Shown piece by piece: positions 1 through 64,000 of a stretch of DNA of 64,000 bases. Every line of letters starts with the position of its first letter. Within the stretch, counting starts at the first letter, position 1. Made by a program: the position numbers and the translations under genes. The DNA is from Sporichthya brevicatena (GTDB taxonomy: Bacteria; Actinomycetota; Actinomycetes; Sporichthyales; Sporichthyaceae). Under the pieces are notes generated by a model. It saw only the letters and a list, made by a program, of their open reading frames with translations. It did not search any database and had not been told where the DNA came from. The DNA lies in NCBI RefSeq assembly GCF_039525035.1, contig NZ_BAAAHE010000038.1:1-64000 (forward strand), in the 5' to 3' direction.

Positions 1-110
1 CCGGTCGCTCCGACCAGTTCAGCGAGGACGAGATCTTCGCCGCCTACGCCGGCACGAACACCGGCGGCGGCCCCCAGGTTGTGCAGCAGGGAGGAACCGT
101 CAGTGTCTGA
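1..110 (+). CDS. C-terminal tail of an unidentified protein (partial)
   Basis: A frame open at the left edge (codons from base 3) gives 35 residues ending in TGA at 108-110. The visible tail includes FSEDEIFAAYAG followed by a Gly-rich stretch. It overlaps the GTG start of the next gene by 8 bases, which suggests translational coupling. Because the next gene is an ABC-type solute-binding protein, this could be the end of an ABC transporter ATPase or permease, but nothing in the fragment proves that. The function is unknown from this window. Confidence 0.5.
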   Translation, partial: GRSDQFSEDEIFAAYAGTNTGGGPQVVQQGGTVSV

Positions 111-2283
111 TATCCGATTCGGCCGGCGCGCGCGGACGACAGCTGTCGTCGGCGTGGCCGCGCTCTCCGTGTTGCTCACCGGGTGCGGGGGCACCCGCAT
201 GAGCGACGAAGCGATCGTCGAGGCGGCGGGCGCTGCGCAGCAGGCGCAGGCCGGCGGCGCCGTCACCGACGGCCTCGGCGCGGTTCCGGGCGTCGACCCC
301 GGCACCGGCGCGGCCCCCGACGCTCCCGGCGCGGTCGGCACCGACCCCGGCACGGTTGCCCCCGGTGCCACGACCGGCGGCCCGACCACCGGCGGTGGCT
401 CGACCAACGCCGGCGGCGGCAAGAACAACGCCGGCGGTTCGACCAACGCCGGCGGCGCCACCACGGGTGGCGGCCAGGCGTCGGGCGGCCAGGCGGCCGG
501 CCCGGTCACCCGCAAGTCCGTCATCAAGCTCGGCGCGGTCGGTACTTTCTCCGGCCCCGTCGGCGGTCTGGTGAAGGACACCGTCACCGGTATCCGCGTC
601 TGGGCGCAGGCTGTCAACGCGGCCGGCGGCATCAACGGCCACCCGGTCGAGATCCTCGTCGGTGACGACGGTGGTGACCCCGCGCGCTTCAACTCGATCC
701 TGCAGCAGTTCGTCGAGCAGCAGGGCGTCCAGGCGTTCCTCTACACGACGCTCGGCTTCGCGCCGAACGGCAACAACAAGTACCTGGACTCGAAGAAGAT
801 CTTCACCTTTGCGCACGAGGGTGGCCTCGAGGTTCCCTACAAGAACCCGTACGTCCTCACGCCGGCCCCCGCGGGTCTGACCTACGCGGACGTCATGGTG
901 CTCTCGTTCGGCGCGGGCATCGGCGCGAAGGGCGGCGTCAAGCTCGCCTCGTTCGCCTGCAGTGACTTCGGTCTGTGCGACAACTTCGACAAGCGCTGGA
1001 GCGACAAGAACGTCCTCGACAAGGCCGGCTTCTCGCTGGTCGCCCGTGGTCGTCCGTCGCTGACCCAGCCGGACTACACCTCGCAGTGCCTGGCCGCCAA
1101 GCAGGCCGGCGCCGAGGCGATCATCGTCGCCCTCGACGGTGCGGCCATCCGCCGCTTCGCCAGCGACTGCGCGCGGCAGAACTACCGTCCGAAGCTCTCG
1201 TCCGCCGACCTGGTCATCACCAAGGACCTCCCTGGCGACAAGAACGTCGACGGCCTGGTGATCGGCACCAAGATGGCGCCGTTCACCAACACGGGCGTTG
1301 CGGGCATCAAGGAGATGCACACGGCGTTCGCCCGCTTCGCGCCGGGCCAGGTCATCACCGGTGGCATCTCGTACGGCTGGCTGATCGGTGAGTTCTTCGC
1401 CGCGGCCGCCAAGAACCTGCCGGACAAGCAGACCCTGAAGGACATCGAGGAAGGCATCTACTCGATCAAGAACAACAACCTGAAGGGCATGACGTTCCCG
1501 ATCACCATGACTCGCGGCAAGGCGATGGACCGTCAGCTCTGCTACGGCGTCGCGGTCGTCGCCGGTGACAAGTTCGCCACCGGCTCGGGCAAGTCGTTCA
1601 CCTGTGCCAAGAACGGCAAGCCGCTGAGCAACCCGGACGACTACTCGTCCCAGATGGGTGCGGCCGCCGGTGCGGTCGAGCAGGCCTCGCCGACCCGCGC
1701 CGCTCTGCAGGCGTCGACCCCGGCGGCGGCTCCGGCCGCCCCGGCGACGCAGCAGCAGGCGTGGCTGCCGGAGCTGAACCCGATCGTGGGTGTCGTGCCG
1801 GCCCGGGCCCGCGTGGCCACCTCGGCGCCCGCCCGTAACGCCACCGCCGGCGCCACGGCGACCGGTCAGGCGGCGGCGGACACCTGCCCGCCGGACCGGG
1901 TCGCGGGTCTGTCGTACCTGCTGGATGCGCTGCAGACGGGTAGTTCCGCCGGCCCGAGTATCCTCTACGGCATCGCGCTCGCGGTCCTCGGCACGCCGCT
2001 GCCCGAGCCGCTCGGGCAGTACCAGGGCCAACTGCTCGCCGAGTCCGCCAAGTTCGCCGAGCAGATGAGCAAGGACGGCCCGCAGGCCATCCAGGACTTC
2101 CGGTCGGTCATCGAGCCGCTCGCGGCCTACAACGAGCAGGCCAACGGCTTCATCGACGCCGGCGCCGAGGCGCTCGACGGCATCGCGAAGGACTACGGTC
2201 AGTTCATCCAGCCGGGTGACCGCAGCCTGCAGCAGCTCGCGGCTTCGTTCCGCGAGGCGAAGGCGACGAACACGCCCTGCTAG
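103..2283 (+). CDS. ABC-type branched-chain/amide-like substrate-binding lipoprotein with extra C-terminal domain
   Basis: Extracytoplasmic solute-binding protein of the Leu/Ile/Val type (Peripla_BP_6), expected to be lipid-anchored outside the membrane and to feed an ABC importer. GTG at 103 is chosen because GGGAGG lies 8 bases upstream; a TTG at 79 has no such site. A short Arg-rich start and hydrophobic stretch end in the lipobox LLTGC. A Gly/Thr/Ala/Pro linker (about residues 45-140) precedes the binding domain (about 145-510). A Pro/Ala linker then leads to a Cys-containing helical C-terminal domain of about 130 residues, which its paralogue at 21063 lacks. It heads the long + strand catabolic series. 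No permease is visible, and the ligand is unknown. Confidence 0.85.
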   Translation: MSDIRFGRRARTTAVVGVAALSVLLTGCGGTRMSDEAIVEAAGAAQQAQAGGAVTDGLGAVPGVDPGTGAAPDAPGAVGTDPGTVAPGATTGGPTTGGGSTNAGGGKNNAGGSTNAGGATTGGGQASGGQAAGPVTRKSVIKLGAVGTFSGPVGGLVKDTVTGIRVWAQAVNAAGGINGHPVEILVGDDGGDPARFNSILQQFVEQQGVQAFLYTTLGFAPNGNNKYLDSKKIFTFAHEGGLEVPYKNPYVLTPAPAGLTYADVMVLSFGAGIGAKGGVKLASFACSDFGLCDNFDKRWSDKNVLDKAGFSLVARGRPSLTQPDYTSQCLAAKQAGAEAIIVALDGAAIRRFASDCARQNYRPKLSSADLVITKDLPGDKNVDGLVIGTKMAPFTNTGVAGIKEMHTAFARFAPGQVITGGISYGWLIGEFFAAAAKNLPDKQTLKDIEEGIYSIKNNNLKGMTFPITMTRGKAMDRQLCYGVAVVAGDKFATGSGKSFTCAKNGKPLSNPDDYSSQMGAAAGAVEQASPTRAALQASTPAAAPAAPATQQQAWLPELNPIVGVVPARARVATSAPARNATAGATATGQAAADTCPPDRVAGLSYLLDALQTGSSAGPSILYGIALAVLGTPLPEPLGQYQGQLLAESAKFAEQMSKDGPQAIQDFRSVIEPLAAYNEQANGFIDAGAEALDGIAKDYGQFIQPGDRSLQQLAASFREAKATNTPC

Positions 2284-2344
2284 AAAGCGGACACCCCTCC
2301 GGTGGGGTCTCCGCTGCCGGAGACTCCACCGGAAGGGGGCACCG

Positions 2345-4573
2345 ATGCGTACCGCCCGTCGCATCTGCCCGTTGTGCGAGGCCATGTGCGGCCTCGACGT
2401 CACGCTCGACTCCGCGCCCGACGGGACGGAGGTCGTCACCGCCGTCCGCGGCGCCGACGACGACGTGTTCAGCCGCGGCTACCAGTGCCCCAAGGGCGTC
2501 TACCTCGGGGCGCTGGACAGCGATCCGGACCGCCTGACGGTCCCGCTGATCCGCACCGACGACGGCTTCGTCGAGGCCTCCTGGGAGGAGGCCTTCGCGG
2601 CCGTCCGGGCCGGCCTCGACGCGGTGCGCGAGGCCCACGGCTCCGAAGCCTTCGCGCTGTACCGGGGCAACCCCACGGCCCACAACTTCGCCGCCGTGCC
2701 CTACCTGCGCGTCCTCATGGGCGCGATGAAGACCCGTCAGCACTACACGGCCAGCTCGGCCGACCAGATGCCGGCGCACGTGGCTGCCGGCGCGGTGTTC
2801 GGGTCCCCGATGTCGATCCCGGTCCCGGACATCGATCACACCTCGTACCTGCTGATGCTCGGTGCCAACCCGCTGGTCTCCAACGGCAGCCTGTTCACCG
2901 CTCCCGACCTGCCGCGCCGGCTGCGGGAGCTCAAGAAGCGCGGCGGCTCGCTGGTCGTCGTCGACCCGAAGCGCACCGAGACCGCGCGCCGCGCCGACCG
3001 GCACCTCGCGATCCGCCCCGGCACCGACGCCCTGTTCCTGCTCGCGCTGCTCGCGGAGCTCGACGCCACCGGCAAGGTGACGCCGGGTCAGCACGCGGTG
3101 GCCTTCGCCGGTCTGGACGAGGTGCTGCGCCTGGCCGCCCCGTTCACGCCGGAGCGCGTCGCGGGCGCGACCGGCCTCGACCCCGCCGACATCCGCGCGG
3201 TGGCGCAGGACCTGGCCGCCGCCCCGACCGCCGCGGTCTACGGGCGGATCGGGACGTGCACGACGGTCCACGGCACGCTGACGCAGTGGCTGATCGTGGT
3301 GCTCAATGCCGTGACGGGGAACCTCGACCGGCCCGGTGGTGTGATGTTCCCGCGCAGCGCGATCCGCCCCGCCTACCTGCCCGAGGCCCCGATGAAGGTG
3401 GGGCGTTGGCACAGCCGCGTCCGCAACCTGCCCGAGGTGATCGGCGAGTTCCCGGTCGCCACCCTGGCCGAGGAGATCACCGAGCCCGGGGCCGGGCAGA
3501 TCCGCGCGCTGATCACCGTGGCCGGTAACCCCGTCCTCTCCGCGCCGAACGGCGACCGGCTCGACGAGGCGCTGCCGACGCTCGACTACATGGTCAGCGT
3601 CGACCCGTACCTGAACGAGACCACCCGGCACGCGAACGTGATCCTGCCGCCGCCGCGGGTCCTGCAGAACGGCCACTTCGACTGGCTGCTCAGCGGATTC
3701 CAGGTCCGCGCCGTCGTCCGCTACACGCCGGCCGCGGTGGAACTGGGCCCCGATCAGCTCTCCGAGGCGGACATCCTCGCCCGCCTCGCGGCCATCTGCG
3801 CGGGGAACGACGCCCCCGCGGCGACGGCCGCGGCCGGCGCCAAGCTCGTCGACGGCATGCTGGCGCGCGCGGTGACGATGCCGAGCTCGCCGGTGGAGGG
3901 CCGCGACCCCGCCGAGCTGCTCGCCGCGGTCACCGGCCGCAGCGACCTCGAGCGCCACCTCGACGTGATGTTGCGCCTCGGCCCGTTCGGCGACGGCTTC
4001 GGCGCGAACCCCGACGGGGTCACGCTCGCCAAGCTGCTGGAGCGCCCCGAGGGCATCGACTACGGCCCGATGGAGCCGCGCCTGGCCGAGGTGACGATCC
4101 ACCCGGACGGGCTCGTCCGGCTCTGCCCGGCGGAGTTCGCCGCGCAGGTCGAGACCCTCGCCGCCGACCTCGACCGCGCCTGGCCGGAGTACGTGCTGAT
4201 CGGCCGCCGTGCGCTGCGGTCCAACAACAGCTGGATGCACAACCTGCCGGACCTGATCGGCGGCTCGACGCGGTGCACGTTGCAGATGCATCCCGACGAC
4301 GCGGCCAAGCTCGGGATCGCCGACGGCGCCGACGTGACGATCACGTCCGCCGCCGGATCGGTGACGGCCCCGGCCGAGCTGACGCCGGCGATGCGCGCCG
4401 GTGTCGTGAGCCTGCCCCACGGGTGGGGACACGACGTCCCCGGCGTCCGGTTGAAGGTCGCCACCTCGGCGGCCGGCGTCAACGCCAACGCCCTGACCGA
4501 TCACCGCGTGGTCGACCCGCTCTCCGGCACCGCCGTTTTCAACGGGGTGCCGGTCGAACTGACCCCCGCTTAG
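2345..4573 (+). CDS. Molybdopterin-dependent oxidoreductase (BisC/formate-dehydrogenase-like), copy 1
   Basis: A 742-residue stand-alone molybdenum enzyme of the DMSO-reductase superfamily. The N-terminal [4Fe-4S] motif has Cys at residues 8, 11, 15 and 48 (CPLCEAMC, then YQCPKG). The central part has the bis-MGD-binding folds, and the last about 120 residues form the molydop-binding beta-barrel (NNSWMHNLPDL and PHGWGHD are visible). ATG 2345 follows a purine-rich GGAAGGGGG. No electron-transfer or membrane subunit gene is adjacent, so its redox partner is unknown. It is paralogous to the enzyme at 23714. Setting among acyl-CoA dehydrogenases suggests hydroxylation or dehydrogenation of an organic substrate (inference); it could also be hydratase-like. 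Confidence 0.85.
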   Translation: MRTARRICPLCEAMCGLDVTLDSAPDGTEVVTAVRGADDDVFSRGYQCPKGVYLGALDSDPDRLTVPLIRTDDGFVEASWEEAFAAVRAGLDAVREAHGSEAFALYRGNPTAHNFAAVPYLRVLMGAMKTRQHYTASSADQMPAHVAAGAVFGSPMSIPVPDIDHTSYLLMLGANPLVSNGSLFTAPDLPRRLRELKKRGGSLVVVDPKRTETARRADRHLAIRPGTDALFLLALLAELDATGKVTPGQHAVAFAGLDEVLRLAAPFTPERVAGATGLDPADIRAVAQDLAAAPTAAVYGRIGTCTTVHGTLTQWLIVVLNAVTGNLDRPGGVMFPRSAIRPAYLPEAPMKVGRWHSRVRNLPEVIGEFPVATLAEEITEPGAGQIRALITVAGNPVLSAPNGDRLDEALPTLDYMVSVDPYLNETTRHANVILPPPRVLQNGHFDWLLSGFQVRAVVRYTPAAVELGPDQLSEADILARLAAICAGNDAPAATAAAGAKLVDGMLARAVTMPSSPVEGRDPAELLAAVTGRSDLERHLDVMLRLGPFGDGFGANPDGVTLAKLLERPEGIDYGPMEPRLAEVTIHPDGLVRLCPAEFAAQVETLAADLDRAWPEYVLIGRRALRSNNSWMHNLPDLIGGSTRCTLQMHPDDAAKLGIADGADVTITSAAGSVTAPAELTPAMRAGVVSLPHGWGHDVPGVRLKVATSAAGVNANALTDHRVVDPLSGTAVFNGVPVELTPA

Positions 4574-4596
4574 CAACCCGCACGCAAGGAGTACGT

Positions 4597-5364
4597 ATGT
4601 CAGGCCCGCTCGCCGGGGAGATCGCGCTCGTCACGGGGGCATCCGGTGGTCTCGGCCGCCGGTTCGCCGTCGCGCTCGCGGAGCAGGGGGCGACGGTCGT
4701 CGCCACCGCCCGACGCAAGGACCGGCTCGACGAGGTCGCCGCGGAGATCGCGAACGGCGGCGGTCGGTGCGTCCCGTGGGCGCTCGACCTCGAGAACGAC
4801 GACCTCGGCGAGGCGCTCGCCCGGATCTCCGACGAGGTCGGGCTGATCACGATCCTCGTGAACAACGCGGCGGCGGTCGACGGCCGCCGCGCGCACAAGA
4901 TGCCGGTCGAGCTGACTGACACCGTCCTCGACACGAATCTGCGAGCGCCGTGGCTGCTCGCCACCGGCGTCGCCGCGCGGTTGATCGAGGCCGGCCGGGG
5001 CGGGCGCATCGTGAACATCTCCTCGATCGCCGCGACCAACTACGGCCCGGACTCGGCGCCGGCGGCGCTCTACTCCGTCACCAAGGCCGCGCTGAACCGG
5101 ATGACCGAGGTCCTCGGGGTCGAATGGGCGCGGTTCGGGATCAACGTCAACGGCATCGAGCCCGGCTTCGTCCACACGGAGATGGTCGACGGGATGATGG
5201 AGCGGACCGGTCTGACCGTGGATCAGGTCGCCGCCCGGCAACCGCGCAAGCGGATGATGACGCCGGCAGACCTCGACGGCACCCTGCTGTACCTCGTGGG
5301 CCCGGCCTCGGCCACGGTCACCGGCACGGTCGTCGTCGTCGACGACGGCGGGTTCGGGCGCTGA
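4597..5364 (+). CDS. SDR-family NAD(P)-dependent oxidoreductase
   Basis: A classical short-chain dehydrogenase/reductase of 255 residues. It has the N-terminal cofactor motif TGASGGLG, the structural motif NNAA, the catalytic Ser in ISSIAA and the YSVTK Tyr-x3-Lys pair. AAGGAG stands before ATG 4597. It starts 23 bases after the molybdenum enzyme and ends 1 base before the next acyl-CoA dehydrogenase, so the three are probably one transcript. The likely role is oxidation of a hydroxyl or reduction of a keto group on the pathway intermediate; the exact substrate cannot be read from sequence. Confidence 0.85.
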   Translation: MSGPLAGEIALVTGASGGLGRRFAVALAEQGATVVATARRKDRLDEVAAEIANGGGRCVPWALDLENDDLGEALARISDEVGLITILVNNAAAVDGRRAHKMPVELTDTVLDTNLRAPWLLATGVAARLIEAGRGGRIVNISSIAATNYGPDSAPAALYSVTKAALNRMTEVLGVEWARFGINVNGIEPGFVHTEMVDGMMERTGLTVDQVAARQPRKRMMTPADLDGTLLYLVGPASATVTGTVVVVDDGGFGR

Positions 5365-5365
5365 C

Positions 5366-6532
5366 ATGGCCACCGACCTCTGGGCGCCCCGCCCGTTCTT
5401 CGACGCCGACCACGAGGCGTTCCGCGACGCCGTCCGCACCTTCGTGACTCGGCACGTCGCGGGAGAGATGGACCGCTGGGAGCACGAGGGCATCGTGTCC
5501 CGCGACGTCTGGCTCGAGGCCGGGCGCCAAGGCCTGCTCGGCATCTCGTTCCCCGAGAAGTTCGGGGGCGGCGGTGTCGAGGACTACCGCTTCCGCTGCG
5601 TGGTGATCGAGGAACTGCAGCGCGTGGGAGCGGCCTCACTCGCCGTCAGTTTCGCGACACAGTCGGACATCGCGGCGCCGTACCTGCGCGACTTCGGGTC
5701 CGTGGAACAGCTGGAGCGCTGGCTCCCCGGCTGCTCCACGGGTGAGCACATCGTCGCGATCGCGATGACCGAGCCCGGCACCGGCAGTGACCTGCAAGGG
5801 ATCCGGACGACCGCCCGCCGCGACGGGTCGGACTGGATCCTCAATGGGTCGAAGACCTTCATCAGCAACGGCATCCTCGCCGACCTCGTGGTCGTCGTCG
5901 CCCGCACCGATCCGGACGCGGGCAGCCGCGGGTTCAGTCTGTTCGTCGTCGAGGAGGGCATGCCCGGGTTCTCCCGCGGCCGCAACCTCGACAAGGTCGG
6001 TCTGCACGGGCAGGACACCGCGGAGCTCGTCTTCGAAGACGTCCGCGTCCCCGAAGCGAACCTGCTCGGCGAGCCCGGTGGGGGCTTCTCGATGCTGATG
6101 CGCCAGCTCGCCGGCGAGCGGATGAGCATCGCGTACACCGCGTGTGCGGGCAGCCGGGCCGCGCTGGCGTGGACGCTGGAGTACGTCCGCGACCGCTCCG
6201 CGTTCGGCCGGCGGGTGGCGGACTTCCAGAACACCCAGTTCGTCCTCGCGGAGTGCGTGACCGAGCTCGACGTCACCCAGGCCTACGTCGAGTCGCTCGT
6301 CGACCCGCTGAACCGGGGCGAGCTCTCCGCCGTCGACGCCGCCAAGGCGAAGTGGTGGGGCTCGGAGATGCACAAGCGCACCGTGGACCGCTGCCTGCAG
6401 CTCTTCGGCGGCTACGGCTACATGGAGGAGTACCCGATCGCGCGGGCCTACCGGGACACCCGGATCTCGACGATCTACGGCGGAACCACCGAGATCATGA
6501 AGGTGATCATCGGCCGCGACCTGGTCGGCTGA
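5366..6532 (+). CDS. Acyl-CoA dehydrogenase (long-chain/IVD-like FadE), copy 1
   Basis: A 388-residue flavoprotein that introduces a 2,3-double bond into acyl-CoA, passing electrons to ETF. The three ACAD domains are all present: helical N-terminal, the FAD-contact motif TEPGTGSDL near residue 133, and a C-terminal helical domain with FGGYGYMEEYPI. The usual MCAD-type catalytic Glu position near the C-terminus reads YGGTTEI, so the base is more likely the Glu in the QLAGERM helix, as in LCAD/isovaleryl-CoA types (inference). ATG 5366 is 1 base after the SDR stop. It is the last gene before the first operator-bearing gap. Confidence 0.85.
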   Translation: MATDLWAPRPFFDADHEAFRDAVRTFVTRHVAGEMDRWEHEGIVSRDVWLEAGRQGLLGISFPEKFGGGGVEDYRFRCVVIEELQRVGAASLAVSFATQSDIAAPYLRDFGSVEQLERWLPGCSTGEHIVAIAMTEPGTGSDLQGIRTTARRDGSDWILNGSKTFISNGILADLVVVVARTDPDAGSRGFSLFVVEEGMPGFSRGRNLDKVGLHGQDTAELVFEDVRVPEANLLGEPGGGFSMLMRQLAGERMSIAYTACAGSRAALAWTLEYVRDRSAFGRRVADFQNTQFVLAECVTELDVTQAYVESLVDPLNRGELSAVDAAKAKWWGSEMHKRTVDRCLQLFGGYGYMEEYPIARAYRDTRISTIYGGTTEIMKVIIGRDLVG

Positions 6533-6543
6533 GTCTCCGGTAA

Positions 6544-6558
6544 TCTAAAGGTATTAGA
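6544..6558. promoter_or_regulatory. Candidate operator TCTA-N7-TAGA (site 1)
   Basis: TCTAA-AGGTA-TTAGA is a perfect 5-bp-arm dyad in the gap before the acyl-CoA dehydrogenase at 6646. The 18 bases 6543-6560 recur exactly at 16083-16100, upstream of another gene of the same island. The spacing class (CTA-N7-TAG) is shared with sites at 6600, 23636, 25930 and 63261. A dimeric TetR-type repressor is the likeliest binder (inference). Confidence 0.6.
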
Positions 6559-6596
6559 CAGCGTCATCTCGGCTGGATCAGCACCGAGAAGGCGCG

Positions 6597-6617
6597 TAAC
6601 CTATACCTTGTAGGTTA
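6597..6617. promoter_or_regulatory. Candidate operator TAACCTA-N7-TAGGTTA (site 2)
   Basis: Perfect 7-bp inverted arms around the 7-base spacer TACCTTG, ending 28 bases before the chosen GTG of the acyl-CoA dehydrogenase. It is the longest-armed member of the YCTA-N7-TAGR family and lies 56 bases (start to start, counting the CTA cores) from site 1. The two sites together suggest cooperative or layered control of the downstream multi-gene unit. Confidence 0.6.
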
Positions 6618-6645
6618 GTGGGTGGAGATGCCGGGAGGCGGAGGA

Positions 6646-7830
6646 GTGACGGACCTGTCCGCACGGGTCGACGCGCTGCTGGCGCAGTGCGACCCGGCCA
6701 CGACCGCACCGCAGGAGTTCCTGCGGGCGCGGTTCGACGCGGGCCTGGCGCGGGTGGACTACCCGGTCGGGCGCGGTGGGCTGGGCCTGGATCCCGTGCT
6801 GCAGGAGACCGTCGACCGCGCGCTCTCCGCGGCCGGCGCCCCGGGCAACGACCCGGACAACAACGTCATCGGGCTCGGCATGGCGGCCCCGACGCTGCTC
6901 GCGTTCGGGACGCCGGAGCAACTCGACCGCTGGCTCCGGCCGCTGTGGACGGGGGAGGAGCTGTGGTGCCAGCTCTTCTCGGAGCCCGGCGCCGGGTCCG
7001 ACCTCGCCGGTCTCGCCACCTCAGCGGTCCGGGACGGCGACGCCCCGGACGCCGACTGGGTCGTCAACGGCCAGAAGGTCTGGACCACGCTCGCGCATCA
7101 GGCCCGCTGGGCGTTGCTCGTCGCGCGGACCGACCCGACGGTGCCGAAGCACCGCGGCCTCACCTACTTCGTCGTCGACATGCAGGCGCCCGGGATCGAG
7201 ATCCGGCCGCTGCGTCAGATCACCGGTGAGACCGAGTTCAACGAGGTCTTCCTGACCGACGTCCGCGTTCCCGACGCCTACCGCATCGGGGCCGTCGGCG
7301 CGGGCTGGGCGGTCACGCAGGGCACGCTGATGAACGAGCGGGTCCAGTACACGTCCGGCCCCGCCCCCCGCGGGTCCGGACCGATCGGTTGCGTCGTCGA
7401 GGCCTGGCGCGCGCACCCGGAGCAGCGGACCGCCGGTCTGCAGACGCGCCTGCTCGAACTCTGGGTCGACGCCGAGGTCGCCCGGCTCGCCGCCGCGCGG
7501 CTCGGGCAGCAGATCGCGGCCGGTCAGCCGGGCCCGGAGGGGTCGGCGGCCAAGCTCGAGTACGCGCGGCTGAACCAGGCGATCTCCTCCCTCGAGCTCG
7601 ACCTGCTCGGCGACGACGGCCTGCGGTACGCGGACTACACCACGCGCATGCCGGTGATGGAGCCCGAGGAGACCAAGGAACCGGGCTGGCGCTACCTGCG
7701 CTCGCGGGCGAACTCGATCGAGGGTGGGACGTCGGAGATCCTGCGCAACATCGTCGCGGAACGCGTGCTCGGCCTCCCCGCCGAACCTCGCGCGGACAAG
7801 AACACCGCGTGGAAGGACCTGCCGCGATGA
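6646..7830 (+). CDS. Acyl-CoA dehydrogenase (FadE alpha-type), copy 2
   Basis: A 394-residue acyl-CoA dehydrogenase. GTG 6646 is chosen because GGGAGG lies 7 bases upstream; GTG 6622 and ATG 6628 lack a spaced site. Visible motifs are SEPGAGSDLAG (FAD/substrate contact) and a C-terminal ANSIEGGTSEILRN, which carries a Glu at the usual catalytic position. Its stop overlaps the start of the next ACAD (ATGA), which lacks that Glu. Such adjacent pairs in actinobacterial steroid catabolism form alpha2beta2 heterotetramers with one active chain (known for FadE26/27-type enzymes), so this is probably the catalytic chain. It is the first gene of the unit controlled by sites 1 and 2. Confidence 0.85.
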   Translation: MTDLSARVDALLAQCDPATTAPQEFLRARFDAGLARVDYPVGRGGLGLDPVLQETVDRALSAAGAPGNDPDNNVIGLGMAAPTLLAFGTPEQLDRWLRPLWTGEELWCQLFSEPGAGSDLAGLATSAVRDGDAPDADWVVNGQKVWTTLAHQARWALLVARTDPTVPKHRGLTYFVVDMQAPGIEIRPLRQITGETEFNEVFLTDVRVPDAYRIGAVGAGWAVTQGTLMNERVQYTSGPAPRGSGPIGCVVEAWRAHPEQRTAGLQTRLLELWVDAEVARLAAARLGQQIAAGQPGPEGSAAKLEYARLNQAISSLELDLLGDDGLRYADYTTRMPVMEPEETKEPGWRYLRSRANSIEGGTSEILRNIVAERVLGLPAEPRADKNTAWKDLPR

Positions 7831-8930
7831 GCGTCGGAGACCTCATCTACACCGACACCGAGGAGCAGTTGCGGGCCAGCGTCCGCGACCTGCTCGCCGA
7901 CCGGGCTCCCTGGCCGGCCGTGCTCGCGCGGACCGAGACCGCGGAGCCGGTCGACACCGACCTCTGGCGGCGCCTGGCGCAGCTCGGCGGCGCCGGCCTG
8001 GCCGTGCCCTCGACGTGGGGCGGCGTCGACGCGTCCTGGCGCGAGGCGGCCGTCGTCGCCGAGGAACTCGGGCGGGCCGTCGCGCCCCTGCCGTTCCTCG
8101 GGCACGCCGTCGCGACCGCGCTGCTCCTGGAGCTCGGCGACGAGGACCTGCTCCCCGCCGTCGCGGCGGGGGAGCGCACCGCGGCCGTCGTCGTGCGCGC
8201 CGCCACCGCTGCGCACGAGAACGCGGCTTCCGTGGACCTCCGGGACGGTCGGCTGCACGGTTCGGTGCCGGCCGTCCTGGACGCCACCACCGCCGACCTG
8301 CTGCTGGTCCGGGCCGGGGACGCGCTGTACGCCGTCGACGCGGCGGACGCCCGCGTCACGCCGGCGCCGTCGCTGGACCGGACCCGCCCGATCGCGGACA
8401 TCAGCTTCGACGGGGCGCCGGGCACGGTCGTGGCCTCCGGGCCGGCGGTCGACGAGGCGCTCGCGAAGGCGCTGCAGATCGGGGCGGTCCTGCTGGCCGC
8501 CGAGCAGCTCGGGCTCGCTCAGCGCTGCTTGGAGATCGCGGTCCAGTATCTGCAGACGCGTCGTCAGTTCGGTCGCCTGATCGGGGAGTTCCAGGCTCTC
8601 AAGCACCGCGCCGCCGACGTGTGGGTCCGCAACAGCGGCGTCCGCGCCGCCGCGCGGTACGCCGCCGACTGCGCCGCGACGGACGCGGCCGACCTGCCCG
8701 TCGCGGCCGCGCTCGCGCAGGCCGCCGCCTCACCCGCCGCCGAGCTCGCCGCGCAGGAGTGCCTGCAGCTGCACGGCGGCATCGGTTTCACCTGGGAGCT
8801 GCCCGTGCACCTGTACCTCAAGCGGGCCAAGAGTTCCGCGATCCTGCTCGGGACCGCGGACCGGCACCGGGCCGCGATCGGCGACCTGGTCGGGATCCCC
8901 GCGGTGCCGACCGAAGGGGCCGCCGCATGA
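7827..8930 (+). CDS. Acyl-CoA dehydrogenase-like subunit (FadE beta-type), copy 3
   Basis: A 367-residue ACAD-fold protein starting inside the previous stop (ATGA). The RRQFGRLIGEFQALKH segment typical of FAD-adjacent helices is present. The C-terminal end reads ILLGTADRHR and has no Glu at the standard base position. This is the pattern of the non-catalytic partner chain in heteromeric FadE complexes. The protein is Ala-rich with a diverged N-terminal domain. It overlaps the SDR start at 8927 by 4 bases, so translation is coupled. The function as the partner of the 6646 product is inferred. Confidence 0.8.
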   Translation: MSVGDLIYTDTEEQLRASVRDLLADRAPWPAVLARTETAEPVDTDLWRRLAQLGGAGLAVPSTWGGVDASWREAAVVAEELGRAVAPLPFLGHAVATALLLELGDEDLLPAVAAGERTAAVVVRAATAAHENAASVDLRDGRLHGSVPAVLDATTADLLLVRAGDALYAVDAADARVTPAPSLDRTRPIADISFDGAPGTVVASGPAVDEALAKALQIGAVLLAAEQLGLAQRCLEIAVQYLQTRRQFGRLIGEFQALKHRAADVWVRNSGVRAAARYAADCAATDAADLPVAAALAQAAASPAAELAAQECLQLHGGIGFTWELPVHLYLKRAKSSAILLGTADRHRAAIGDLVGIPAVPTEGAAA

Positions 8931-9682
8931 TCGACCTGACCGGACTTCACGTCGTCGTCACCGGCGGCAACTCGGGCCTGGGCCTCGGCATGGCCCTGGG
9001 GGTCGCGCGGGCCGGGGCGAACGTCTCGATCTGGGGCCGCAACGCCGAGCGCAACGCCGAGGCGGCCGCGCAGGTCGCCGCCCTCGGGGTGCAGGCGCTC
9101 CCCGTCGAGTGCGACGTCACCGACGAGAAGGACATCGCCGCGGCGATGAACCGCACGATCGAGTCCCTCGGCCCGCTCGGGTGCATGGTCGCGAACGCCG
9201 GGATCGCCGGCGAGACCAAGCTCGTCGACACCTCGCTGGACGAATGGCACCGCATCATGCGCGTCAACGTCGACGGCGTGTTTCTGACGGCCCGTGAGGC
9301 GGGCCGGCGCTTCGTCGCGCAGGACACGGGCGGCTCGCTCGTCCTCGTCTCCTCGACCGCGAGCCGGTTCGGCGCCGGCGGGCTCGGCGCCTACGCCACC
9401 AGCAAGTCCGCCGTGGTCGGCATGGGGCGCACCTTCGCCGTCGAGCTGGCCCGGCACCGCGTCCGCGCCAACGTGCTCATCCCCGGCTGGACCCGTACCG
9501 CGATGAACGAGCACCTGCAGGCCGACGAACGCTTCATGGCGGCGACGACCGGCCGCACGCCGGTCCGCCGGTGGGCCACCGCCGACGAGTTCGAGAAGGT
9601 CGCCGTGTTCCTCGCCGACCCCAGCCAGACCTTCCACACCGGCAACGAAGTCGTCGTCGACGGCGGCTACTGCATCTTCTGA
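8927..9682 (+). CDS. SDR-family oxidoreductase
   Basis: A 251-residue classical SDR. It has the cofactor motif TGGNSGLG, NAGIAG, the catalytic Ser in VSSTAS and the YATSK Tyr-x3-Lys motif, followed by NVLIPGWTRT. It begins in an ATGA overlap with the preceding ACAD. By position between acyl-CoA dehydrogenase and aldehyde dehydrogenase it could act as a 3-hydroxyacyl-CoA or alcohol dehydrogenase (inference). It is not closely similar to the SDRs at 4597 and 16119, so it probably serves a separate step. Confidence 0.85.
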   Translation: MIDLTGLHVVVTGGNSGLGLGMALGVARAGANVSIWGRNAERNAEAAAQVAALGVQALPVECDVTDEKDIAAAMNRTIESLGPLGCMVANAGIAGETKLVDTSLDEWHRIMRVNVDGVFLTAREAGRRFVAQDTGGSLVLVSSTASRFGAGGLGAYATSKSAVVGMGRTFAVELARHRVRANVLIPGWTRTAMNEHLQADERFMAATTGRTPVRRWATADEFEKVAVFLADPSQTFHTGNEVVVDGGYCIF

Positions 9683-9723
9683 CTCGACCGCCCGACCGCC
9701 CGACGCCCTAGGTAAGGAATCGC

Positions 9724-11157
9724 ATGGACAGGCTCTCGCTCTTCATCGACGGCGAGCAGGTCGCTCCGCTCGACGGGACGACCCGCGACGTGGTCGAGGC
9801 CGCGACCGGTGACGTGATCGGGACCGCCGCGCTCGGCGGTGTCTCGGACATCGACCGCGCCGTCACCGCCGCCGCGCGTGCGAAGAAGGGCTGGGCGGCC
9901 ACGCCGGCGAAGGAGCGGGCCGACCTGATCGACCGCATGGCCGGCGCGCTGTTCGAGGCGGGCAAGGAGACGGCGGCCCTCGTCAGCCGCGAGAACGGCA
10001 TGCCGATCCGCTTGTCGATCGGGGCGAACAAGTTCGCCCCGGCCGCGATCTTCCAGTACTACGCCGGCCTCGTGCGCGGCGACGTGGAGAACGACGAGCG
10101 CAACGGCCAGCTGGCGCGCACCCTCGTCCGCCGTGACCCGATCGGTGTCGTCGCCGCGATCACGCCGTGGAACTACCCGCAGGCGCTCGCCGCGATGAAG
10201 CTCGGCCCCGCGCTGGCGGCCGGCTGCACCGTCGTCCTGAAGCCGGCGCCGGAGACCGCGCTCGACGCGCACGCGTTCGCCGACGCGGCCGCCGCGGCGG
10301 GTCTGCCGCCGGGCGTCCTCAACGTTGTTCCCGCGGACCGTGAGGCCGGCGCGGCGCTGGTCTCGCACGCCGAGGTCAACAAGGTCGCGTTCACCGGGTC
10401 GACGGCCGCGGGCCGCGCGATCGGCGCCGAGTGCGGACGGTTGCTGCGTCCGGTCACGCTCGAGCTCGGTGGCAAGTCCGCCTCGATCGTCTGCGAGGAC
10501 GCCGACCTCGAGCTGTTCGCGAAGGCGCTGCTGGAGATCTCGCTGCCGAACAACGGCCAGACCTGCCACGCCTGCACACGCATCCTGGCCCCGGCCGGCC
10601 GGTACGCCGAGGTCGTCGAGGCCGTCACCGAGACCGTGCGCAGCCTGCGGATCGGCAACCCGCTCGAGAAGGACACGCAGATCGGCCCGCTGGTCAGCCC
10701 GGCGCAGCGCGACCGCGTCCTCGACTACGTGAACATCGGGCGCACCGACGGTGGCCGCGTCACCGTCGGCGGCGAGGTCCCGGCCGACCTGCCCGGCTGG
10801 TACGTGCAGCCGACCGTCTTCGCGGACGTCGACAACAACGCCCGGATTGCACAGGAGGAGATCTTCGGCCCGGTCCTCGCGGTGATTCCCTACCGCGACG
10901 AGGACGAGGCCGTCGCCCTCGCGAACGACTCGGAGTACGGCCTCGGCGGCACGGTGTGGACCGGCGACGTCGAGCGCGGCATCGCGATCGCCGACCGCAT
11001 CGAGACCGGCACCGTCGGCGTGAACCACTACGCGCTCGACTTCGGCGCTCCGTTCGGCGGTGTGAAGGCCAGCGGCCTCGGCCGTGAGCTCGGGCCCGAG
11101 GGCCTCGCGCCGTACGTGCAGACCCGGTCGGTCTACCTGGCACCGGTGGCGCGATGA
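9724..11157 (+). CDS. Aldehyde dehydrogenase family protein
   Basis: A 477-residue NAD(P)-dependent aldehyde dehydrogenase. The Glu-bearing LELGGKSASIV and the nucleophile region NNGQTCHACTR are visible, as are the EEIFGPVLAV and PFGGVKASGLGRELG signatures. It has the usual family length. ATG 9724 follows AGGTAAGGAA. It ends overlapping the thiolase-like start (ATGA at 11154). The likely role is oxidising an aldehyde released by side-chain cleavage to an acid or acyl product (inference). A related but more distant enzyme sits at 60727. Confidence 0.85.
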   Translation: MDRLSLFIDGEQVAPLDGTTRDVVEAATGDVIGTAALGGVSDIDRAVTAAARAKKGWAATPAKERADLIDRMAGALFEAGKETAALVSRENGMPIRLSIGANKFAPAAIFQYYAGLVRGDVENDERNGQLARTLVRRDPIGVVAAITPWNYPQALAAMKLGPALAAGCTVVLKPAPETALDAHAFADAAAAAGLPPGVLNVVPADREAGAALVSHAEVNKVAFTGSTAAGRAIGAECGRLLRPVTLELGGKSASIVCEDADLELFAKALLEISLPNNGQTCHACTRILAPAGRYAEVVEAVTETVRSLRIGNPLEKDTQIGPLVSPAQRDRVLDYVNIGRTDGGRVTVGGEVPADLPGWYVQPTVFADVDNNARIAQEEIFGPVLAVIPYRDEDEAVALANDSEYGLGGTVWTGDVERGIAIADRIETGTVGVNHYALDFGAPFGGVKASGLGRELGPEGLAPYVQTRSVYLAPVAR

Positions 11158-12344
11158 GCTCGGCGGCGATCGCCGGGCTCGGCATCACCGAGCTCGGGAA
11201 GGTGTACGGCCGCTCGTCGTCGAGCCTGGCCGCCGAGGCGGTCCGGCTCGCCGCCGCCGACGCGGGCATCCCGCTCTCGGCCGTCGACGGGCTGCTGATC
11301 AGCTCCGGGCAGAAGCAGGACGTCGGCATCACGCTGGCCAACGCGCTCTCGACCGGCCCCCTGGGTCTCTGCATGACGATGAACTCGTTCGGCGCCACGG
11401 CGGGAATCATGGTCGCGACCGCGGCCAAGGCGATCGCCGAGGGAACCGCGACCACCGTGGCGTGCGTCTTCGCCGACACCCCGCTCAAGCCGAAGCAGAG
11501 CACCGGGGCGGCCTGGGGTTCGCCGCGCGCCTCGACGCGGGAGATCGCGGGGCTCGGCGGCTGGTCGCTCGCCGGCGGCGCGATCAACCCCAACATCCTC
11601 TACGCGATGTGCGCCCGCCGGCACATGGAGCGCTACGGCACGACGTCGGAGCAGCTCGGCCAGATCGCCGTCGCCCAGCGGGCGTGGGCGCAGCACAACC
11701 CGCTCGCCGCGATGCGCGAACCGATGACGCTTGAGGACCACCAGAACTCGCGCTGGATCGCCGACCCGCTGCACCTGCTCGACTGCTGCCTCGTCAGCAA
11801 CGGCGCGGTCGCGGTCATCGTCACCGCCGCGGACCGGGCGAAGGACCTGGCGAAGCCGCCGGTCCACGTCTGGGGTTGGGGGCAGGCGCACGAGGTCCGG
11901 CGGATGCACCGCGGTTCGGACTGGGGCCTGGTCACCCCGGCCGCCCGGTCCGGGGCGGCCGCGATGCGGATGGCCGGCATCGGCGTCGACGACGTCGACG
12001 TCGCCGAGCTCTACGACTGCTACACCTACACGGTGCTCGTGACGCTCGAGGACTACGGGTTCTGCGAGAAGGGCGAAGGTGGCGCGTTCGTCTCCGACGG
12101 CCGGCTCGCCCCCGGCGGCAAGCTCGCGGTCAACACCGGCGGCGGCCAGCTGTCGGGCTACTACATGTGGGGCATGACGCCGCTGTCCGAGGCGATCATC
12201 CAGGCCCGCGGCGAGGGTGGCGCGCGGCAGGCGCCGCGCAATGACGTCGTCCTCGTCTCCGGCAACGGCGGCATCCTCGAACACCACTCGACGCTCGTGC
12301 TGAGCCCGCACGCGCGCAAGCTCCCCGCGGAGGTGACCGCATGA
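11154..12344 (+). CDS. Thiolase-fold protein without the catalytic Cys (Ltp2-like aldolase candidate)
   Basis: A 396-residue thiolase/SCP-x superfamily protein. The usual N-x-x-C-x-S-G nucleophile loop reads NSFGATAG, so the Cys is replaced by Gly. The usual GHP histidine loop reads NTGGGQLSGYYMWG, with Tyr where His is expected. Loss of both residues argues against thiolysis. In the known Ltp2 steroid side-chain retro-aldolase, Tyr residues replace them and the enzyme needs a DUF35 partner. Here a DUF35 gene overlaps directly downstream. A retro-aldolase role releasing an aldehyde or ketone plus a short acyl-CoA is therefore a good inference. A non-decarboxylating thiolase of unknown chemistry is the alternative. 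Confidence 0.75.
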   Translation: MSSAAIAGLGITELGKVYGRSSSSLAAEAVRLAAADAGIPLSAVDGLLISSGQKQDVGITLANALSTGPLGLCMTMNSFGATAGIMVATAAKAIAEGTATTVACVFADTPLKPKQSTGAAWGSPRASTREIAGLGGWSLAGGAINPNILYAMCARRHMERYGTTSEQLGQIAVAQRAWAQHNPLAAMREPMTLEDHQNSRWIADPLHLLDCCLVSNGAVAVIVTAADRAKDLAKPPVHVWGWGQAHEVRRMHRGSDWGLVTPAARSGAAAMRMAGIGVDDVDVAELYDCYTYTVLVTLEDYGFCEKGEGGAFVSDGRLAPGGKLAVNTGGGQLSGYYMWGMTPLSEAIIQARGEGGARQAPRNDVVLVSGNGGILEHHSTLVLSPHARKLPAEVTA

Positions 12345-12814
12345 GTACGCCCGAGGTCTCGGAGCTGCCGCCGCCGTTCCCGGCGGTCCAGCGCGACCGC
12401 GCGACCGAGGCGTTCTTCGACGCCGCGAGCCGCGGTGAGCTGCTCGTGCAGCAGTGCGCCGGCTGCGACACCGTCCTGCCGCCCGAGGCCAAGACCTGCT
12501 TCTCGTGCGGGTCGGACAACCTCGGCCCGACCGTGGTGTCGGGGAGGGGCCGCCTGATCACCTGGGTCGTCGTGACGCACGCGCCGGTTCCGGTGCTCGC
12601 GGGCGCGGTCCCCTACGTGAGCGCCGTCGTCGAGCTCGACGAGGGTCCCTGGCTGATGGTCCGTCTGGTCGACGCGGACCCCACGGCGCTGGCGGCGGGT
12701 GACGCGGTGCAGGTCGACTTCGTCCGCTCGGGCGCTGGGGAGAACACCGGAGAGATGCTGCCGGTGTTCCGGCCGGTCGGCTCCGAGGAGAACGCAACGG
12801 AGGAGAAGGCATGA
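12341..12814 (+). CDS. DUF35/OB-fold zinc-ribbon protein, partner of the thiolase-fold gene
   Basis: A 157-residue protein with an N-terminal helix, a zinc-ribbon (Cys 39, 42, 53, 56: CAGC and CFSC) and a C-terminal OB-fold domain. Proteins of this family form complexes with thiolase-fold enzymes (for example ChsH2 DUF35 with Ltp2, or HMG-CoA synthase/thiolase assemblies), channelling acyl-CoA. It starts within the stop of the thiolase-like gene (ATGA) and its own stop overlaps the crotonase start, so all three are coupled. No MaoC-type hydratase domain is fused to it, unlike ChsH2. Confidence 0.85.
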   Translation: MSTPEVSELPPPFPAVQRDRATEAFFDAASRGELLVQQCAGCDTVLPPEAKTCFSCGSDNLGPTVVSGRGRLITWVVVTHAPVPVLAGAVPYVSAVVELDEGPWLMVRLVDADPTALAAGDAVQVDFVRSGAGENTGEMLPVFRPVGSEENATEEKA

Positions 12815-13596
12815 CCGAGCCGGCGGCGAAGCTGGAGAAGCGCGGCAACATCGGGATCCTGACGCTGAACCGGCCGGATGCCCTCAACGCGGTGAACGCC
12901 GACCTGGCGATCGCCGCCGGCGCCGCGCTGGAGGAGGCCCAGTCCGACCCGGAGATCCGCGTCGTCGTGCTCACCGGGGCCGGTCGCGCGTTCTGCGCCG
13001 GCGCGGACCTCAAGGAGCTGGCGAAGGGCAACCGCATCGACGACCGGGAGCACCCCGAGTGGGGCTTCGGCGGGATCGTCCAGCACTGGATCGCCAAGCC
13101 GACCATCGCGGCCGTCAACGGCTTCGCGCTCGGCGGCGGCACCGAGATTCTGCTCGCCTGCGACCTCGCGGTCATCGACGAGACGGCGTCGCTCGGCCTC
13201 CCCGAGGTCAAGCGTGGCCTGCTTGCCGCGGCCGGCGGCGTCATCCGGTTGCAGCGTCAGATCCCCTTCAAGGTCGCCCTCGAGGCGATGCTGACCGGTG
13301 ACGCGATCAGCGCCGCCCGCGCCTACGAGCTGGGCCTGGTCAACCGGGTCGCCCCGGCGGGCACCGCGCTGGACGTCGCGCTCTCGCTCGCGGAGACCAT
13401 CGCCGCCAACGCTCCGCTGTCCGTCGAGCAGAGCAAGCGCGTCGCGCACACCACGGCCGCCATGGGCTCCGACTGGGAGCCCGAGGTGTGGGAGGTCAAC
13501 AAGGACGCGGCGAAGGTCGTGTTCACCAGCAAGGACGCGATGGAGGGCCCGCGCGCCTTCGCCGAGAAGCGCAAGCCGGAGTGGCAGGGACGATGA
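12811..13596 (+). CDS. Enoyl-CoA hydratase (crotonase family)
   Basis: A 261-residue crotonase that hydrates a 2-enoyl-CoA to 3-hydroxyacyl-CoA. It carries the oxyanion-hole segment FCAGADLKEL and both catalytic glutamates, in GGGTEI and GLPEVK. Length and motif order are normal for the family. It begins in an ATGA overlap with the DUF35 gene and ends in one with the CoA-transferase. Together with the preceding acyl-CoA dehydrogenases and thiolase-fold protein it completes a beta-oxidation-like or aldol-cleavage cycle. Confidence 0.88.
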   Translation: MTEPAAKLEKRGNIGILTLNRPDALNAVNADLAIAAGAALEEAQSDPEIRVVVLTGAGRAFCAGADLKELAKGNRIDDREHPEWGFGGIVQHWIAKPTIAAVNGFALGGGTEILLACDLAVIDETASLGLPEVKRGLLAAAGGVIRLQRQIPFKVALEAMLTGDAISAARAYELGLVNRVAPAGTALDVALSLAETIAANAPLSVEQSKRVAHTTAAMGSDWEPEVWEVNKDAAKVVFTSKDAMEGPRAFAEKRKPEWQGR

Positions 13597-15908
13597 GCAC
13601 GAATCTTCCGCTGCGGGGACTGCGCGTCCTCGACCTGACGAGCGGCGCCGCGGAGGCCTGCGGCCGCTACCTCGCCGACCTCGGCGCCGACGTCCTCCTC
13701 GTCGAGCCGCCGGGCGGGTCGCCGAGCCGGGCCGACTCGATCGGCTTCGGTCTGCGCAACGCGAACAAGCGCGGCGTCGTGCTCGACCTGACGGAGGCTC
13801 AGGGTCGCGAGCGGCTGCTCACGCTCGCCGGCGAGGTCGACATCGTCGTGGAGTCGCTGCCGCGCGAGGTGCTCGCGGCCGGGGTCACTCCGGAGGCGCT
13901 GCTCGCCGCGCACCCGGGGCTCGTCGTCGTCTCCGTCACCGACTTCGGTCGTACCGGTCCCTACGCGGACTACGTCGGCACCGACGCGGTGCTCGCCGCG
14001 ATGGGTGGCGTGCTGTCGCGCTCCGGTCTGCCCGGCCGGCCGCCGCTGCTGCCGCCGTCCGGGATCGTCGCGCAGACCGTCGCGGTGCACGCCGCGCTGG
14101 CCGCGCTCGTCGCGCTCGCGAAGCGGCTGCGCACCGGTGCGGGCGAACTCGTCGACGTCTCGGCGTTCGAGGCGGTCGTCCACGGCTTCGACCCCGGCTT
14201 CGGCACGCAGGGCTCGGCGGCCGCGGGGCGCAAGGAGTCCTTCCCCCGCGACCGGCCCGACGCCGCCGCGTTCTACCCGGTCTTCCCGTGCGCCGACGGG
14301 CACGTTCGCATCGCGCTGCTCGCCCCGCGTCAGTGGCAGTCGATGTTCGACTGGCTCGGCCGGCCCGAGGAGTTCGCGGACCCGAAGTACAACCACATCG
14401 CGGTCCGCTTCGAGGCGTCCGACCGGCTGCACCCGCTGATCGCCGCGCACTTCGCGAACACCCCGCGCGCCGAGCTCGTCGCCGAGGGCACGCGCCGCGG
14501 CATTCCGATCTCCGCGGTGCTGAGCCCGTCCGAGGTGCTCGCCGCGGACCACTTCGCCGCCTCGGGTGCACTGGTCGACGCCGAGATCGTCGACGGTGTC
14601 AGCGCCCGCGTGCCCCACGGCTACCTGTCGGTCGACGGCGAGCGGGCCGGTCTCCGCCACCGCGCGCCGCGGGTGGGGGAGCACGACGGCGAGCCGCTGC
14701 CCGCCGCGGACCGCCTGACCTCGGTGGACCTCCCCGGTGACGGCGAGGGTCCGCTGTCGGGGCTGCGCGTGCTGGACCTCGGTGTCATCGTCTTCGGTGC
14801 GGAGCTCACCCGGCTCCTGGCCGACCAGGGCGCCGACGTTCTCAAGATCGAGAACTCGGCGTTCCCCGACGGCCTGCGGCAGACCCGCAAGAACTCGACG
14901 ATGAACGCCTCGTTCGCCTGGGGTGCGCGGAACAAGCGCGGCCTCGGCCTCGACCTCCGCAGTGAGGAGGGGCGCGCGATCGTCCGCGAGCTCGTCCGGA
15001 CCGCCGACGTCGTCACCGGCAACTTCAAGCCGGGGACGCTGGAGTCGCTCGGGCTCTCGTTCGAGCAGCTGGTCGAGATCAACCCCCGGATCATCGTCTC
15101 CGACTCCAGCGCCTTCGGCTCGCGTGGTCCGTGGAGCGACCGCATGGGTTACGGCCCGCTGGTGCGGGGCGCCTGCGGTGTCTCGACGCTGTGGCGGTAC
15201 CCCGAGGGCGACCCCGACCACGACACCTACTGCGACGGATCGACCGTCTACCCCGACCACATCGCGGCGCACGTCGGCGCCGTCGGCGTGGTCGCCGCGC
15301 TGCTGAACCGGGCGCGGACCGGGCGTGGGGCGGGGCTGGAGCTGGCCCAGGCCGACGTCGCCGTCGTCCACCTCGGCCCGCTGCTCGCGCAGGAGTCGCT
15401 CTACCCGGGCTCGGTGGGCCCGGCCCGCGCTCCCGAGCCCGGTGGCGCGGGCGCCGGCGTGTACCCGTGCGCGGGTGACGACGAGTGGGTGGTGGTCGAT
15501 GTCCGGGACGAGGCCGACGCCAAGCGTCTGGCCGAGGTGACCGGGGGCGAGGCCCTCGAGGCCTGGACCGCCGGCCGTACCCCGGCCGAGGCGGCGCAGG
15601 TGCTCCAGGCCGCGGGCGTCCCCGCGGGCCCGATGCTCCGTCTGCCCGACCAGTTGACGGATCCTCAGCTCGTGGAGCGTGGTGCGTTCCGGACCCTGGA
15701 GCACCCCGAGCTCAAGGCCCCGATCCCGACCAACGCCCACCTCGCCCGGTTCTCCACGATCCCCGACCCGCCGCTGCGCCCCGCCCCGCTGCCGGGCGAG
15801 CACACGGTCGAGATCGCGACCCACGAACTCGGCTTCGACGAGGCCCGCGTCGCGGCCCTGATCGAGGCGGGCGTCCTCCAGGTCCCCGCCGCCCCCGACG
15901 CCGACTAG
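13593..15908 (+). CDS. Tandem CaiB/BaiF (class III) CoA-transferase fusion
   Basis: A 771-residue protein made of two CaiB/BaiF family III CoA-transferase domains, about residues 5-370 and 385-765. Each starts with an LRVLDL strand and an LADLGADVL or LADQGADVL motif. The N-terminal half keeps an Asp at the position of the nucleophile (GTDAVLAAMGG). The C-terminal half has GYGPLVRG at the equivalent place, without Asp. The fusion therefore probably has one active centre and one structural half (inference). The role would be moving CoA onto a pathway acid without ATP. It begins in the crotonase stop, and a 56-bp perfect hairpin follows 3 bases after its own stop. Confidence 0.85.
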   Translation: MSTNLPLRGLRVLDLTSGAAEACGRYLADLGADVLLVEPPGGSPSRADSIGFGLRNANKRGVVLDLTEAQGRERLLTLAGEVDIVVESLPREVLAAGVTPEALLAAHPGLVVVSVTDFGRTGPYADYVGTDAVLAAMGGVLSRSGLPGRPPLLPPSGIVAQTVAVHAALAALVALAKRLRTGAGELVDVSAFEAVVHGFDPGFGTQGSAAAGRKESFPRDRPDAAAFYPVFPCADGHVRIALLAPRQWQSMFDWLGRPEEFADPKYNHIAVRFEASDRLHPLIAAHFANTPRAELVAEGTRRGIPISAVLSPSEVLAADHFAASGALVDAEIVDGVSARVPHGYLSVDGERAGLRHRAPRVGEHDGEPLPAADRLTSVDLPGDGEGPLSGLRVLDLGVIVFGAELTRLLADQGADVLKIENSAFPDGLRQTRKNSTMNASFAWGARNKRGLGLDLRSEEGRAIVRELVRTADVVTGNFKPGTLESLGLSFEQLVEINPRIIVSDSSAFGSRGPWSDRMGYGPLVRGACGVSTLWRYPEGDPDHDTYCDGSTVYPDHIAAHVGAVGVVAALLNRARTGRGAGLELAQADVAVVHLGPLLAQESLYPGSVGPARAPEPGGAGAGVYPCAGDDEWVVVDVRDEADAKRLAEVTGGEALEAWTAGRTPAEAAQVLQAAGVPAGPMLRLPDQLTDPQLVERGAFRTLEHPELKAPIPTNAHLARFSTIPDPPLRPAPLPGEHTVEIATHELGFDEARVAALIEAGVLQVPAAPDAD

Positions 15909-15910
15909 CT

Positions 15911-15966
15911 GTCAAAAAAGGGTGACACCCCTTACTGCCGAGTAAGGGGTGTCACCCTTTTTTGAC
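15911..15966. repeat. Giant perfect hairpin, palindrome family copy 1 (likely terminator)
   Basis: Two perfect 26-base arms (15911-15936 and 15941-15966) around the loop GCCG. The arms run GTCA, then six A, then GGGTGACACCCCTTACT. The same core recurs at 33508 and in tandem at 37656. A run of T at 15958-15963 on the + strand and, by symmetry, on the - strand fits a bidirectional terminator closing the long + strand unit. A shortened echo (AAGGGGTGTCACCCCC) follows at 15972-15987. Confidence 0.75.
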
Positions 15967-16083
15967 GCCGGAAGGGGTGTCACCCCCAGTGGGGCGGGTG
16001 GGGCTGGTGCGACGCCGGGTCGGCGACGCCGGAAGCTGAGCGATTCCCGAAACCCTTGTCGCGGTCCGACTCCGTTTGTTATA

Positions 16084-16098
16084 TCTAAAGGTATTAGA
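16084..16098. promoter_or_regulatory. Candidate operator TCTA-N7-TAGA (site 3)
   Basis: Same 15-bp palindrome as at 6544, with 18 identical bases (16083-16100). It lies 20 bases before the ATG of the SDR at 16119, leaving room only for the ribosome-binding site, so a bound repressor would sit on or just after the promoter. It links the P450/ligase/Rieske unit to the same regulator as the acyl-CoA dehydrogenase unit. Confidence 0.6.
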
Positions 16099-16118
16099 CA
16101 CGCAGCGGAGGGGAACCC

Positions 16119-16985
16119 ATGGCCGGCAGGCTCGAAGGCAAGGTCGCGATCATCACCGGAGCCGGGTCCGGCCTGGGCCGGGAGGCGGCGCAGCTCTTCG
16201 CCGCCGAGGGCGCCAGCATCGTCGTGATGGACGTGCTCGGTGACCGCGCCGAGGCGACGGTCCAGCTCCTGGAGGACGCCGACCGCCCCGCGGTCGCGGT
16301 CGTCGGTGACACCACCGTCGAGGCCGACGTCGCGCGCACGGTCGAGACCGCCCTGGAGCGCTTCGGCAAGCTCGACATCATGTGGGCGAACGCCGGCATC
16401 GTCAGCCGCGGCGGCGTCCCCACCGTTATGGGCGGTGAGTCGCTCGCGTTCGAGGACTTCCCCCTCGAGGACTGGAACGAGGTCATCGGGGTCAATCTGA
16501 CCGGCCCGTTCCTGTGCGCGAAGCACGCGGTCAAGCCGCTGCGCGAGAACGGCGGCGGCGTCATCCTCATGACCTCGTCGGCGGCCTCGTTCGCGGCGTA
16601 CCACAGCATCTCGCCGTACATGGCCTCGAAGTCCGGCGTGAACGGCCTTGTCCGCGGGCTCTCGCTCGACCTCGGCAAGTGGGGCATCCGTGTCTGCGGC
16701 ATCGCCCCGACGCACGGCATGTCCCCGAACTTCCTCATGGAGCGGGGCGCCCCGGTCGTCGGCCAGTCCTACGAGCAGGTCGCCGGCCCGTGGGACAAGC
16801 GCGTCACGCCGATCCCGCTCAAGCTCGACCGTCCGCCGACGCTGCGCGACAACGCGAACGTCGCGCTGTTCCTGGCCTCCGACGAGGCCGCCTACCTCTC
16901 CGGCCAGACGATGGTCTCGACCGACGGCGGCACGCTCGCCCGCGTCGCGATCCCGTTCCCCGAGGACCAGCCCGACCTCAGCTGA
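16119..16985 (+). CDS. SDR-family oxidoreductase
   Basis: A 288-residue SDR. It has TGAGSGLG cofactor binding, NAG, a Ser in MTSSAAS, then YMASK and a C-terminal SGQTMVSTDGG. GCGGAGGGG precedes ATG 16119. A 16-residue insert between the NAG and the next helix (around SRGGVPTVMGGES) makes it slightly longer than its neighbours. It is the first gene after the hairpin and operator, followed 90 bases later by the P450. It probably oxidises a hydroxyl produced by the oxygenases downstream (inference). Confidence 0.85.
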   Translation: MAGRLEGKVAIITGAGSGLGREAAQLFAAEGASIVVMDVLGDRAEATVQLLEDADRPAVAVVGDTTVEADVARTVETALERFGKLDIMWANAGIVSRGGVPTVMGGESLAFEDFPLEDWNEVIGVNLTGPFLCAKHAVKPLRENGGGVILMTSSAASFAAYHSISPYMASKSGVNGLVRGLSLDLGKWGIRVCGIAPTHGMSPNFLMERGAPVVGQSYEQVAGPWDKRVTPIPLKLDRPPTLRDNANVALFLASDEAAYLSGQTMVSTDGGTLARVAIPFPEDQPDLS

Positions 16986-17075
16986 CGCCCACGCTGTTGC
17001 CCCCGCCTGACGCATAGTCACCCGCCGAGCCCCACCCCGCTGCACCCGCCCGCATCGCCGCCCCCAGGAGCAACC

Positions 17076-18332
17076 ATGCCCACCGAGTTCGAGTCCGTCC
17101 CCGAGCACCTGCGCACCGACTTCGACATCTTCGACGAGTCGATGGCCCAGCCCGTGGACCGGGTGCAGGACATCCTGGCCGAGATGGCGCAGAAGTCGCC
17201 GATCTACTTCTCGAGCAAGTACGGCGGCCACTGGGTCGTCCTCGGCTACGAGGAGGTGCACCAGGTCATGCGTGACCCGTACACCTTCTCCAGCTACCCC
17301 AACAACCTGGTGCCGCACGGCGCCGGCAAGTTCCTGCCGCTCGAGCTCGACCCGCCGGAGCACACGCTCTACCGGCACGCGCTGCAGCCGCTGTTCAACC
17401 CGAAGCGCATGGCCGCGCTCGAGCCGAACATCCGCCGCATCGTCAACGAGCTCATCGACGGGTTCGCCCACCGCGGTGAGGCCGAGTTCGTCTCCGAGTT
17501 CGCGCACGAGCTCCCGGCGCGCGTCTTCCTCGCGCTGATGGACTGGCCGCTCGAGGACGCCGACTTCTTCACCCACGCGACGGACGTGACGCTGCACGGT
17601 GTCCCCGGTGGCACCGAGGAGGAGTCGCACGCCGCCCGTATGCAGGCCGGCGTCGACATGTTCACGTACTACTCGAAGGTCGTCGCGGACCGTCGCGCCC
17701 GCGGCCCCGAGGCCGACGACATCACCTCGCAGATCGTCCACCAGTCGATCGGCACCGGTGACGAGGAGCGCCCGCTCACCGACGAAGAGCTCGCGAACAT
17801 GTTCTTCCTGCTCTGCATCGCCGGTCTGCACACCGTGCAGGGCACGCTCGGCTGGTCGATGATGCACCTGTCGGAGAACCCGGACGAGCGTAAGAAGCTC
17901 GTCGAGGACCCCTCGCTCATCCCGGCCGCGGTCGAGGAGATGCTCCGCATGGAGGGCGCCGTCTCCGCCGGCCGCCGCGCGACCAAGGACACCGAGATCG
18001 CCGGCCAGCCGATCCAGGAGGGCGACCGCGTCCTGGTCGTCCTGTCCGCGGCGAACCGCGACGACTCGGAGTTCGACGCCCCCGACGTCGTCCGCATCAC
18101 CCGCGAGCCGAACCGTCACCTGTCCTTCGGCGCCGGCCCGCACCGCTGCCTGGGCTCGCACCTCGCGCGCGTCGAGATCCGCATCGCGCTCGAGGAGCTG
18201 CACCGCCGCATCCCCGACTACCGCATCGACCCGAGCAAGCCGAGTGTCTTCAACGCCGGCCAGGTTCGCGGTGTCGTGACGCTGCCGGTGCTGTTCACGC
18301 CGGAGCAGGTCCCCGCGGGGGCGTCGGCATGA
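17076..18332 (+). CDS. Cytochrome P450
   Basis: A 418-residue soluble bacterial P450, a haem-thiolate monooxygenase. The haem loop is FGAGPHRCLG with the ligand Cys near residue 358. The ExxR pair is in EEMLR. The I-helix oxygen-activation motif reads AGLHT (residues 249-253), with His where Asp/Glu is usual. No ferredoxin or reductase gene is in the window, so electrons must come from elsewhere. It overlaps the acyl-CoA synthetase downstream (ATGA), suggesting hydroxylation followed by CoA activation of the product. The substrate is unknown; a terpenoid or steroid-like carbon chain is plausible from context. Confidence 0.88.
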   Translation: MPTEFESVPEHLRTDFDIFDESMAQPVDRVQDILAEMAQKSPIYFSSKYGGHWVVLGYEEVHQVMRDPYTFSSYPNNLVPHGAGKFLPLELDPPEHTLYRHALQPLFNPKRMAALEPNIRRIVNELIDGFAHRGEAEFVSEFAHELPARVFLALMDWPLEDADFFTHATDVTLHGVPGGTEEESHAARMQAGVDMFTYYSKVVADRRARGPEADDITSQIVHQSIGTGDEERPLTDEELANMFFLLCIAGLHTVQGTLGWSMMHLSENPDERKKLVEDPSLIPAAVEEMLRMEGAVSAGRRATKDTEIAGQPIQEGDRVLVVLSAANRDDSEFDAPDVVRITREPNRHLSFGAGPHRCLGSHLARVEIRIALEELHRRIPDYRIDPSKPSVFNAGQVRGVVTLPVLFTPEQVPAGASA

Positions 18333-19849
18333 CGGAGCTCTGCACCGACGGCATCTCGTACTGGGCCCGGCAGGCGCCGGACCGGCTCGCGATCGTCTTC
18401 GACGGCACGGACCGCGTCACCTACGCCGAGCTGGACGCGTGGACCGACGCGGCGGCGCACTGGCACCTCTCCCAGGGTCTGCAGCCCGATGAGCGCATCG
18501 GCATCATCGGCGGCAACAGCCTGGAGTGGGTCGTCTCCGCGATCGGCGCGCTCAAGCTCGGCGGCGTCGTGGTTCCGCTCAACAACCGCTTCACGCCCGA
18601 CGAGCTGCAGTACCTCGTCGAGGACTCCGAGCCGCGCTACGTCCTCGCCGACGACGCGCACGCGGAGCCGATGGCGGCGGCACTCGCCGGCGGCCCCGGC
18701 GCGCAGGGTGTGAAGCAGTTCGCGCTGAGCGAGTTCAGCGTCCTGCGCGGGCAGAACCCCGGCCCGGTCGCGCGGCCGACCGCCGGTCCCGACGACATCG
18801 CCCAGATCGTCTACACCTCGGGCACGTCGGCGCGGCCGAAGGGCGTCATCTTCACGCACCGCTCGACGTTCAACCTGATCGCCGAGATGGCGTTCGCCGA
18901 GCCGGCGCTGCGCCCCGGCGCGCGGATGATCTACCTGCTCTCGATGTCGGGCGCGCCGGGTCTGCTCTGGCACTTCCTGCACCCGCTGACCCGCGGCATG
19001 ACGCAGTTCTACGAGAAGGCCTTCGACCCGGAGAAGACGCTGCGCCGTCTCGCCGACGAGAAGATCCAGGTTTTCTGCGGCGTGCCCGTGCTCTTCGAGC
19101 AGATGATGGCGCGGCCGGAGTTCGCGGACGCGGACCTGTCCTCCCTCGAGCTCGTCACCGTGGCCGCGGCTCGCGTCCAGGTCGCGACGCTGCAGGGTTG
19201 GCTGGCGAAGGGCGTGCTGATCCGGCAGGCCTACGGCATGACCGAGCTCGGTGGTCTCTCGACGATCAACCCGGCCGAGCGCGCGCTCGACCACCGCGAG
19301 CAGATCGGCCGCGGCACCGTCTTCAACCGCCACCGCGTCGTGCGGCCGGACGGTACCGACTGCGACCCGGGTGAGCCCGGCGAGATCATCGTCGCCGGCC
19401 CGGGCGTCACGCCGGGCTACTGGCGCAAGGAGGACGCCTACGCCGAGGCGATGAAGGACGGCTGGTTCCACAGCGGTGACGTCGGCGTCCGCGACGAGGA
19501 CGGCTACATCCAGATCGTCGACCGGCTCAAGGACATGATCATCTCCGGCGGCTACAACATCGCGCCGTCGGAGATCGAGGCCGTCATCGCCGACGTGCCC
19601 GGCGTGCGCGAGGTCTGCGTGATCTCGGCGGACGACCCGAAGTTCGGCGAGGCGCCGGTGGCGATCGTCCACGGCGACGAGTCCCTGACGGCCGAGGCCG
19701 TGCTGCTGCGGTGCAAGGAGAAGCTCGCCGGCTACAAGCAACCGCGCGAGGTCGTCCTGACGCCCGCTCCGCTCGAGCGCATGGCCAGCGGGAAGATCCC
19801 GCGGCGCAAGATCCGTGACAACTACCTCGAACAGCAGAAGGAACGGTGA
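18329..19849 (+). CDS. AMP-dependent acyl-CoA synthetase/ligase
   Basis: A 506-residue ANL-superfamily ligase that activates a carboxylic acid to acyl-CoA with ATP. The P-loop-like A3 motif YTSGTSARPKGV is at about residue 164. The A5 region is YGMTELGG, A7 is HSGDVG, and A8 contains DRLKDMIISGGYNI. The A10 lysine is in the C-terminal ASGKIPRRKIR. It starts inside the P450 stop and ends 4 bases before the Rieske oxygenase start, so P450, ligase and Rieske enzyme are one translationally linked unit. Candidate substrate: the acid entering the beta-oxidation-like steps upstream. Confidence 0.88.
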   Translation: MTELCTDGISYWARQAPDRLAIVFDGTDRVTYAELDAWTDAAAHWHLSQGLQPDERIGIIGGNSLEWVVSAIGALKLGGVVVPLNNRFTPDELQYLVEDSEPRYVLADDAHAEPMAAALAGGPGAQGVKQFALSEFSVLRGQNPGPVARPTAGPDDIAQIVYTSGTSARPKGVIFTHRSTFNLIAEMAFAEPALRPGARMIYLLSMSGAPGLLWHFLHPLTRGMTQFYEKAFDPEKTLRRLADEKIQVFCGVPVLFEQMMARPEFADADLSSLELVTVAAARVQVATLQGWLAKGVLIRQAYGMTELGGLSTINPAERALDHREQIGRGTVFNRHRVVRPDGTDCDPGEPGEIIVAGPGVTPGYWRKEDAYAEAMKDGWFHSGDVGVRDEDGYIQIVDRLKDMIISGGYNIAPSEIEAVIADVPGVREVCVISADDPKFGEAPVAIVHGDESLTAEAVLLRCKEKLAGYKQPREVVLTPAPLERMASGKIPRRKIRDNYLEQQKER

Positions 19850-19853
19850 GGTC

Positions 19854-21020
19854 TTGACGAGCGTCGGCATCGACCGGCAGCTGCGCATCCGCCGGACGCT
19901 GGAGCACCTGCGGCACGGCACGACGGACGAGGTCGGTGACGTCCTGCCCTTCGGGCCGGCCGACTTCACCGACCCGGAGATCGCGCGCCGCGAGCGCGAG
20001 GAGATCTTCGGTCGGGTCCCGTCGGTCGTGGCGTCCAGCGGCGAGCTGCCCGAGCCGCACGACTTCATCACCCGCCAGATGCCGCGCAACCGCGTCGTGG
20101 TCATCCGGCAGGAGGACGGGTCGGTCAAGGCCTTCCTCAACGCGTGCCGCCACCGCGGCGCGGCGATCGAGGAGCGGGAGAGCGGCCGGTGCCGGCTGTT
20201 CTCCTGCGGCTACCACCGTTGGTCGTACGACCCGGACGGCTCGCTGCGCACCGTCACGCGCAGCGAGAGCTTCGGGGACTTCGACAAGAGCAAGTACGGG
20301 CTGATCGAGCTGCCCGTCGAGGAGCGCCACGGCCTGATCTGGATGGTCGACCGCGTCGGTGCGCCGATCGACGTCGCCGAGTGGCTGGGCCCGGAGATGG
20401 ACGCCGAGCTCGCGAGCTACGGCCTGGACAATCTGGTGACCTTCCGCGCCGAGGGCTTCGACGAGCCGGTGAACTGGAAGATCATGCAGGACGCGTTCAT
20501 CGACAACTACCACATCCAGTACGCGCACCCGAACACCGCGGCGAAGCACGTCCACACCAACGTCCAGACCGTCGAGGATTTCGGTCGCCACGCCCGGATG
20601 ACCTCCGCGCGCAAGGCGATCGACAGGTGGCTCGAGGAGGACCCGGGCGACACCGACCTGAGTCCTTACGTGACGGATGGTCACTTCCTCCTGCCGAACA
20701 GCACGTTGCTGCGGCAGCCGGACGACCACTACGAGCTGCTGACGTTCCGTCCGCACCCGACCGACCCGGGTTGGTGCCGGATGGAGATGCGGCTGCTGGT
20801 GCCCTCCATCGAGGCCAGTGGCCTGCCGCAGGCCAAGTGGGAGCGCGTCTGGGAGAAGAACTGGGAGATCCTCCTGCAGGTCCTGCACCAGGAGGACTTC
20901 CCGCTGCTGCGTGACTCCCAGCTCGCGGTCTCCAGCGCCGACATGGCCGGCATGGTCCTGGGGCGCAACGAGGTCGTGAACCAGATCTTCCACCGGGAGA
21001 TCCGCAAGCTGCTGTCCTGA
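19854..21020 (+). CDS. Rieske non-haem iron oxygenase, alpha subunit
   Basis: A 388-residue ring-hydroxylating oxygenase alpha subunit. The Rieske [2Fe-2S] ligands are in ACRHRG and CGYHRW. The mononuclear-iron motif DNYHIQYAH follows in the C-terminal domain. The start is taken as TTG 19854, five codon-free bases after the ligase stop, with GAAGGAA upstream; an earlier in-frame ATG at 19815 would overlap the ligase C-terminus. No beta subunit, ferredoxin or reductase gene is nearby, as with KshA-type one-component alpha subunits that borrow a reductase. The substrate is unknown. Confidence 0.85.
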   Translation: MTSVGIDRQLRIRRTLEHLRHGTTDEVGDVLPFGPADFTDPEIARREREEIFGRVPSVVASSGELPEPHDFITRQMPRNRVVVIRQEDGSVKAFLNACRHRGAAIEERESGRCRLFSCGYHRWSYDPDGSLRTVTRSESFGDFDKSKYGLIELPVEERHGLIWMVDRVGAPIDVAEWLGPEMDAELASYGLDNLVTFRAEGFDEPVNWKIMQDAFIDNYHIQYAHPNTAAKHVHTNVQTVEDFGRHARMTSARKAIDRWLEEDPGDTDLSPYVTDGHFLLPNSTLLRQPDDHYELLTFRPHPTDPGWCRMEMRLLVPSIEASGLPQAKWERVWEKNWEILLQVLHQEDFPLLRDSQLAVSSADMAGMVLGRNEVVNQIFHREIRKLLS

Positions 21021-21062
21021 CCGCGGGGCTGGGGGGGACCCACCACCGTCGAAGGAAGCCCG

Positions 21063-22595
21063 ATGTACACACGTCGATCCACGCTGCCCGGGAACAGCGC
21101 GATGCGCGCGGTGATCGGCACCCTCGCCCTGACCCTCGCGCTCTCCTCGTGCGGCGGGACCCGCCAGAGTGACGAGGCGATCGAGGCCGCCGCCGGGATC
21201 CGTCCCGCCGCGGCGGACGCGGCCGTCCCCGGGGTCGCCGCGGACCCGGCCGCCGCACCGGTCGCCGCCGATCCCGGAGTCGCCGCGCCTGCGAACGTGG
21301 CGACGGACTCCGGCCCGGCCATCGCGGCCGGCGGGCCGGCCCAGCCCGCGGCGTCGGGGGGTAATGCGGGGACCGCGCAGACCGCGACTACCGGCACCGC
21401 CAAGTCGGGCGGCGCCCCGGCCGCCGCGGCTCCCGGTGTCGTCACGAAGAAGTCGCTGATCAAGCTCGGTTCGGTCGGGACGTTCTCCGGCCCGGTCGGC
21501 GCGCTGGTGAAGGACACCGTCACCGGCATCCGCATCTGGGCGCAGGCCGTGAACGAGAAGGGCGGCGTCAACGGCCACCCGATCTCGATCCAGGTCGGCG
21601 ACGACGGCGGTGACCCCGCGCGGTTCAACTCGATCGTCCAGCAGTTCGTCGAGAAGGACGGCGTGCTGGCGTTCCTGTTCAACACGCTGGCGTTCGCGCC
21701 GAACGGGAACAACAAGTACCTGCACTCGAAGAAGATCTTCACCTACTCCGAGACGGGTTCGCTCGAGCTGACGTACAACGACCCGTACGTCCTCACCCCG
21801 TCCCCGTCGGGGTTGAGCTACGCCGACGCGATGATCCTCGCGTTCGGCGCCGGCATCGGCGCCAAGGGCGGGGTCAAGATGGCGGCGTACGCCTGCAGCG
21901 ACTTCAGCCTCTGCGACAACTTCGACAAACGCTGGAGCGACCCGAGCGTCCTGAAGAAGGCGGGCTTCGAGCTCGTCGCGCGCGGCCGTCCGTCGCTGAC
22001 GCAGCCGGACTACACCTCGCAGTGCCTGGCGGCGAAGCAGAACGGCGCGACCGCGATCCTCGTCGCCCTCGACGGTGCCGCGATCCGCCGCTTCGCCGGT
22101 GACTGCGCGCGGCAGAACTACCGGCCCGTCATGTCCTCCGCGGACCTCGTCATCACCAACGACCTGCTCAAGGATCCGAACGTCGACGGCCTCGTCGTCG
22201 GCGGGAAGATGGTGCCGTTCCCGAGCACGGACACCCCGGGCATGAAGGAGGCGCACGCCGCCTTCGCCAAGTTCGCCCCGGGGCAGATCGTCACCGGTGG
22301 CTACGCCTACGGCTGGCTGGTGGGGGAGTTCTTCGCCCAGACCGCGAAGAACCTGCCGGACAACCCGACGTACCAGGATCTCGAGGACGGCGTCTACGCC
22401 ATCAAGAACAACGACATGAAGGGCATGACCTACCCGATCACCATCCGCCGTGGTCAGGTCATGGACCGTCAGTTGTGCTTCGGGACGACCATCATCAAGA
22501 ACGGCAAGTTCGTCCCCGCCCCGGGCCCGGCCCTCCGGTGCGCCAAGGGCGGCAAGCCGATGTCCGGACCCGACGACTACGACAAGATCAGCTGA
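21063..22595 (+). CDS. ABC-type substrate-binding lipoprotein, paralogue of the protein at 103
   Basis: A 510-residue Peripla_BP_6 solute-binding protein. The signal segment ends in the lipobox LSSC, followed by the same GGTRxSDEAI sequence found after the lipobox of the 103 protein. An Ala/Pro linker precedes the binding domain, which starts about residue 130. Long blocks are near-identical to the paralogue (for example SVGTFSGPVG and CSDFSLCDNFDKRWSD). It lacks the C-terminal helical domain of the paralogue. It ends 102 bases before a convergent crotonase. It is probably a second specificity for the same transporter. Confidence 0.87.
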   Translation: MYTRRSTLPGNSAMRAVIGTLALTLALSSCGGTRQSDEAIEAAAGIRPAAADAAVPGVAADPAAAPVAADPGVAAPANVATDSGPAIAAGGPAQPAASGGNAGTAQTATTGTAKSGGAPAAAAPGVVTKKSLIKLGSVGTFSGPVGALVKDTVTGIRIWAQAVNEKGGVNGHPISIQVGDDGGDPARFNSIVQQFVEKDGVLAFLFNTLAFAPNGNNKYLHSKKIFTYSETGSLELTYNDPYVLTPSPSGLSYADAMILAFGAGIGAKGGVKMAAYACSDFSLCDNFDKRWSDPSVLKKAGFELVARGRPSLTQPDYTSQCLAAKQNGATAILVALDGAAIRRFAGDCARQNYRPVMSSADLVITNDLLKDPNVDGLVVGGKMVPFPSTDTPGMKEAHAAFAKFAPGQIVTGGYAYGWLVGEFFAQTAKNLPDNPTYQDLEDGVYAIKNNDMKGMTYPITIRRGQVMDRQLCFGTTIIKNGKFVPAPGPALRCAKGGKPMSGPDDYDKIS

Positions 22596-22628
22596 CCTAG
22601 CGGAGGGGTGCAACCTCAACTCGGTGCG

Positions 22629-22670
22629 CAGATCAGCACCGCCCGACGGGCGGGAACCCGTGCTCATCTG
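22629..22670. terminator. Imperfect hairpin between convergent genes
   Basis: CAGATCAGCAC (22629-22639) pairs with GTGCTCATCTG (22660-22670) with one mismatch, and a GCCCGACGGGC helix lies inside the loop. It sits between the + strand binding protein and the - strand crotonase, so it could terminate both. There is no clear T run. Confidence 0.5.
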
Positions 22671-22696
22671 CGAACTGAGCGCACGTCGGCCCGGCG

Positions 22697-23599
<903 letters not shown>

Positions 23600-23635
23600 G
23601 GGGGCCTCCGATTTTTCTGAAATTGCTGGCGTTTA

Positions 23636-23650
23636 CCTATAGCCATTAGG
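23636..23650. promoter_or_regulatory. Candidate operator CCTA-N7-TAGG (site 4)
   Basis: CCTA, spacer TAGCCAT, TAGG between the divergent crotonase (start 23599) and molybdenum enzyme (start 23714). The AT-rich surroundings (ATTTTTCTGAAATT at 23611-23624) stand out from the GC-rich background and probably include a promoter. It has the same spacing as the sites at 6600, 25930 and 63261, and could control both directions. Confidence 0.6.
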
Positions 23651-23713
23651 CGGCGTTGCGGTGAGGATAGACATGTTCGTCGCCCACCCACCGCCCCGGG
23701 AGGCCGCCCCCTC

Positions 23714-25924
23714 ATGACCACCGTCGAGAAGAGCACGTACTGCCGCATCTGCGAGCCGCAGTGCGGGCTGATTGCCACCGTCGAGAACGGCAAGCTGGTC
23801 AAGCTCCGCGCCGACAAGGACGACCCTCACAGCAAGGGGTTCTTCTGCACCAAGGGCGTCGCGATGGCGGAGGTGGTCAACGACCCGGACCGGCTCCTGA
23901 CGCCGATGAAGCGCGTCGGCGGGCCCGGCGAGTTCGAGCCCTGCTCCTGGGACGAGGCGCTGGACGCCATCGCCGCGAGCTTTCAGCGGCTGCGGTCGGC
24001 GCACGGCCCCACGTCGCTTGCCGTGCACGAGGGCAACCCGCCGTACTTCTCCTACGCCGCCGCGTTCTGGGGCAAGAACTTCGCCGCCGCGCTCGGCACG
24101 CCGTGGTTCTACGGCGTCAACTCCGAGGACGGCGCCTCCCGTGTCGCCGCCTTCAAGATGCTCTACGGGCACTGCGCGCACATGCCGATCCCGGACATCC
24201 CGCGCACCGACGTGCTGCTGATGATCGGCGCGAACCCGTGGGTGTCGAAGATGAGCTTCGTCCACGACCCGCGCGTGCGTGAGCACATGACGGGCGTCGT
24301 CGAGCGCGGCGGCCGCGTGTTCGTCGTCGATCCGCGCGAGACGCAGACCGCGAAGGTCTTCGAGCACGTCCCGATCCGGGCCGGCCAGGACGCGTTCTTC
24401 CTGCTCTCGCTGCTGCACGTGATTCTCGGCGAGGACCTGTACGACAAGGAGTTCGTCGCCCGCTGGACGACCGGCTTCGAGGTCTGGCGCCAGATCGTCA
24501 AGCGCTTCCCGCCGGAGGCCACCTCCGAGCGCACCGGCATCGCGCCCGAGGTCGTCCGCGAGATCGCGCGCACGATCGGCAACGCCCGCCGCGCCGTCGT
24601 CTACGGCCGCACCGGCACCTGCACGCAGGAGTTCGGGACGCTGACGAACGTCCTGCAGGACTTCGTCAACATCGTCACCGGCAACTTCCAGCGCGAGGGC
24701 GGCTGGCTGTGGGCGTGGTCCCCGGTCGAGACCGCCTACCTCGCCGAGAAGCTGAACTTCGCCTCGTTCGGCAAGGTGCGCACCCGCGTCGACAACCTGC
24801 CGGACTCCTACGGCTTCCTGCCGTCCTCCGCCCTGGCGACCGAGATCCTCACGCCGGGCGAGGGGCAGATCCGCGGCATGATGATGATCGGGTCGAACCC
24901 GGTCGTCACCGGCCCGCAGGGGCAGAAGCTCACCGAGGCGCTCGAGTCGCTGGAGATGTTCGCGGCGATCGACCTCTACATGAACGAGACCAACAAGCAC
25001 GCGCACTACCTGCTCCCCGCGACGACGATGTACGAGCGCGAGGACGCCCCGATCCAGTTCGCGAACCGCTACATGCGGCCGTCCTTCCGGGTCACCGACA
25101 AGGTCATCGAGCCGATGGGGCAGGCTCGCGAGGAGTGGGAGGTCCTCGACGACGTCTGCAAGCGCATGGGTCTCGGCGGCGCGCACATGTTCGGCATCGA
25201 GCGGTGGTTCGCCAAGCGCGGCATCGAGATGAAGCCCCGTCACATGGCGGATCTGCTCATCCGGACCGGCAAGGGCGGCGACCTGTTCGGCCTGCGTCGC
25301 TCGGGCTGGTCGTGGAAGAAGTACGCCGAGAAGGCTCCGCGCGGCGTCGTGTTCCACGAGGAGATGCCGATCGGCTCGGTTCGGAGCGTCATCAAGACCA
25401 AGGACCGCAAGATCCCCATGGCGGACCCGCGCTTCATCGCCGAGCTCGAGCGGCTCGAGGCGACTCCGGTCGAGATCGCCGAGTACCCGCTGCGCATGAT
25501 CGGCCTGCGCGAGATGAACTCCCACAACTCGTGGATGCACAACTCGCCGCGTCTGATGCCGGACAAGCGCCGCCACCACCTGCACATCAACCCCGAGGAC
25601 GCGGCCGTGCTCGGCCTGGCCGAGGACGACCTCGCCAACCTCGCCTCCGAGGGCGGGCAGATCGAGGTCCAGGTGACGCTGAACCCGGAGATGATCCGCG
25701 GGACGGTCGCGCTGCCGCACGGCTGGGGTCACGCGGGCGGCTGGCAGCGGGCGAACGCGGCCGGCGGGTCGACGTCGAACTTCCTCGCCTCGCGGGTCGA
25801 GGCGCTCTCGGGCATCTCGGTGCTGAACGGGATCCCCGTCCGCCTCGACCCGGTCGCGCGGTCGGCCGACGTCGTCGCGGCGGCGGAGGACGTGGCGGCG
25901 GACGCTGTTGCCCAGCGCACGTAG
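23714..25924 (+). CDS. Molybdopterin-dependent oxidoreductase, copy 2
   Basis: A 736-residue stand-alone DMSO-reductase-superfamily enzyme. The [4Fe-4S] ligands are Cys 10, 13, 17 and 45 (CRICEPQC, then FFCTKG). The MGD-binding core and C-terminal molydop-binding domain follow (NSWMHNSPRL and LPHGWGHA are visible). It is clearly related to the 2345 enzyme, but its central region diverges, with an insert near residues 480-570 rich in Lys/Arg. ATG 23714 has only a weak upstream GGGAGG at long spacing. It diverges from the crotonase across a shared operator. Its redox partner is unknown. Confidence 0.85.
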   Translation: MTTVEKSTYCRICEPQCGLIATVENGKLVKLRADKDDPHSKGFFCTKGVAMAEVVNDPDRLLTPMKRVGGPGEFEPCSWDEALDAIAASFQRLRSAHGPTSLAVHEGNPPYFSYAAAFWGKNFAAALGTPWFYGVNSEDGASRVAAFKMLYGHCAHMPIPDIPRTDVLLMIGANPWVSKMSFVHDPRVREHMTGVVERGGRVFVVDPRETQTAKVFEHVPIRAGQDAFFLLSLLHVILGEDLYDKEFVARWTTGFEVWRQIVKRFPPEATSERTGIAPEVVREIARTIGNARRAVVYGRTGTCTQEFGTLTNVLQDFVNIVTGNFQREGGWLWAWSPVETAYLAEKLNFASFGKVRTRVDNLPDSYGFLPSSALATEILTPGEGQIRGMMMIGSNPVVTGPQGQKLTEALESLEMFAAIDLYMNETNKHAHYLLPATTMYEREDAPIQFANRYMRPSFRVTDKVIEPMGQAREEWEVLDDVCKRMGLGGAHMFGIERWFAKRGIEMKPRHMADLLIRTGKGGDLFGLRRSGWSWKKYAEKAPRGVVFHEEMPIGSVRSVIKTKDRKIPMADPRFIAELERLEATPVEIAEYPLRMIGLREMNSHNSWMHNSPRLMPDKRRHHLHINPEDAAVLGLAEDDLANLASEGGQIEVQVTLNPEMIRGTVALPHGWGHAGGWQRANAAGGSTSNFLASRVEALSGISVLNGIPVRLDPVARSADVVAAAEDVAADAVAQRT

Positions 25925-25929
25925 CGAAA

Positions 25930-25944
25930 CCTACAACCTATAGA
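25930..25944. promoter_or_regulatory. Candidate operator CCTA-N7-TAGA (site 5)
   Basis: CCTA, spacer CAACCTA, TAGA, with an overlapping second CCTA-TAGA-TAGG arrangement. It lies in the 55-base gap after the molybdenum enzyme and 35 bases before the WS/DGAT start. It belongs to the YCTA-N7-TAGR family. Confidence 0.55.
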
Positions 25945-25979
25945 TAGGCTGACCTCGTCGTCCCGACGGAGGTAGCGAG

Positions 25980-27407
25980 ATGAACGACGCCATCGACCCG
26001 GTGTGGCCCACGACCACGGGCATGAACCCCTTCGAGTCGGTGATGTGGCGGCTCGACGCGGCGCCCATGCTGCGCGTGCCGACCCTGTCGTGCGAGGAGC
26101 TGGACACGGTCCCGGACTGGGACCGTTTCCTCGCCGCGCACGAGTGGGCCGTGCGCATGGCGCCGCAGTTCCGCCTCAAGGTCGTCGAGCCCCCGCTCGG
26201 ACTCGGTACCCCGCGCTGGACGGTCGACCCGCACTTCGATCTTTCCTTCCACATCCGGCGCCAGCGGCTGCCCGAGGGCGGCGGCTGGCCGGAGCTGTTC
26301 GAGGCGCTCGGCCAGTTCTTCACCACGCCCCTGGACCGCAGCCGGCCGCTGTGGGAGATCGTCCTGTACTCCGGCCTGCCGGAGGGGCGCGCCGTCTACG
26401 CGCTCAAGATGCACCACTCCATGGGTGACGGCTTCGCCGTCATGCACCTGCTCTCCCGGCTGCACTCCCGTACCCGGGAGCCCTCGCCCGACAAGCCGCT
26501 GCCGGGCGACCTGCCGGCGCCCGAGCTCAGCGAGGTCGACGCCCTGCGTCACCAGATCATCGAGGACGCGTCGATCGTGCCGTCGGTCGCCACCAAGATC
26601 GGCTCGGCTGCGCTGAGGACTGTCACGAACCCCGTCGGCGGGCTCAAGGCCACCGCGCGGTACGCGGCCTCCCTCAAGCGCGTCGTCGCACCACCGGTCG
26701 GGTCGGGCTCGCCGCTGCTCGCCGGACGCAGCATGAGCATGCGGCTCTCGTTGATCGACGTGCCGTTCTCCGACTTCCGCGCGGCGGCGAAGGCGGCCGG
26801 CGGTTCGGTCAACGACGCCTACCTGGCCGCGCTGTTCGGCGGCTACCGGCGCTACCACGAGGCGATGGGCGTCGAGCCGCCGGAAAGCATTCCGACCGGC
26901 TTCCCGATCTCGCTGCGCAAGGCCGACGAGGCCGCCAGTGGCGGCAACCGCATCGCTGCCGCGCGCATCCCGGGCCCCGTGGCCGAGGCCGACCCGGTTC
27001 AACGCATCGCTCGGATCCGCGAGCTGACGCAGGCGGCCCGCAACGAGCCGGCCGTCGACGTCATGGGCGTCGCCTCGCCGGCGCTGGCCCGCCTCCCGTC
27101 CCCGGTGCTCGCGGCCGCGGTGGGCCCGCTGACCGCGGGTCTGCAGCTGATGGCGAGCAACGTCCCCGGCATCGGCCCCGGCCACTACCTCGCGGGCGCG
27201 GAGGTGCTGCGCTTCTTCGGGTACGGACGCTCCGGTGCGGCCGCACTGATCACGTTCATCACCTCCGGCGACCTCGCGAGCGTCGGCGTCGGGTTCGACC
27301 CGGCCGCGATCACCGAGCCGAAGCTGTTTCTCGACTGCATGGTCGAGGGCTTCGCCGAGATCCTCGACCTGCACCCGGGTTCCGGCAAGCCGGTGCTCCG
27401 CGGATGA
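25980..27407 (+). CDS. Wax ester synthase/diacylglycerol O-acyltransferase (WS/DGAT)
   Basis: A 475-residue bifunctional WS/DGAT-family acyltransferase that transfers acyl groups from acyl-CoA to alcohols or diacylglycerol, making wax esters or storage lipid at the membrane. The catalytic motif HHSMGDG is at residues 145-151, and the C-terminal half matches DUF1298. GGAGGTAG precedes ATG 25980. Its stop overlaps the hydrolase start (ATGA). Its presence in an operator-linked catabolic island suggests acyl-CoA from the pathway is diverted to storage or that an acyl ester is the substrate (inference). Confidence 0.87.
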   Translation: MNDAIDPVWPTTTGMNPFESVMWRLDAAPMLRVPTLSCEELDTVPDWDRFLAAHEWAVRMAPQFRLKVVEPPLGLGTPRWTVDPHFDLSFHIRRQRLPEGGGWPELFEALGQFFTTPLDRSRPLWEIVLYSGLPEGRAVYALKMHHSMGDGFAVMHLLSRLHSRTREPSPDKPLPGDLPAPELSEVDALRHQIIEDASIVPSVATKIGSAALRTVTNPVGGLKATARYAASLKRVVAPPVGSGSPLLAGRSMSMRLSLIDVPFSDFRAAAKAAGGSVNDAYLAALFGGYRRYHEAMGVEPPESIPTGFPISLRKADEAASGGNRIAAARIPGPVAEADPVQRIARIRELTQAARNEPAVDVMGVASPALARLPSPVLAAAVGPLTAGLQLMASNVPGIGPGHYLAGAEVLRFFGYGRSGAAALITFITSGDLASVGVGFDPAAITEPKLFLDCMVEGFAEILDLHPGSGKPVLRG

Positions 27408-28381
27408 CGGAGCGCACCATCCGGCCGCACGTCCGCCGGCGGACCAAGGCCACCCTCCGCTCGCGCATGGTCGTCGCCGCGTTCGGCAAGGCGACGGCCC
27501 CGGCGCTCGCGAAGCTGAACGGGGACGAGATCACGCCCGAGATCGCGGCCCGGTTCGCCCGGCTGGACAAGGCCTCCGCCCGCATCCCGGCACTGCGGGG
27601 CTCGCGGACCGAACGCTTCACGATCGGCGACTTCGAGGCCGAATGGGTGCACGGCCCCGGCGTGCCGGGCGGTGCGCCGGACTCCCGGGACCGGGTGATC
27701 CTCTACCTGCACGGCGGCGGCTGGCTGTTCGGCAACGTCGGCTCGCACCGGCGGATGATCTCCAAGCTGTCGCGGGCCGCCGGCCTGCCGGTGCTCGCGC
27801 TCGACTACCGGCTCGTGCCGAAGGTGACGTTCGAGCAGGAGATCGCCGACTGCGTCGCCGGCTACCGCTGGCTGCTCGAGCAGGGCGTGAAGCCGGAGAA
27901 CGTCGTGATCATGGGCGACTCTGCCGGTGGTCACCTCACCTTCGCCACCGCGATCCACGCCCGTGACGCGGGTCTGCCGATGCCGGCCGGGCTGGTCGGC
28001 ATCTCCGGCGTCTACGACATGACGACCGAGCACAAGAGGGCCCACGCGAACCACGCCGCCGACCGGACCGGCGCCCTCGCCGCGCTGGAGTGGATGATGC
28101 GCGTCGTCCTCGCCGGTGCCGACCCCACCGACGGCAAGGTCTCCCCGCTCCGCGCCGATCTCACCGGCCTGCCGAGGACGCTGCTGGTGGTCAGCTCGAC
28201 CGAGGTCATCTACTGCGACTCGGAGCAGATGGCCGACCGGCTCACCGAGGCCGGGGTGCCGTGCACCCTCTCGGTCTGGCCGAACCAGCTGCACGTCTTC
28301 CAGGCCTTCGGCCCGGTGGTCCCCGAGGCGACCCGCTCGCTCGTCGAGATCGCCCGCTGGGTACGCAACGTGGTGGCCTGA
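27404..28381 (+). CDS. Alpha/beta hydrolase, hormone-sensitive-lipase family
   Basis: A 325-residue esterase/lipase of the HSL family. The oxyanion-hole motif HGGGW is at residues 103-107 and the nucleophile elbow GDSAGG has Ser 173. A likely Asp lies in YCDSEQM and a His in NQLHVF near the C-terminus. It begins in the WS/DGAT stop and probably acts with it, making or breaking an ester. It has no signal peptide, so it is cytoplasmic. Its stop codon lies inside the left arm of a hairpin that separates it from the convergent gene. Confidence 0.85.
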   Translation: MTERTIRPHVRRRTKATLRSRMVVAAFGKATAPALAKLNGDEITPEIAARFARLDKASARIPALRGSRTERFTIGDFEAEWVHGPGVPGGAPDSRDRVILYLHGGGWLFGNVGSHRRMISKLSRAAGLPVLALDYRLVPKVTFEQEIADCVAGYRWLLEQGVKPENVVIMGDSAGGHLTFATAIHARDAGLPMPAGLVGISGVYDMTTEHKRAHANHAADRTGALAALEWMMRVVLAGADPTDGKVSPLRADLTGLPRTLLVVSSTEVIYCDSEQMADRLTEAGVPCTLSVWPNQLHVFQAFGPVVPEATRSLVEIARWVRNVVA

Positions 28382-28399
28382 CGGTTCGTCAGGCCACCA
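28371..28399. terminator. Perfect 12-bp hairpin between convergent genes
   Basis: TGGTGGCCTGAC (28371-28382) and GTCAGGCCACCA (28388-28399) form a perfect stem around the loop GGTTC. The stop codon of the hydrolase is within the left arm. It probably separates the catabolic island from the stress island in both directions. Confidence 0.6.
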
Positions 28400-28408
28400 C
28401 GCATCCGG

Positions 28409-28993
28409 TCAGGCGCTCGCCGGCTCCGCGGCGCGCTGCCGGCCGATCAGGATCTCCGCGTCGGGGCTGACACGGCGGGTGTGGGCGAAGCCCAGGATGC
28501 TGAGGGCCCCGAACACCGCCGCACCGGCGAAGGCCACCCAGGCGCCGTAGAGCGCGAGCGTGCCCATCTTGCCGAAGGCGTAGGCGTTGAGCAGCAGACC
28601 GCGGAGGGTCTCGCCGCGGAAGGTCGTCTCGACCTGCGCCGCCAACGCCTCGTCGTCCGGGTTCGCCCGGGCCTCGGTGCTCAGCTGCGAGTAGGTCTTG
28701 CCGCCGCTGCTCTGCTCCAGGTGCACCGCGATGTAGTGGTCCGCGAAGGCCTTCGCCTGCTCGCCGGTGGTGAGCTGCTGCCCGGCGTAGCGGTCGATGT
28801 ACGGGCCGATCCGCCGGTCCGCCGTCGCCGGACCCTTCTCCGGGAAGTAGATCTGCTGGGCGCTGAGCTGGCTCGTGACCTGGTCGTCGACGAAGTTGTG
28901 GGCCCAGGTCAGCAGCCCACCACCGAGGAGCAGGATGCCGGCGAGCATGAGCCCGACCGTGCTGACGATCTTGTCGAAAGCCGTGCGACGCAT
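28409..28993 (-). CDS. Two-helix membrane protein of unknown function
   Basis: A 194-residue protein with one hydrophobic helix at about residues 12-31 and another at about 145-172. Between them is a roughly 110-residue soluble loop rich in Gln, Asp and Glu (FPEKGPATAD; YAGQQLTTGEQAKAFAD). The likely topology places this loop outside the cytoplasm. GGAGAAC precedes the ATG at 28993. I recognise no enzyme motif. It diverges from a small membrane-protein gene across a gap holding a DosR-like box 86 bases from its start, so it may be hypoxia-induced (inference). Confidence 0.7.
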   Translation of the reverse strand: MRRTAFDKIVSTVGLMLAGILLLGGGLLTWAHNFVDDQVTSQLSAQQIYFPEKGPATADRRIGPYIDRYAGQQLTTGEQAKAFADHYIAVHLEQSSGGKTYSQLSTEARANPDDEALAAQVETTFRGETLRGLLLNAYAFGKMGTLALYGAWVAFAGAAVFGALSILGFAHTRRVSPDAEILIGRQRAAEPASA

Positions 28994-29078
28994 GGTGATG
29001 TTCTCCCTCGAATGTCCGACCTCCTCAGCATCGGCGGGCGCGGCGGCCGACCCCAGATGCCGAACGACGGTGGGGGGA

Positions 29079-29092
29079 GTGACAACCGGCCC
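29079..29092. promoter_or_regulatory. DosR-like box GTGACAACCGGCCC
   Basis: Two mismatches to GGGACC-NN-CGGCCC. It lies between divergent genes, 86 bases from the 28993 start and 100 bases from the 29192 start, at the spacing seen for the better boxes at 34182, 35552 and 47361. Confidence 0.45.
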
Positions 29093-29191
29093 CTCTGGTC
29101 CGGGTCCACCGCCTCATGCGGAGGACGCCGGCGGGGACCGATCCTCGAAGTACGGGGCGCGACAGGCCCCGGACCGAGGAAGGAGCACATC

Positions 29192-29365
29192 ATGGACTAC
29201 ACCTCGCAGGCCGTGGCGGTCGTTCTGCCTCTTGCCGCCGCGTGCGGCCTGATCGGTCTCATCCTCATCCCCGCGATGGCGATCAGGTCCACGAAGAACG
29301 CGATCTGCCCCGAGCGGGCTCGCCGCGAGGCGGCGGAGCGTGCGCAGCAGTACGCCACGCGCTGA
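29192..29365 (+). CDS. Small single-helix membrane protein (57 residues)
   Basis: A short gene with an excellent GAGGAAGGAG ribosome-binding site before ATG 29192. The N-terminal two thirds is one hydrophobic helix (about residues 6-32, with ACGLIGLILIPAMAI), followed by a basic, Arg-rich tail that should lie in the cytoplasm. No family is recognised. It lies just upstream of the CtpE-type ATPase gene in the same direction, 47 bases apart, so it may be a small accessory or regulatory subunit (inference). Confidence 0.65.
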   Translation: MDYTSQAVAVVLPLAAACGLIGLILIPAMAIRSTKNAICPERARREAAERAQQYATR

Positions 29366-29412
29366 GCCCGGCCGGTCGGCCGTCCGCCCGTCGCGTGCTG
29401 AACGATGGGGTC

Positions 29413-31794
29413 ATGGCGCTGGACGGACTGACCGCGGCCGAGGTCGCTGAGCGGGTCGCCGCCGGCCGCTCCAACGACGTGCCGGTGGTGGCCGCGCGGT
29501 CGATCCGGGACATCGTCCGCTCGAACGTCTTCACGCGGTTCAACGCGGTGATCGGGACGCTCGCGGTGCTGATGCTCGTCATCGGGCCGCCGCAGGACGC
29601 CCTGTTCGGGTTGGTCATCGTCGTCAACACCGGCATCGGGATCGTGCAGGAGGTCCGCGCGAAGCGGACGCTGGAGCGCCTCGCGATCGTGGGGGAGTCG
29701 CGCCCGCGCGTCCGCCGGGACGGGCAGGTCGTCGAGGTCGTCCCGCGTGAGCTCGTGCTCGACGACCTCGTCGAGCTCGGGGCCGGCGACGAGATCGTCG
29801 TCGACGACGGGCTCGTCGCCGCCGACGCGCTGGAGGTCGACGAGTCCCTGCTGACCGGGGAGTCCGACGCCGTGCACAAGGTCGTCGGGGAGCAGGTGCT
29901 CTCGGGCTCGTTCGTCGTGGCCGGCCGCGGCGTCTACCGCGCCACCCGCGTCGGCCGGGAGGCGTACGCCGCGCAGCTCGCCGAGGAGGCCAGCCGCTTC
30001 ACGCTGACGGCGTCCGAACTGCGCCGCGGCGTCGACGCGATCCTGCGGATCATCACCTACCTGATGGTGCCGGCCGCGGTGCTCATCGTGATCAGCCAGC
30101 TCACGATCGACGACGAGCCGACTCGCGACGCGCTGCGCGGGACGGTCGCCGCTCTGGTCCCGATGGTCCCCGAGGGCCTGGTCCTGCTGACCAGCCTGGC
30201 GTTCGCGGTCGGCGTCGTCCGGCTGGGGCGACGGCAGTGCCTGGTCCAGGAGCTCCCGGCCATCGAGGGCCTGGCGCGCGTCGACGTCGTCTGCACCGAC
30301 AAGACCGGCACGCTCACCGAGAACGGCATGCGCCTGGCCGAGCTGCGGGTGTGCAACGGCCACGACGAGGCGGACGCGGTGCTCACCGCGATGGCGGGCG
30401 CCGACCCGCGGCCCAACGCCAGCATGCTCGCGATCGCCGAGGCGTACCCGCCGGGCGCGGACGTCCCGGCAGCCGCGCGAGTGATGCCGTTCTCCTCGGC
30501 GCGCAAGTGGAGCGGCGTCGGTTTCGACTCGACGGCCGCGGCCGGCGACTGGGTGCTCGGCGCCCCCGACGTCCTGCTCGACGCCGCGGACCCGGCCCGG
30601 GTCGCCGCCGAGGAACTCGGGGCCCAGGGCCTGCGCGTCCTGCTGCTCGGCCGGGCCGCCGGCGCCGTCGACGGCCCGGACGGCCCGGGCTCGATCGAGG
30701 CCGCCGCCCTCGTCGTCCTCGAGCAGCGCATCCGGCCCGAGGCCGGACCGGCCCTGCGCTACTTCGAGTCCCAGGACGTGGCGCTGAAGGTCGTCTCCGG
30801 CGACAACGCCGTTTCCGTGGGGGCTGTCGCCGCTGCGCTGGAGCTCGACGGTGCGGATCACCCGATGGACGCCCGCCGGCTGCCGGCCGACCCGGAGGCC
30901 TTTGCGGAGGCCGTCGAGAGCACGAGCGTCTTCGGCCGCGTGACGCCGACTCAGAAGCGTGAGATGGTCGGCGCCCTGCACTCCCGCGGGCACACGGTCG
31001 CGATGACCGGCGACGGCGTCAACGACGTGCTCGCGCTCAAGGACGCCGACATCGGCGTCGCGATGGGCTCGGGCAGTGCCGCCAGCCGTGCGGTGGCCCA
31101 GATCGTCCTGCTCGACAACTCCTTCGCGACCCTGCCGCACGTCGTCGCGGAGGGCCGGCGGGTCATCGGCAACATCGAACGGGTCGCGAACCTGTTCCTG
31201 ACCAAGACCGTCTACTCGGTGCTGCTGGCGATCGTCATCGGGGTCATGGGGATCCCGTTCCCGTTCCTGCCGCGGCACCTCACGCTGGTCGGTTCGCTGA
31301 CCATCGGCATTCCGGCGTTCTTCCTCGCGCTCGCGCCGAACGCCGAGCGGGCCCGGCCGGGTTTCGTGCGACGCGTGCTGCGGCTGGCGATCCCGGCCGG
31401 GATCATCGCCGGCGTGTGCAGCGTCGGCACCTACCTGATGGTGCGTGAGATGGACTCCGCGACCGACGAGCAGCACAGCACGGCCGCGGTCCTGGCGCTG
31501 TTCGTCGTGTCGGTGTGGGTGCTGATCGTCGTGGCGCGGCCCCTGGCGTGGTGGAAGCTGCTGGTGGTCGCCGGGGCGTGCCTCAGCTTCCTCGTCTGCC
31601 TGCTGGTCCCGTGGCTGCAGGGTTTCTGGGCGCTGTACCCCGACCACGCGGGCGCGACCACGGCGGCGCTCGCCGTCGGGGCCGTGGGGTGCGTCGCGGT
31701 CGAGGTCAGTGCGCGGGTGCAGGGTCGGGCAGGTCGAAGCCCGAGTCGACCGTCGATCCGTTCTCGTCGTGAGGACCACGCTGGGACAGCGTGA
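29413..31794 (+). CDS. ctpE: P-type ATPase, CtpE-like (calcium-type)
   Basis: A 793-residue P-type ATPase. The phosphorylation motif is DKTGTLT and the hinge motif GDGVND. The M4 motif is PEGL (MVPEGLVLLTS), and the actuator motif is LTGES. No metal-binding Cys domain occurs at the N-terminus, and the M4 motif is not CPC, which argues against heavy metals. Several blocks match mycobacterial CtpE, a Ca2+ uptake ATPase, as I recall it (LVQELPAIEGLARVDVV; TRVGREAYAAQLAEEAS). ATG 29413 lacks a strong ribosome-binding site; GTG 29395 is an alternative. The last 89 bases overlap the end of the convergent gene at 31706. Confidence 0.82.
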   Translation: MALDGLTAAEVAERVAAGRSNDVPVVAARSIRDIVRSNVFTRFNAVIGTLAVLMLVIGPPQDALFGLVIVVNTGIGIVQEVRAKRTLERLAIVGESRPRVRRDGQVVEVVPRELVLDDLVELGAGDEIVVDDGLVAADALEVDESLLTGESDAVHKVVGEQVLSGSFVVAGRGVYRATRVGREAYAAQLAEEASRFTLTASELRRGVDAILRIITYLMVPAAVLIVISQLTIDDEPTRDALRGTVAALVPMVPEGLVLLTSLAFAVGVVRLGRRQCLVQELPAIEGLARVDVVCTDKTGTLTENGMRLAELRVCNGHDEADAVLTAMAGADPRPNASMLAIAEAYPPGADVPAAARVMPFSSARKWSGVGFDSTAAAGDWVLGAPDVLLDAADPARVAAEELGAQGLRVLLLGRAAGAVDGPDGPGSIEAAALVVLEQRIRPEAGPALRYFESQDVALKVVSGDNAVSVGAVAAALELDGADHPMDARRLPADPEAFAEAVESTSVFGRVTPTQKREMVGALHSRGHTVAMTGDGVNDVLALKDADIGVAMGSGSAASRAVAQIVLLDNSFATLPHVVAEGRRVIGNIERVANLFLTKTVYSVLLAIVIGVMGIPFPFLPRHLTLVGSLTIGIPAFFLALAPNAERARPGFVRRVLRLAIPAGIIAGVCSVGTYLMVREMDSATDEQHSTAAVLALFVVSVWVLIVVARPLAWWKLLVVAGACLSFLVCLLVPWLQGFWALYPDHAGATTAALAVGAVGCVAVEVSARVQGRAGRSPSRPSIRSRREDHAGTA

Positions 31795-33031
31795 ACGCCG
31801 AGCGCGTGAGGAACGACGGGTCCACCACGCGCAGATTCTCGACCCGGCCGTTCTCGTCCAGTTCGACGCGGGTCGCGATCGTCCCCTGCGGACCCTCGAC
31901 CAGGCCGGTCCCGCGCATCGGGTGACCCGTGCCGCCGAACGCGGCGGACGAGACCGTTCCGACGGCCCGCCGGGCCTCGGGCAGGAGGTCGCGCAGCAGG
32001 CGCAGGCTCGCGCCGAGCTCGTGAACCCGTATCTCCAGGCGTGCGAGCGCGTCACCGCGGCGCGAGGTCACGGTGTTCACCAGGACGGTCCCCGGGTGGA
32101 ACGGGTGGTCGCGGCGGGCGTCGGCGTCGACGCCGCTGGCGCGCGCAACCGGGCCGAGGGCGCCGGTCATCGCAGCGTGACGGTTCGTCAGGATCCAGCG
32201 GCGGCGGTACGTGGCCGCCAGCGCAGGGCTGGAGAGCGCCTTGTCCCGGAACTCCGTCGCGACCCTCTCCAGCTCCCGCAGCCGGCGCGGCTCGGGGAGG
32301 GTGCGCAGCCGGACGCCGCCGGGCGTGACCGCCCCGCGGAGCAGGCGGCTGCCGGTGATCTCCTCGTTGAGCGTCAGCACCTCACGGTGGAGCGAGAGGG
32401 CCTCCGCGGACCAGCGCGTCAGGCCGGCGTCGTTGCACATCGCGCCGATCGACCGCAGGTGGTTCGTCGCGCGCTCCAGCTCGACGAGGATCGCGCGGGC
32501 GGCGGCCACCGGCGGCGGGACGGCGAAGTCGTTCGCGTCCTCGATCGCGAGTGAAAGAGCCACGGCGTGGGAGAGGCTCGACCGCGGGTGACGGTGCTCG
32601 ACGACGTCCACCAGGTCAGTCGCGGCCCGCCCGGTCGCGTCGACCTCCCACGAGTGGCGGGTCGGGGCGGCGAAGCCCGTCGTTCCGTTCCGGCCGGGGG
32701 CCGGGGGAGCGGAGCTGGCGAGCAGGCCGTGGGTCTCGTAGAGCTCGCGCTCGAACCGGCCGGCGGGAAAGCTCAGCAGGGCCAGGCTCGGCACCGTGTC
32801 ACCGCCGGGGGCGGTGTGCGTCACGAGCTCGACGCGGCGGTCCGGGCCGGACGCCGTGAACAGGTAGACGATCCGGTGCGCGCCGTCGTCCTCGGCGACC
32901 GCGGTCACCAGGGCCAGACGGAACCCGTCGTCCAGCAGCGCCTCCGCGCGCCAGCGGAGGTCGACGACGCCGACCTCCTGCGAGGGGCGGAACCGGGCAG
33001 GGGCCGGGCGGTGCGCGAGCGACGAGGTCAT
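31706..33031 (-). CDS. Lone HycE/NuoCD-like protein without metal ligands
   Basis: A 441-residue protein resembling a fusion of respiratory complex I 30-kDa and 49-kDa subunits, or hydrogenase-3 large subunit HycE. The N-terminal part holds a NuoC-like FERELYETHGL segment. The C-terminal part holds 49-kDa-like helices (LVELERATNHLRSIG). Only one Cys is visible, so the paired Cys that bind Ni-Fe are absent. No other hyc/nuo subunit lies here, unlike the Rv0082-Rv0087 cluster it recalls. It diverges from an ArsR regulator resembling Rv0081, whose likely operator sits between them. Its role is unknown. Confidence 0.7.
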   Translation of the reverse strand: MTSSLAHRPAPARFRPSQEVGVVDLRWRAEALLDDGFRLALVTAVAEDDGAHRIVYLFTASGPDRRVELVTHTAPGGDTVPSLALLSFPAGRFERELYETHGLLASSAPPAPGRNGTTGFAAPTRHSWEVDATGRAATDLVDVVEHRHPRSSLSHAVALSLAIEDANDFAVPPPVAAARAILVELERATNHLRSIGAMCNDAGLTRWSAEALSLHREVLTLNEEITGSRLLRGAVTPGGVRLRTLPEPRRLRELERVATEFRDKALSSPALAATYRRRWILTNRHAAMTGALGPVARASGVDADARRDHPFHPGTVLVNTVTSRRGDALARLEIRVHELGASLRLLRDLLPEARRAVGTVSSAAFGGTGHPMRGTGLVEGPQGTIATRVELDENGRVENLRVVDPSFLTRSAFTLSQRGPHDENGSTVDSGFDLPDPAPAH

Positions 33032-33070
33032 GACGCGGTTCCTTGGGCCATGTTCGGAGTTGCAATATTC

Positions 33071-33091
33071 TTCAACTCATCATATCTTGAA
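33071..33091. promoter_or_regulatory. Candidate ArsR-type operator TTCAA-N11-TTGAA
   Basis: TTCAA (33071-33075) and TTGAA (33087-33091) form an inverted repeat in an unusually AT-rich stretch (33060-33095) between the divergent HycE-like gene and the ArsR gene. The arms resemble SmtB/ArsR half-sites. It probably covers the promoters of both genes. Confidence 0.55.
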
Positions 33092-33127
33092 TTGACGGCC
33101 TGTGAAGGCCGAAGGACGGGAGACCTG

Positions 33128-33496
33128 GTGACGACACCCCTGCACCAGCTGAAGGCCGAGTTCTTCAAGACGCTCGGCCATCCCGTGCGCATCCGGGTCC
33201 TGGAGCTCCTCAGCGAGCGCGAGCACACGGTCGCCGAGATGCTGCCCGAGGTGAACGTCGAGGCCTCGAACCTCTCCCAGCAGCTCGCGGTGCTCCGGCG
33301 CGCCGGCCTCGTCACCGCGCAGCGGGAGGGCTCGAACGTCCGGTACGCCCTCGTCAGCCCGAAGGTGGCCGAGCTGCTCGTCGTCGCCCGCGGCATCCTG
33401 ACCTCGGTCCTGAGCGGCCAGGCCGGCCTCCTGACCGACATGCACGCCCAGTACCCCCAGGAGCAGGTCGTCCCCCGCCGCCGCCGCGCCGGCTGA
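33128..33496 (+). CDS. ArsR-family transcriptional regulator (Rv0081-like)
   Basis: A 122-residue winged-helix regulator. GTG 33128 follows GGGAGACCT. The N-terminal LKAEFFKTLGHPVRIRVLEL and the recognition region ASNLSQQLAVLRRAGLV are very close to my memory of M. tuberculosis Rv0081, a hypoxia regulator that lies beside hyc genes. There is no metal-binding CxC motif in the recognition helix, so it probably senses something other than arsenic. The Arg-rich tail is longer than in Rv0081. It diverges from the HycE-like gene and likely represses it and itself. A perfect 58-bp palindrome follows. Confidence 0.82.
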   Translation: MTTPLHQLKAEFFKTLGHPVRIRVLELLSEREHTVAEMLPEVNVEASNLSQQLAVLRRAGLVTAQREGSNVRYALVSPKVAELLVVARGILTSVLSGQAGLLTDMHAQYPQEQVVPRRRRAG

Positions 33497-33507
33497 CCCG
33501 GCGCCGT

Positions 33508-33565
33508 TGTCACAAAAGGGTGACACCCCTTACTGCGCAGTAAGGGGTGTCACCCTTTTGTGACA
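33508..33565. repeat. Giant perfect palindrome, family copy 2 (likely terminator)
   Basis: Two perfect 29-base arms (33508-33536 and 33537-33565) with no spacer. They contain TGTCACAAAA, then GGGTGACACCCCTTACTGC and its complement. The core equals that of the copy at 15911. It separates the + strand ArsR gene from the - strand USP gene and has T runs on both strands, fitting bidirectional termination. Confidence 0.75.
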
Positions 33566-33580
33566 GGGGGGCGGGGTTGC

Positions 33581-34093
33581 TCAGCGGCGGTCGGCCAGGA
33601 GCGGGCGGTCCCGGGCGGTCTCGTCGGGCGGGGTGGTCGGGGCGGTGCGGTCCTTCGCGGGCACGACGAGGACCGGACAGGGGGCGCTGGTGACGCACCC
33701 CATGCTCACGGTGCCGAGGACGCGGCTGGTGACGACGCCGTGGCCGTGGCTGCCGACGACGAGCAGGTCGGCGCTCTCGGCCAGGGCGGTCAGGGCGTGG
33801 GCGATCACGTCGCCGGGGACGACGATCGTCTCGACCGGCGGTGCGTCGGGCACCCACGCGCGGACGGCGGCGACGTCGTTCGCGAGGTGACGTTCCGCGT
33901 CGCGGCGCGCGGCCTGGGCGCGGGGGGACGGCTCGCGGTTCGGGTCCGCGTCCGGCTCGAGGGCGGCCGGGTCGTAGTAGACGGCGGCGGCGAGCACGTT
34001 CGCGTCGATCGTCCCCGCGTGCCGCAGGGCCCAGGTCAGGGCCCGCCGCCCGCCTTCGGTGCCGTCGACGCCGACGACGATGCGTCCGGTCAT
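33581..34093 (-). CDS. Universal stress protein
   Basis: A 170-residue single-domain UspA-family protein. The N-terminal strand is IVVGVDGTEGG. The ATP-binding motif is VVGSHGHG, followed by a Gly-Thr-Val-Ser end (VLGTVS). A Pro/Arg-rich tail extends past the usual end. ATG 34093 has GGGAGG 8 bases upstream; longer in-frame starts lack one. It diverges from the USP at 34281 across a region holding a perfect DosR-like box, 89 bases from this start. Nucleotide-binding USPs of this type slow growth and support survival without oxygen in mycobacteria. Confidence 0.87.
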   Translation of the reverse strand: MTGRIVVGVDGTEGGRRALTWALRHAGTIDANVLAAAVYYDPAALEPDADPNREPSPRAQAARRDAERHLANDVAAVRAWVPDAPPVETIVVPGDVIAHALTALAESADLLVVGSHGHGVVTSRVLGTVSMGCVTSAPCPVLVVPAKDRTAPTTPPDETARDRPLLADRR

Positions 34094-34181
34094 GGTCGAT
34101 CCCTCCCGAGGATCTCGCTGTCTGCCCTCAGGCTCCTCCGCCGCGTGGCGGCCGGGCAGGGCCAGGAGGTGCCGAAGGCCC

Positions 34182-34195
34182 GGGACCTTCGGCCC
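34182..34195. promoter_or_regulatory. DosR-like box GGGACCTTCGGCCC
   Basis: Exact match to the local consensus, 86 bases before the USP start at 34281 and 89 bases from the divergent USP start at 34093. It overlaps a wider dyad: GCCGAAGG at 34171-34178 pairs with CCTTCGGC at 34186-34193, so two protein dimers could bind. Confidence 0.6.
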
Positions 34196-34280
34196 GGACG
34201 ATCGGGGCGGATCGGACCTGCTCCGCGACCCCCTGATCGGGGCAACCTGGAGGGGAGGAACGTCAGCGGAGGAGGACGAG

Positions 34281-34730
34281 ATGAGCGGGACGAACGAAGA
34301 GCGCATCGTCGTGGGGGTCGACGGCTCCCCGGAGGCGGAGGCCGCCCTGCGCTGGGCGAACGCCGCCGCGCAGCGCGCGGGCGCGATGCTCGACGTCGTG
34401 ACCGCCTGGTCGCTGCCGGCCGCCTTCAGCTGGGACGTCGGCGCCTACGGCATCGACTGGCAGGGCGACGCGGAGAAGTCCCTCCAGGCCACGCTCGACG
34501 AGGTCTTCGGGGCCGACCGGCCGGCGAACCTGCGCACGTTCGCCCTCGAGGGCGACCCGGCCCACTGTCTCGTCGAGCACGCCCGCGGCGCGCGGATGCT
34601 CGTCGTCGGCAACCGCGGCCGCGGTGGCTTCCGCGGGCTCCTGCTCGGCTCGGTCAGCTCGAAGTGCGCCGCGCACGCGAAGTGTCCGGTCCTGATCGTC
34701 CACGCCGGCGACGAACTCCCCGCGGAGTGA
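34281..34730 (+). CDS. Universal stress protein
   Basis: A 149-residue single-domain USP. It has IVVGVDGSPEA at the start and the ATP motif VVGNRGRGGFRGLLLGSVS near the end. GGAGGAGGACGAG precedes ATG 34281. A 15-residue insert around AFSWDVGAYGIDW after the second strand is shared with many actinobacterial USPs. Its stop overlaps the GTG of the next USP (GTGA), and a perfect DosR-like box lies 86 bases upstream, so both probably belong to one hypoxia-induced transcript. Confidence 0.88.
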   Translation: MSGTNEERIVVGVDGSPEAEAALRWANAAAQRAGAMLDVVTAWSLPAAFSWDVGAYGIDWQGDAEKSLQATLDEVFGADRPANLRTFALEGDPAHCLVEHARGARMLVVGNRGRGGFRGLLLGSVSSKCAAHAKCPVLIVHAGDELPAE

Positions 34731-35575
34731 ACGGGGTCCTCGTCGCGGTCGACGGATCCACCTCCGCCACCGCCGCCGTGGCGGTCGCGGCCGAGTACGC
34801 GGCCCGGGCGGCAACGACTCTGACGATCGTTCACGTCGTCGAGCCCGCGCTGCTCGGCCGGCCGCGCGGAGCAGACCCGCTCCCGGACGCCGCCGTGGCC
34901 GCACGGGCCGCGGCACCGGGAGTCGAGGTCCGCGCGTTGGGCCGGACCGGGCCGGTCGACGACCTGCTCGTCGACCTCGCCCGGGACCACGACCTGCTCG
35001 TGGTGGGCAGTCGAGGTCACGGCGCGGTGCGCGACGCGGCCCTGGGATCGCACGCCGTCGCCCTTGCCGCGGCGGCGCCGTGTCCGGTCCTGGTCGTCCG
35101 GCCGGGAGCGGCGCGGCGCCGTCCGGGCGGTCCGGTCGTGGCGGGACTGCGCGGCGACCCCGCGCGTGACGAGGCCGTCCTCCACGTGGCGTTCGCGGAG
35201 GCGGCGTCGCGCGGGGTGCCCGTCGTGCTGGCCCACGGCGTGAGCCGCCGGGCCCCGGTGCGGCGCCTGGCGCTGGCCGCCCTGGCGGCCGGCGGGCCGG
35301 ACCACGACGGCGACCTCCGGATCGAGGCCCGGCACTGGACCGAACGTCACCCCGACGTCGAGGTGCGCACGGAGGTGCGTTCCGGCGCGGCCGCCTCGGC
35401 GCTGCTGGAGGCGGGGCGCGGGGCGTCGCTGATCGTCCTCGGCACCCGGGGCCGGGGCACGCGCGCCGCGCTCGTGCTGGGCTCGGTCAGCCAGGCCGTC
35501 CTGCACCACGCGCACTGTCCCGTGCTGCTGGTTCCGCGTCCCGAGCCGGAAGGGCCGAGGGTCCCACCCGGCTGA
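34727..35575 (+). CDS. Tandem (two-domain) universal stress protein
   Basis: A 282-residue protein with two USP domains, about residues 1-125 and 135-272. ATP motifs are VVGSRGHGAVRDAALGS in the first and VLGTRGRGTRAALVLGSVS in the second. It resembles mycobacterial tandem USPs such as Rv2623/Rv1996 in layout, though the first strand of the second domain is degenerate (GPVVAGLRGDP). GTG 34727 lies inside the previous stop. Its C-terminal codons carry a DosR-like box that probably serves the next gene. Confidence 0.85.
   Translation: MNGVLVAVDGSTSATAAVAVAAEYAARAATTLTIVHVVEPALLGRPRGADPLPDAAVAARAAAPGVEVRALGRTGPVDDLLVDLARDHDLLVVGSRGHGAVRDAALGSHAVALAAAAPCPVLVVRPGAARRRPGGPVVAGLRGDPARDEAVLHVAFAEAASRGVPVVLAHGVSRRAPVRRLALAALAAGGPDHDGDLRIEARHWTERHPDVEVRTEVRSGAAASALLEAGRGASLIVLGTRGRGTRAALVLGSVSQAVLHHAHCPVLLVPRPEPEGPRVPPG
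35552..35565 (-). promoter_or_regulatory. DosR-like box GGGACCCTCGGCCC (reverse strand)
   Basis: Exact consensus match read on the - strand. It is embedded in the last codons of the preceding USP gene and ends 89 bases before the USP start at 35654. The distance matches the other boxes, which argues against chance despite the coding location. Confidence 0.5.
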
Positions 35576-35653
35576 GGACCGCTTGCTCTGCCGCCGGCCC
35601 GCCCCGGCGACGGATCCTGAAGGAGACGAAGGCAACGGAGCGAAGGAACGGCC

Positions 35654-36136
35654 ATGCAGAGCTATGCCGGACGCGCGGAGCGCGGGCGGATCGTCGTCGG
35701 CACCGACGGCTCACCGGCGTCGCTGGTCGCCGTCCGGTGGGCCGTGGAGGCCGCCGAGCAGACCGGCGCGTGGCTCGACGTGGTGCTCGTCCGGCTGCCG
35801 GGAGGAGAGACGTCGGCGTTGGCGGACCACGTGCTGCTCGCCGATCTGGTGGCTCTGGTCCGGGAGCCTTTCCCGGAAATGGTGCGGACCTTCGTGATCG
35901 AGGGTGACCCCGCCGCCTGCCTGACTGCGCACGCCCACGGGGCGGACGTCCTCGTCCTGGCCGACCGTGGCGCCGGCGGCTTCCTCGGGCTTCGCCTCGG
36001 GTCCGTCGCCTCCGCCTGCACCGTGGCCGCGACCTGCCCGGTGCTGATCGTGCCCGCCGACCGCCGTCGCTTCCCGGACGCCGAACTCCCGGACGCCGCA
36101 CCGGCGGCCGCGGTGGCGTTCGGCGAGGAGTACTGA
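35654..36136 (+). CDS. Universal stress protein (ATP motif altered)
   Basis: A 160-residue USP-fold protein with IVVGTDGSPASL at the N-terminus. The nucleotide-binding loop reads VLADRGAGGFLGLRLGSVA, so the first Gly of the usual GxxG pattern is changed and ATP binding is uncertain. A 30-residue acidic/Ala-rich tail follows the fold. ATG 35654 follows AAGGAACGG. Its stop shares one base with the next start (TGATG). A DosR-like box lies 89 bases upstream, within the previous gene. Confidence 0.82.
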   Translation: MQSYAGRAERGRIVVGTDGSPASLVAVRWAVEAAEQTGAWLDVVLVRLPGGETSALADHVLLADLVALVREPFPEMVRTFVIEGDPAACLTAHAHGADVLVLADRGAGGFLGLRLGSVASACTVAATCPVLIVPADRRRFPDAELPDAAPAAAVAFGEEY

Positions 36137-36558
36137 TGACCGTGAGCGGCACCAAGACCCCGACCTCCGGTGGCCTCCTGCACGGCCGGGTCGTCGTCGG
36201 GTTGCACGAGTCCGGCCATGCCGCCGAGGCGCTGGCCGTCGGGTTCTCCGAGGCGCGACGCCGCCGGGCGGACCTCACCGTCACCGTCGTGCGCGACGGC
36301 GAGGACGCGGGCGAGGCGCGGAGTCTGGAGCAGGCGGTCGCCGACGTCGCGGCCGGTTACCCTGACGTCGGAGTCGCCACTTCCGTCTGCGTCGGCCAGT
36401 TCGCCGAGGTCCTCGTCGACCTGTCCGGCTCGGTCGACCTGCTGGTGCTCGGCCTCGGGGACCGGCCCCGCGGTCTGGGTCGGCAGGACCTGTTGATCGC
36501 GTCCCGCGCACGTTGTCCCGTCATCGTCGTTCGCGACACCCCACGAGGTGATCTCTGA
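36136..36558 (+). CDS. Degenerate universal-stress-like protein
   Basis: A 140-residue protein with a USP-like alternation of strands (VVVGLHESGHAAEAL; LLVLGLGDR; CPVIVVRD). The ATP motif is lost, and the middle is short and Asp/Glu/Arg-rich. It overlaps the preceding USP by one base and the PPOX gene by one base (ATG at 36558 uses the final base of TGA). It is thus the middle of a tight three-gene unit. It could be a non-nucleotide-binding partner of the neighbouring USPs (inference). Confidence 0.7.
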   Translation: MTVSGTKTPTSGGLLHGRVVVGLHESGHAAEALAVGFSEARRRRADLTVTVVRDGEDAGEARSLEQAVADVAAGYPDVGVATSVCVGQFAEVLVDLSGSVDLLVLGLGDRPRGLGRQDLLIASRARCPVIVVRDTPRGDL

Positions 36559-36974
36559 TGTCCCTTCCCGGCTCGGTGGTGCGCCACCTCGATCCGCTCG
36601 ACGAGAAGACGGCGATGACGCTGATGGCCCGCGAGCAGGTGGGCCGGCTGGCCTTCTGCATGTCGGGGGCCCCGCACATCGAGGTCGTGAACTTCGTCGT
36701 CGTCGACGGGGACGTCCTCTTCCGTATCGGTGTGAGCACCAAGCTCGCCGCGCTCGGCCAGTCCGGGATGTTCGCCGTCCAGTGCGACCGCATCAACACC
36801 GGGACGCGGACCGGCTGGACCGTCACGGTCCAGGGGCACGCGCGCACCCTCACCGACGACGAGGTCGCCGGGCTCCCGGTCCAACCGGAACCCTGGGCGC
36901 CGGGCGACCGGGCCCGGGTCGTCCGCCTGACACCCCGTCATATCTTCGGTCGGGTTCTCTCCGCCGACGAATAG
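36558..36974 (+). CDS. Pyridoxamine 5'-phosphate oxidase-family (FMN split-barrel) protein
   Basis: A 138-residue PPOX-family split beta-barrel protein. The N-terminal helix (EKTAMTLMAREQVGRLAF) and following strands (HIEVVNFVVVDGDVLFRIG) are typical of small FMN- or F420-binding members. The C-terminal end is a PRHIFGRVL strand. It follows the USP-like gene with a one-base overlap. The mycobacterial DosR regulon contains a similar small PPOX protein (Rv0080), which supports a hypoxic role. The substrate is unknown; a flavin- or deazaflavin-dependent reductase is most likely. Confidence 0.82.
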   Translation: MSLPGSVVRHLDPLDEKTAMTLMAREQVGRLAFCMSGAPHIEVVNFVVVDGDVLFRIGVSTKLAALGQSGMFAVQCDRINTGTRTGWTVTVQGHARTLTDDEVAGLPVQPEPWAPGDRARVVRLTPRHIFGRVLSADE

Positions 36975-36995
36975 GCCCTCTCCGAACGGTTCGAC

Positions 36996-37664
36996 ATGCG
37001 CTGCCCGCACCGCCTGCTCCTCGCCCTCCTGGTGGCCGGTGTGGCGGTCGTCCCCGAGCCGGCCGACGCCACCGCGCTCGCGTCGACACCGACGGCGATC
37101 CCGGCCGTCCAGCGGGCCGTCGCCGAGGTGGCCAAGTTGCCGTTGCCGCCCGTCCCGCCGCTCACCGTGATCGAGGACCCCACGCTCGCCGCGCAGGGTC
37201 AGGTGCTCGACCGAACGATCTGGATCAACACCAAGGCGGACGAGGCCTCGCAGGCCCGGACCGTCCTGCACGAGCTCGGACACGTCCTCGACGACTCGTG
37301 CGGCATCGACACCGGCCCCGTGGTCGCCGCGTTGCGGAAGACCCCGACCGTGCGGGCCTTGATCGCCGACTCGCTCAACGGCGACGAGTGGGCCCAGTAC
37401 GCCGTCGCGGACGACGAGATCTTCGCGCGCGGGTTCGGCCAGTTCGTCGTCGAGCAGTCCGGCGACCCCGACCTGATCGAGGCGGTGCGGTCCCTCGAGC
37501 GGGCCCAGTGGCCGGCTGAGGAGTTCGCCCGGGTGATGCCCGAGTTCGAGCGACTGTTCGGCGTCTGGGGTCACCGCGGATGCGGCGGCGTCGGTCTCGA
37601 CGTCCCCGCCGGGGCCCCGGAGCCGGTCGGTCGTCTGGAGGGCCGCCGCGTCAAGAAAGGGTGA
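36996..37664 (+). CDS. Secreted zincin-like protein with HELGH motif
   Basis: A 222-residue protein with a signal peptide (basic start, hydrophobic LLLALLVAGVAVV, probable cleavage after PADA near residue 25). The HExxH zinc motif HELGH is at residues 92-96. A third ligand could be one of several downstream Glu/Asp (DDEIFARGFGQFVVE). It is not clearly like any peptidase family I can name. The final Lys-Gly and the stop codon come from the first unit of the 33-bp repeat array, so the natural C-terminus may have been altered by array insertion. It starts 21 bases after the PPOX gene. Confidence 0.7.
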   Translation: MRCPHRLLLALLVAGVAVVPEPADATALASTPTAIPAVQRAVAEVAKLPLPPVPPLTVIEDPTLAAQGQVLDRTIWINTKADEASQARTVLHELGHVLDDSCGIDTGPVVAALRKTPTVRALIADSLNGDEWAQYAVADDEIFARGFGQFVVEQSGDPDLIEAVRSLERAQWPAEEFARVMPEFERLFGVWGHRGCGGVGLDVPAGAPEPVGRLEGRRVKKG

Positions 37665-37808
37665 CACCCCTTACTGCGGAGTAACCGCAAGGGGTGACAC
37701 CCCTTACTGCGGAGTAAGCGCAAGGGGTGACACCCCTTACTGCGGAGTAACCGCAAGGGGTGACACCCCTTACTGCGGAGTAACCGGAAGGGGTGACACC
37801 CTTTCTTT
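37656..37808. repeat. 33-bp tandem repeat array, palindrome family copy 3
   Basis: Four 33-bp units start at 37656, 37689, 37722 and 37755, with a partial fifth at 37788. The units are nearly identical. Each holds two small dyads: GGGGTG-A-CACCCC and TTACT-GCGG-AGTAA. The core matches the giant hairpins at 15911 and 33508. The array lies between convergent genes and contains the stop codons of both: the zincin-like gene ends at 37664 and cydC at 37770. There are no spacers, so it is not a CRISPR. Confidence 0.8.
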
Positions 37809-39455
37809 TCCACAGGGGTCGGCGAGGTCGAGGACCGCGTCGACGTCGGTGAGGACGCTGCGGTCGTGGGTGATGAGGAGCGTCGTCCGGCCGGTGGTGA
37901 CGTCGAGCAGGTCCCGCATCAGCTCCGCGGCGGTCGCCGGGTCGAGGTGCTCGGTGGGTTCGTCGAGGATCAGGATCTCGGCGTCCGTGAGCAGGGCCCG
38001 GGCGAGCACCAGGCGGCGCGCCTGCCCGCCGGAGAGGTTCGAGCCCGCCGGCCCGACAACGGTGTCGAGGCCCTGCGGCTGCGTCCGCAGCCAGGCCCCG
38101 AGCCGGGCGGCGTCGGCGGCGGCCCAGAGCTGCTCCTCCGTCGCGTCCGGGCGGGCGAGCAGCAGGTTGGCGCGGACGGTCGAGTCGAACAGGTAGGCGT
38201 CCTGGGCGCAGGTCGCGACCACGCGCCGGACGTCCTCGGCGGCGAGGGTGCGGGTGTCGACGCCGTCGAGCCGGACCGCTCCGCCGCGCGGATCGACGAA
38301 GCGCAGGATCGCGGCGGCCAGCGTCGACTTGCCCGAACCGCTTTCGCCGACGACGGCGATGCGCCGGCCCGGGCGCAGGTCCAGCGAGACGTCGTGCAGG
38401 ACGTCCGGGCCGTCCGGCCACCCGACCCGCAGGTGCTCGACCCGCAGCGTGTGGGGGCCGGGCCCGAGCTCCGCGGGCACCGCCGGATCCGTGACGGTCG
38501 CCGGAGCGTCGAGCACCTCGAACACGCGCGTCAGGCCGCCCCGGGCGGTGTCGAGCCGCCGGACCGCCTCCGGCGCCTGCCCGACGACCTCGAAGACCGC
38601 GATCGGCGTCAGCACGACGACGGCGAGCAGCACCGGATCCAGACCGCCGGTGTGCACCCGGTGGGCGCCGAACGCCAGCAGCGTCCACACCACGGCGCCG
38701 ACGGTGAGCGCCAGGGCGGTCGCGGCGGCGGCCGCAACGACGGCGGAGCGCCGGTCGGCCCGGGCCAGTTCGCGTTCGGTCTCGGCGATCGCGGCCAGCC
38801 GCTCGGGGACGGCGCCGTAGGCGCGGTAGGTGTCGAGGCCGTCGACGAGGTCGACGGTCTGCGTGGCGAGCCGGCCGCGCAGGGCCGCGGGCGCGCGCTC
38901 GGCCTCCGCCGCGAGTGCGCTCTGCGCCAGGGGAACGACGACGCCGACCGCGACCAGGCCCGCGAGCAGGACAAGCCCGGCGGGCCAGGCGATCGCGCCG
39001 AGCAGCATCACCGCGGCGAGGCCGGTGGCGGATGCGACGGCGAGCGGCAGCAGGCCGCGGACGAGGACGTCGGGCACGGCGTCGACGTCGGCGGCGAACC
39101 GAGCGGTGAGGTCGCCGCGGTGCAGGCCGCGCCGCCCCGCCGGCGCGAGCCGGTCGGCCGCCTCGAAGCAGCGGACCCGGATGTCGGCGAGGACGCGCAG
39201 CGCGGCGTCGTGCGAGACGAGACGCTCGGCGTACCGCAGCACACCGCGGCCGATGCCGAACGCCCGCACGGCGACGATGGCGACCATCAGCATCAGGACC
39301 GGTGGGTGCTGCGCGGCCCGGGAGATCAGCCAGGCCGACGTCGCCGTCAGACCCACCGCCGCGAGGGACGCGAGACAGCCGAGCAGGGCGGCCAGCGCCA
39401 GTCGCGGGACGGCCGGCCGCGCGAGGTGGAGCAGGCGACGGACGGGCCCGGTCAT
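37770..39455 (-). CDS. cydC: CydC, thiol-reductant ABC exporter subunit
   Basis: A 561-residue ABC half-transporter: six membrane helices in the first about 310 residues, then an ATPase domain. Walker A is GESGSGKST and the signature is LSGGQARR. With CydD it exports glutathione/cysteine-type thiols and possibly binds haem, which is needed to assemble cytochrome bd. ATG 39455 overlaps the CydD stop (ATGA). The last 12 residues (KERVSPLPVTPQ) and the stop are read from the repeat array, so the tail is array-derived. It is the last gene of cydABDC. Confidence 0.88.
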   Translation of the reverse strand: MTGPVRRLLHLARPAVPRLALAALLGCLASLAAVGLTATSAWLISRAAQHPPVLMLMVAIVAVRAFGIGRGVLRYAERLVSHDAALRVLADIRVRCFEAADRLAPAGRRGLHRGDLTARFAADVDAVPDVLVRGLLPLAVASATGLAAVMLLGAIAWPAGLVLLAGLVAVGVVVPLAQSALAAEAERAPAALRGRLATQTVDLVDGLDTYRAYGAVPERLAAIAETERELARADRRSAVVAAAAATALALTVGAVVWTLLAFGAHRVHTGGLDPVLLAVVVLTPIAVFEVVGQAPEAVRRLDTARGGLTRVFEVLDAPATVTDPAVPAELGPGPHTLRVEHLRVGWPDGPDVLHDVSLDLRPGRRIAVVGESGSGKSTLAAAILRFVDPRGGAVRLDGVDTRTLAAEDVRRVVATCAQDAYLFDSTVRANLLLARPDATEEQLWAAADAARLGAWLRTQPQGLDTVVGPAGSNLSGGQARRLVLARALLTDAEILILDEPTEHLDPATAAELMRDLLDVTTGRTTLLITHDRSVLTDVDAVLDLADPCGKERVSPLPVTPQ

Positions 39456-41106
39456 GCGGCCACCTCCACGTCGGGCCGGGCGGGCACGCCGTCGAGGTCG
39501 ACGCCGCGGTCGGCGAGGTCCCGCAGCACCGGCCGATGCGTCACGACCACCACGGTGCGGGCGGGCGCCAGCGAACGGATCGCCGCGGCGATGCGGCGCT
39601 CGGTCTCGGCGTCGAGATCGGCGGTCGGTTCGTCGAGCAGCAGGAGCGGGGCGTCGCGGAGGAACGCGCGCGCCAGGGTGACGCGACGGCGTTCACCGGC
39701 GGACAGGCCCGCACCGCCCTCGCCGACCTCCGTGGCGAGCCCACCGGGCAGACGGGCGAGCAGGTCGCCGAGCGCGGCGAGTTCGGCGGCCGACGCGATC
39801 TCGGCGTCGGTCGCGGTCGGTCGGCCCAGGCGGATGTTGTCGCCGAGCGTCCCGGCGAACAGGAACGGCTGCTGTCCGGCCCACGCGACGCGGGAGCGCC
39901 AGGCGTCGGCGTCGAGCTCCGCCAGGTCGGTCCCGCCGACGTGCACCGCACCGGCCGGTGCGGGCGTCAGCCCCGCGAGCACTCGCAGCAGCGTGGACTT
40001 CCCGCTGCCGCTCGACCCCGTGACGGCGAGCAGCTCACCCGGTCGCACGGTCAGCGAGAGGTCGGCGGGGGCGGGTTGGTCGCGATCGGGGTGATGCACC
40101 GTCAGGCCGGTGACGGTCAGACCCCGGTCGAGGTTCGGGGCCGCCCGGTAACCACCGGCGTCAGGCGTCGCGTCGATGAGGTCGAGTGCGGCCGCGGCTG
40201 CCGCCAGGCCTTCCTCGCTGGTGTGGTGCAGTGCGCCCAGACGCCGGAGCGGCAGGTACGCCTCGGGGGCGAGGATCAGCACGGTGAGTGCGGTCTGCAG
40301 CGTCAGGCGCCCCTCGACGAGACGGAGGCCGACCCCCACGGCGACCAGCGCGACCGACAAGGTCGCGACCAGTTCGAGCACGAGCGAGGACAGGAACGCC
40401 AACCGCAGGGTCCGCAGGGTCGCGACCCGGTAACGGTTGCTGATCTCGGCGATGGTCTCGGCCTGAGCGCGCGAACGCCGGAACGCCTTCAGGGTGGGCA
40501 GCCCGCTCACCACGTCCGCGAAGTGCCCGCCGAGTCGGGTGAGCAGGTGCATCTGACGCTGTGTGTAGGAAGCGGTCGACAGACCCACGAGCGCCAGGAA
40601 CAGCGGGATCAGCGGAAGGGTGACGGCGACTGTCGCGGCAGCGGTCACGTCGGTGAAGATCAGTCCGCCGAGCACGATCAACGGGATGACCGCGACCTGC
40701 GTCAGCGCCGGCAGGTACCGGCCGACGTAGCCGTCGAGGGCGTCCAAGCCGGTCGAGGTCAGGGTCGCGATCTCGCCGGGCGGGCGACCGCGGCCGGCAC
40801 CGGCCGCGACGGCGGCGAGGGTCTGGGCGCGCAGTTCCGCCTTGACCTGGCCGGCCGCCCGCCGCCCCAGCAGATCCTCGAGACCGGCCAGCGCGGCGCG
40901 CGCGAGGAGCACGGCGGCGAGGGCGAGCAGAACGCCGCGCAATTCGACCGGCCCGGCGCCGGTGGTGAAGGACCGGGCGATCGCGGTCGCGAGCAGCACG
41001 GCCTGTGCGATCGTGAGCGCCGCACCCCCGGCCGCCAGCACGCCGCCGGCGACCAGGTGTCGGCGGACGCTACGGGTGCGGCGGGCCAGTCGGGGATCGA
41101 CCGGTT

Positions 41107-41110
<4 letters not shown>
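39452..41110 (-). CDS. cydD: CydD, thiol-reductant ABC exporter subunit
   Basis: A 552-residue ABC half-transporter with N-terminal membrane helices and a C-terminal ATPase. Walker A is GSSGSGKST, the signature LSAGERRRV is typical of CydD, and Walker B is LLLLDEPTAD. GTG 41110 starts inside the CydB stop (GTGA overlap), giving VKPVDPRLARRTR as N-terminus. It pairs with CydC to form the heterodimeric exporter required for cytochrome bd maturation. Order cydA-cydB-cydD-cydC is the usual actinobacterial and E. coli-like arrangement. Confidence 0.9.
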
Positions 41111-42144
<1,034 letters not shown>

Positions 42145-42155
42145 CGTCATCTCTC

Positions 42156-43550
42156 TCAGTACGCGAAGGCCAGCGGGCGGTCGGAGTCGTCGTCCTCGGA
42201 GTGGGCCGTCACCTGCGGAGGCTCCGAGCGGCCGTAGGTGAACAGCAGCTTCAACTCGACCGCGGCCAGCACCCCGTAGAGCAGCGTCAACACGGTGAGC
42301 GACGTCGCGACATCGAACGTCGAGACCGTGGGGGAGACGCTGTCCTTGGTCTGCAGGACGCCGAAGACGGTCCAGGGCTGGCGGCCCATCTCGGTGAAGA
42401 TCCAACCGAAGGTGTTGGCCAGCAGCGGCAAGGTGACCGCCGACGCGGTGCCGAGGTAGAACCATCGGCTGCGCGGCACGCGCCCGCGCCGGGTGACCCA
42501 GAGTCCGGCCAGCGCGATCAGGATCGCGAGGCTGCCGAACCCGATCATCAGGCGGAACGACCAGTACGCGACCGGGATGTTCGGCTTGTAGTTCCCGGGG
42601 CCGTAGGTCTGCTCGTACTCCCGCTGCACGTCGTTGATGCCCTCGACGGTCCCGTCCGGGTCTCCGGTCGCCATGAACGAGAGCAGCCCGGGGATGCGGA
42701 TGCTCGCGATCTCCTCCTCGCCGTCGAGCGAGCCGATCGTGAACAGGGAGAAGCCGGCCTTGTCGGTGGTGTCGTACAGCGCCTCGGCCGCGGCCATCTT
42801 CATCGGCTGCTGCTCGGTCATGATCCGCGCCTGGACGTCGCCACTGATCGCGGTGCCGATGCCGGCGAGCAGCATCACCCACATCGCGAGGCGCATGCTC
42901 GGGCGGAACACGTCGGGCGAGGAGGCGCGGCGGATGTGCCAAGCCGCGACGGTCAGCATGAACGCGCCCGCCGTCAGCAGGGCGGCGAGGATCGTGTGCG
43001 CGAACGTGACCACCGTCGTGTTCTGGGTGAGTACGGCGCCGAAGTCGTGCAGCTCGGCGCGCCCGCGCTCGGCGTTCATCTCGTAGCCGACCGGGTGCTG
43101 CATGAACGAGTTCGCCGCGAGGATGAAGTACGCGGACAGCCAGGTGCCGACGGCGAAGAGCCAGACGCAGGCGAGGTGGACCCGCTTGGGCAACTTGTCC
43201 CAGCCGAAGAGCCACAGGCCCAAGAAGGTCGATTCGAGGAAGAACGCGAGCAGCCCCTCGATCGCGAGCGGCGCGCCGAAGATGTCACCGACGAAGCGCG
43301 AGTAGTCGCTCCAGTTCATGCCGAACTGGAACTCCTGGACGATGCCCGTCACCACGCCCATGGCGAAGTTGATGACGAGGAGCTTGCCCCAGAACTTCGT
43401 CGCTCGGAGGTAGGCCTCATTGCCGGAGCGGTGCCACGCGGTCTGCAGGCCCGCGACGAGCATCGACAGACCGAGCGTGATCGGCACGAACAGGAAGTGG
43501 TACACGGTGGTGATTCCGAACTGCCACCGCGCGAGGTCGAGCGCGTCCAC
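42156..43550 (-). CDS. cydA: Cytochrome bd oxidase subunit I
   Basis: A 464-residue multi-helix membrane protein carrying haems b558, b595 and d. The haem ligand His in the first helix is His 18 (VYHFLF). A second ligand His is in TFAHTI and a ligand Met in SFRLMIG. The GRQPW signature follows at GWIFTEMGRQPW. The quinol loop is short, as in actinobacterial forms. GTG 43550 has GGAGGAACC upstream. It heads cydABDC and diverges from a DUF4389 gene. A DosR-like box lies 96 bases upstream, consistent with microaerobic induction. Confidence 0.92.
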   Translation of the reverse strand: MDALDLARWQFGITTVYHFLFVPITLGLSMLVAGLQTAWHRSGNEAYLRATKFWGKLLVINFAMGVVTGIVQEFQFGMNWSDYSRFVGDIFGAPLAIEGLLAFFLESTFLGLWLFGWDKLPKRVHLACVWLFAVGTWLSAYFILAANSFMQHPVGYEMNAERGRAELHDFGAVLTQNTTVVTFAHTILAALLTAGAFMLTVAAWHIRRASSPDVFRPSMRLAMWVMLLAGIGTAISGDVQARIMTEQQPMKMAAAEALYDTTDKAGFSLFTIGSLDGEEEIASIRIPGLLSFMATGDPDGTVEGINDVQREYEQTYGPGNYKPNIPVAYWSFRLMIGFGSLAILIALAGLWVTRRGRVPRSRWFYLGTASAVTLPLLANTFGWIFTEMGRQPWTVFGVLQTKDSVSPTVSTFDVATSLTVLTLLYGVLAAVELKLLFTYGRSEPPQVTAHSEDDDSDRPLAFAY

Positions 43551-43645
43551 GGTTCCTCCGGTCGGACGGGCGGTCTGAACTGATGGCTCCTCACTTTTCC
43601 CGCGCGGGCGGGGGTCGGGGCAGGGGCGGTGGTTGGGGTTCGGCA

Positions 43646-43659
43646 TGGACCTTCGGCCC
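43646..43659. promoter_or_regulatory. DosR-like box TGGACCTTCGGCCC
   Basis: One mismatch to GGGACC-NN-CGGCCC, in the 239-base gap between divergent cydA (start 96 bases away) and the DUF4389 gene (131 bases away). The 13 bases GGACCTTCGGCCC are identical to those at 34182. The rest of this gap is purine-rich and otherwise unremarkable. Confidence 0.55.
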
Positions 43660-43789
43660 GAAGTGCCCGAGTCGAGTGCCTCTGGGGGGAGGTGAGGCCC
43701 GGGGACGAACCTGGAGGGGAGGCGACGGCCCCGGGACGGGCCCGGCCACGACACCCTGCGCTGACGCGCGTCCCGAGAGGAGTCCCCCG

Positions 43790-45177
43790 ATGGGCACACC
43801 CGAGCTGATCGGAACGCGCTCCTACCCGGTGCAGGTCAGCGGGCGCCGTGACCCGGAGCTGTCGCGCTGGCTCTGGCTGGTCAAGTGGCTGCTCGTCCTA
43901 CCGCACCTCGTCGTCCTGGCGTTTCTCTGGCTGCGTTCGTCCTCCTCACCGCGGTGGCCGGCGTCGCCATTCTTCTGACGGGCCGTTATCCGGCCCCCAT
44001 CTTCGAGTTCAACGTCGGCGTTCTGCGCTGGACGTGGCGGGTCCAGCACTACTCCTACGGTGCCCTCGGCACCGATCGGTACCCGCCGTTCACCCTCGCC
44101 GACGTCCCGGACTACCCCGCGCGGCTGGAGGTCGAGCGCCCGGAGCGGCTGTCCCGCGGGCTGGTCCTGGTGAAGTGGTGGCTGCTGGCCATCCCGCACT
44201 ACCTGATCGTGGCGCTGCTGATCGGCGGCATCGGGCCCGTGCTCGACGGCGACGGGCCGCTGCAGTGGTTCTTCACCGGACTGGTCGGCGTCCTGGTCCT
44301 GGCCGCGGGCATCGTGCTGCTGTTCACCGGCCGGTACCCCGAGCCCCTGTACGACCTGGCCGTCGGCATGGACCGGTGGGCGCTGCGGGTCGCCGCCTAC
44401 GCCGGCCTGATGACCGACACGTACCCGCCCTTCCGCCTCGACACCGGCGGCACCGAGCCCGGCGCCGCGGAAGCCGCGGTCGCCGTGGAGCCGGCCCCGG
44501 CCCGGGCGGGCTGGACCGCGCGCCGGGTCACGGCGGTCGTCGCCGGAGCGGTGCTCGTCCTGACCGGCAGTGGCCTCGCTGCCGCCGGCGGCGCAATGCT
44601 GTGGGCGGACCGGACCCAGCGGACCGACGGCCTGCTGATGACGCCGAGCCGGCACTTCGACACCACGGCGTCCGCGTTGGTCAGTGAGGAGATCGACCTG
44701 CCCGACGTCGACCTCGGGCCCTTCGGTTCGGGATCGTTGCTCGGCACCGTGCGCATCGAGGTCCAGTCCGCGAGCGGGCAGCCGATCTTCGTCGGGATCG
44801 CCGGGGACGACGACGTCGAGGCCTACCTGCAGGGCGTCGCTCACGCCACCGTCGAGGACCTCTCGCACGGTGCGACGCCGGTCGTCACGGCCGGGGATCG
44901 CGTCCCTGAGAGCCCGGCGTCGGCGGGGATCTGGGTCGCGTCCGCGGCCGGTGCGGCTCCGCAGGCCGTGACGTGGGACTCCGAGGGCGGCGACTGGTCG
45001 ATCGTGGTGATGCCGCCGGACGGCAACGCCGGGTTCGGGGTCACGGTGCGCGCCGGCGCCGAGGTCCCGGCCCTGACGTGGATCGCCGGCGGTGCCCTCG
45101 GGGCCGGTGGGGCTCTGCTCGTCGCGGGCCTGGTCCTGATGACCGTCCCGATCGTCCGCGCCGCCCACCCGGCCTGA
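43790..45177 (+). pseudogene. DUF4389 membrane protein, broken by a one-base deletion
   Basis: The gene begins at ATG 43790 after GAGAGGAG. It reads a normal DUF4389 start (VKWLLVLPHLVVLAFLWL), then shifts frame at about 43931-43936. The remaining about 410 residues continue in the +1 frame (AFVLLTAVAG, then TGRYPAPIFEFNVGVLRW) with a second DUF4389 repeat and a large Ala/Gly-rich C-terminal part ending in a membrane helix. Restoring one G in CTG-CGTTC would rejoin the family sequence (WLAFVLL). Downstream codon use is intact, so the lesion is recent or a sequence error. It shares a DosR-like box with cydA. Confidence 0.75.
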
Positions 45178-45185
45178 GCGCGAAA

Positions 45186-45216
45186 GGCGCCGCCGTCCCC
45201 GGTGGACGGCGGCGCC
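45186..45216. terminator. Perfect 13-bp GC hairpin
   Basis: GGCGCCGCCGTCC (45186-45198) and GGACGGCGGCGCC (45204-45216) with loop CCGGT, 8 bases after the DUF4389 stop. On the - strand the stem is followed by TTT, so it could also end a - strand transcript starting near the orphan box at 45350. Confidence 0.6.
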
Positions 45217-45349
45217 GGCCGGTCGGGCCCGGTGAAAGCCGACCGGCGGCCCGGGCGAGACAGGCGGCGCTGCGGTGCCGCGGCCCGGTGCGTCTCCAGT
45301 CTGGCGGTCGGCGGGCGGCGAAACAGGTGCAGATCGGACCGAATCGGGA

Positions 45350-45363
45350 TGGACCAAAGTCCC
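45350..45363. promoter_or_regulatory. Orphan DosR-like box TGGACCAAAGTCCC
   Basis: This is the closest match in the window to the palindromic mycobacterial form GGGAC-N4-GTCCC (one mismatch). It lies in a 222-base gap between convergent genes (45177 end and 45400 end), so it has no protein gene to serve. With the hairpin at 45186 it could bound a - strand RNA of about 130-150 bases. The rest of the gap shows no ORF worth calling. Confidence 0.5.
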
Positions 45364-45399
45364 TCGCGAACCGGGTCCTCCGTCAGGTCGCCGGGCCGG

Positions 45400-45780
45400 T
45401 CACCGGGCCGGGACGATGAGGACCGGGGTGGTGCCGCGGCGGACGCAGGCCTCGCTGACCGAGCCGAGGAGCGTGGTGGCGAGCCCGCCCTTCCCGTGAC
45501 TGCCGACGACGAGCAGGTCGGCGTCGCGGGCGGCGTCGAGCAGGACGTCGGCGGGCTTGCCGGCGACGACGCGGGTCGTGATCCCCGGCGCAGCGCCCGG
45601 GTGGTGCGCGAGGACGTCCTGCAGGTCGCGGTGCAGCTGCTCCGTCGCCGCCTCCTCGGACGGGTCGGCGCAGACCACCTCCAGCCGCGCGCCGGTGCCC
45701 GCCGCGTGCCGGACCGCCCAGTCCAGGGCGCGGCGGCCGCCGGCCGAGCCGTCCACGCCGACCACCACGAGCCGCTCCAT
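45400..45780 (-). CDS. Universal stress protein (short)
   Basis: A 126-residue single-domain USP, near the minimum length of the family. It starts MERLVVVGVDGSAGG and keeps the complete ATP motif VVGSHGKGGLATTLLGSVS, ending almost immediately after the last strand (VLIVPAR). GGAGGACGCC precedes ATG 45780. It lies 23 bases after the phosphotransferase-AAA gene in the same direction, so the two are probably co-transcribed under the DosR-like box at 47361. In mycobacteria a USP (Rv2005c) also neighbours the Rv2004c kinase, the same pairing. Confidence 0.87.
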   Translation of the reverse strand: MERLVVVGVDGSAGGRRALDWAVRHAAGTGARLEVVCADPSEEAATEQLHRDLQDVLAHHPGAAPGITTRVVAGKPADVLLDAARDADLLVVGSHGKGGLATTLLGSVSEACVRRGTTPVLIVPAR

Positions 45781-45803
45781 GGCGTCCTCCACTGCCGGCG
45801 ACC

Positions 45804-47276
45804 TCAGAGAGCGCCGAGGACGACGTCGACGGCGTGCTTGTGGGCGTCCGCGAGCTCGCCGCCGGTGTCGACGGGGACCGCGTCGGACCAGGGGTCGGCG
45901 TTCGCGCGCATCGCGGCGGCGATCTCGGCGTTCGCGTCGGACGGTCCGCGGCGGCCGACCATGCGGGCGTCGGCAACCTCGGCGGGGGCGACGCACTGCA
46001 GGCCGACGAGGACGGCGGCGGTGCGTTCCGCGAGGTCGCGGGCCTGCGCCCGCGGTGCCGCCGAGGTCCACGACCCGTCGAGGATCACCGACCGGCCGTG
46101 GGTGAGCAGCGCCTCGGCGCGTTCCATCACGGCCGCGTAGGTCGCGGCGATGTGCTCGGGCGCGTAGAGCCCGTCGCCGTAGCCGGCCGGTGCGGGGGTG
46201 TCGGGGTCGAGGCCGGCGAGCTCCTTGCGGACGCGGTCGGTGCTGATCACCGTGCAGTCGAGGTCGGCCGCAATCGCGTGGGCGAGCGTCGACTTGCCCG
46301 TGCCGGGCAGCCCACCGACGAGGATCAGGCGCACCGTCCCCGCCGCGAGGTGGTCGCGGCAGAGCTGGGCCAGCGCGCGGGCGGCGGCCGGTGCCTCGGG
46401 GTCGCCCTGGCGGGCGCGAACGCAGGTGACCTTGGCGCGGACCAGCGCGCGATACGCCTGGTAGTGGTGCACGAGCGAGGCGGGCGCGTCGTCGCCGGTG
46501 AGCCGCCGGTACTCGGTCAGCAGGAGCCGGCCGAGTTCGGGGGCGCCGAGGCGTTCGAGGTCCATCGCGAGGAATGCGATGTCGTCGATGCGGTCCACGT
46601 GACGCAGGTGGTCGTCGAACTCCAGGCAGTCGAGGATCTGCGGTCCCTCGGGCAGCAGGAAGATGTCGTCGGCGAGCAGGTCCCCGTGGCCGTCGACGAC
46701 GGCGCCGGCGGCGATCCGCGCGTCGAACAGCGCGGTCCGCCCGTCGAGGTAGCGAATCGCCGCGGCCTCGATCGCGTCCACGTCGTCGGTCCCGAGCGGT
46801 GCGTCGGGCCAGGACGCGATGAGCTCCCGGAGTTCGGCGATGCTCGACGCCCAGTTGGCGCGGATCGCCGCGACGGTCGCGTCGGCGTCGATGTCCGGGC
46901 GTCGGTCGCAGCCCGCGTGGAAGTCGGCGATGCGGCGAGCGATCTCGGTGAGCACCGCACCGTCGGCCCGGCCCTCCCGCGCGAGCGTGGCCAGCCGGGT
47001 CTCGGGCGGCATGCGGCGCATGACGATGACGGGCTCGGTGGCGTGCCCGTCGGGCAGGTGCAGCTCGGCCACGCCGAGGTAGGCCTCCGGGGCGAGGCGG
47101 CGGTTCAGCTCGACCTCGCGCCGGCAGACACGGTCGCGTTCGGCCACCGAGGTGAAGTCGCAGAACCCCAGGTCGACGGGTTTCTTCACCTTGTACGCGC
47201 GGTCGCCGAGGAGCAGCACCACGCCGGTGTGCGTCTCGTGCACCTGCGCGAAGGGGATGACGCTCGGTCCGGGCAC
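45804..47276 (-). CDS. Fused phosphotransferase-like and AAA/P-loop kinase protein (Rv2004c-like)
   Basis: A 490-residue protein. The N-terminal about 300 residues form an aminoglycoside-phosphotransferase-like fold, with VDGHGDLLADD as catalytic loop and a following LDCLEFDD metal-binding segment. The C-terminal about 170 residues are a small-molecule P-loop kinase with Walker A GGLPGTGKST near residue 325. GTG 47276 has GAGGAGG 6 bases upstream; earlier starts give only low-complexity sequence. Length and layout match mycobacterial Rv2004c (498 residues), a DosR-regulon member of unknown substrate. It is followed by a USP gene and diverges from the DevS-like kinase. Confidence 0.83.
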   Translation of the reverse strand: MPGPSVIPFAQVHETHTGVVLLLGDRAYKVKKPVDLGFCDFTSVAERDRVCRREVELNRRLAPEAYLGVAELHLPDGHATEPVIVMRRMPPETRLATLAREGRADGAVLTEIARRIADFHAGCDRRPDIDADATVAAIRANWASSIAELRELIASWPDAPLGTDDVDAIEAAAIRYLDGRTALFDARIAAGAVVDGHGDLLADDIFLLPEGPQILDCLEFDDHLRHVDRIDDIAFLAMDLERLGAPELGRLLLTEYRRLTGDDAPASLVHHYQAYRALVRAKVTCVRARQGDPEAPAAARALAQLCRDHLAAGTVRLILVGGLPGTGKSTLAHAIAADLDCTVISTDRVRKELAGLDPDTPAPAGYGDGLYAPEHIAATYAAVMERAEALLTHGRSVILDGSWTSAAPRAQARDLAERTAAVLVGLQCVAPAEVADARMVGRRGPSDANAEIAAAMRANADPWSDAVPVDTGGELADAHKHAVDVVLGAL

Positions 47277-47360
47277 GGCCGGCCTCCTCGGGGTTGCGGC
47301 TCGGGAGAAGGCTGCCCTTTCCCTGCGCGCGTGAACAGGGCCGCCCGGCACGGACCCGCC

Positions 47361-47374
47361 GGGCCGGTGGTCCC
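47361..47374 (-). promoter_or_regulatory. DosR-like box GGGACCACCGGCCC (reverse strand)
   Basis: Exact consensus match read on the - strand, 85 bases before the phosphotransferase-AAA start (47276) and 37 bases before the divergent sensor-kinase GTG (47411). It could make the kinase/USP unit inducible and let the two-component system regulate itself. Confidence 0.6.
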
Positions 47375-47410
47375 TGGTGCGGCGATTCCGGGGTCCGGCA
47401 TGCTGATCGG

Positions 47411-49132
47411 GTGACCGGTCCCGAACCGTCCTCCGAGCTGCCGCAGGTGCCGCTGCTCGAATTCGACCAACTGCTCTCGCAGCTGGTCGACCGCGCTCAG
47501 GAGCTGATGGGCACACAGAGTCGCCTTCGGGGGCTGCTGGCGGCGAACACGGCCATCATCGGCAACCTCGCGCTGCCCGTCGTGCTGCGGCGGATCGTCG
47601 AGGTCGCGTGTGAGCTGGTCAACGCCCGGTACGGCGCGCTCGGCGTCCTGGCCCCGGCCGGCGGGCTGGAGCAGTTCATCCACGTCGGCATGGACGACGA
47701 CGCGGTCGAGCGCATCGGTCACCTCCCCGCGGGCAAGGGACTGCTCGGTGCGCTGATCGACGAGCCGCAGCCGATTCGCCTGCAGAACATCGGGGACGAT
47801 CCGCGGTCGGTCGGCTTCCCCGCGAACCACCCCCCGATGGCGAGCTTCCTCGGGGTCCCGATCCGCGTCCGTGACGAGGTGTTCGGCAACCTCTACCTCT
47901 CCGAGTCCGCCTCCGGTCGGTTCTCGGAGGACGACGAACGCGTCGTCGTCGCCCTGGCCGCCACCGCCGGTGTCGTCATCGAGAACGCGCGCCTGTTCGA
48001 GCAGGCCAAGCGGCGGCAGGACTGGCTCCGTGCCTCCATGCGGATCCAGCAGCGGCTGATGGCGCCGGGCGGGGAGAACCCGCTGGAGCTGATCGCCCGT
48101 CAGGCACTGACGCTCGCGGAGGCGGACCTCGTCTCCGTCGTGCTCCCGTCCTCCGATCCGGACGTGCTGCAGGTCGCGGTGGCCGCGGGCGAGCGGGGCG
48201 CGGAGATCGTCGGGTACGCGTACCCGCGCGCGGACTCGATCGTGGGGCTCGCGCTGGAGACCGGGCGCCCGGTGATGCTCGGCGACGCCGCGACCGAGGA
48301 ACGGCACGTCGTGCACCTGACGCGCGTCCTCGAGGTCGGGGCCACGATGGTCGTCCCGCTCATCGGCACGGTGGGCACTCGCGGGGCGTTGACCGTGGCG
48401 CGCCAGCGCGGGCGGCGGCGCTTCGACGACGCGGATCTCGACATGGCGCTCGCGTTCGCGAACCACGCCGCGGTCGCGCTGGAGCTGGCCGACGCGCGCG
48501 TGGACCAGGAGCGCGTACTCCTGCTGGAGGACCGCGACCGGATCGCCCGCGACCTGCACGACCACGTGATTCAGCGGCTCTTCGCCGCCGGCATGACGCT
48601 GCAGGGCGCAGCCGGGCTCCGGGAGAGCGAGCGCGCGGCGCGGATCGACCGCGTCGTGACGGACATCGACGACGTCATCGCGCAGATCCGAACCTCGATC
48701 TTCGGTCTGCGCGGCACGTCGGGGCAGAAGCCGGCGACGCCGCGGGCGCGGATCCTCGAGGTCGCCGCGGAGACCACCGCGGTGCTCGGGTTCGAACCGC
48801 GGGTCCGGTTCGGCGGGCCCGTCGACACGATGGTCGGGCCGGAGATGGCGGACGACCTCGTCGCCGTCGCACGCGAGGCGTTGAGCAACGCCGCCCGGCA
48901 CGCCCAGGCGACCGCGGTGGAGCTCTCGCTGACGGTCACGGCCGAGGCGCTCACGCTGGAGGTCGTGGACGACGGTGTCGGGCTCGGGGAGTCCGCGCGC
49001 CGCAGCGGCCTGGAGAACATGCGCGTCCGCGCCGAGCAGTACGGCGGCACCCTGGAGGTCGGGCCCGCCCCGGCCGAGCACACGACACCGAACCGCGAAG
49101 GGACACACCTGCGATGGACGATTCCGCTGTGA
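47411..49132 (+). CDS. devS: Hypoxia/redox sensor histidine kinase, DevS/DosT-like
   Basis: A 573-residue soluble sensor kinase with GAF-A (about 55-205), GAF-B (about 225-365), a HisKA_3 dimerisation domain with phospho-acceptor His 383 (RDLHDHVIQRLF), and an HATPase domain (EALSNAARHA; DDGVGLG). GAF-A contains FPANHPPMASFLGVP, whose His 140 aligns with the haem-ligand His 149 of M. tuberculosis DevS, so gas or redox sensing by haem is likely. Length matches DosT (573). GTG 47411 has no strong ribosome-binding site, but no better in-frame start exists. It overlaps the regulator gene by 19 bases. Confidence 0.9.
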   Translation: MTGPEPSSELPQVPLLEFDQLLSQLVDRAQELMGTQSRLRGLLAANTAIIGNLALPVVLRRIVEVACELVNARYGALGVLAPAGGLEQFIHVGMDDDAVERIGHLPAGKGLLGALIDEPQPIRLQNIGDDPRSVGFPANHPPMASFLGVPIRVRDEVFGNLYLSESASGRFSEDDERVVVALAATAGVVIENARLFEQAKRRQDWLRASMRIQQRLMAPGGENPLELIARQALTLAEADLVSVVLPSSDPDVLQVAVAAGERGAEIVGYAYPRADSIVGLALETGRPVMLGDAATEERHVVHLTRVLEVGATMVVPLIGTVGTRGALTVARQRGRRRFDDADLDMALAFANHAAVALELADARVDQERVLLLEDRDRIARDLHDHVIQRLFAAGMTLQGAAGLRESERAARIDRVVTDIDDVIAQIRTSIFGLRGTSGQKPATPRARILEVAAETTAVLGFEPRVRFGGPVDTMVGPEMADDLVAVAREALSNAARHAQATAVELSLTVTAEALTLEVVDDGVGLGESARRSGLENMRVRAEQYGGTLEVGPAPAEHTTPNREGTHLRWTIPL

Positions 49133-49788
49133 ACCCGGAGGCGGACGAGCAGATCACCGTGTTCCTGCTCGACGACCACGAGATCGTGCGGCGCGGGATC
49201 GCCGACCTGCTCGAGGCCGCGCCCGACATCTCGGTCGTCGGCGACGCCGGCACCGCGGCGCAGGCGCTGCCGCGCATCAAGGCACTTGAGCCGAAGGTCG
49301 CCGTCCTCGACGGGCGACTCCCGGACGGCAGCGGCATCGACGTCTGCCGTGACGTGCGGTCCGCCGTCCCCGGGACGCGCTGCATCATCCTCACCTCCTA
49401 CGACGACGACGACGCGATCCTCGGCGCCGTCATGGCCGGCGCCGCGGGCTACCTGCTCAAGGAGATCAAGGGCAGCAACCTCGTCGACGCGATCCGGCAG
49501 GTCGCCGCGGGCCACTCACTGCTCGACCCGGCTGTGACCGAACGGGTCCTCACCCGCCTCCGCGAGGGCGACAAGGTCGACCCCCGCTGGGAAGCCCTGA
49601 CGGCCCGCGAGCGCGAGATCCTCGACCTCGTCACCGAGGGCATGACGAACCGTGAGATCGGCGAACGCCTCTTCCTCGCCGAGAAGACCGTCAAGAACTA
49701 CGTCTCCGTCATGCTCACCAAGCTCGGCATGGAGCGCCGCGCCCAGGCCGCGGTCTTCGGCGCCGAGATGCGCAAGAAGGAGCAGTAA
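49114..49788 (+). CDS. devR: LuxR/NarL-family response regulator, DevR/DosR-like
   Basis: A 224-residue regulator. The receiver domain (about 14-130) has the acidic pocket DDHE and phospho-Asp in VAVLDGRLPDG. A long linker and a C-terminal LuxR-type HTH follow (about 155-218; EKTVKNYVSVMLTKLGMERR). That recognition segment and the end RRAQAAVF match DevR almost residue for residue, so it should recognise DosR-type boxes, of which several occur in this window. ATG 49114 overlaps the sensor stop by 19 bases; GTG 49129 is an alternative. It is followed by tandem palindromes. Confidence 0.92.
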   Translation: MDDSAVNPEADEQITVFLLDDHEIVRRGIADLLEAAPDISVVGDAGTAAQALPRIKALEPKVAVLDGRLPDGSGIDVCRDVRSAVPGTRCIILTSYDDDDAILGAVMAGAAGYLLKEIKGSNLVDAIRQVAAGHSLLDPAVTERVLTRLREGDKVDPRWEALTAREREILDLVTEGMTNREIGERLFLAEKTVKNYVSVMLTKLGMERRAQAAVFGAEMRKKEQ

Positions 49789-49804
49789 CCCCGGACGCCG
49801 ACCC

Positions 49805-49831
49805 TGCACTGGAGATGACATCTCCAGTGCA
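49805..49831. terminator. Perfect 13-bp palindrome, element 1 of a tandem pair
   Basis: TGCACTGGAGATG (49805-49817) and CATCTCCAGTGCA (49819-49831) around a single A. It begins 16 bases after the devR stop. The core (GCACTGGAGATGACATCTCC) is partly repeated in the next element, so the pair forms a small repeat family, probably a bidirectional terminator between convergent genes. Confidence 0.6.
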
Positions 49832-49845
49832 CATGTGGGGGTCGG

Positions 49846-49880
49846 CCCCTGCACAAGAGATGTCATCTTCAGTGCAGGGG
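49846..49880. terminator. Imperfect 17-bp hairpin, element 2 of a tandem pair
   Basis: CCCCTGCAC....GTGCAGGGG with AGATG-T-CATCT inside (14 of 17 pairs match). It abuts the stop codon of the SulP gene (49881). The shared inner AGATG-N-CATCT links it to the previous element. Confidence 0.55.
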
Positions 49881-51554
49881 CTACGGGTGGTTCTGGAAGG
49901 CGGCGACGGCGGTCGGGAGCGTCGGGAAGAGGTGGTCGGCGCCGATGCGGTCGGTGAGGCCGGAGGCGTCGAGGTCGCGGCGGAGGTCCTGCTTCACCTG
50001 AGCCATGGCGAGCACCACACCCTGGGCCTTGAGTTCGGTGTGCAGGCGGGCGAGCACCTCGGCGGCGGTGACGTCGATCTCGACCATCGCCTCGACGTTC
50101 AGCACGACCCAGCGCGGCGGTGGTTCGGCGCCGCGGTAGGCGTCGAGCAGACGGCGGTGGAAGTTCTCCGCGTTCGCGAAGAACAACGGTGAGTCGTAGC
50201 GGTACACGAGCAGACCGGGGACGGTCTCCGCGTCGGGGTAGTCGGCGACGTCGTGCATGCCGGCCAGGCCCGGGACGAATCCCTGCACCGCGTCGTGCGG
50301 GCGGGCCACGCGGCGGAGCAGGTCGGCCAGCGACAGGACGACGGCCGCGAGGATGCCGTCGCGGACGCCGAGGGTGAGCACGGCCGCGGTCGTCGCGAGC
50401 GCGAGCAGCAGTTCGCTGCGCCGGAAGCGGTTGAGGTAGCGGAACTCGCCGATCTCGATCAGCCGCACGGCGGCGTAGAGGACGAGCGCGCCGAGCGCCG
50501 CGACGGGGAAGTCCGCCAGCACGTCGCGCAGGAGCACGAGCGTGAGGACCACCGTGGCCGCGGCGGCCAGGGAGTGGAACTGGGTGCGGCTGCCAACCGC
50601 GTCGCCCAGCGCGGTCCGGCTCCCGCTCGAGCTGACGGGGAACCCGCCGGCCGCGGCGGCGCCGAGGTTCGCGGCGCCGAGCGCGGTGAGCTCGCGACCG
50701 CCGGCGATCGTCTGGTTGCGCCGGCTCGCGAAGGCCCGTGCGGTCAGGACGTTGTCGGTGAAGCCGACGACGGCCAACCCGATGGCGGGGGCGATCAGCA
50801 GACGGACGTCGTCGCCCTCGATCAGGCCGAGGTCCGGGGACGCCGGGGCGCCCGGGAGCGAGCCGACGACCGCGATCCCGTGCCGGTCCAGGTCGAAGAG
50901 CGCGACGACGGCGGTCGCGCCGAGCACGGCGACGAGCGCTCCGGGCACCTGGGGCCGCCATCGCTGCAGCGCGATCATCAGGACGAGGACCGCCGCCGCG
51001 AGGGTCAGGGTCGGGCCGTGGAAGTCGGCGCGGTGCCGCCACCAGCTGTCGAGCTGCTCGGCGATGGATTCGCCCTCGATCGGGGTGCGGGTGACGTTCT
51101 TCAGCTGACCCACCGTCATGAGGACGGCGACGCCGGCGAGGTAGCCGACCAGCACGGGCTTCGACAGCAGGTCGGCCAGGGCGCCGAGCCGGGCCGCGGA
51201 GGCGATCAGGCAGATCGTGCCGACCATCGCGGCCAGCAGGACGGCGAGGGCGGCGTAACGGTCGGGCGAGCCGGCCGCGAGGGGCCCGAGGGCGGCCGCG
51301 GTCATCAGGGCGGTCGTGGACTCCGGGCCGACCGAGAGCTGGCGCGAGCTGCCGAGCACCGCGTAGACGGTCAGCGCGGCGACAGCCGCCCACAACCCGG
51401 CCGCGGGCGGGAGGCCGGCGACCTGGGCGTACGCCATCACCTGCGGGATGAGGTACGCGGCGACGGTCACACCGGCGGGCACGTCGTGACGCAGGTCGGC
51501 ACGACGGTAGCCCCGCCACCACGGCGGCGCGACACTCTCGGCGGGGCGGAACAC
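49881..51554 (-). CDS. SulP-family anion (sulfate-type) transporter with STAS domain
   Basis: A 557-residue membrane transporter with about a dozen helices. The SulP signature regions YLIPQVMAYAQVAGLPP and LSVGPESTTALMTA are visible. A C-terminal STAS domain follows (about 425-550; VLNVEAMVEIDVTAAEVL). These blocks are very close to mycobacterial Rv1739c, a DosR-regulon SulP protein of similar length (560). GTG 51554 gives the Rv1739c-like N-terminus; ATG 51605 would add 17 residues, and neither has a good ribosome-binding site. A DosR-like box lies 60 bases upstream. Sulfate, bicarbonate or another anion is possible. Confidence 0.87.
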   Translation of the reverse strand: MFRPAESVAPPWWRGYRRADLRHDVPAGVTVAAYLIPQVMAYAQVAGLPPAAGLWAAVAALTVYAVLGSSRQLSVGPESTTALMTAAALGPLAAGSPDRYAALAVLLAAMVGTICLIASAARLGALADLLSKPVLVGYLAGVAVLMTVGQLKNVTRTPIEGESIAEQLDSWWRHRADFHGPTLTLAAAVLVLMIALQRWRPQVPGALVAVLGATAVVALFDLDRHGIAVVGSLPGAPASPDLGLIEGDDVRLLIAPAIGLAVVGFTDNVLTARAFASRRNQTIAGGRELTALGAANLGAAAAGGFPVSSSGSRTALGDAVGSRTQFHSLAAAATVVLTLVLLRDVLADFPVAALGALVLYAAVRLIEIGEFRYLNRFRRSELLLALATTAAVLTLGVRDGILAAVVLSLADLLRRVARPHDAVQGFVPGLAGMHDVADYPDAETVPGLLVYRYDSPLFFANAENFHRRLLDAYRGAEPPPRWVVLNVEAMVEIDVTAAEVLARLHTELKAQGVVLAMAQVKQDLRRDLDASGLTDRIGADHLFPTLPTAVAAFQNHP

Positions 51555-51613
51555 CGGACCAGCATTCCGGATGCCGCACCCGGTTCGGCAGAGCCCGGGA
51601 GTCATACCGGGAG

Positions 51614-51627
51614 GTGACCATCGGCCC
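51614..51627. promoter_or_regulatory. DosR-like box GTGACCATCGGCCC
   Basis: One mismatch to the consensus. It is 82 bases before the tandem USP start at 51709 and 60 bases from the divergent SulP start, so it probably controls both. Confidence 0.55.
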
Positions 51628-51708
51628 TGCGGATCCGGGCGGAGTGGACCTGACCTCGGGGCGGTCCCGGGAGCGACGCTGGGAGCACCTCGAACGAAGG
51701 ACATGGTC

Positions 51709-52572
51709 ATGACGCTCTCGACGTCGCCCCGCGTGGTCGTCGGCTACGACGGCACTCCCACCGCCCGGGCCGCGCTGGCGGTCGCCGCCCGCGAGGCCGC
51801 CCGCCGCGGTCGGACGCTGCTGATCGTCCACGCCGAGGACGAGGGTTGGGACCTCGTCCGCAACGGCGAGCAGGGCCTGGATCCGCTCGCCGAGGCCGTG
51901 GAACTCGTCGGCACGACCCTGCCCCGCGGGCGCGTGACCGTGCTGGACCGGCTCGGCCCGGCGGCGACGGTGCTGTGCGAGCAGGCCGAGAACGCGGAGC
52001 TGCTCGTCGTCGGCCGCGGCAACGTGGGTCTGCTCGCGGTGCTGATGGGCTCGGTCGCGATCGACGTCGCGTCGAACGCGTCCTGTCCGGTGCTGGTCGT
52101 CGGCGACGGCGGATCCGCCGCCCCCGAGACCGGGCCGGTCGTCGCCGGGGTCGACCGCCACCACGCCGAGGAGGTCCTCGAAGCCGCGTTCCGGGAGGCC
52201 GAGCTCCGGGGGGCACCGCTGCTCGTCGTCCACAGCTGGAGCAGCCTGCACTGGCTCGGGCCGGACGGCCTGGTGACCTTCGACGCCGACTCCGAACTCC
52301 TGCGCGAGCAGCACCTCGACTGGCTGCACGACCTCGTCGACCGGTACGCCGGCAAGCACCCCGACGTCGAGGTGACCCAGGCGCCGCGCGAGGGCCGCGC
52401 CGCCGATGTGCTCCTGTCCGCGAGCGGCGGTGCCGGCCTGATGATCGTCGGCACCCGCGGCCGGGGTCCGGTGAGGGGGATGCTCCTCGGCTCCGTCGGC
52501 CAGAAGCTCGTCCGCCACGCCCGCTGCCCCGTCCTGGTGGTCCGTGGCGACGACCCCGAGCGCACGACGTAG
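51709..52572 (+). CDS. Tandem (two-domain) universal stress protein
   Basis: A 287-residue protein with two USP domains, about 1-140 and 145-280. The first loop is VVGRGNVGLLAVLMGSVA, slightly degenerate; the second is complete (IVGTRGRGPVRGMLLGSVG). Residues VVHSWSSLHWLGPDG in the second domain resemble mycobacterial tandem USPs of the DosR regulon. ATG 51709 is chosen because GAAGGA is 8 bases upstream; ATG 51703 would be too close. It diverges from sulP across a DosR-like box and is followed 10 bases later by a broken USP gene. Confidence 0.87.
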   Translation: MTLSTSPRVVVGYDGTPTARAALAVAAREAARRGRTLLIVHAEDEGWDLVRNGEQGLDPLAEAVELVGTTLPRGRVTVLDRLGPAATVLCEQAENAELLVVGRGNVGLLAVLMGSVAIDVASNASCPVLVVGDGGSAAPETGPVVAGVDRHHAEEVLEAAFREAELRGAPLLVVHSWSSLHWLGPDGLVTFDADSELLREQHLDWLHDLVDRYAGKHPDVEVTQAPREGRAADVLLSASGGAGLMIVGTRGRGPVRGMLLGSVGQKLVRHARCPVLVVRGDDPERTT

Positions 52573-52581
52573 GAGCCGGCG

Positions 52582-53141
52582 ATGGAGACGAATCGGACCG
52601 TCGTGGTCGGACTGGACGACAGCCCCAACGCCGCGCACGCGTTGCGCTGGGCCGCCCATGAGGCGAGGGCGCGGGGCTGGGCGCTGCGCCTGGTCCACGG
52701 CCTGCCCGCGCCGGCGGCCGGCGCCGACGACGTGGCCGGGAAGACCGCCCGCGCCGCCGGTGAGGCGATGCTCGCCGAGGCCGCGGCCCGGGCCCGTCGG
52801 ACCGGGGTCGCGGCCTCGGCTGGACCGTCGTCGACCGGCCCGCGGCGGCGACCCTCGTCGAGCACTCCGAGGACGCCGCCCTGCTCGTGGTGGGTGCCCG
52901 GGACGGGGGAGCACGACTGGGACGCGGCAGCGACTCCGTCGGCGCGCACGTCAGCCGGTTCGCCCGGTGCCCGGTCGTGGTCGTCCCGCCGGATGCGCCG
53001 GTCGGCTCCGGCACCGCGGAGGAGGACCTGCTCGTCGTCCCGGCGCCGGACCCCGGCGCGGACCTGAGCAGCGCCGAACTGGTCGAGCTGACGACGCTGC
53101 GGCATGCGCACTGCCCGGTCGTGTTCGTCCGGGCGCAGTAG
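52582..53141 (+). pseudogene. Universal stress protein gene broken by a one-base deletion
   Basis: ATG 52582 begins a USP (VVVGLDDSPNAAHALRWA) that reads normally to about residue 79. It then loses frame at about 52819-52821. The rest continues in another frame to 53141: TVVDRPAAATLVEHSEDAALL, then VVGARDGG and CPVVVVPP. Adding one base between GC and TGG restores a single about 186-residue protein. Even then the ATP loop is degenerate. The intact codon bias on both sides suggests a recent lesion or a sequencing error. Without repair only the first frame, ending about 53067 in out-of-frame sequence, would be made. Confidence 0.72.
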
Positions 53142-54041
53142 TCAGGCGGGCGCGCCGGTGCCCGCGGGCACGACGAGCACCGGTCGGTGCGCGTGATGCA
53201 GCGTCGCCATGGCGACGCTGCCGAGGAGCAACTCCCGCACGGTGCTCCGGCCCCGCGAGCCGACCACGACGACGCCGGCACGCAGTTCCTGGGCGCTCTC
53301 CCGCAACTCGCCGGCGATCCCGCGGGCGAGCGGTGGCTGACGCGCCGGGCGCCGCAGCCGGGCGACCTCGCGGTCGGGGAGCGTGGCGGTGTCGAGGTCC
53401 GTGGCCTCTTCGTCGGACCCGACGGCCGCGACCACGACCTCCCGGTCCGGGAACAGGTCCGCGGCCGTCCGCAGCGCCGCGCGAGCGCCGTGCGACCCGT
53501 CCCAGCCGACGACGACGGGGCCACGCGCGACCGCTTCGTACTCCGCGCTCAGCAGGGGTTGCGGCACGACCAGTACCGGCGCCGGGCTGTGGTGCACGAC
53601 GAGGTCGGAGACGCTGCCGAGTGCCGCCGGGGCGCCGGCGAGGCCGCGGGACCCGGTCACCACGAGGTGGGCGCCGAGTTCCTCGACGACCGACGCGAGG
53701 GCGATCCCCTCACCCCCGAACGTGCGCTGCCGGACGGTGCCGGCCCGCCAGCCGACGGCCTGGGCGAGGGCGGCCCCGGTCCGGGTGACGAGCCCGGCCT
53801 GGTGCGCGCCCTCCCGCTCGATCGCGTCGGCGAACTCCGTCACCGACGACACCTGCCGGCTCAGGTGCTGCCGGGCACCCGGGTCCAGGGGAGGGGCGGT
53901 CCACAGGTAGGTGACGGCGGCCTGCGCGGTGGGGACCAGCTTGGCGGCGACGTCGATGGCGGCGTTCGCGCCGAGCGACCCGTCGTATGCGACCACGACG
54001 CGGGCCCCGGCCTGCGTGTCCCACGTGAACCCGTCGATCAT
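53142..54041 (-). CDS. Tandem (two-domain) universal stress protein
   Basis: A 299-residue protein with two USP domains, about 12-150 and 165-298. It has VVVAYDGSLGANAAIDVAA at the start. The first loop is VTGSRGLAGAPAALGSVSD; the second is complete (VVGSRGRSTVRELLLGSVA). The N-terminal loop between strands holds a 20-residue insert (WTAPPLDPGARQHL). It is convergent with the broken USP gene, and the two stops are adjacent. A weak DosR-like palindrome lies 74 bases upstream of its ATG. Confidence 0.85.
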   Translation of the reverse strand: MIDGFTWDTQAGARVVVAYDGSLGANAAIDVAAKLVPTAQAAVTYLWTAPPLDPGARQHLSRQVSSVTEFADAIEREGAHQAGLVTRTGAALAQAVGWRAGTVRQRTFGGEGIALASVVEELGAHLVVTGSRGLAGAPAALGSVSDLVVHHSPAPVLVVPQPLLSAEYEAVARGPVVVGWDGSHGARAALRTAADLFPDREVVVAAVGSDEEATDLDTATLPDREVARLRRPARQPPLARGIAGELRESAQELRAGVVVVGSRGRSTVRELLLGSVAMATLHHAHRPVLVVPAGTGAPA

Positions 54042-54114
54042 CCGCTGCTCCCACGTCCGTCGGCGGGCCGAGTCTAGGGCTCAGCTCCCGTGATCAGCGG
54101 CCGATAGGGATCGC

Positions 54115-54128
54115 GGAACCGCCGTCCC
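54115..54128 (-). promoter_or_regulatory. Weak DosR-like palindrome GGGACGGCGGTTCC (reverse strand)
   Basis: Fits GGGAC-N4-GTCCC with one mismatch but not the local GGGACC-NN-CGGCCC form. It is 74 bases before the USP start at 54041 and only 12 bases before the PAS-protein start at 54140. Chance is a real possibility. Confidence 0.3.
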
Positions 54129-54139
54129 CAGGGGAAGAG

Positions 54140-54691
54140 ATGCGCACTGCGATCACACCAACCGGTCAGGAACGCACCTTCGACGACGACGAGATCATCG
54201 TCAGCAAGACCGACCCCCAGGGTCGGATCATGTACGTCAACGACGTCTTCCTGCGGGTCTCGGCCTTCGCGGAGGACGAGCTGATCGGGCAGCCGCACAA
54301 CATCATTCGGCACCCGGACATGCCGCGGTCGGTGTTCCGGCTCCTGTGGGAGACGCTCGGGTCCGGGCGTGAGCTGTTCGCCTACATCGTCAACCTCGCG
54401 GCCGACGGCGCGCACTACTGGGTGCTCGCGCACGTCACGCCGACCTTCGACGGCCGCGGGCAGATCGTCGGGTTCCACTCGAACCGGCGCACCGCGGCCC
54501 CGAGCGCGCTGGCGCAGGTCGAGCCTGTGTACGCCGAGCTGCTGCGCGAGGAGCGCCGGCACACGAGCGCCCCGGCGGCCGCCGCGGCGGGCGCGCGCCT
54601 GTTCGCCGACAAGCTGGCCGAGCAGGGACTGAGTTACGACGAGTGGGTCTGGTCCCTCGACACCGAGCGCCTGACGGGAGCCGCCCGATGA
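54140..54691 (+). CDS. PAS-domain protein, Aer-like redox/oxygen sensor input
   Basis: A 183-residue cytoplasmic protein with a single PAS domain (about 15-120) of the aerotaxis-receptor type. ELIGQPHNIIRHPDMP matches the region of Aer PAS that binds FAD. A helical tail (about 125-183) follows, rich in Ala and Glu. There is no kinase, HAMP or membrane segment. Its stop overlaps the start of the chemoreceptor gene (ATGA), so the two probably act together as a split Aer: sensor on one chain, signalling rods on the other (inference). AGGGGAAGAG precedes ATG 54140. Confidence 0.85.
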   Translation: MRTAITPTGQERTFDDDEIIVSKTDPQGRIMYVNDVFLRVSAFAEDELIGQPHNIIRHPDMPRSVFRLLWETLGSGRELFAYIVNLAADGAHYWVLAHVTPTFDGRGQIVGFHSNRRTAAPSALAQVEPVYAELLREERRHTSAPAAAAAGARLFADKLAEQGLSYDEWVWSLDTERLTGAAR

Positions 54692-55941
54692 GCACGACCG
54701 CGACCACCGCTGCGACCGCCGCGCTGCCCACGCAGACCGGTCCGGCCGAGGCCCCCGACCGGCTCGCGGAGCTGGAGGCCGAGCTCGCGCAGTACCGCAA
54801 CGCGGTGCGCGCCGTCGCCGACGTCTGCCGGTCGGCCGCCGCCGGTGACCTCGAGCCTCGCGTGCCGAGCCTCGGTGAGCAGGACGACCTGGTGACGGTC
54901 CGTCAGGCTCTGAACCACATGCTCGACCTGACCGACGCGTTCGTCCGTGAGGCGGGGGCCTCTCTGGAGTACGCGTCGGACAAGCGCTTCTTCCGGCGCT
55001 TCCTCGTCCGCGGCATGCGGGGCTCGTTCCGCGCCGGGGCCGAGACGATCAACCGGGCGACGTCCGAGATGGCCGGCGCCGAGGAGCGCATCGCCGCGGC
55101 CGAGACCCAACGTCGGCAGATCGCCACCGACTTCGAGACCGCGATCCTCGGGGTGGCCGAGTCCGTCGCGGCCGCCGCGGCGGAGCTCGAGTCCACCGCG
55201 CGTGGCCTGGCCGGGACGGCGGAGTCCACCGCGACCCGCGCCGACCGCGTCGCGGCCGGTTCGGTCGAGGCCTCGCAGGCCGTCACGTCGGTCGCCGCCG
55301 GCGTCGAGGAGATGGTCGCGACCGTCGGCGAGATCGAGAAGCAGGCCAACCGGTCCAAGGCCGCCAGCGACGTCGCCGTCGCCGACGCCGAGCGTGCGGA
55401 CGAGACCGTGCGCAGCCTCGCCCTGGCCTCGCGCGAGATCGAGACCGTCGTGTCCGTCATCAACCACGTCGCGAGCCAGACCCGGCTGCTCGCCCTCAAC
55501 GCCACCATCGAGGCGGCGCGCGCCGGCGAGGCGGGCAAGGGCTTCGCGGTCGTCGCGAACGAGGTCAAGGAACTCGCCGCCCGCACCGGGGAGGCGACGA
55601 GCCAGATCGCTGCGCAGGTCGAGCAGATCCAGGCGACGACCGAGCGCACCGTGACCGCGATCGCGGGCATCACCAACGCGATGCGCGACATGGGTTCCAG
55701 CGTCGCCGCGATCGCGGGTGCGGTCGGGGAGCAGGAGCAGGCCACCGCGGAGATCAGCCGCAACACCCAGGCCGCGGCGGCGGTGACCGAGACCCTCTCC
55801 GTCGACGTCACCGAGATCACGACCAGCACCCGCGAGACGAGCGTCGCCTGCAGCGACCTCACCACCGCGGCCCTGGAGCTCTCGAAGCTGTCCTCGACGC
55901 TGCGGGCGGAGATCGACCGGTTCCTCGCTCAGCTGGCCTGA
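54688..55941 (+). CDS. Soluble methyl-accepting chemotaxis-type protein
   Basis: A 417-residue chemoreceptor with no membrane helix. An N-terminal helical region (about 25-150) leads into the MCP signalling domain, with the hairpin tip in LALNATIEAARAGEAGKGFAVV. Long coiled-coil helices rich in Ala/Glu/Gln surround it. No che genes are in the window, so it may feed a distant CheA or act in another way. It begins in the stop of the PAS gene, its probable input partner. A short stretch (FFRRFLVRGMRGSFRAGAE) before the rods is Arg-rich and could mediate membrane or partner contact. Confidence 0.85.
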   Translation: MSTTATTAATAALPTQTGPAEAPDRLAELEAELAQYRNAVRAVADVCRSAAAGDLEPRVPSLGEQDDLVTVRQALNHMLDLTDAFVREAGASLEYASDKRFFRRFLVRGMRGSFRAGAETINRATSEMAGAEERIAAAETQRRQIATDFETAILGVAESVAAAAAELESTARGLAGTAESTATRADRVAAGSVEASQAVTSVAAGVEEMVATVGEIEKQANRSKAASDVAVADAERADETVRSLALASREIETVVSVINHVASQTRLLALNATIEAARAGEAGKGFAVVANEVKELAARTGEATSQIAAQVEQIQATTERTVTAIAGITNAMRDMGSSVAAIAGAVGEQEQATAEISRNTQAAAAVTETLSVDVTEITTSTRETSVACSDLTTAALELSKLSSTLRAEIDRFLAQLA

Positions 55942-55979
55942 ACTGTTCGGCATGATCGATCCGGGGCAGGATGCTCCTC

Positions 55980-58349
55980 GTGGCAACGTCAACGGTGAGC
56001 GAAGAGGACCTGGCCCGGATCGACGCCTACTGGCGGGCGGCGAACTACTTGTCGGTGGGGCAGATCTACCTGCTCGACAACCCGCTGCTGCGGGAACCCC
56101 TGGCGCCCGAGCACGTCAAGCCACGGCTGCTCGGGCACTGGGGGACGACCCCAGGCCTGAACCTGCTCTACGCGCACCTGAACCGGGTGATCCGCGAGCG
56201 GGACCTCGACGCGATCTTCGTGACCGGTCCCGGGCACGGCGGACCGGCTCTGGTGGCCAACGCCTACCTCGAGGGCACGTACTCCGAGGTGTACCCCGCG
56301 GTCGGGCAGGACGTCGACGGCCTGCGCCGGCTGTTCCGTCAGTTCTCCTTCCCCGGCGGCATTCCGAGCCACGTCGCGCCTGAGGTGCCCGGCTCGATCC
56401 ACGAGGGTGGGGAACTCGGGTACGCCCTCGTCCACGCCTTCGGTGCCGCGTTCGACAACCCGGACCTGCTCGTCGCCTGCGTCGTCGGTGACGGTGAGGC
56501 GGAGACCGGCCCGCTCGCCGCGAGCTGGCACTCGAACAAGTTCCTCAACCCGGCGCGCGACGGCGCCGTGCTGCCGATCCTGCACCTGAACGGGTACAAG
56601 ATCGCCGCCCCGACCGTGCTCGCCCGGCTGCCCGAGGAAGAGCTCGAGGCGTTGTTCGTCGGCCACGGCTACCGGCCCTACGTCGTCGCCGGCGACGACC
56701 CGGCGACGGTGCACCGCGAGCTCGCGCTGACGCTGGAGACGGTGTGCGACGAGATCGCCGAGATCCAGCGCCGGGCCCGCACGGGCGGCGACCGTACCCG
56801 GCCGCGGTGGCCGATGGTCATTCTCCGGACGCCGAAGGGCTGGACCGGCCCGAGTGAGGTCGACGGCCGTCAGGTCGAGGGCACGTGGCGCTCGCACCAG
56901 GTGCCGCTGGCCGAGACGCGCTCCGACGAGAACCACCGCGCCCAGCTGGAGCAGTGGCTGCGCTCGTACCGGCCCGAGGAACTCTTCGACGAGACCGGGG
57001 CCCTGCGCCCGGAGCTGCGCGCCGTCGCCCCGTCGGGGACGCGGCGGATGAGCGCCAACCCCGTCGCCAACGGCGGCGTGCTCCTCAAGGACCTGGCGAT
57101 CCCGGACTTCCGTTCCTACGCGGTCAAGGTCGCGGCGCCGGGGGAGTCGTTCAGCGAGCCGACCCGCGTGCTCGGCGGACTGATCCGCGACGTGATGGCC
57201 GCGAACCCGACGAACTTCCGGATGACCAGCCCGGACGAGACCGCGTCGAACCGCCTGGCCGCGGCCTTCGAGGTCACCGACCGCACCTGGCTCGCGGAGA
57301 CCGTCGACGGGGACGACCACCTCTCGCCCGACGGCCGGGTGATGGAGGTGCTCTCGGAGCACCTGTGCCAGGGCTGGCTCGAGGGCTACCTGCTGACCGG
57401 CCGGCACGGCCTGTTCAACTGCTACGAGGCCTTCATCCACATCGTCGACTCGATGTTCAACCAGCACGCGAAGTGGCTGAAGGTGACCCGGGACATCCCG
57501 TGGCGGGCACCGATCGCGTCGCTGAACTACCTGCTCTCCAGCCACGTCTGGCGGCAGGACCACAACGGCTTCTCCCACCAGGACCCGGGCTTCATCGACC
57601 ACGTCGTGAACAAGAAGGCCGACGTCATCCGCGTGTACCTGCCGCCGGACGCGAACTGCCTGCTCTCGGTGATGGATCACTGTCTGCGCAGCCGGAACTA
57701 CGTGAACGTCGTGGTGTCCGGCAAGCAGCCGACGCCCGACTGGCTCGACATGGAGTCGGCGATCGAGCACTGCACCCGGGGCATCGGGGTGTGGGACTGG
57801 GCGAGCGTGGGCGCCGACGACCCCGAGGTCGTGCTCGGCTGCGCCGGTGACGTGCCGACGCTCGAGGTGGTCGCGGCCGCGGCTCTGCTGGGCCGGCACC
57901 TGCCGGACCTGCGGGTGCGGGTGGTCAACGTCGTCGACCTGATGCGGCTGCAGGACGAGCACTCCCACCCGCACGGGCTGTCGTCCCGGGACTTCGACGC
58001 GCTGTTCACCACCGACAAGCCGGTCATCTTCGCCTACCACGGCTACCCGTGGCTGATTCACCGGCTGACGTACCGTCAGACCAACCACGACAACTTCCAC
58101 GTCCGCGGCTACATCGAGGAGGGCACCACCACGACGCCGTTCGACATGGTGATGCTGAACAACCTCGACCGGTTCCAGCTCGTCGTCGACGTTCTCGACC
58201 GGGTGCCGCGCCTGGCGGAGAGCGCCGGCGTGCTGCGTCAGCGCATGCTCGACGAGCGGATTCGCCACCGCGCCTGGACACGGGACCACGGCGAGGACCT
58301 CCCGGACGTGCGCAGCTGGCAGGTCCCGGACGACGACGCCACCTCGTGA
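55980..58349 (+). CDS. xfp: Xylulose-5-phosphate/fructose-6-phosphate phosphoketolase
   Basis: A 789-residue thiamine-diphosphate enzyme that splits xylulose 5-phosphate (or fructose 6-phosphate) with phosphate to acetyl phosphate plus a sugar phosphate. [17 protein letters not shown] and the ThDP motif [19 protein letters not shown] are hallmark blocks. Length is normal for the family. GTG 55980 has GCAGGA 8 bases upstream; ATG 55971 is an alternative. It ends overlapping ackA (GTGA), so acetyl phosphate is handed directly to acetate kinase, giving ATP without oxygen. That fits its place beside the hypoxia-linked genes. Confidence 0.93.
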
Positions 58350-59440
58350 CCGCACGGGTCCTCGTCGTCAATCCCGGCTCGTCCAGCCTGAAACTCCGGG
58401 TGCTGGCCGGGGCCGACGTCGTGGCCACCGCGGATCTGGGGGCTATCGGCGACCTCGACGCCGACGTCCTGCGCGGCCTTGCGGCGGGCGGAGAGATCGA
58501 CGCCGTCGGGGTCCGGGTGGTCCACGGCGGTGAGCGGTACGTCCAGCCGACGGTGGTGGACGCACAGGTCGAAGCGGGCCTGGCGGAGCTGACCAGCCTG
58601 GCGCCGCTGCACCAGCCGCAGTCGCTGGCGGCGATCGCGATCGTCCGGCAGCTGCTACCCGCCACCCCGATGGTCGCCTGCTTCGACACCGCGTTCCACG
58701 CGACGATGCCGGCCGCGGCGTCGGTGTACCCGATCCCGCCCGAGTGGCGGGAGAAGTGGGGGCTGCGCCGCTACGGCTTCCACGGCCTGTCGTTCACCTA
58801 CGCCGCGGAGTCGGCGCCGCGGGTGGCGGGCCGGTCGCCGGGGGACTGCCGCAGCGTGATCTGCCACCTCGGCGCAGGTGCCTCGCTCTGTGCGGTGCGG
58901 GACGGGCGCTCCATCGACACCACGATGGGCTTCACCCCGCTCGACGGCCTGGTGATGGCGACGCGGTGCGGGGCGCTCGATCCGGGGCTGCTGCTCTGGC
59001 TCCAGGAGAGCGGTCACCTGACGGAGCGTGAGATCGCTGGGGCCCTGGAGCACCGGTCGGGGCTGGTCGCCCTCGCGGGCACCACGGACCTGCGCGAGAT
59101 CTTCGCCGGCGAGGCCGCGGGCGACGAGCGGTGCCGCGTCGCGCTCGAGGTCTACATCCATCGCCTCGTCGGCGGCATCGCGGAGATGGCCGCCGCTCTC
59201 GGCGGGCTGGACGTCCTCGCGTTCACCGCCGGGGTGGGGGAGAACAGCGTCGACCTGCGCGCCCGCGTCGCGGAGCGCCTCGCGTTCCTCGGCGTCGCCC
59301 TCGATCCCGGCCGGAACGCCGACGCCCGCGGGGACGTCGACATCTCGGCCGACGAGGCGGCGGTGCGGACCGTCGTCGTCCGGGCCCGTGAGGACCTCGT
59401 GATCGCCGCGGGCGTCCGCGCGGCGCTGGGGCTCGGCTGA
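58346..59440 (+). CDS. ackA: Acetate kinase
   Basis: A 364-residue ASKHA-fold kinase converting acetyl phosphate and ADP to acetate and ATP. The N-terminal NPGSSSLKL and [10 protein letters not shown] and the phosphate-binding HLGAGAS then [14 protein letters not shown] are intact. The usual YGFHGTSH block reads [10 protein letters not shown], a small departure from the signature. It is slightly shorter than the roughly 400-residue norm because of a compact N-terminal region. GTG 58346 lies inside the phosphoketolase stop. It ends 16 bases before the convergent CoA-transferase. Confidence 0.92.
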
Positions 59441-59456
59441 CCGGGTCCGCGCCGGG

Positions 59457-60689
59457 TCAGGACAGACGCAGCCCCAGCGCACGGCCCGCCTCGCGCAGCG
59501 ACTCGCGGGCGTCGGGGTGCGCGGCGTGCTCGACGATGTGCCGGGCCTGCTCGTTCGCGTCGTGACCCCAGATCGGGGCCGCGCCCTGCTCGGTGACGAT
59601 GAAACTGTGCTGGAACGAGGTGACCGAGCCCAGCTGCGGGACGACCGTCGAGCGGTCGGCCTTGGGGTGCCACGAGGGCAACGCGATCACGGCCCGTCCG
59701 CCCGGTGAGTGCAGGGCACCGACGACGAAGTCGGTCTGCCCACCGAACCCGGAGTAGATCTCGCCGCGCACGCGACTGGCGTTGGCCTGGCCGTAGAGGT
59801 CGACCTCGAGCGCGCCGTTGACCGAGATCAGCGCAGGGTGGGAGGCGATGACGCCGGGGTCGTTGGTCTTCTCCGACCGCAGCAGCACGACGCGCGGGTT
59901 GCGCTCGGTCCACGCGTAGAGCTCGGGACTGCCGAACACGAAGGACGCGGTCACCGGCCGGGTCTCGTCCAGCGCCCCGGCCTCGTGCAGACGGAGCACA
60001 CCGTCGCTGAACATCTCCGACCACACCGCGAGTCCCCGCCGCGTCGACAGCGCGCCGAGCACCGCGTCCGGGATCGCGCCGATCCCCAGCTGCAGCGTCG
60101 CGCCGTCGGGCACCATGTGGGCGACCCGTTCGCCGATGGTCCGGGAGGTGTCCGCGACCGGCCGCGGGACGGGCGAGCCGAGCGCCTCCTCGGCCTCCAG
60201 GACGTAGTCGATCTCGTCGCACGCGAGGACGCCGTCGCCGAAGACGTACGGCATGTGGGGGTTCACCTGCGCCACGACGATCCCGCCGCGCGCCCGGGCC
60301 GCCTCGACGGCCGCGGGGAGGATGTTCACCTCCGTGCCCATCGAGACCGTCCCGTCCCGCGGCGTCGAGCAGTGCAGCAGGACGATGTCGGGGACCAAGG
60401 TCTGCTTGAGCAGGAGCGGGACGAGCGAGAGCCGGGACGGGAAGTACCGCAGCCGCGGACTGCCCCGCATTCCCGCACCGACGAACGGCGTCTCGAGGTC
60501 GACGCCGTCACGGTCCGGCAGGCCGGGCTGCGCGTTCAGCACGAACAGGCGGTAGCGGGGCAGAGCCCGGTCGGCCACGGCCAGCAGCGCCCGCGGCGTC
60601 GCGAAGTTCCCGCTGGCGACCACCCGCGGGCACTCGGTCGGCAGACCACCGAGGATGGACACGAGCTGCTGCTCGGACACGACCCGCAT
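59457..60689 (-). CDS. Acetyl-CoA hydrolase/transferase family (4-hydroxybutyrate CoA-transferase-like)
   Basis: A 410-residue class I-type CoA-transferase/hydrolase. Family blocks include QLGIGAIPDAVL, EMFSDGV and VNGALEVDLYGQ, followed by GFGGQTDF, where the catalytic Glu-type residue region lies, and FIVTEQGAA. The reaction is either acetyl-CoA to acetate plus CoA or transfer of CoA between acetate and another acid. It is convergent with ackA, so both ends meet at acetate. Upstream, 37 bases separate it from the aldehyde dehydrogenase in the same direction, so these may be co-transcribed. Confidence 0.83.
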   Translation of the reverse strand: MRVVSEQQLVSILGGLPTECPRVVASGNFATPRALLAVADRALPRYRLFVLNAQPGLPDRDGVDLETPFVGAGMRGSPRLRYFPSRLSLVPLLLKQTLVPDIVLLHCSTPRDGTVSMGTEVNILPAAVEAARARGGIVVAQVNPHMPYVFGDGVLACDEIDYVLEAEEALGSPVPRPVADTSRTIGERVAHMVPDGATLQLGIGAIPDAVLGALSTRRGLAVWSEMFSDGVLRLHEAGALDETRPVTASFVFGSPELYAWTERNPRVVLLRSEKTNDPGVIASHPALISVNGALEVDLYGQANASRVRGEIYSGFGGQTDFVVGALHSPGGRAVIALPSWHPKADRSTVVPQLGSVTSFQHSFIVTEQGAAPIWGHDANEQARHIVEHAAHPDARESLREAGRALGLRLS

Positions 60690-60726
60690 GCGATCCGCCT
60701 TCCCCGCCGGTGAGCGGGTGAGGTTA

Positions 60727-62256
60727 CTACCGGCCGCGCAGCCCGAGCCGGCGGCGCCAGTCGCCGGCGGCCATCATGCGCATCGCCTTCGCCTGCATCG
60801 TCGCCTTGCGCTTGGAGATCGGGAACCAGTAGACCTCGGACTTCAGCGCGACGCGCTCGGAGATCTGGGCCTGGGGCCGGCAGAACTTGAGCACCGCGTT
60901 CGCGCCGCCGAGGCGGGTGCCGATGCCCGACTCCTTCCAGCCGCCCATGGGCAGGGTCAGCTGGAACAGGTTGCTCAGCACGTTGTTCATGTTGACCGCG
61001 CCGGCCTGGAGCTGGTCGGCCACGCGCTGGGCACGGTCGGGGTTCGAGCTGAACACGCTGGCCGAGAGGCCATAGGGCGAGTCGTTCGCGAGGCGGACCG
61101 CCTCGTCCTCGTTCGCGACCTTCATGATCGGCAGCGTCGGGCCGAACGTCTCGTGGCGCATGCAGTCCATCGAGTGGTTCACGTCGGCGATCACGGTCGG
61201 CTCGAAGAACTGACCCGACGACCGGCGCTTGCCGCCGGTGGTGATGCGCGCGCCCTTGGCCTTCGCGTCCTCGACGTGGGTCTCGATGATCTGAAGCTGG
61301 TCCTCGGTCGCGATCGCGCCGATCTCGGTGGCGAACTCGCCGGGGGCGTCCATGCCGACGCGGATCCCCGCGACCTTCTCGGTGACCTTGCGGACGAACT
61401 CGTCGTAGATCGGCGCCTCGACGTACACACGCTCGACGGAGATGCAGGCCTGACCCGCATTCAGAAAACCTCCCCACGCGGCGGCGGAGGTCGCGCGGTC
61501 GAGGTCGGCGTCGGCGAGGACGATCATCGCGTCCTTGCCGCCGAGCTCGAGGCTGCACGGGATCAGCCGCTCGCCGCAGCGGGCCGCGATGCGCTTCCCG
61601 GTGCGCGCGGAGCCGGTGAACATGACCATGTCGACGGCGTCGACGACCGCGGCGCCGGTCTCACCCGCGCCGGTGACGACCTCGAGCACCGGCGGGGCGC
61701 CGATGTCCTCGCGCCACCCGCGGACGACCTCGATCCACGACAGCGGCGTGTACTCCGACGGCTTGGTCAGCACGGTCGCGCCGGCGAGCAGGGCGCCGAC
61801 GACGTCGAGCAGCGGGTTGCCGATCGGGCCGTTCCACGGGGTGATCAGGCCGACGACGGGGTACGGCCGGTAGACGACGCGCATCTTCTTCGTCGCGCCG
61901 GCGGGGCTGTGCGGCGAGACCTTGCGCGGGGCGAGGAACTCGGGGCCGTTCTTCGTCAGGTAGCTGATGATGTCGACGCCGAGCGCGGTCTCCATCGACG
62001 CGTCCGCCCAGCTCTTGCCGGTCTCGGACTGCACGAGCTCGCCGAGCCGCCGCTCGTTGTCGAGCAGCCAGTCGCGCCAGTCGCGTAGGTGCTTGCCGCG
62101 CGCCTCCGGGCCGAGTGCCTCCCACGCGGGCTGGGCCTCGCGCAGTTTCGCGGCGACGGCGCCGACCTCGTCGCGCGTCTGGTTGGCGACGGTGCCGACG
62201 ATCCGGCCGTCGGCCGGGCAGCGCACCTCGATCGGGGCGGGAGCGGTGGTGGTCAT
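60727..62256 (-). CDS. Aldehyde dehydrogenase family protein
   Basis: A 509-residue NAD(P)-dependent aldehyde dehydrogenase. The nucleophile Cys is in NAGQACISVERVYV, the Glu in SLELGGKDAMIV, and the end signature is PMGGWKESGIG. ATG 62256 has GGAGGTTCG upstream and starts inside the stop of the DUF2889 gene (ATGA). The N-terminal EVRCPADGRIVGTV strand is typical of the succinate-semialdehyde/medium-chain group. Its C-terminal about 50 residues are basic (ISKRKATMQAKAMRM), an unusual tail. The substrate is unknown; context suggests region A-type catabolism. Confidence 0.87.
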   Translation of the reverse strand: MTTTAPAPIEVRCPADGRIVGTVANQTRDEVGAVAAKLREAQPAWEALGPEARGKHLRDWRDWLLDNERRLGELVQSETGKSWADASMETALGVDIISYLTKNGPEFLAPRKVSPHSPAGATKKMRVVYRPYPVVGLITPWNGPIGNPLLDVVGALLAGATVLTKPSEYTPLSWIEVVRGWREDIGAPPVLEVVTGAGETGAAVVDAVDMVMFTGSARTGKRIAARCGERLIPCSLELGGKDAMIVLADADLDRATSAAAWGGFLNAGQACISVERVYVEAPIYDEFVRKVTEKVAGIRVGMDAPGEFATEIGAIATEDQLQIIETHVEDAKAKGARITTGGKRRSSGQFFEPTVIADVNHSMDCMRHETFGPTLPIMKVANEDEAVRLANDSPYGLSASVFSSNPDRAQRVADQLQAGAVNMNNVLSNLFQLTLPMGGWKESGIGTRLGGANAVLKFCRPQAQISERVALKSEVYWFPISKRKATMQAKAMRMMAAGDWRRRLGLRGR

Positions 62257-63254
62257 CGAACCTCCTGGTCGAGAGCCGCGGCGAGGAGCGGGACCGCGTC
62301 GAGCCCGCGGAACGTGTCGTTCAGATGGGTGCAGCCGGCGACGCCGGTCAGGCGCGTCCGGACGGGGGTCTCCAGGTTGCCCAGCGTCGCACCGAGCAGT
62401 TGTTCCCCGGAATCGGTGACGGAGTTGCAGTCGTCCCACGGCAGCGTGTGGGCGTCGACCTGCACGGCCGTGACCTCGAAGGTCTCGGCGTCGGCGCGCG
62501 CCGCCAGTGAGTACTCGTGCACGACCTCAGGCTCACCCTCCACGGGCAGCCACACGTCGCGGAAGTGCGCGTCGATCACGAGGTCGCCGCCGTCGCGCCG
62601 GACGTCGAAACGTCGGCTGCGTCGGGTGAAGTCCGCGCTCGGGGTGTCGGTGACGTGCCAGGCCCAGGGGTCGTCCGGGCGGGAGATGTCGGTGGGCGCC
62701 GGGCCGGTGGGCTTGGGGAAGCGGCCGGCGTGGATGTCGACCTCCTGCGTCCCGCCGGCGGACCAGCCGCGGCAGACGTTGAGCAGGAACAGCAGTTCCT
62801 TGGGCTGGAACGGGTACACGCCCGCCTCGACGACCGGGATCCCGGCGCCGAGAAATGCGCCGGGGAAGTCGTCGAGGATCCGGTGGGTCAGCCCGTTCCG
62901 CTCGTGGGCCGGGATCAGCGGGTGCAGCGCCCGTCGCCAGCCGGCGGGCACCGCGGCCCCGACGAGGGCGTCGTACGCGCTGGGCTTACGGACCTCCGCG
63001 ACCACGCCGTGCAGCGGGGCGAGGACGACCTCGACCTCGGCGGTGGCGAGCACACGCGGCTCCCCGGCCGCCGGGGTGAACAGGTCGCGGCCGGAGCCGA
63101 GCATCGTCGTCGGCCCGGCCGGCCCGTCGAAGCGGAAGGAGTCGATCCAGGTCGTCCGGCGCACGGAGTTCGGCGCCCGGTCCGGGGTCTGCGCACGCTG
63201 GTCGTGCACCCCGTGCCGGGGGTGCAGACGACGAGTCTGGGCAATCTCGACCAC
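62253..63254 (-). CDS. DUF2889-family protein
   Basis: A 333-residue protein. The conserved C-terminal block VAGCTHLNDTFRGL, following TDSGEQLLG, fits DUF2889, whose members cluster with aromatic/steroid catabolism genes in actinobacteria but whose chemistry is unknown to me. The N-terminal half has a DGPAGPTTMLGSGRDLF segment and several His/Asp residues that could bind metal. GTG 63254 lies only 6 bases from the operator at 63261, so the transcript may be nearly leaderless. The stop overlaps the aldehyde dehydrogenase start. It diverges from an F420-type oxidoreductase. Confidence 0.72.
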   Translation of the reverse strand: MVEIAQTRRLHPRHGVHDQRAQTPDRAPNSVRRTTWIDSFRFDGPAGPTTMLGSGRDLFTPAAGEPRVLATAEVEVVLAPLHGVVAEVRKPSAYDALVGAAVPAGWRRALHPLIPAHERNGLTHRILDDFPGAFLGAGIPVVEAGVYPFQPKELLFLLNVCRGWSAGGTQEVDIHAGRFPKPTGPAPTDISRPDDPWAWHVTDTPSADFTRRSRRFDVRRDGGDLVIDAHFRDVWLPVEGEPEVVHEYSLAARADAETFEVTAVQVDAHTLPWDDCNSVTDSGEQLLGATLGNLETPVRTRLTGVAGCTHLNDTFRGLDAVPLLAAALDQEVR

Positions 63255-63260
63255 GATTTA

Positions 63261-63275
63261 CCTTAACCCAATAGG
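63261..63275. promoter_or_regulatory. Candidate operator CCTT-N7-TAGG (site 6)
   Basis: CCTT, spacer AACCCAA, TAGG (one arm mismatch to YCTA-N7-TAGR), in the 30-base gap between the divergent DUF2889 and luciferase-like genes. It is AT-rich (GATTTACCTTAACCCAATAG), consistent with overlapping promoters. It extends the regulon of the 6544-25944 sites to the far end of the window. Confidence 0.5.
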
Positions 63276-63284
63276 TTGGGAGGC

Positions 63285-64000
63285 GTGAGTGTCTTCCCCC
63301 GACCCTTCCGCTTCGGCGTGATCAGCCTGGGCAACCACGCCCGGCCCGCCTGGGAGGACTTCGCACGCCGCCTGGAGGCGACCGGTTTCGCCGTCCTGCA
63401 CGTGCCGCAGCACTTCTCGCTGCCCGTCGCGCCGGCCATTCCGGCCCTGGCTCTCGCGGCCGGGGTGACGTCCACGCTGACGCTCAGCACCCTCGTCCTG
63501 GACAACGAGGTGACGCATCCCACGGTCGTCGCCCGCGACGCGTCGTGGCTGGCTGCGATGTCGGACGGCCGCTTCGAGCTCGGCCTCGGCGCCGGCTGGC
63601 TGCCCGCGGACCACGAGGTGATCGACGCGCCCTGGCGCCCGGCCGCCGAGCGGGTCGACCGGGTCGAGGAGGCACTCGCGATCCTGCGCGCCTACGGCGA
63701 CGGGCCGCTCGACTTCGACGGGAAGCACTACCGGGTCCGCGGCCTGGAGAACGTTCCCGTCCCGCACACGCACCGGATCCCGCTGCTGCTCGGCGCCGGC
63801 GGGCCGCGCATGCTCCGGCTCGCCGCCGCGCACGCCGACATCGTCGGGATCACGCCGCGGATCCGGGCCGGCCGCGTCGACCGGGCCGCTGCGCGGTCGA
63901 TGACCCTGGACGCCGTGCTCGACCGCATCGACGTCCTGCGCGAGACCGCCGGCCCCCGCTTCGCCGACCTCGAACTGCACCTGACGTTGACCGCGGTGAT
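63285..64000 (+). CDS. LLM-class F420-dependent oxidoreductase (partial)
   Basis: The first 238 residues of a luciferase-like monooxygenase-fold (TIM-barrel) protein, cut by the right edge. The N-terminal PFRFGVISLGN strand, the THPTVVARDASWLAAMSDGR helix and GLGAGWLP are typical of F420-dependent members such as those in actinobacterial terpenoid/steroid catabolism. GTG 63285 is the best start although GGGAGG is only one base away; a leaderless start is possible because the operator and promoter sit immediately upstream. GTG 63318 is less likely. Flavin or F420 as cofactor cannot be separated from the visible part. Confidence 0.82.
   Translation, partial: MSVFPRPFRFGVISLGNHARPAWEDFARRLEATGFAVLHVPQHFSLPVAPAIPALALAAGVTSTLTLSTLVLDNEVTHPTVVARDASWLAAMSDGRFELGLGAGWLPADHEVIDAPWRPAAERVDRVEEALAILRAYGDGPLDFDGKHYRVRGLENVPVPHTHRIPLLLGAGGPRMLRLAAAHADIVGITPRIRAGRVDRAAARSMTLDAVLDRIDVLRETAGPRFADLELHLTLTAV

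Follow-up and report, generated by a model that had tools for sequence, protein, structure and literature searches.

A DosR-type site between convergent genes of an actinomycete and a possible lineage-specific small RNA

The 222-bp gap that separates a DUF4389 membrane protein gene from a convergent universal stress protein (USP) gene is tentatively explained, from its sequence, as a DosR-family promoter for a lineage-specific minus-strand small RNA. We regard this as the best single explanation and as the best reading available, a little short of an even chance, and it ranks above a site that is inert or left over, above chance and above other uses. The window, meaning the whole 64,000-nt stretch of DNA that was analysed, comes from an actinomycete genome of 5.2 Mb in 89 contigs (G000), in which it is contig C38, and has a GC content of 72%. 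Genes were called with a home-made codon-usage finder, which suits coding or intergenic status and not exact starts, and genome-wide counts rest on pattern searches together with fetched stretches. The relevant features of the window are as follows.

43790..45177, plus strand: DUF4389 membrane protein gene, the stop codon ending at 45177
45183..45291, minus strand: candidate small RNA of ~109 nt, predicted, containing no ATG, GTG or TTG
45186..45216 (45186-45198/45204-45216), no strand assigned: perfect 13-bp hairpin whose loop has 5 nt, located 8 nt beyond the stop codon of DUF4389
45298..45303, minus strand: putative -10-like element CAGACT (CAGACTGGAG), 33 bp from the centre of box 2
45326..45341, minus strand: putative box 2, a weak OsdR/DosR-like site (GGTGCAGATCGGACCG on the plus strand), its centre 23 bp from that of box 1
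45350..45363, minus strand: box 1, DosR-type palindrome TGGACCAAAGTCCC (minus strand GGGACTTTGGTCCA), an exact match to the core of a mostly intergenic motif
45400..45780, minus strand: USP gene (PF00582, E 3e-25), stop at 45400
47411..49132, plus strand: DosS/DosT-like GAF-GAF histidine kinase, its first GAF domain nearest to DevS/DosT sensors
49129..49788, plus strand: response regulator, DosR/DevR ortholog (closest solved structure M. tuberculosis DevR, PDB 3c3w, E 7e-71)

The first-pass annotation had placed the most palindromic DosR-like box of the window between two convergent genes, and both points were borne out: the DUF4389 gene (plus) and the USP gene (minus) converge on the gap, and box 1 is the best DosR-type site of the window. 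It agrees with the mycobacterial core GGGACTWWAGTCCC at 12/14 positions and is the sole site of that quality in 64 kb, where 0.2 would be expected per window under a Markov-1 model. On the minus strand (GGGACTTTGGTCCAT) it matches 11 of the 12 fixed positions of the strong M. smegmatis DevR consensus GGGACTTNNGNCCCT (PMC6448022), again the best score in the window, and in the intergenic DNA of the window 0.0009 exact copies of its core 12-mer, GGACTTTGGTCC, are expected. By our own estimate, positions 45350-45363 are likely to be a DosR-family binding site.

The recognition helix of the DosR ortholog, FLAEKTVKNYVS, is the same as in DevR; a paralog with 76% identity lies at C7:336162, and the recognition helices of the DosR paralogs compared are nearly identical. 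The cluster also holds USPs and cydABCD, and with these the neighbourhood looks like a DosR-type hypoxia cluster; further genes there read as phosphoketolase and acetate kinase, a reading made without a family search. Box type, DosR/DosS homologs and a USP-rich neighbourhood are shared with OsdR/DevR regulon promoters (Streptomyces AGGGCCGATCGGCCCT; mycobacterial GGGACTTNNGNCCC; PMC5069765), although the known sites precede genes, whereas box 1 sits in a convergent gap. In the congener G001, a gene between USP and kinase-like genes (L211, 2694-3716) resembles DosR-regulon nitroreductases by eye; it is absent from G000.

Across the genome, four exact copies of GGACTTTGGTCC were found versus 0.36 expected overall, and for exact intergenic copies about 0.09 would be expected genome-wide by chance, with 4 seen. 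When one mismatch at most was allowed, 9/11 sites were intergenic in G000 (binomial 5e-8) and 13/17 in G001 (2e-10), the background being an intergenic share of sequence of ~10%. Exact or near-exact copies are kept between species at the promoters of a FliA-like sigma/FlgN pair, of pilin genes and of a response-regulator operon. Because its sites are mostly intergenic and conserved across species, we take the 12-mer to be a real regulatory motif, of which orphan box 1 is one exact copy. A loose DosR pattern showed no enrichment genome-wide (95 matches vs 80 in the control), and loose matching is therefore to be avoided.

Promoter copies of GGACTTTGGTCC, exact or near-exact, lie in G000 at C7:296847, C49:13242, C68:19223 and C55:21499 (L200, L202, L205 and L204, respectively), and in the congeners at L212-L214, L260 and L264 (G001) and at L216 and L217 (G002). 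Besides the FliA-like sigma/FlgN pair, pilins and the response-regulator operon, apparently secreted proteins have promoters bearing it, and the set possibly represents a DosR-like motility/surface regulon. At L212 of G001, a DosR-like response regulator follows the gene for a 227-aa protein; in the G000 counterpart (L205, 3318-4694) the response regulator is missing and the promoter box is retained. A box of the same class also occupies a convergent gap in G001 (L256, 1855-2384; C1:854131), where an unannotated 60-aa ORF may lie downstream of it, and neither of the convergent-gap sites L256 and L262 of that genome has a comparable hairpin.

Footprinting, that is, comparison of G000 with G001, brought out strong conservation at two USP promoters of the same cluster, those preceding 34281 and 51709. 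Both follow one plan: box 1, box 2 with its centre 23 bp away, ~34 bp, and a -10-like NANNCT. The conserved response-regulator operon promoter carries an identical 23-bp box pair, followed by AACGCT. On the minus strand of the gap, the putative box 2, GGTGCAGATCGGACCG, agrees with the OsdR consensus AGGGCCGATCGGCCCT, which is that of Streptomyces (PMC5069765), at 11/16 positions by hand count, and CAGACT is similar to CAACCTGGAG and GACGCTGGGAG, its counterparts at USP34281 and USP51709, respectively. Box 2 gave p 5e-4 in an anchored template test and p 0.002-0.13 with position weight matrices (PWM), the -10-like element a best p of ~0.05 (0.1-0.7 when other training sets were used), and the two jointly p 5.5e-4 (matrix, long template). 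With short modules trained on the USP promoters, the orphan site scored p 0.004 and the conserved operon promoter itself 0.009-0.03; the orphan value rose to 0.1 when the USP34281 pair was left out of training, and was 0.27 when the modules were trained on the operon promoter alone. These tests are post hoc, and because the pattern had been noticed before it was tested, we grade the apparent minus-strand promoter match at the orphan box as suggestive. The minus orientation is favoured by box 2 and the -10-like element, and a search of the plus strand for a second box downstream of box 1 found none (p 0.3-0.85).

A perfect 13-bp hairpin followed by TTT on the minus strand had initially been taken as a sign of a small RNA. 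Both elements are present at 45186-45216, with no T run on the plus strand, and the stem itself is the kind of terminator that ordinarily follows a stop codon in this genome, here that of the plus-strand gene. Perfect stems of at least 13 bp are expected 0.05 times per window, and four were found, all at gene 3' ends; with stems of at least 12 bp, all five in the window sit at the 3' end of a gene: they follow a stop codon by 2-16 nt or (once) overlap it, four of them separate convergent genes, and T runs are absent from all. Since all of these stems mark gene 3' ends, we read the DUF4389 hairpin as an ordinary terminator, and long hairpins free of T runs past stop codons as the terminator style of this genome. 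Elsewhere in the window, perfect hairpins of 27 and 26 bp stand right after stop codons at 33508-33565 and 15911-15966, likewise without T runs. The DUF4389 stem has the features of an actinobacterial 3'-end terminator, a strong GC stem directly past the stop (8 nt), and not the U run that follows a classical intrinsic terminator, the TTT being on the minus strand only and the terminator scan finding none here. The TTT was rejected as the mark of a minus-strand terminator, given that comparable hairpins in the window lack T runs. The hairpin could nonetheless stop a minus-strand RNA too. Scans of the gap for sigma-70 promoters and T-rich terminators returned no match.

A DosR-family promoter in the gap would point left, along the minus strand. 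Phosphorylated DosR, or a close paralog, would bind the strong box 1 and, cooperatively, the weak box 2, which, centred at about -42/-43, would overlap the -35 element; DevR promoters usually have their sites close together, the nearest of them lying on -35 (PMC3029386). RNA polymerase would then start near 45291 and produce a short, untranslated, highly structured RNA of ~109 nt that would end at the terminator hairpin common to the convergent DUF4389 gene, and hypoxic induction and a function for the RNA would belong to the same prediction. The first-pass annotation had envisaged a minus-strand RNA of ~150 bases with a 5' end near 45340. The minus orientation is favoured, no ORF was found in the predicted RNA, and the spacing of box 1, box 2 and the -10-like element would put the start nearer 45291 and thus shorten the transcript. 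As folded in silico, the RNA predicted at 45183-45291 forms three stem-loops (MFE -75.6, z -3.45), to which the terminator stem contributes most, and it combines the stable fold of a DrrS-like small RNA with the absence of any start codon or ORF. An Rfam scan returned one irrelevant match, far below the gathering score, and no described RNA family. Some 3'-region small RNAs, such as MicL, own a promoter and share a gene's terminator. The candidate is similar: it would begin inside the 3' region of a gene or past it, and stop at a terminator used by another transcript. It differs in that this terminator is that of the convergent gene and that the RNA is a predicted one.

Conservation in relatives, proposed at the outset as a check, was found for the genes and not for the elements between them. 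The convergent pair is present in G001 (DUF4389 81% identical, USP 73-83%), the sole comparable relative, where the gap measures 33 bp and contains neither box nor hairpin, so that the Dev-box is not conserved at the orthologous locus of this one genome. Relative to G001, the DUF4389 gene (43790-45177) has an apparent 1-nt frameshift near 43934, which is either real or a draft-assembly error. A DUF4389 match was sought in the congener G002 and not found; a DNA search of the gap in 40 genomes returned, apart from itself and GC-rich noise, only the G001 sequence at the USP end, and among the loci examined around DUF4389 genes, in class-wide genomes and in GTDB, no other such convergent DUF4389/USP pair was recognised. 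The difference may reflect a gain in G000 or a loss in G001.

Box 1 might instead be a genuine DosR-family site with no dedicated product, either inert or the relic of a lost gene's promoter, beside a hairpin that is the DUF4389 terminator; we consider this a serious if doubtful possibility. Genes come and go at the locus, G001 having an extra gene behind the USP gene and more before the DUF4389 gene that G000 does not, the gap is lineage-specific, the hairpin falls into the class found just past stop codons, and inert response-regulator sites are known (PMC10294691). However, no gene remnant was detectable in the gap, and the box has a promoter-like extension downstream of it on the minus strand. 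Mere chance, a random palindrome next to an ordinary terminator, seems unlikely: in its favour, the box is not kept in G001, the loose motif is unenriched, and a fraction of one exact 12-mer is expected genome-wide and a smaller one in intergenic DNA, but the expectation for the intergenic DNA of the window is far lower still, the box lies inside the cluster that encodes DosR, and the extension is found on one strand.

The two remaining explanations change the regulator of the box or its direction. That it serves a DosR-like paralog controlling flagella, pili and surface proteins rather than the hypoxia regulon, and may drive the same RNA or nothing, fits the conservation of the exact 12-mer in G001 and G002 at the promoters named above, the different sequence of the USP sites, which read GGGACCTTCGGCCC, and the existence of the paralog on C7; yet recognition helices this similar mean that specificities may overlap, and the box is located in the hypoxia cluster, and we hold this to be improbable. 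Least probable of all, and by our estimate very improbable, is a plus-strand promoter yielding an RNA antisense to the USP gene, for which the palindromic box and a weak -10-like hexamer (p 0.03-0.2) could be cited, but whose second box is missing downstream.

Most of what is known of DosR-dependent small RNAs comes from M. tuberculosis. The candidate resembles one of them, DrrS/MTS1338, in being intergenic, structured and of similar length (~108 nt in DrrS), close to DosR sites and within a DosR-rich region (PMC5360333, PMC3207917), although the likeness concerns setting, size and structure rather than sequence, and the candidate is a predicted RNA. The DosR box of DrrS proved dispensable in reporters (PMC5360333), and a box alone is therefore no proof of an RNA. 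Should the small-RNA reading be true, a second, unrelated DosR-dependent small RNA would exist in another actinomycete, which would suggest that such RNAs are a recurrent, fast-evolving output of the oxygen switch. In a bolder version, which strikes us as quite unlikely, promoter, RNA and a borrowed terminator form a free-standing and lineage-specific unit driven by DosR, whose box is of the flagellar/pilin type and which could link low-oxygen sensing to motility or surface genes. The more general by-product of the analysis is that promoters of flagellar, pilin and surface-protein genes carry a DosR-like box; its conservation at the flagellar and pilin promoters would tie the DosR family to motility, a connection that is directly testable.
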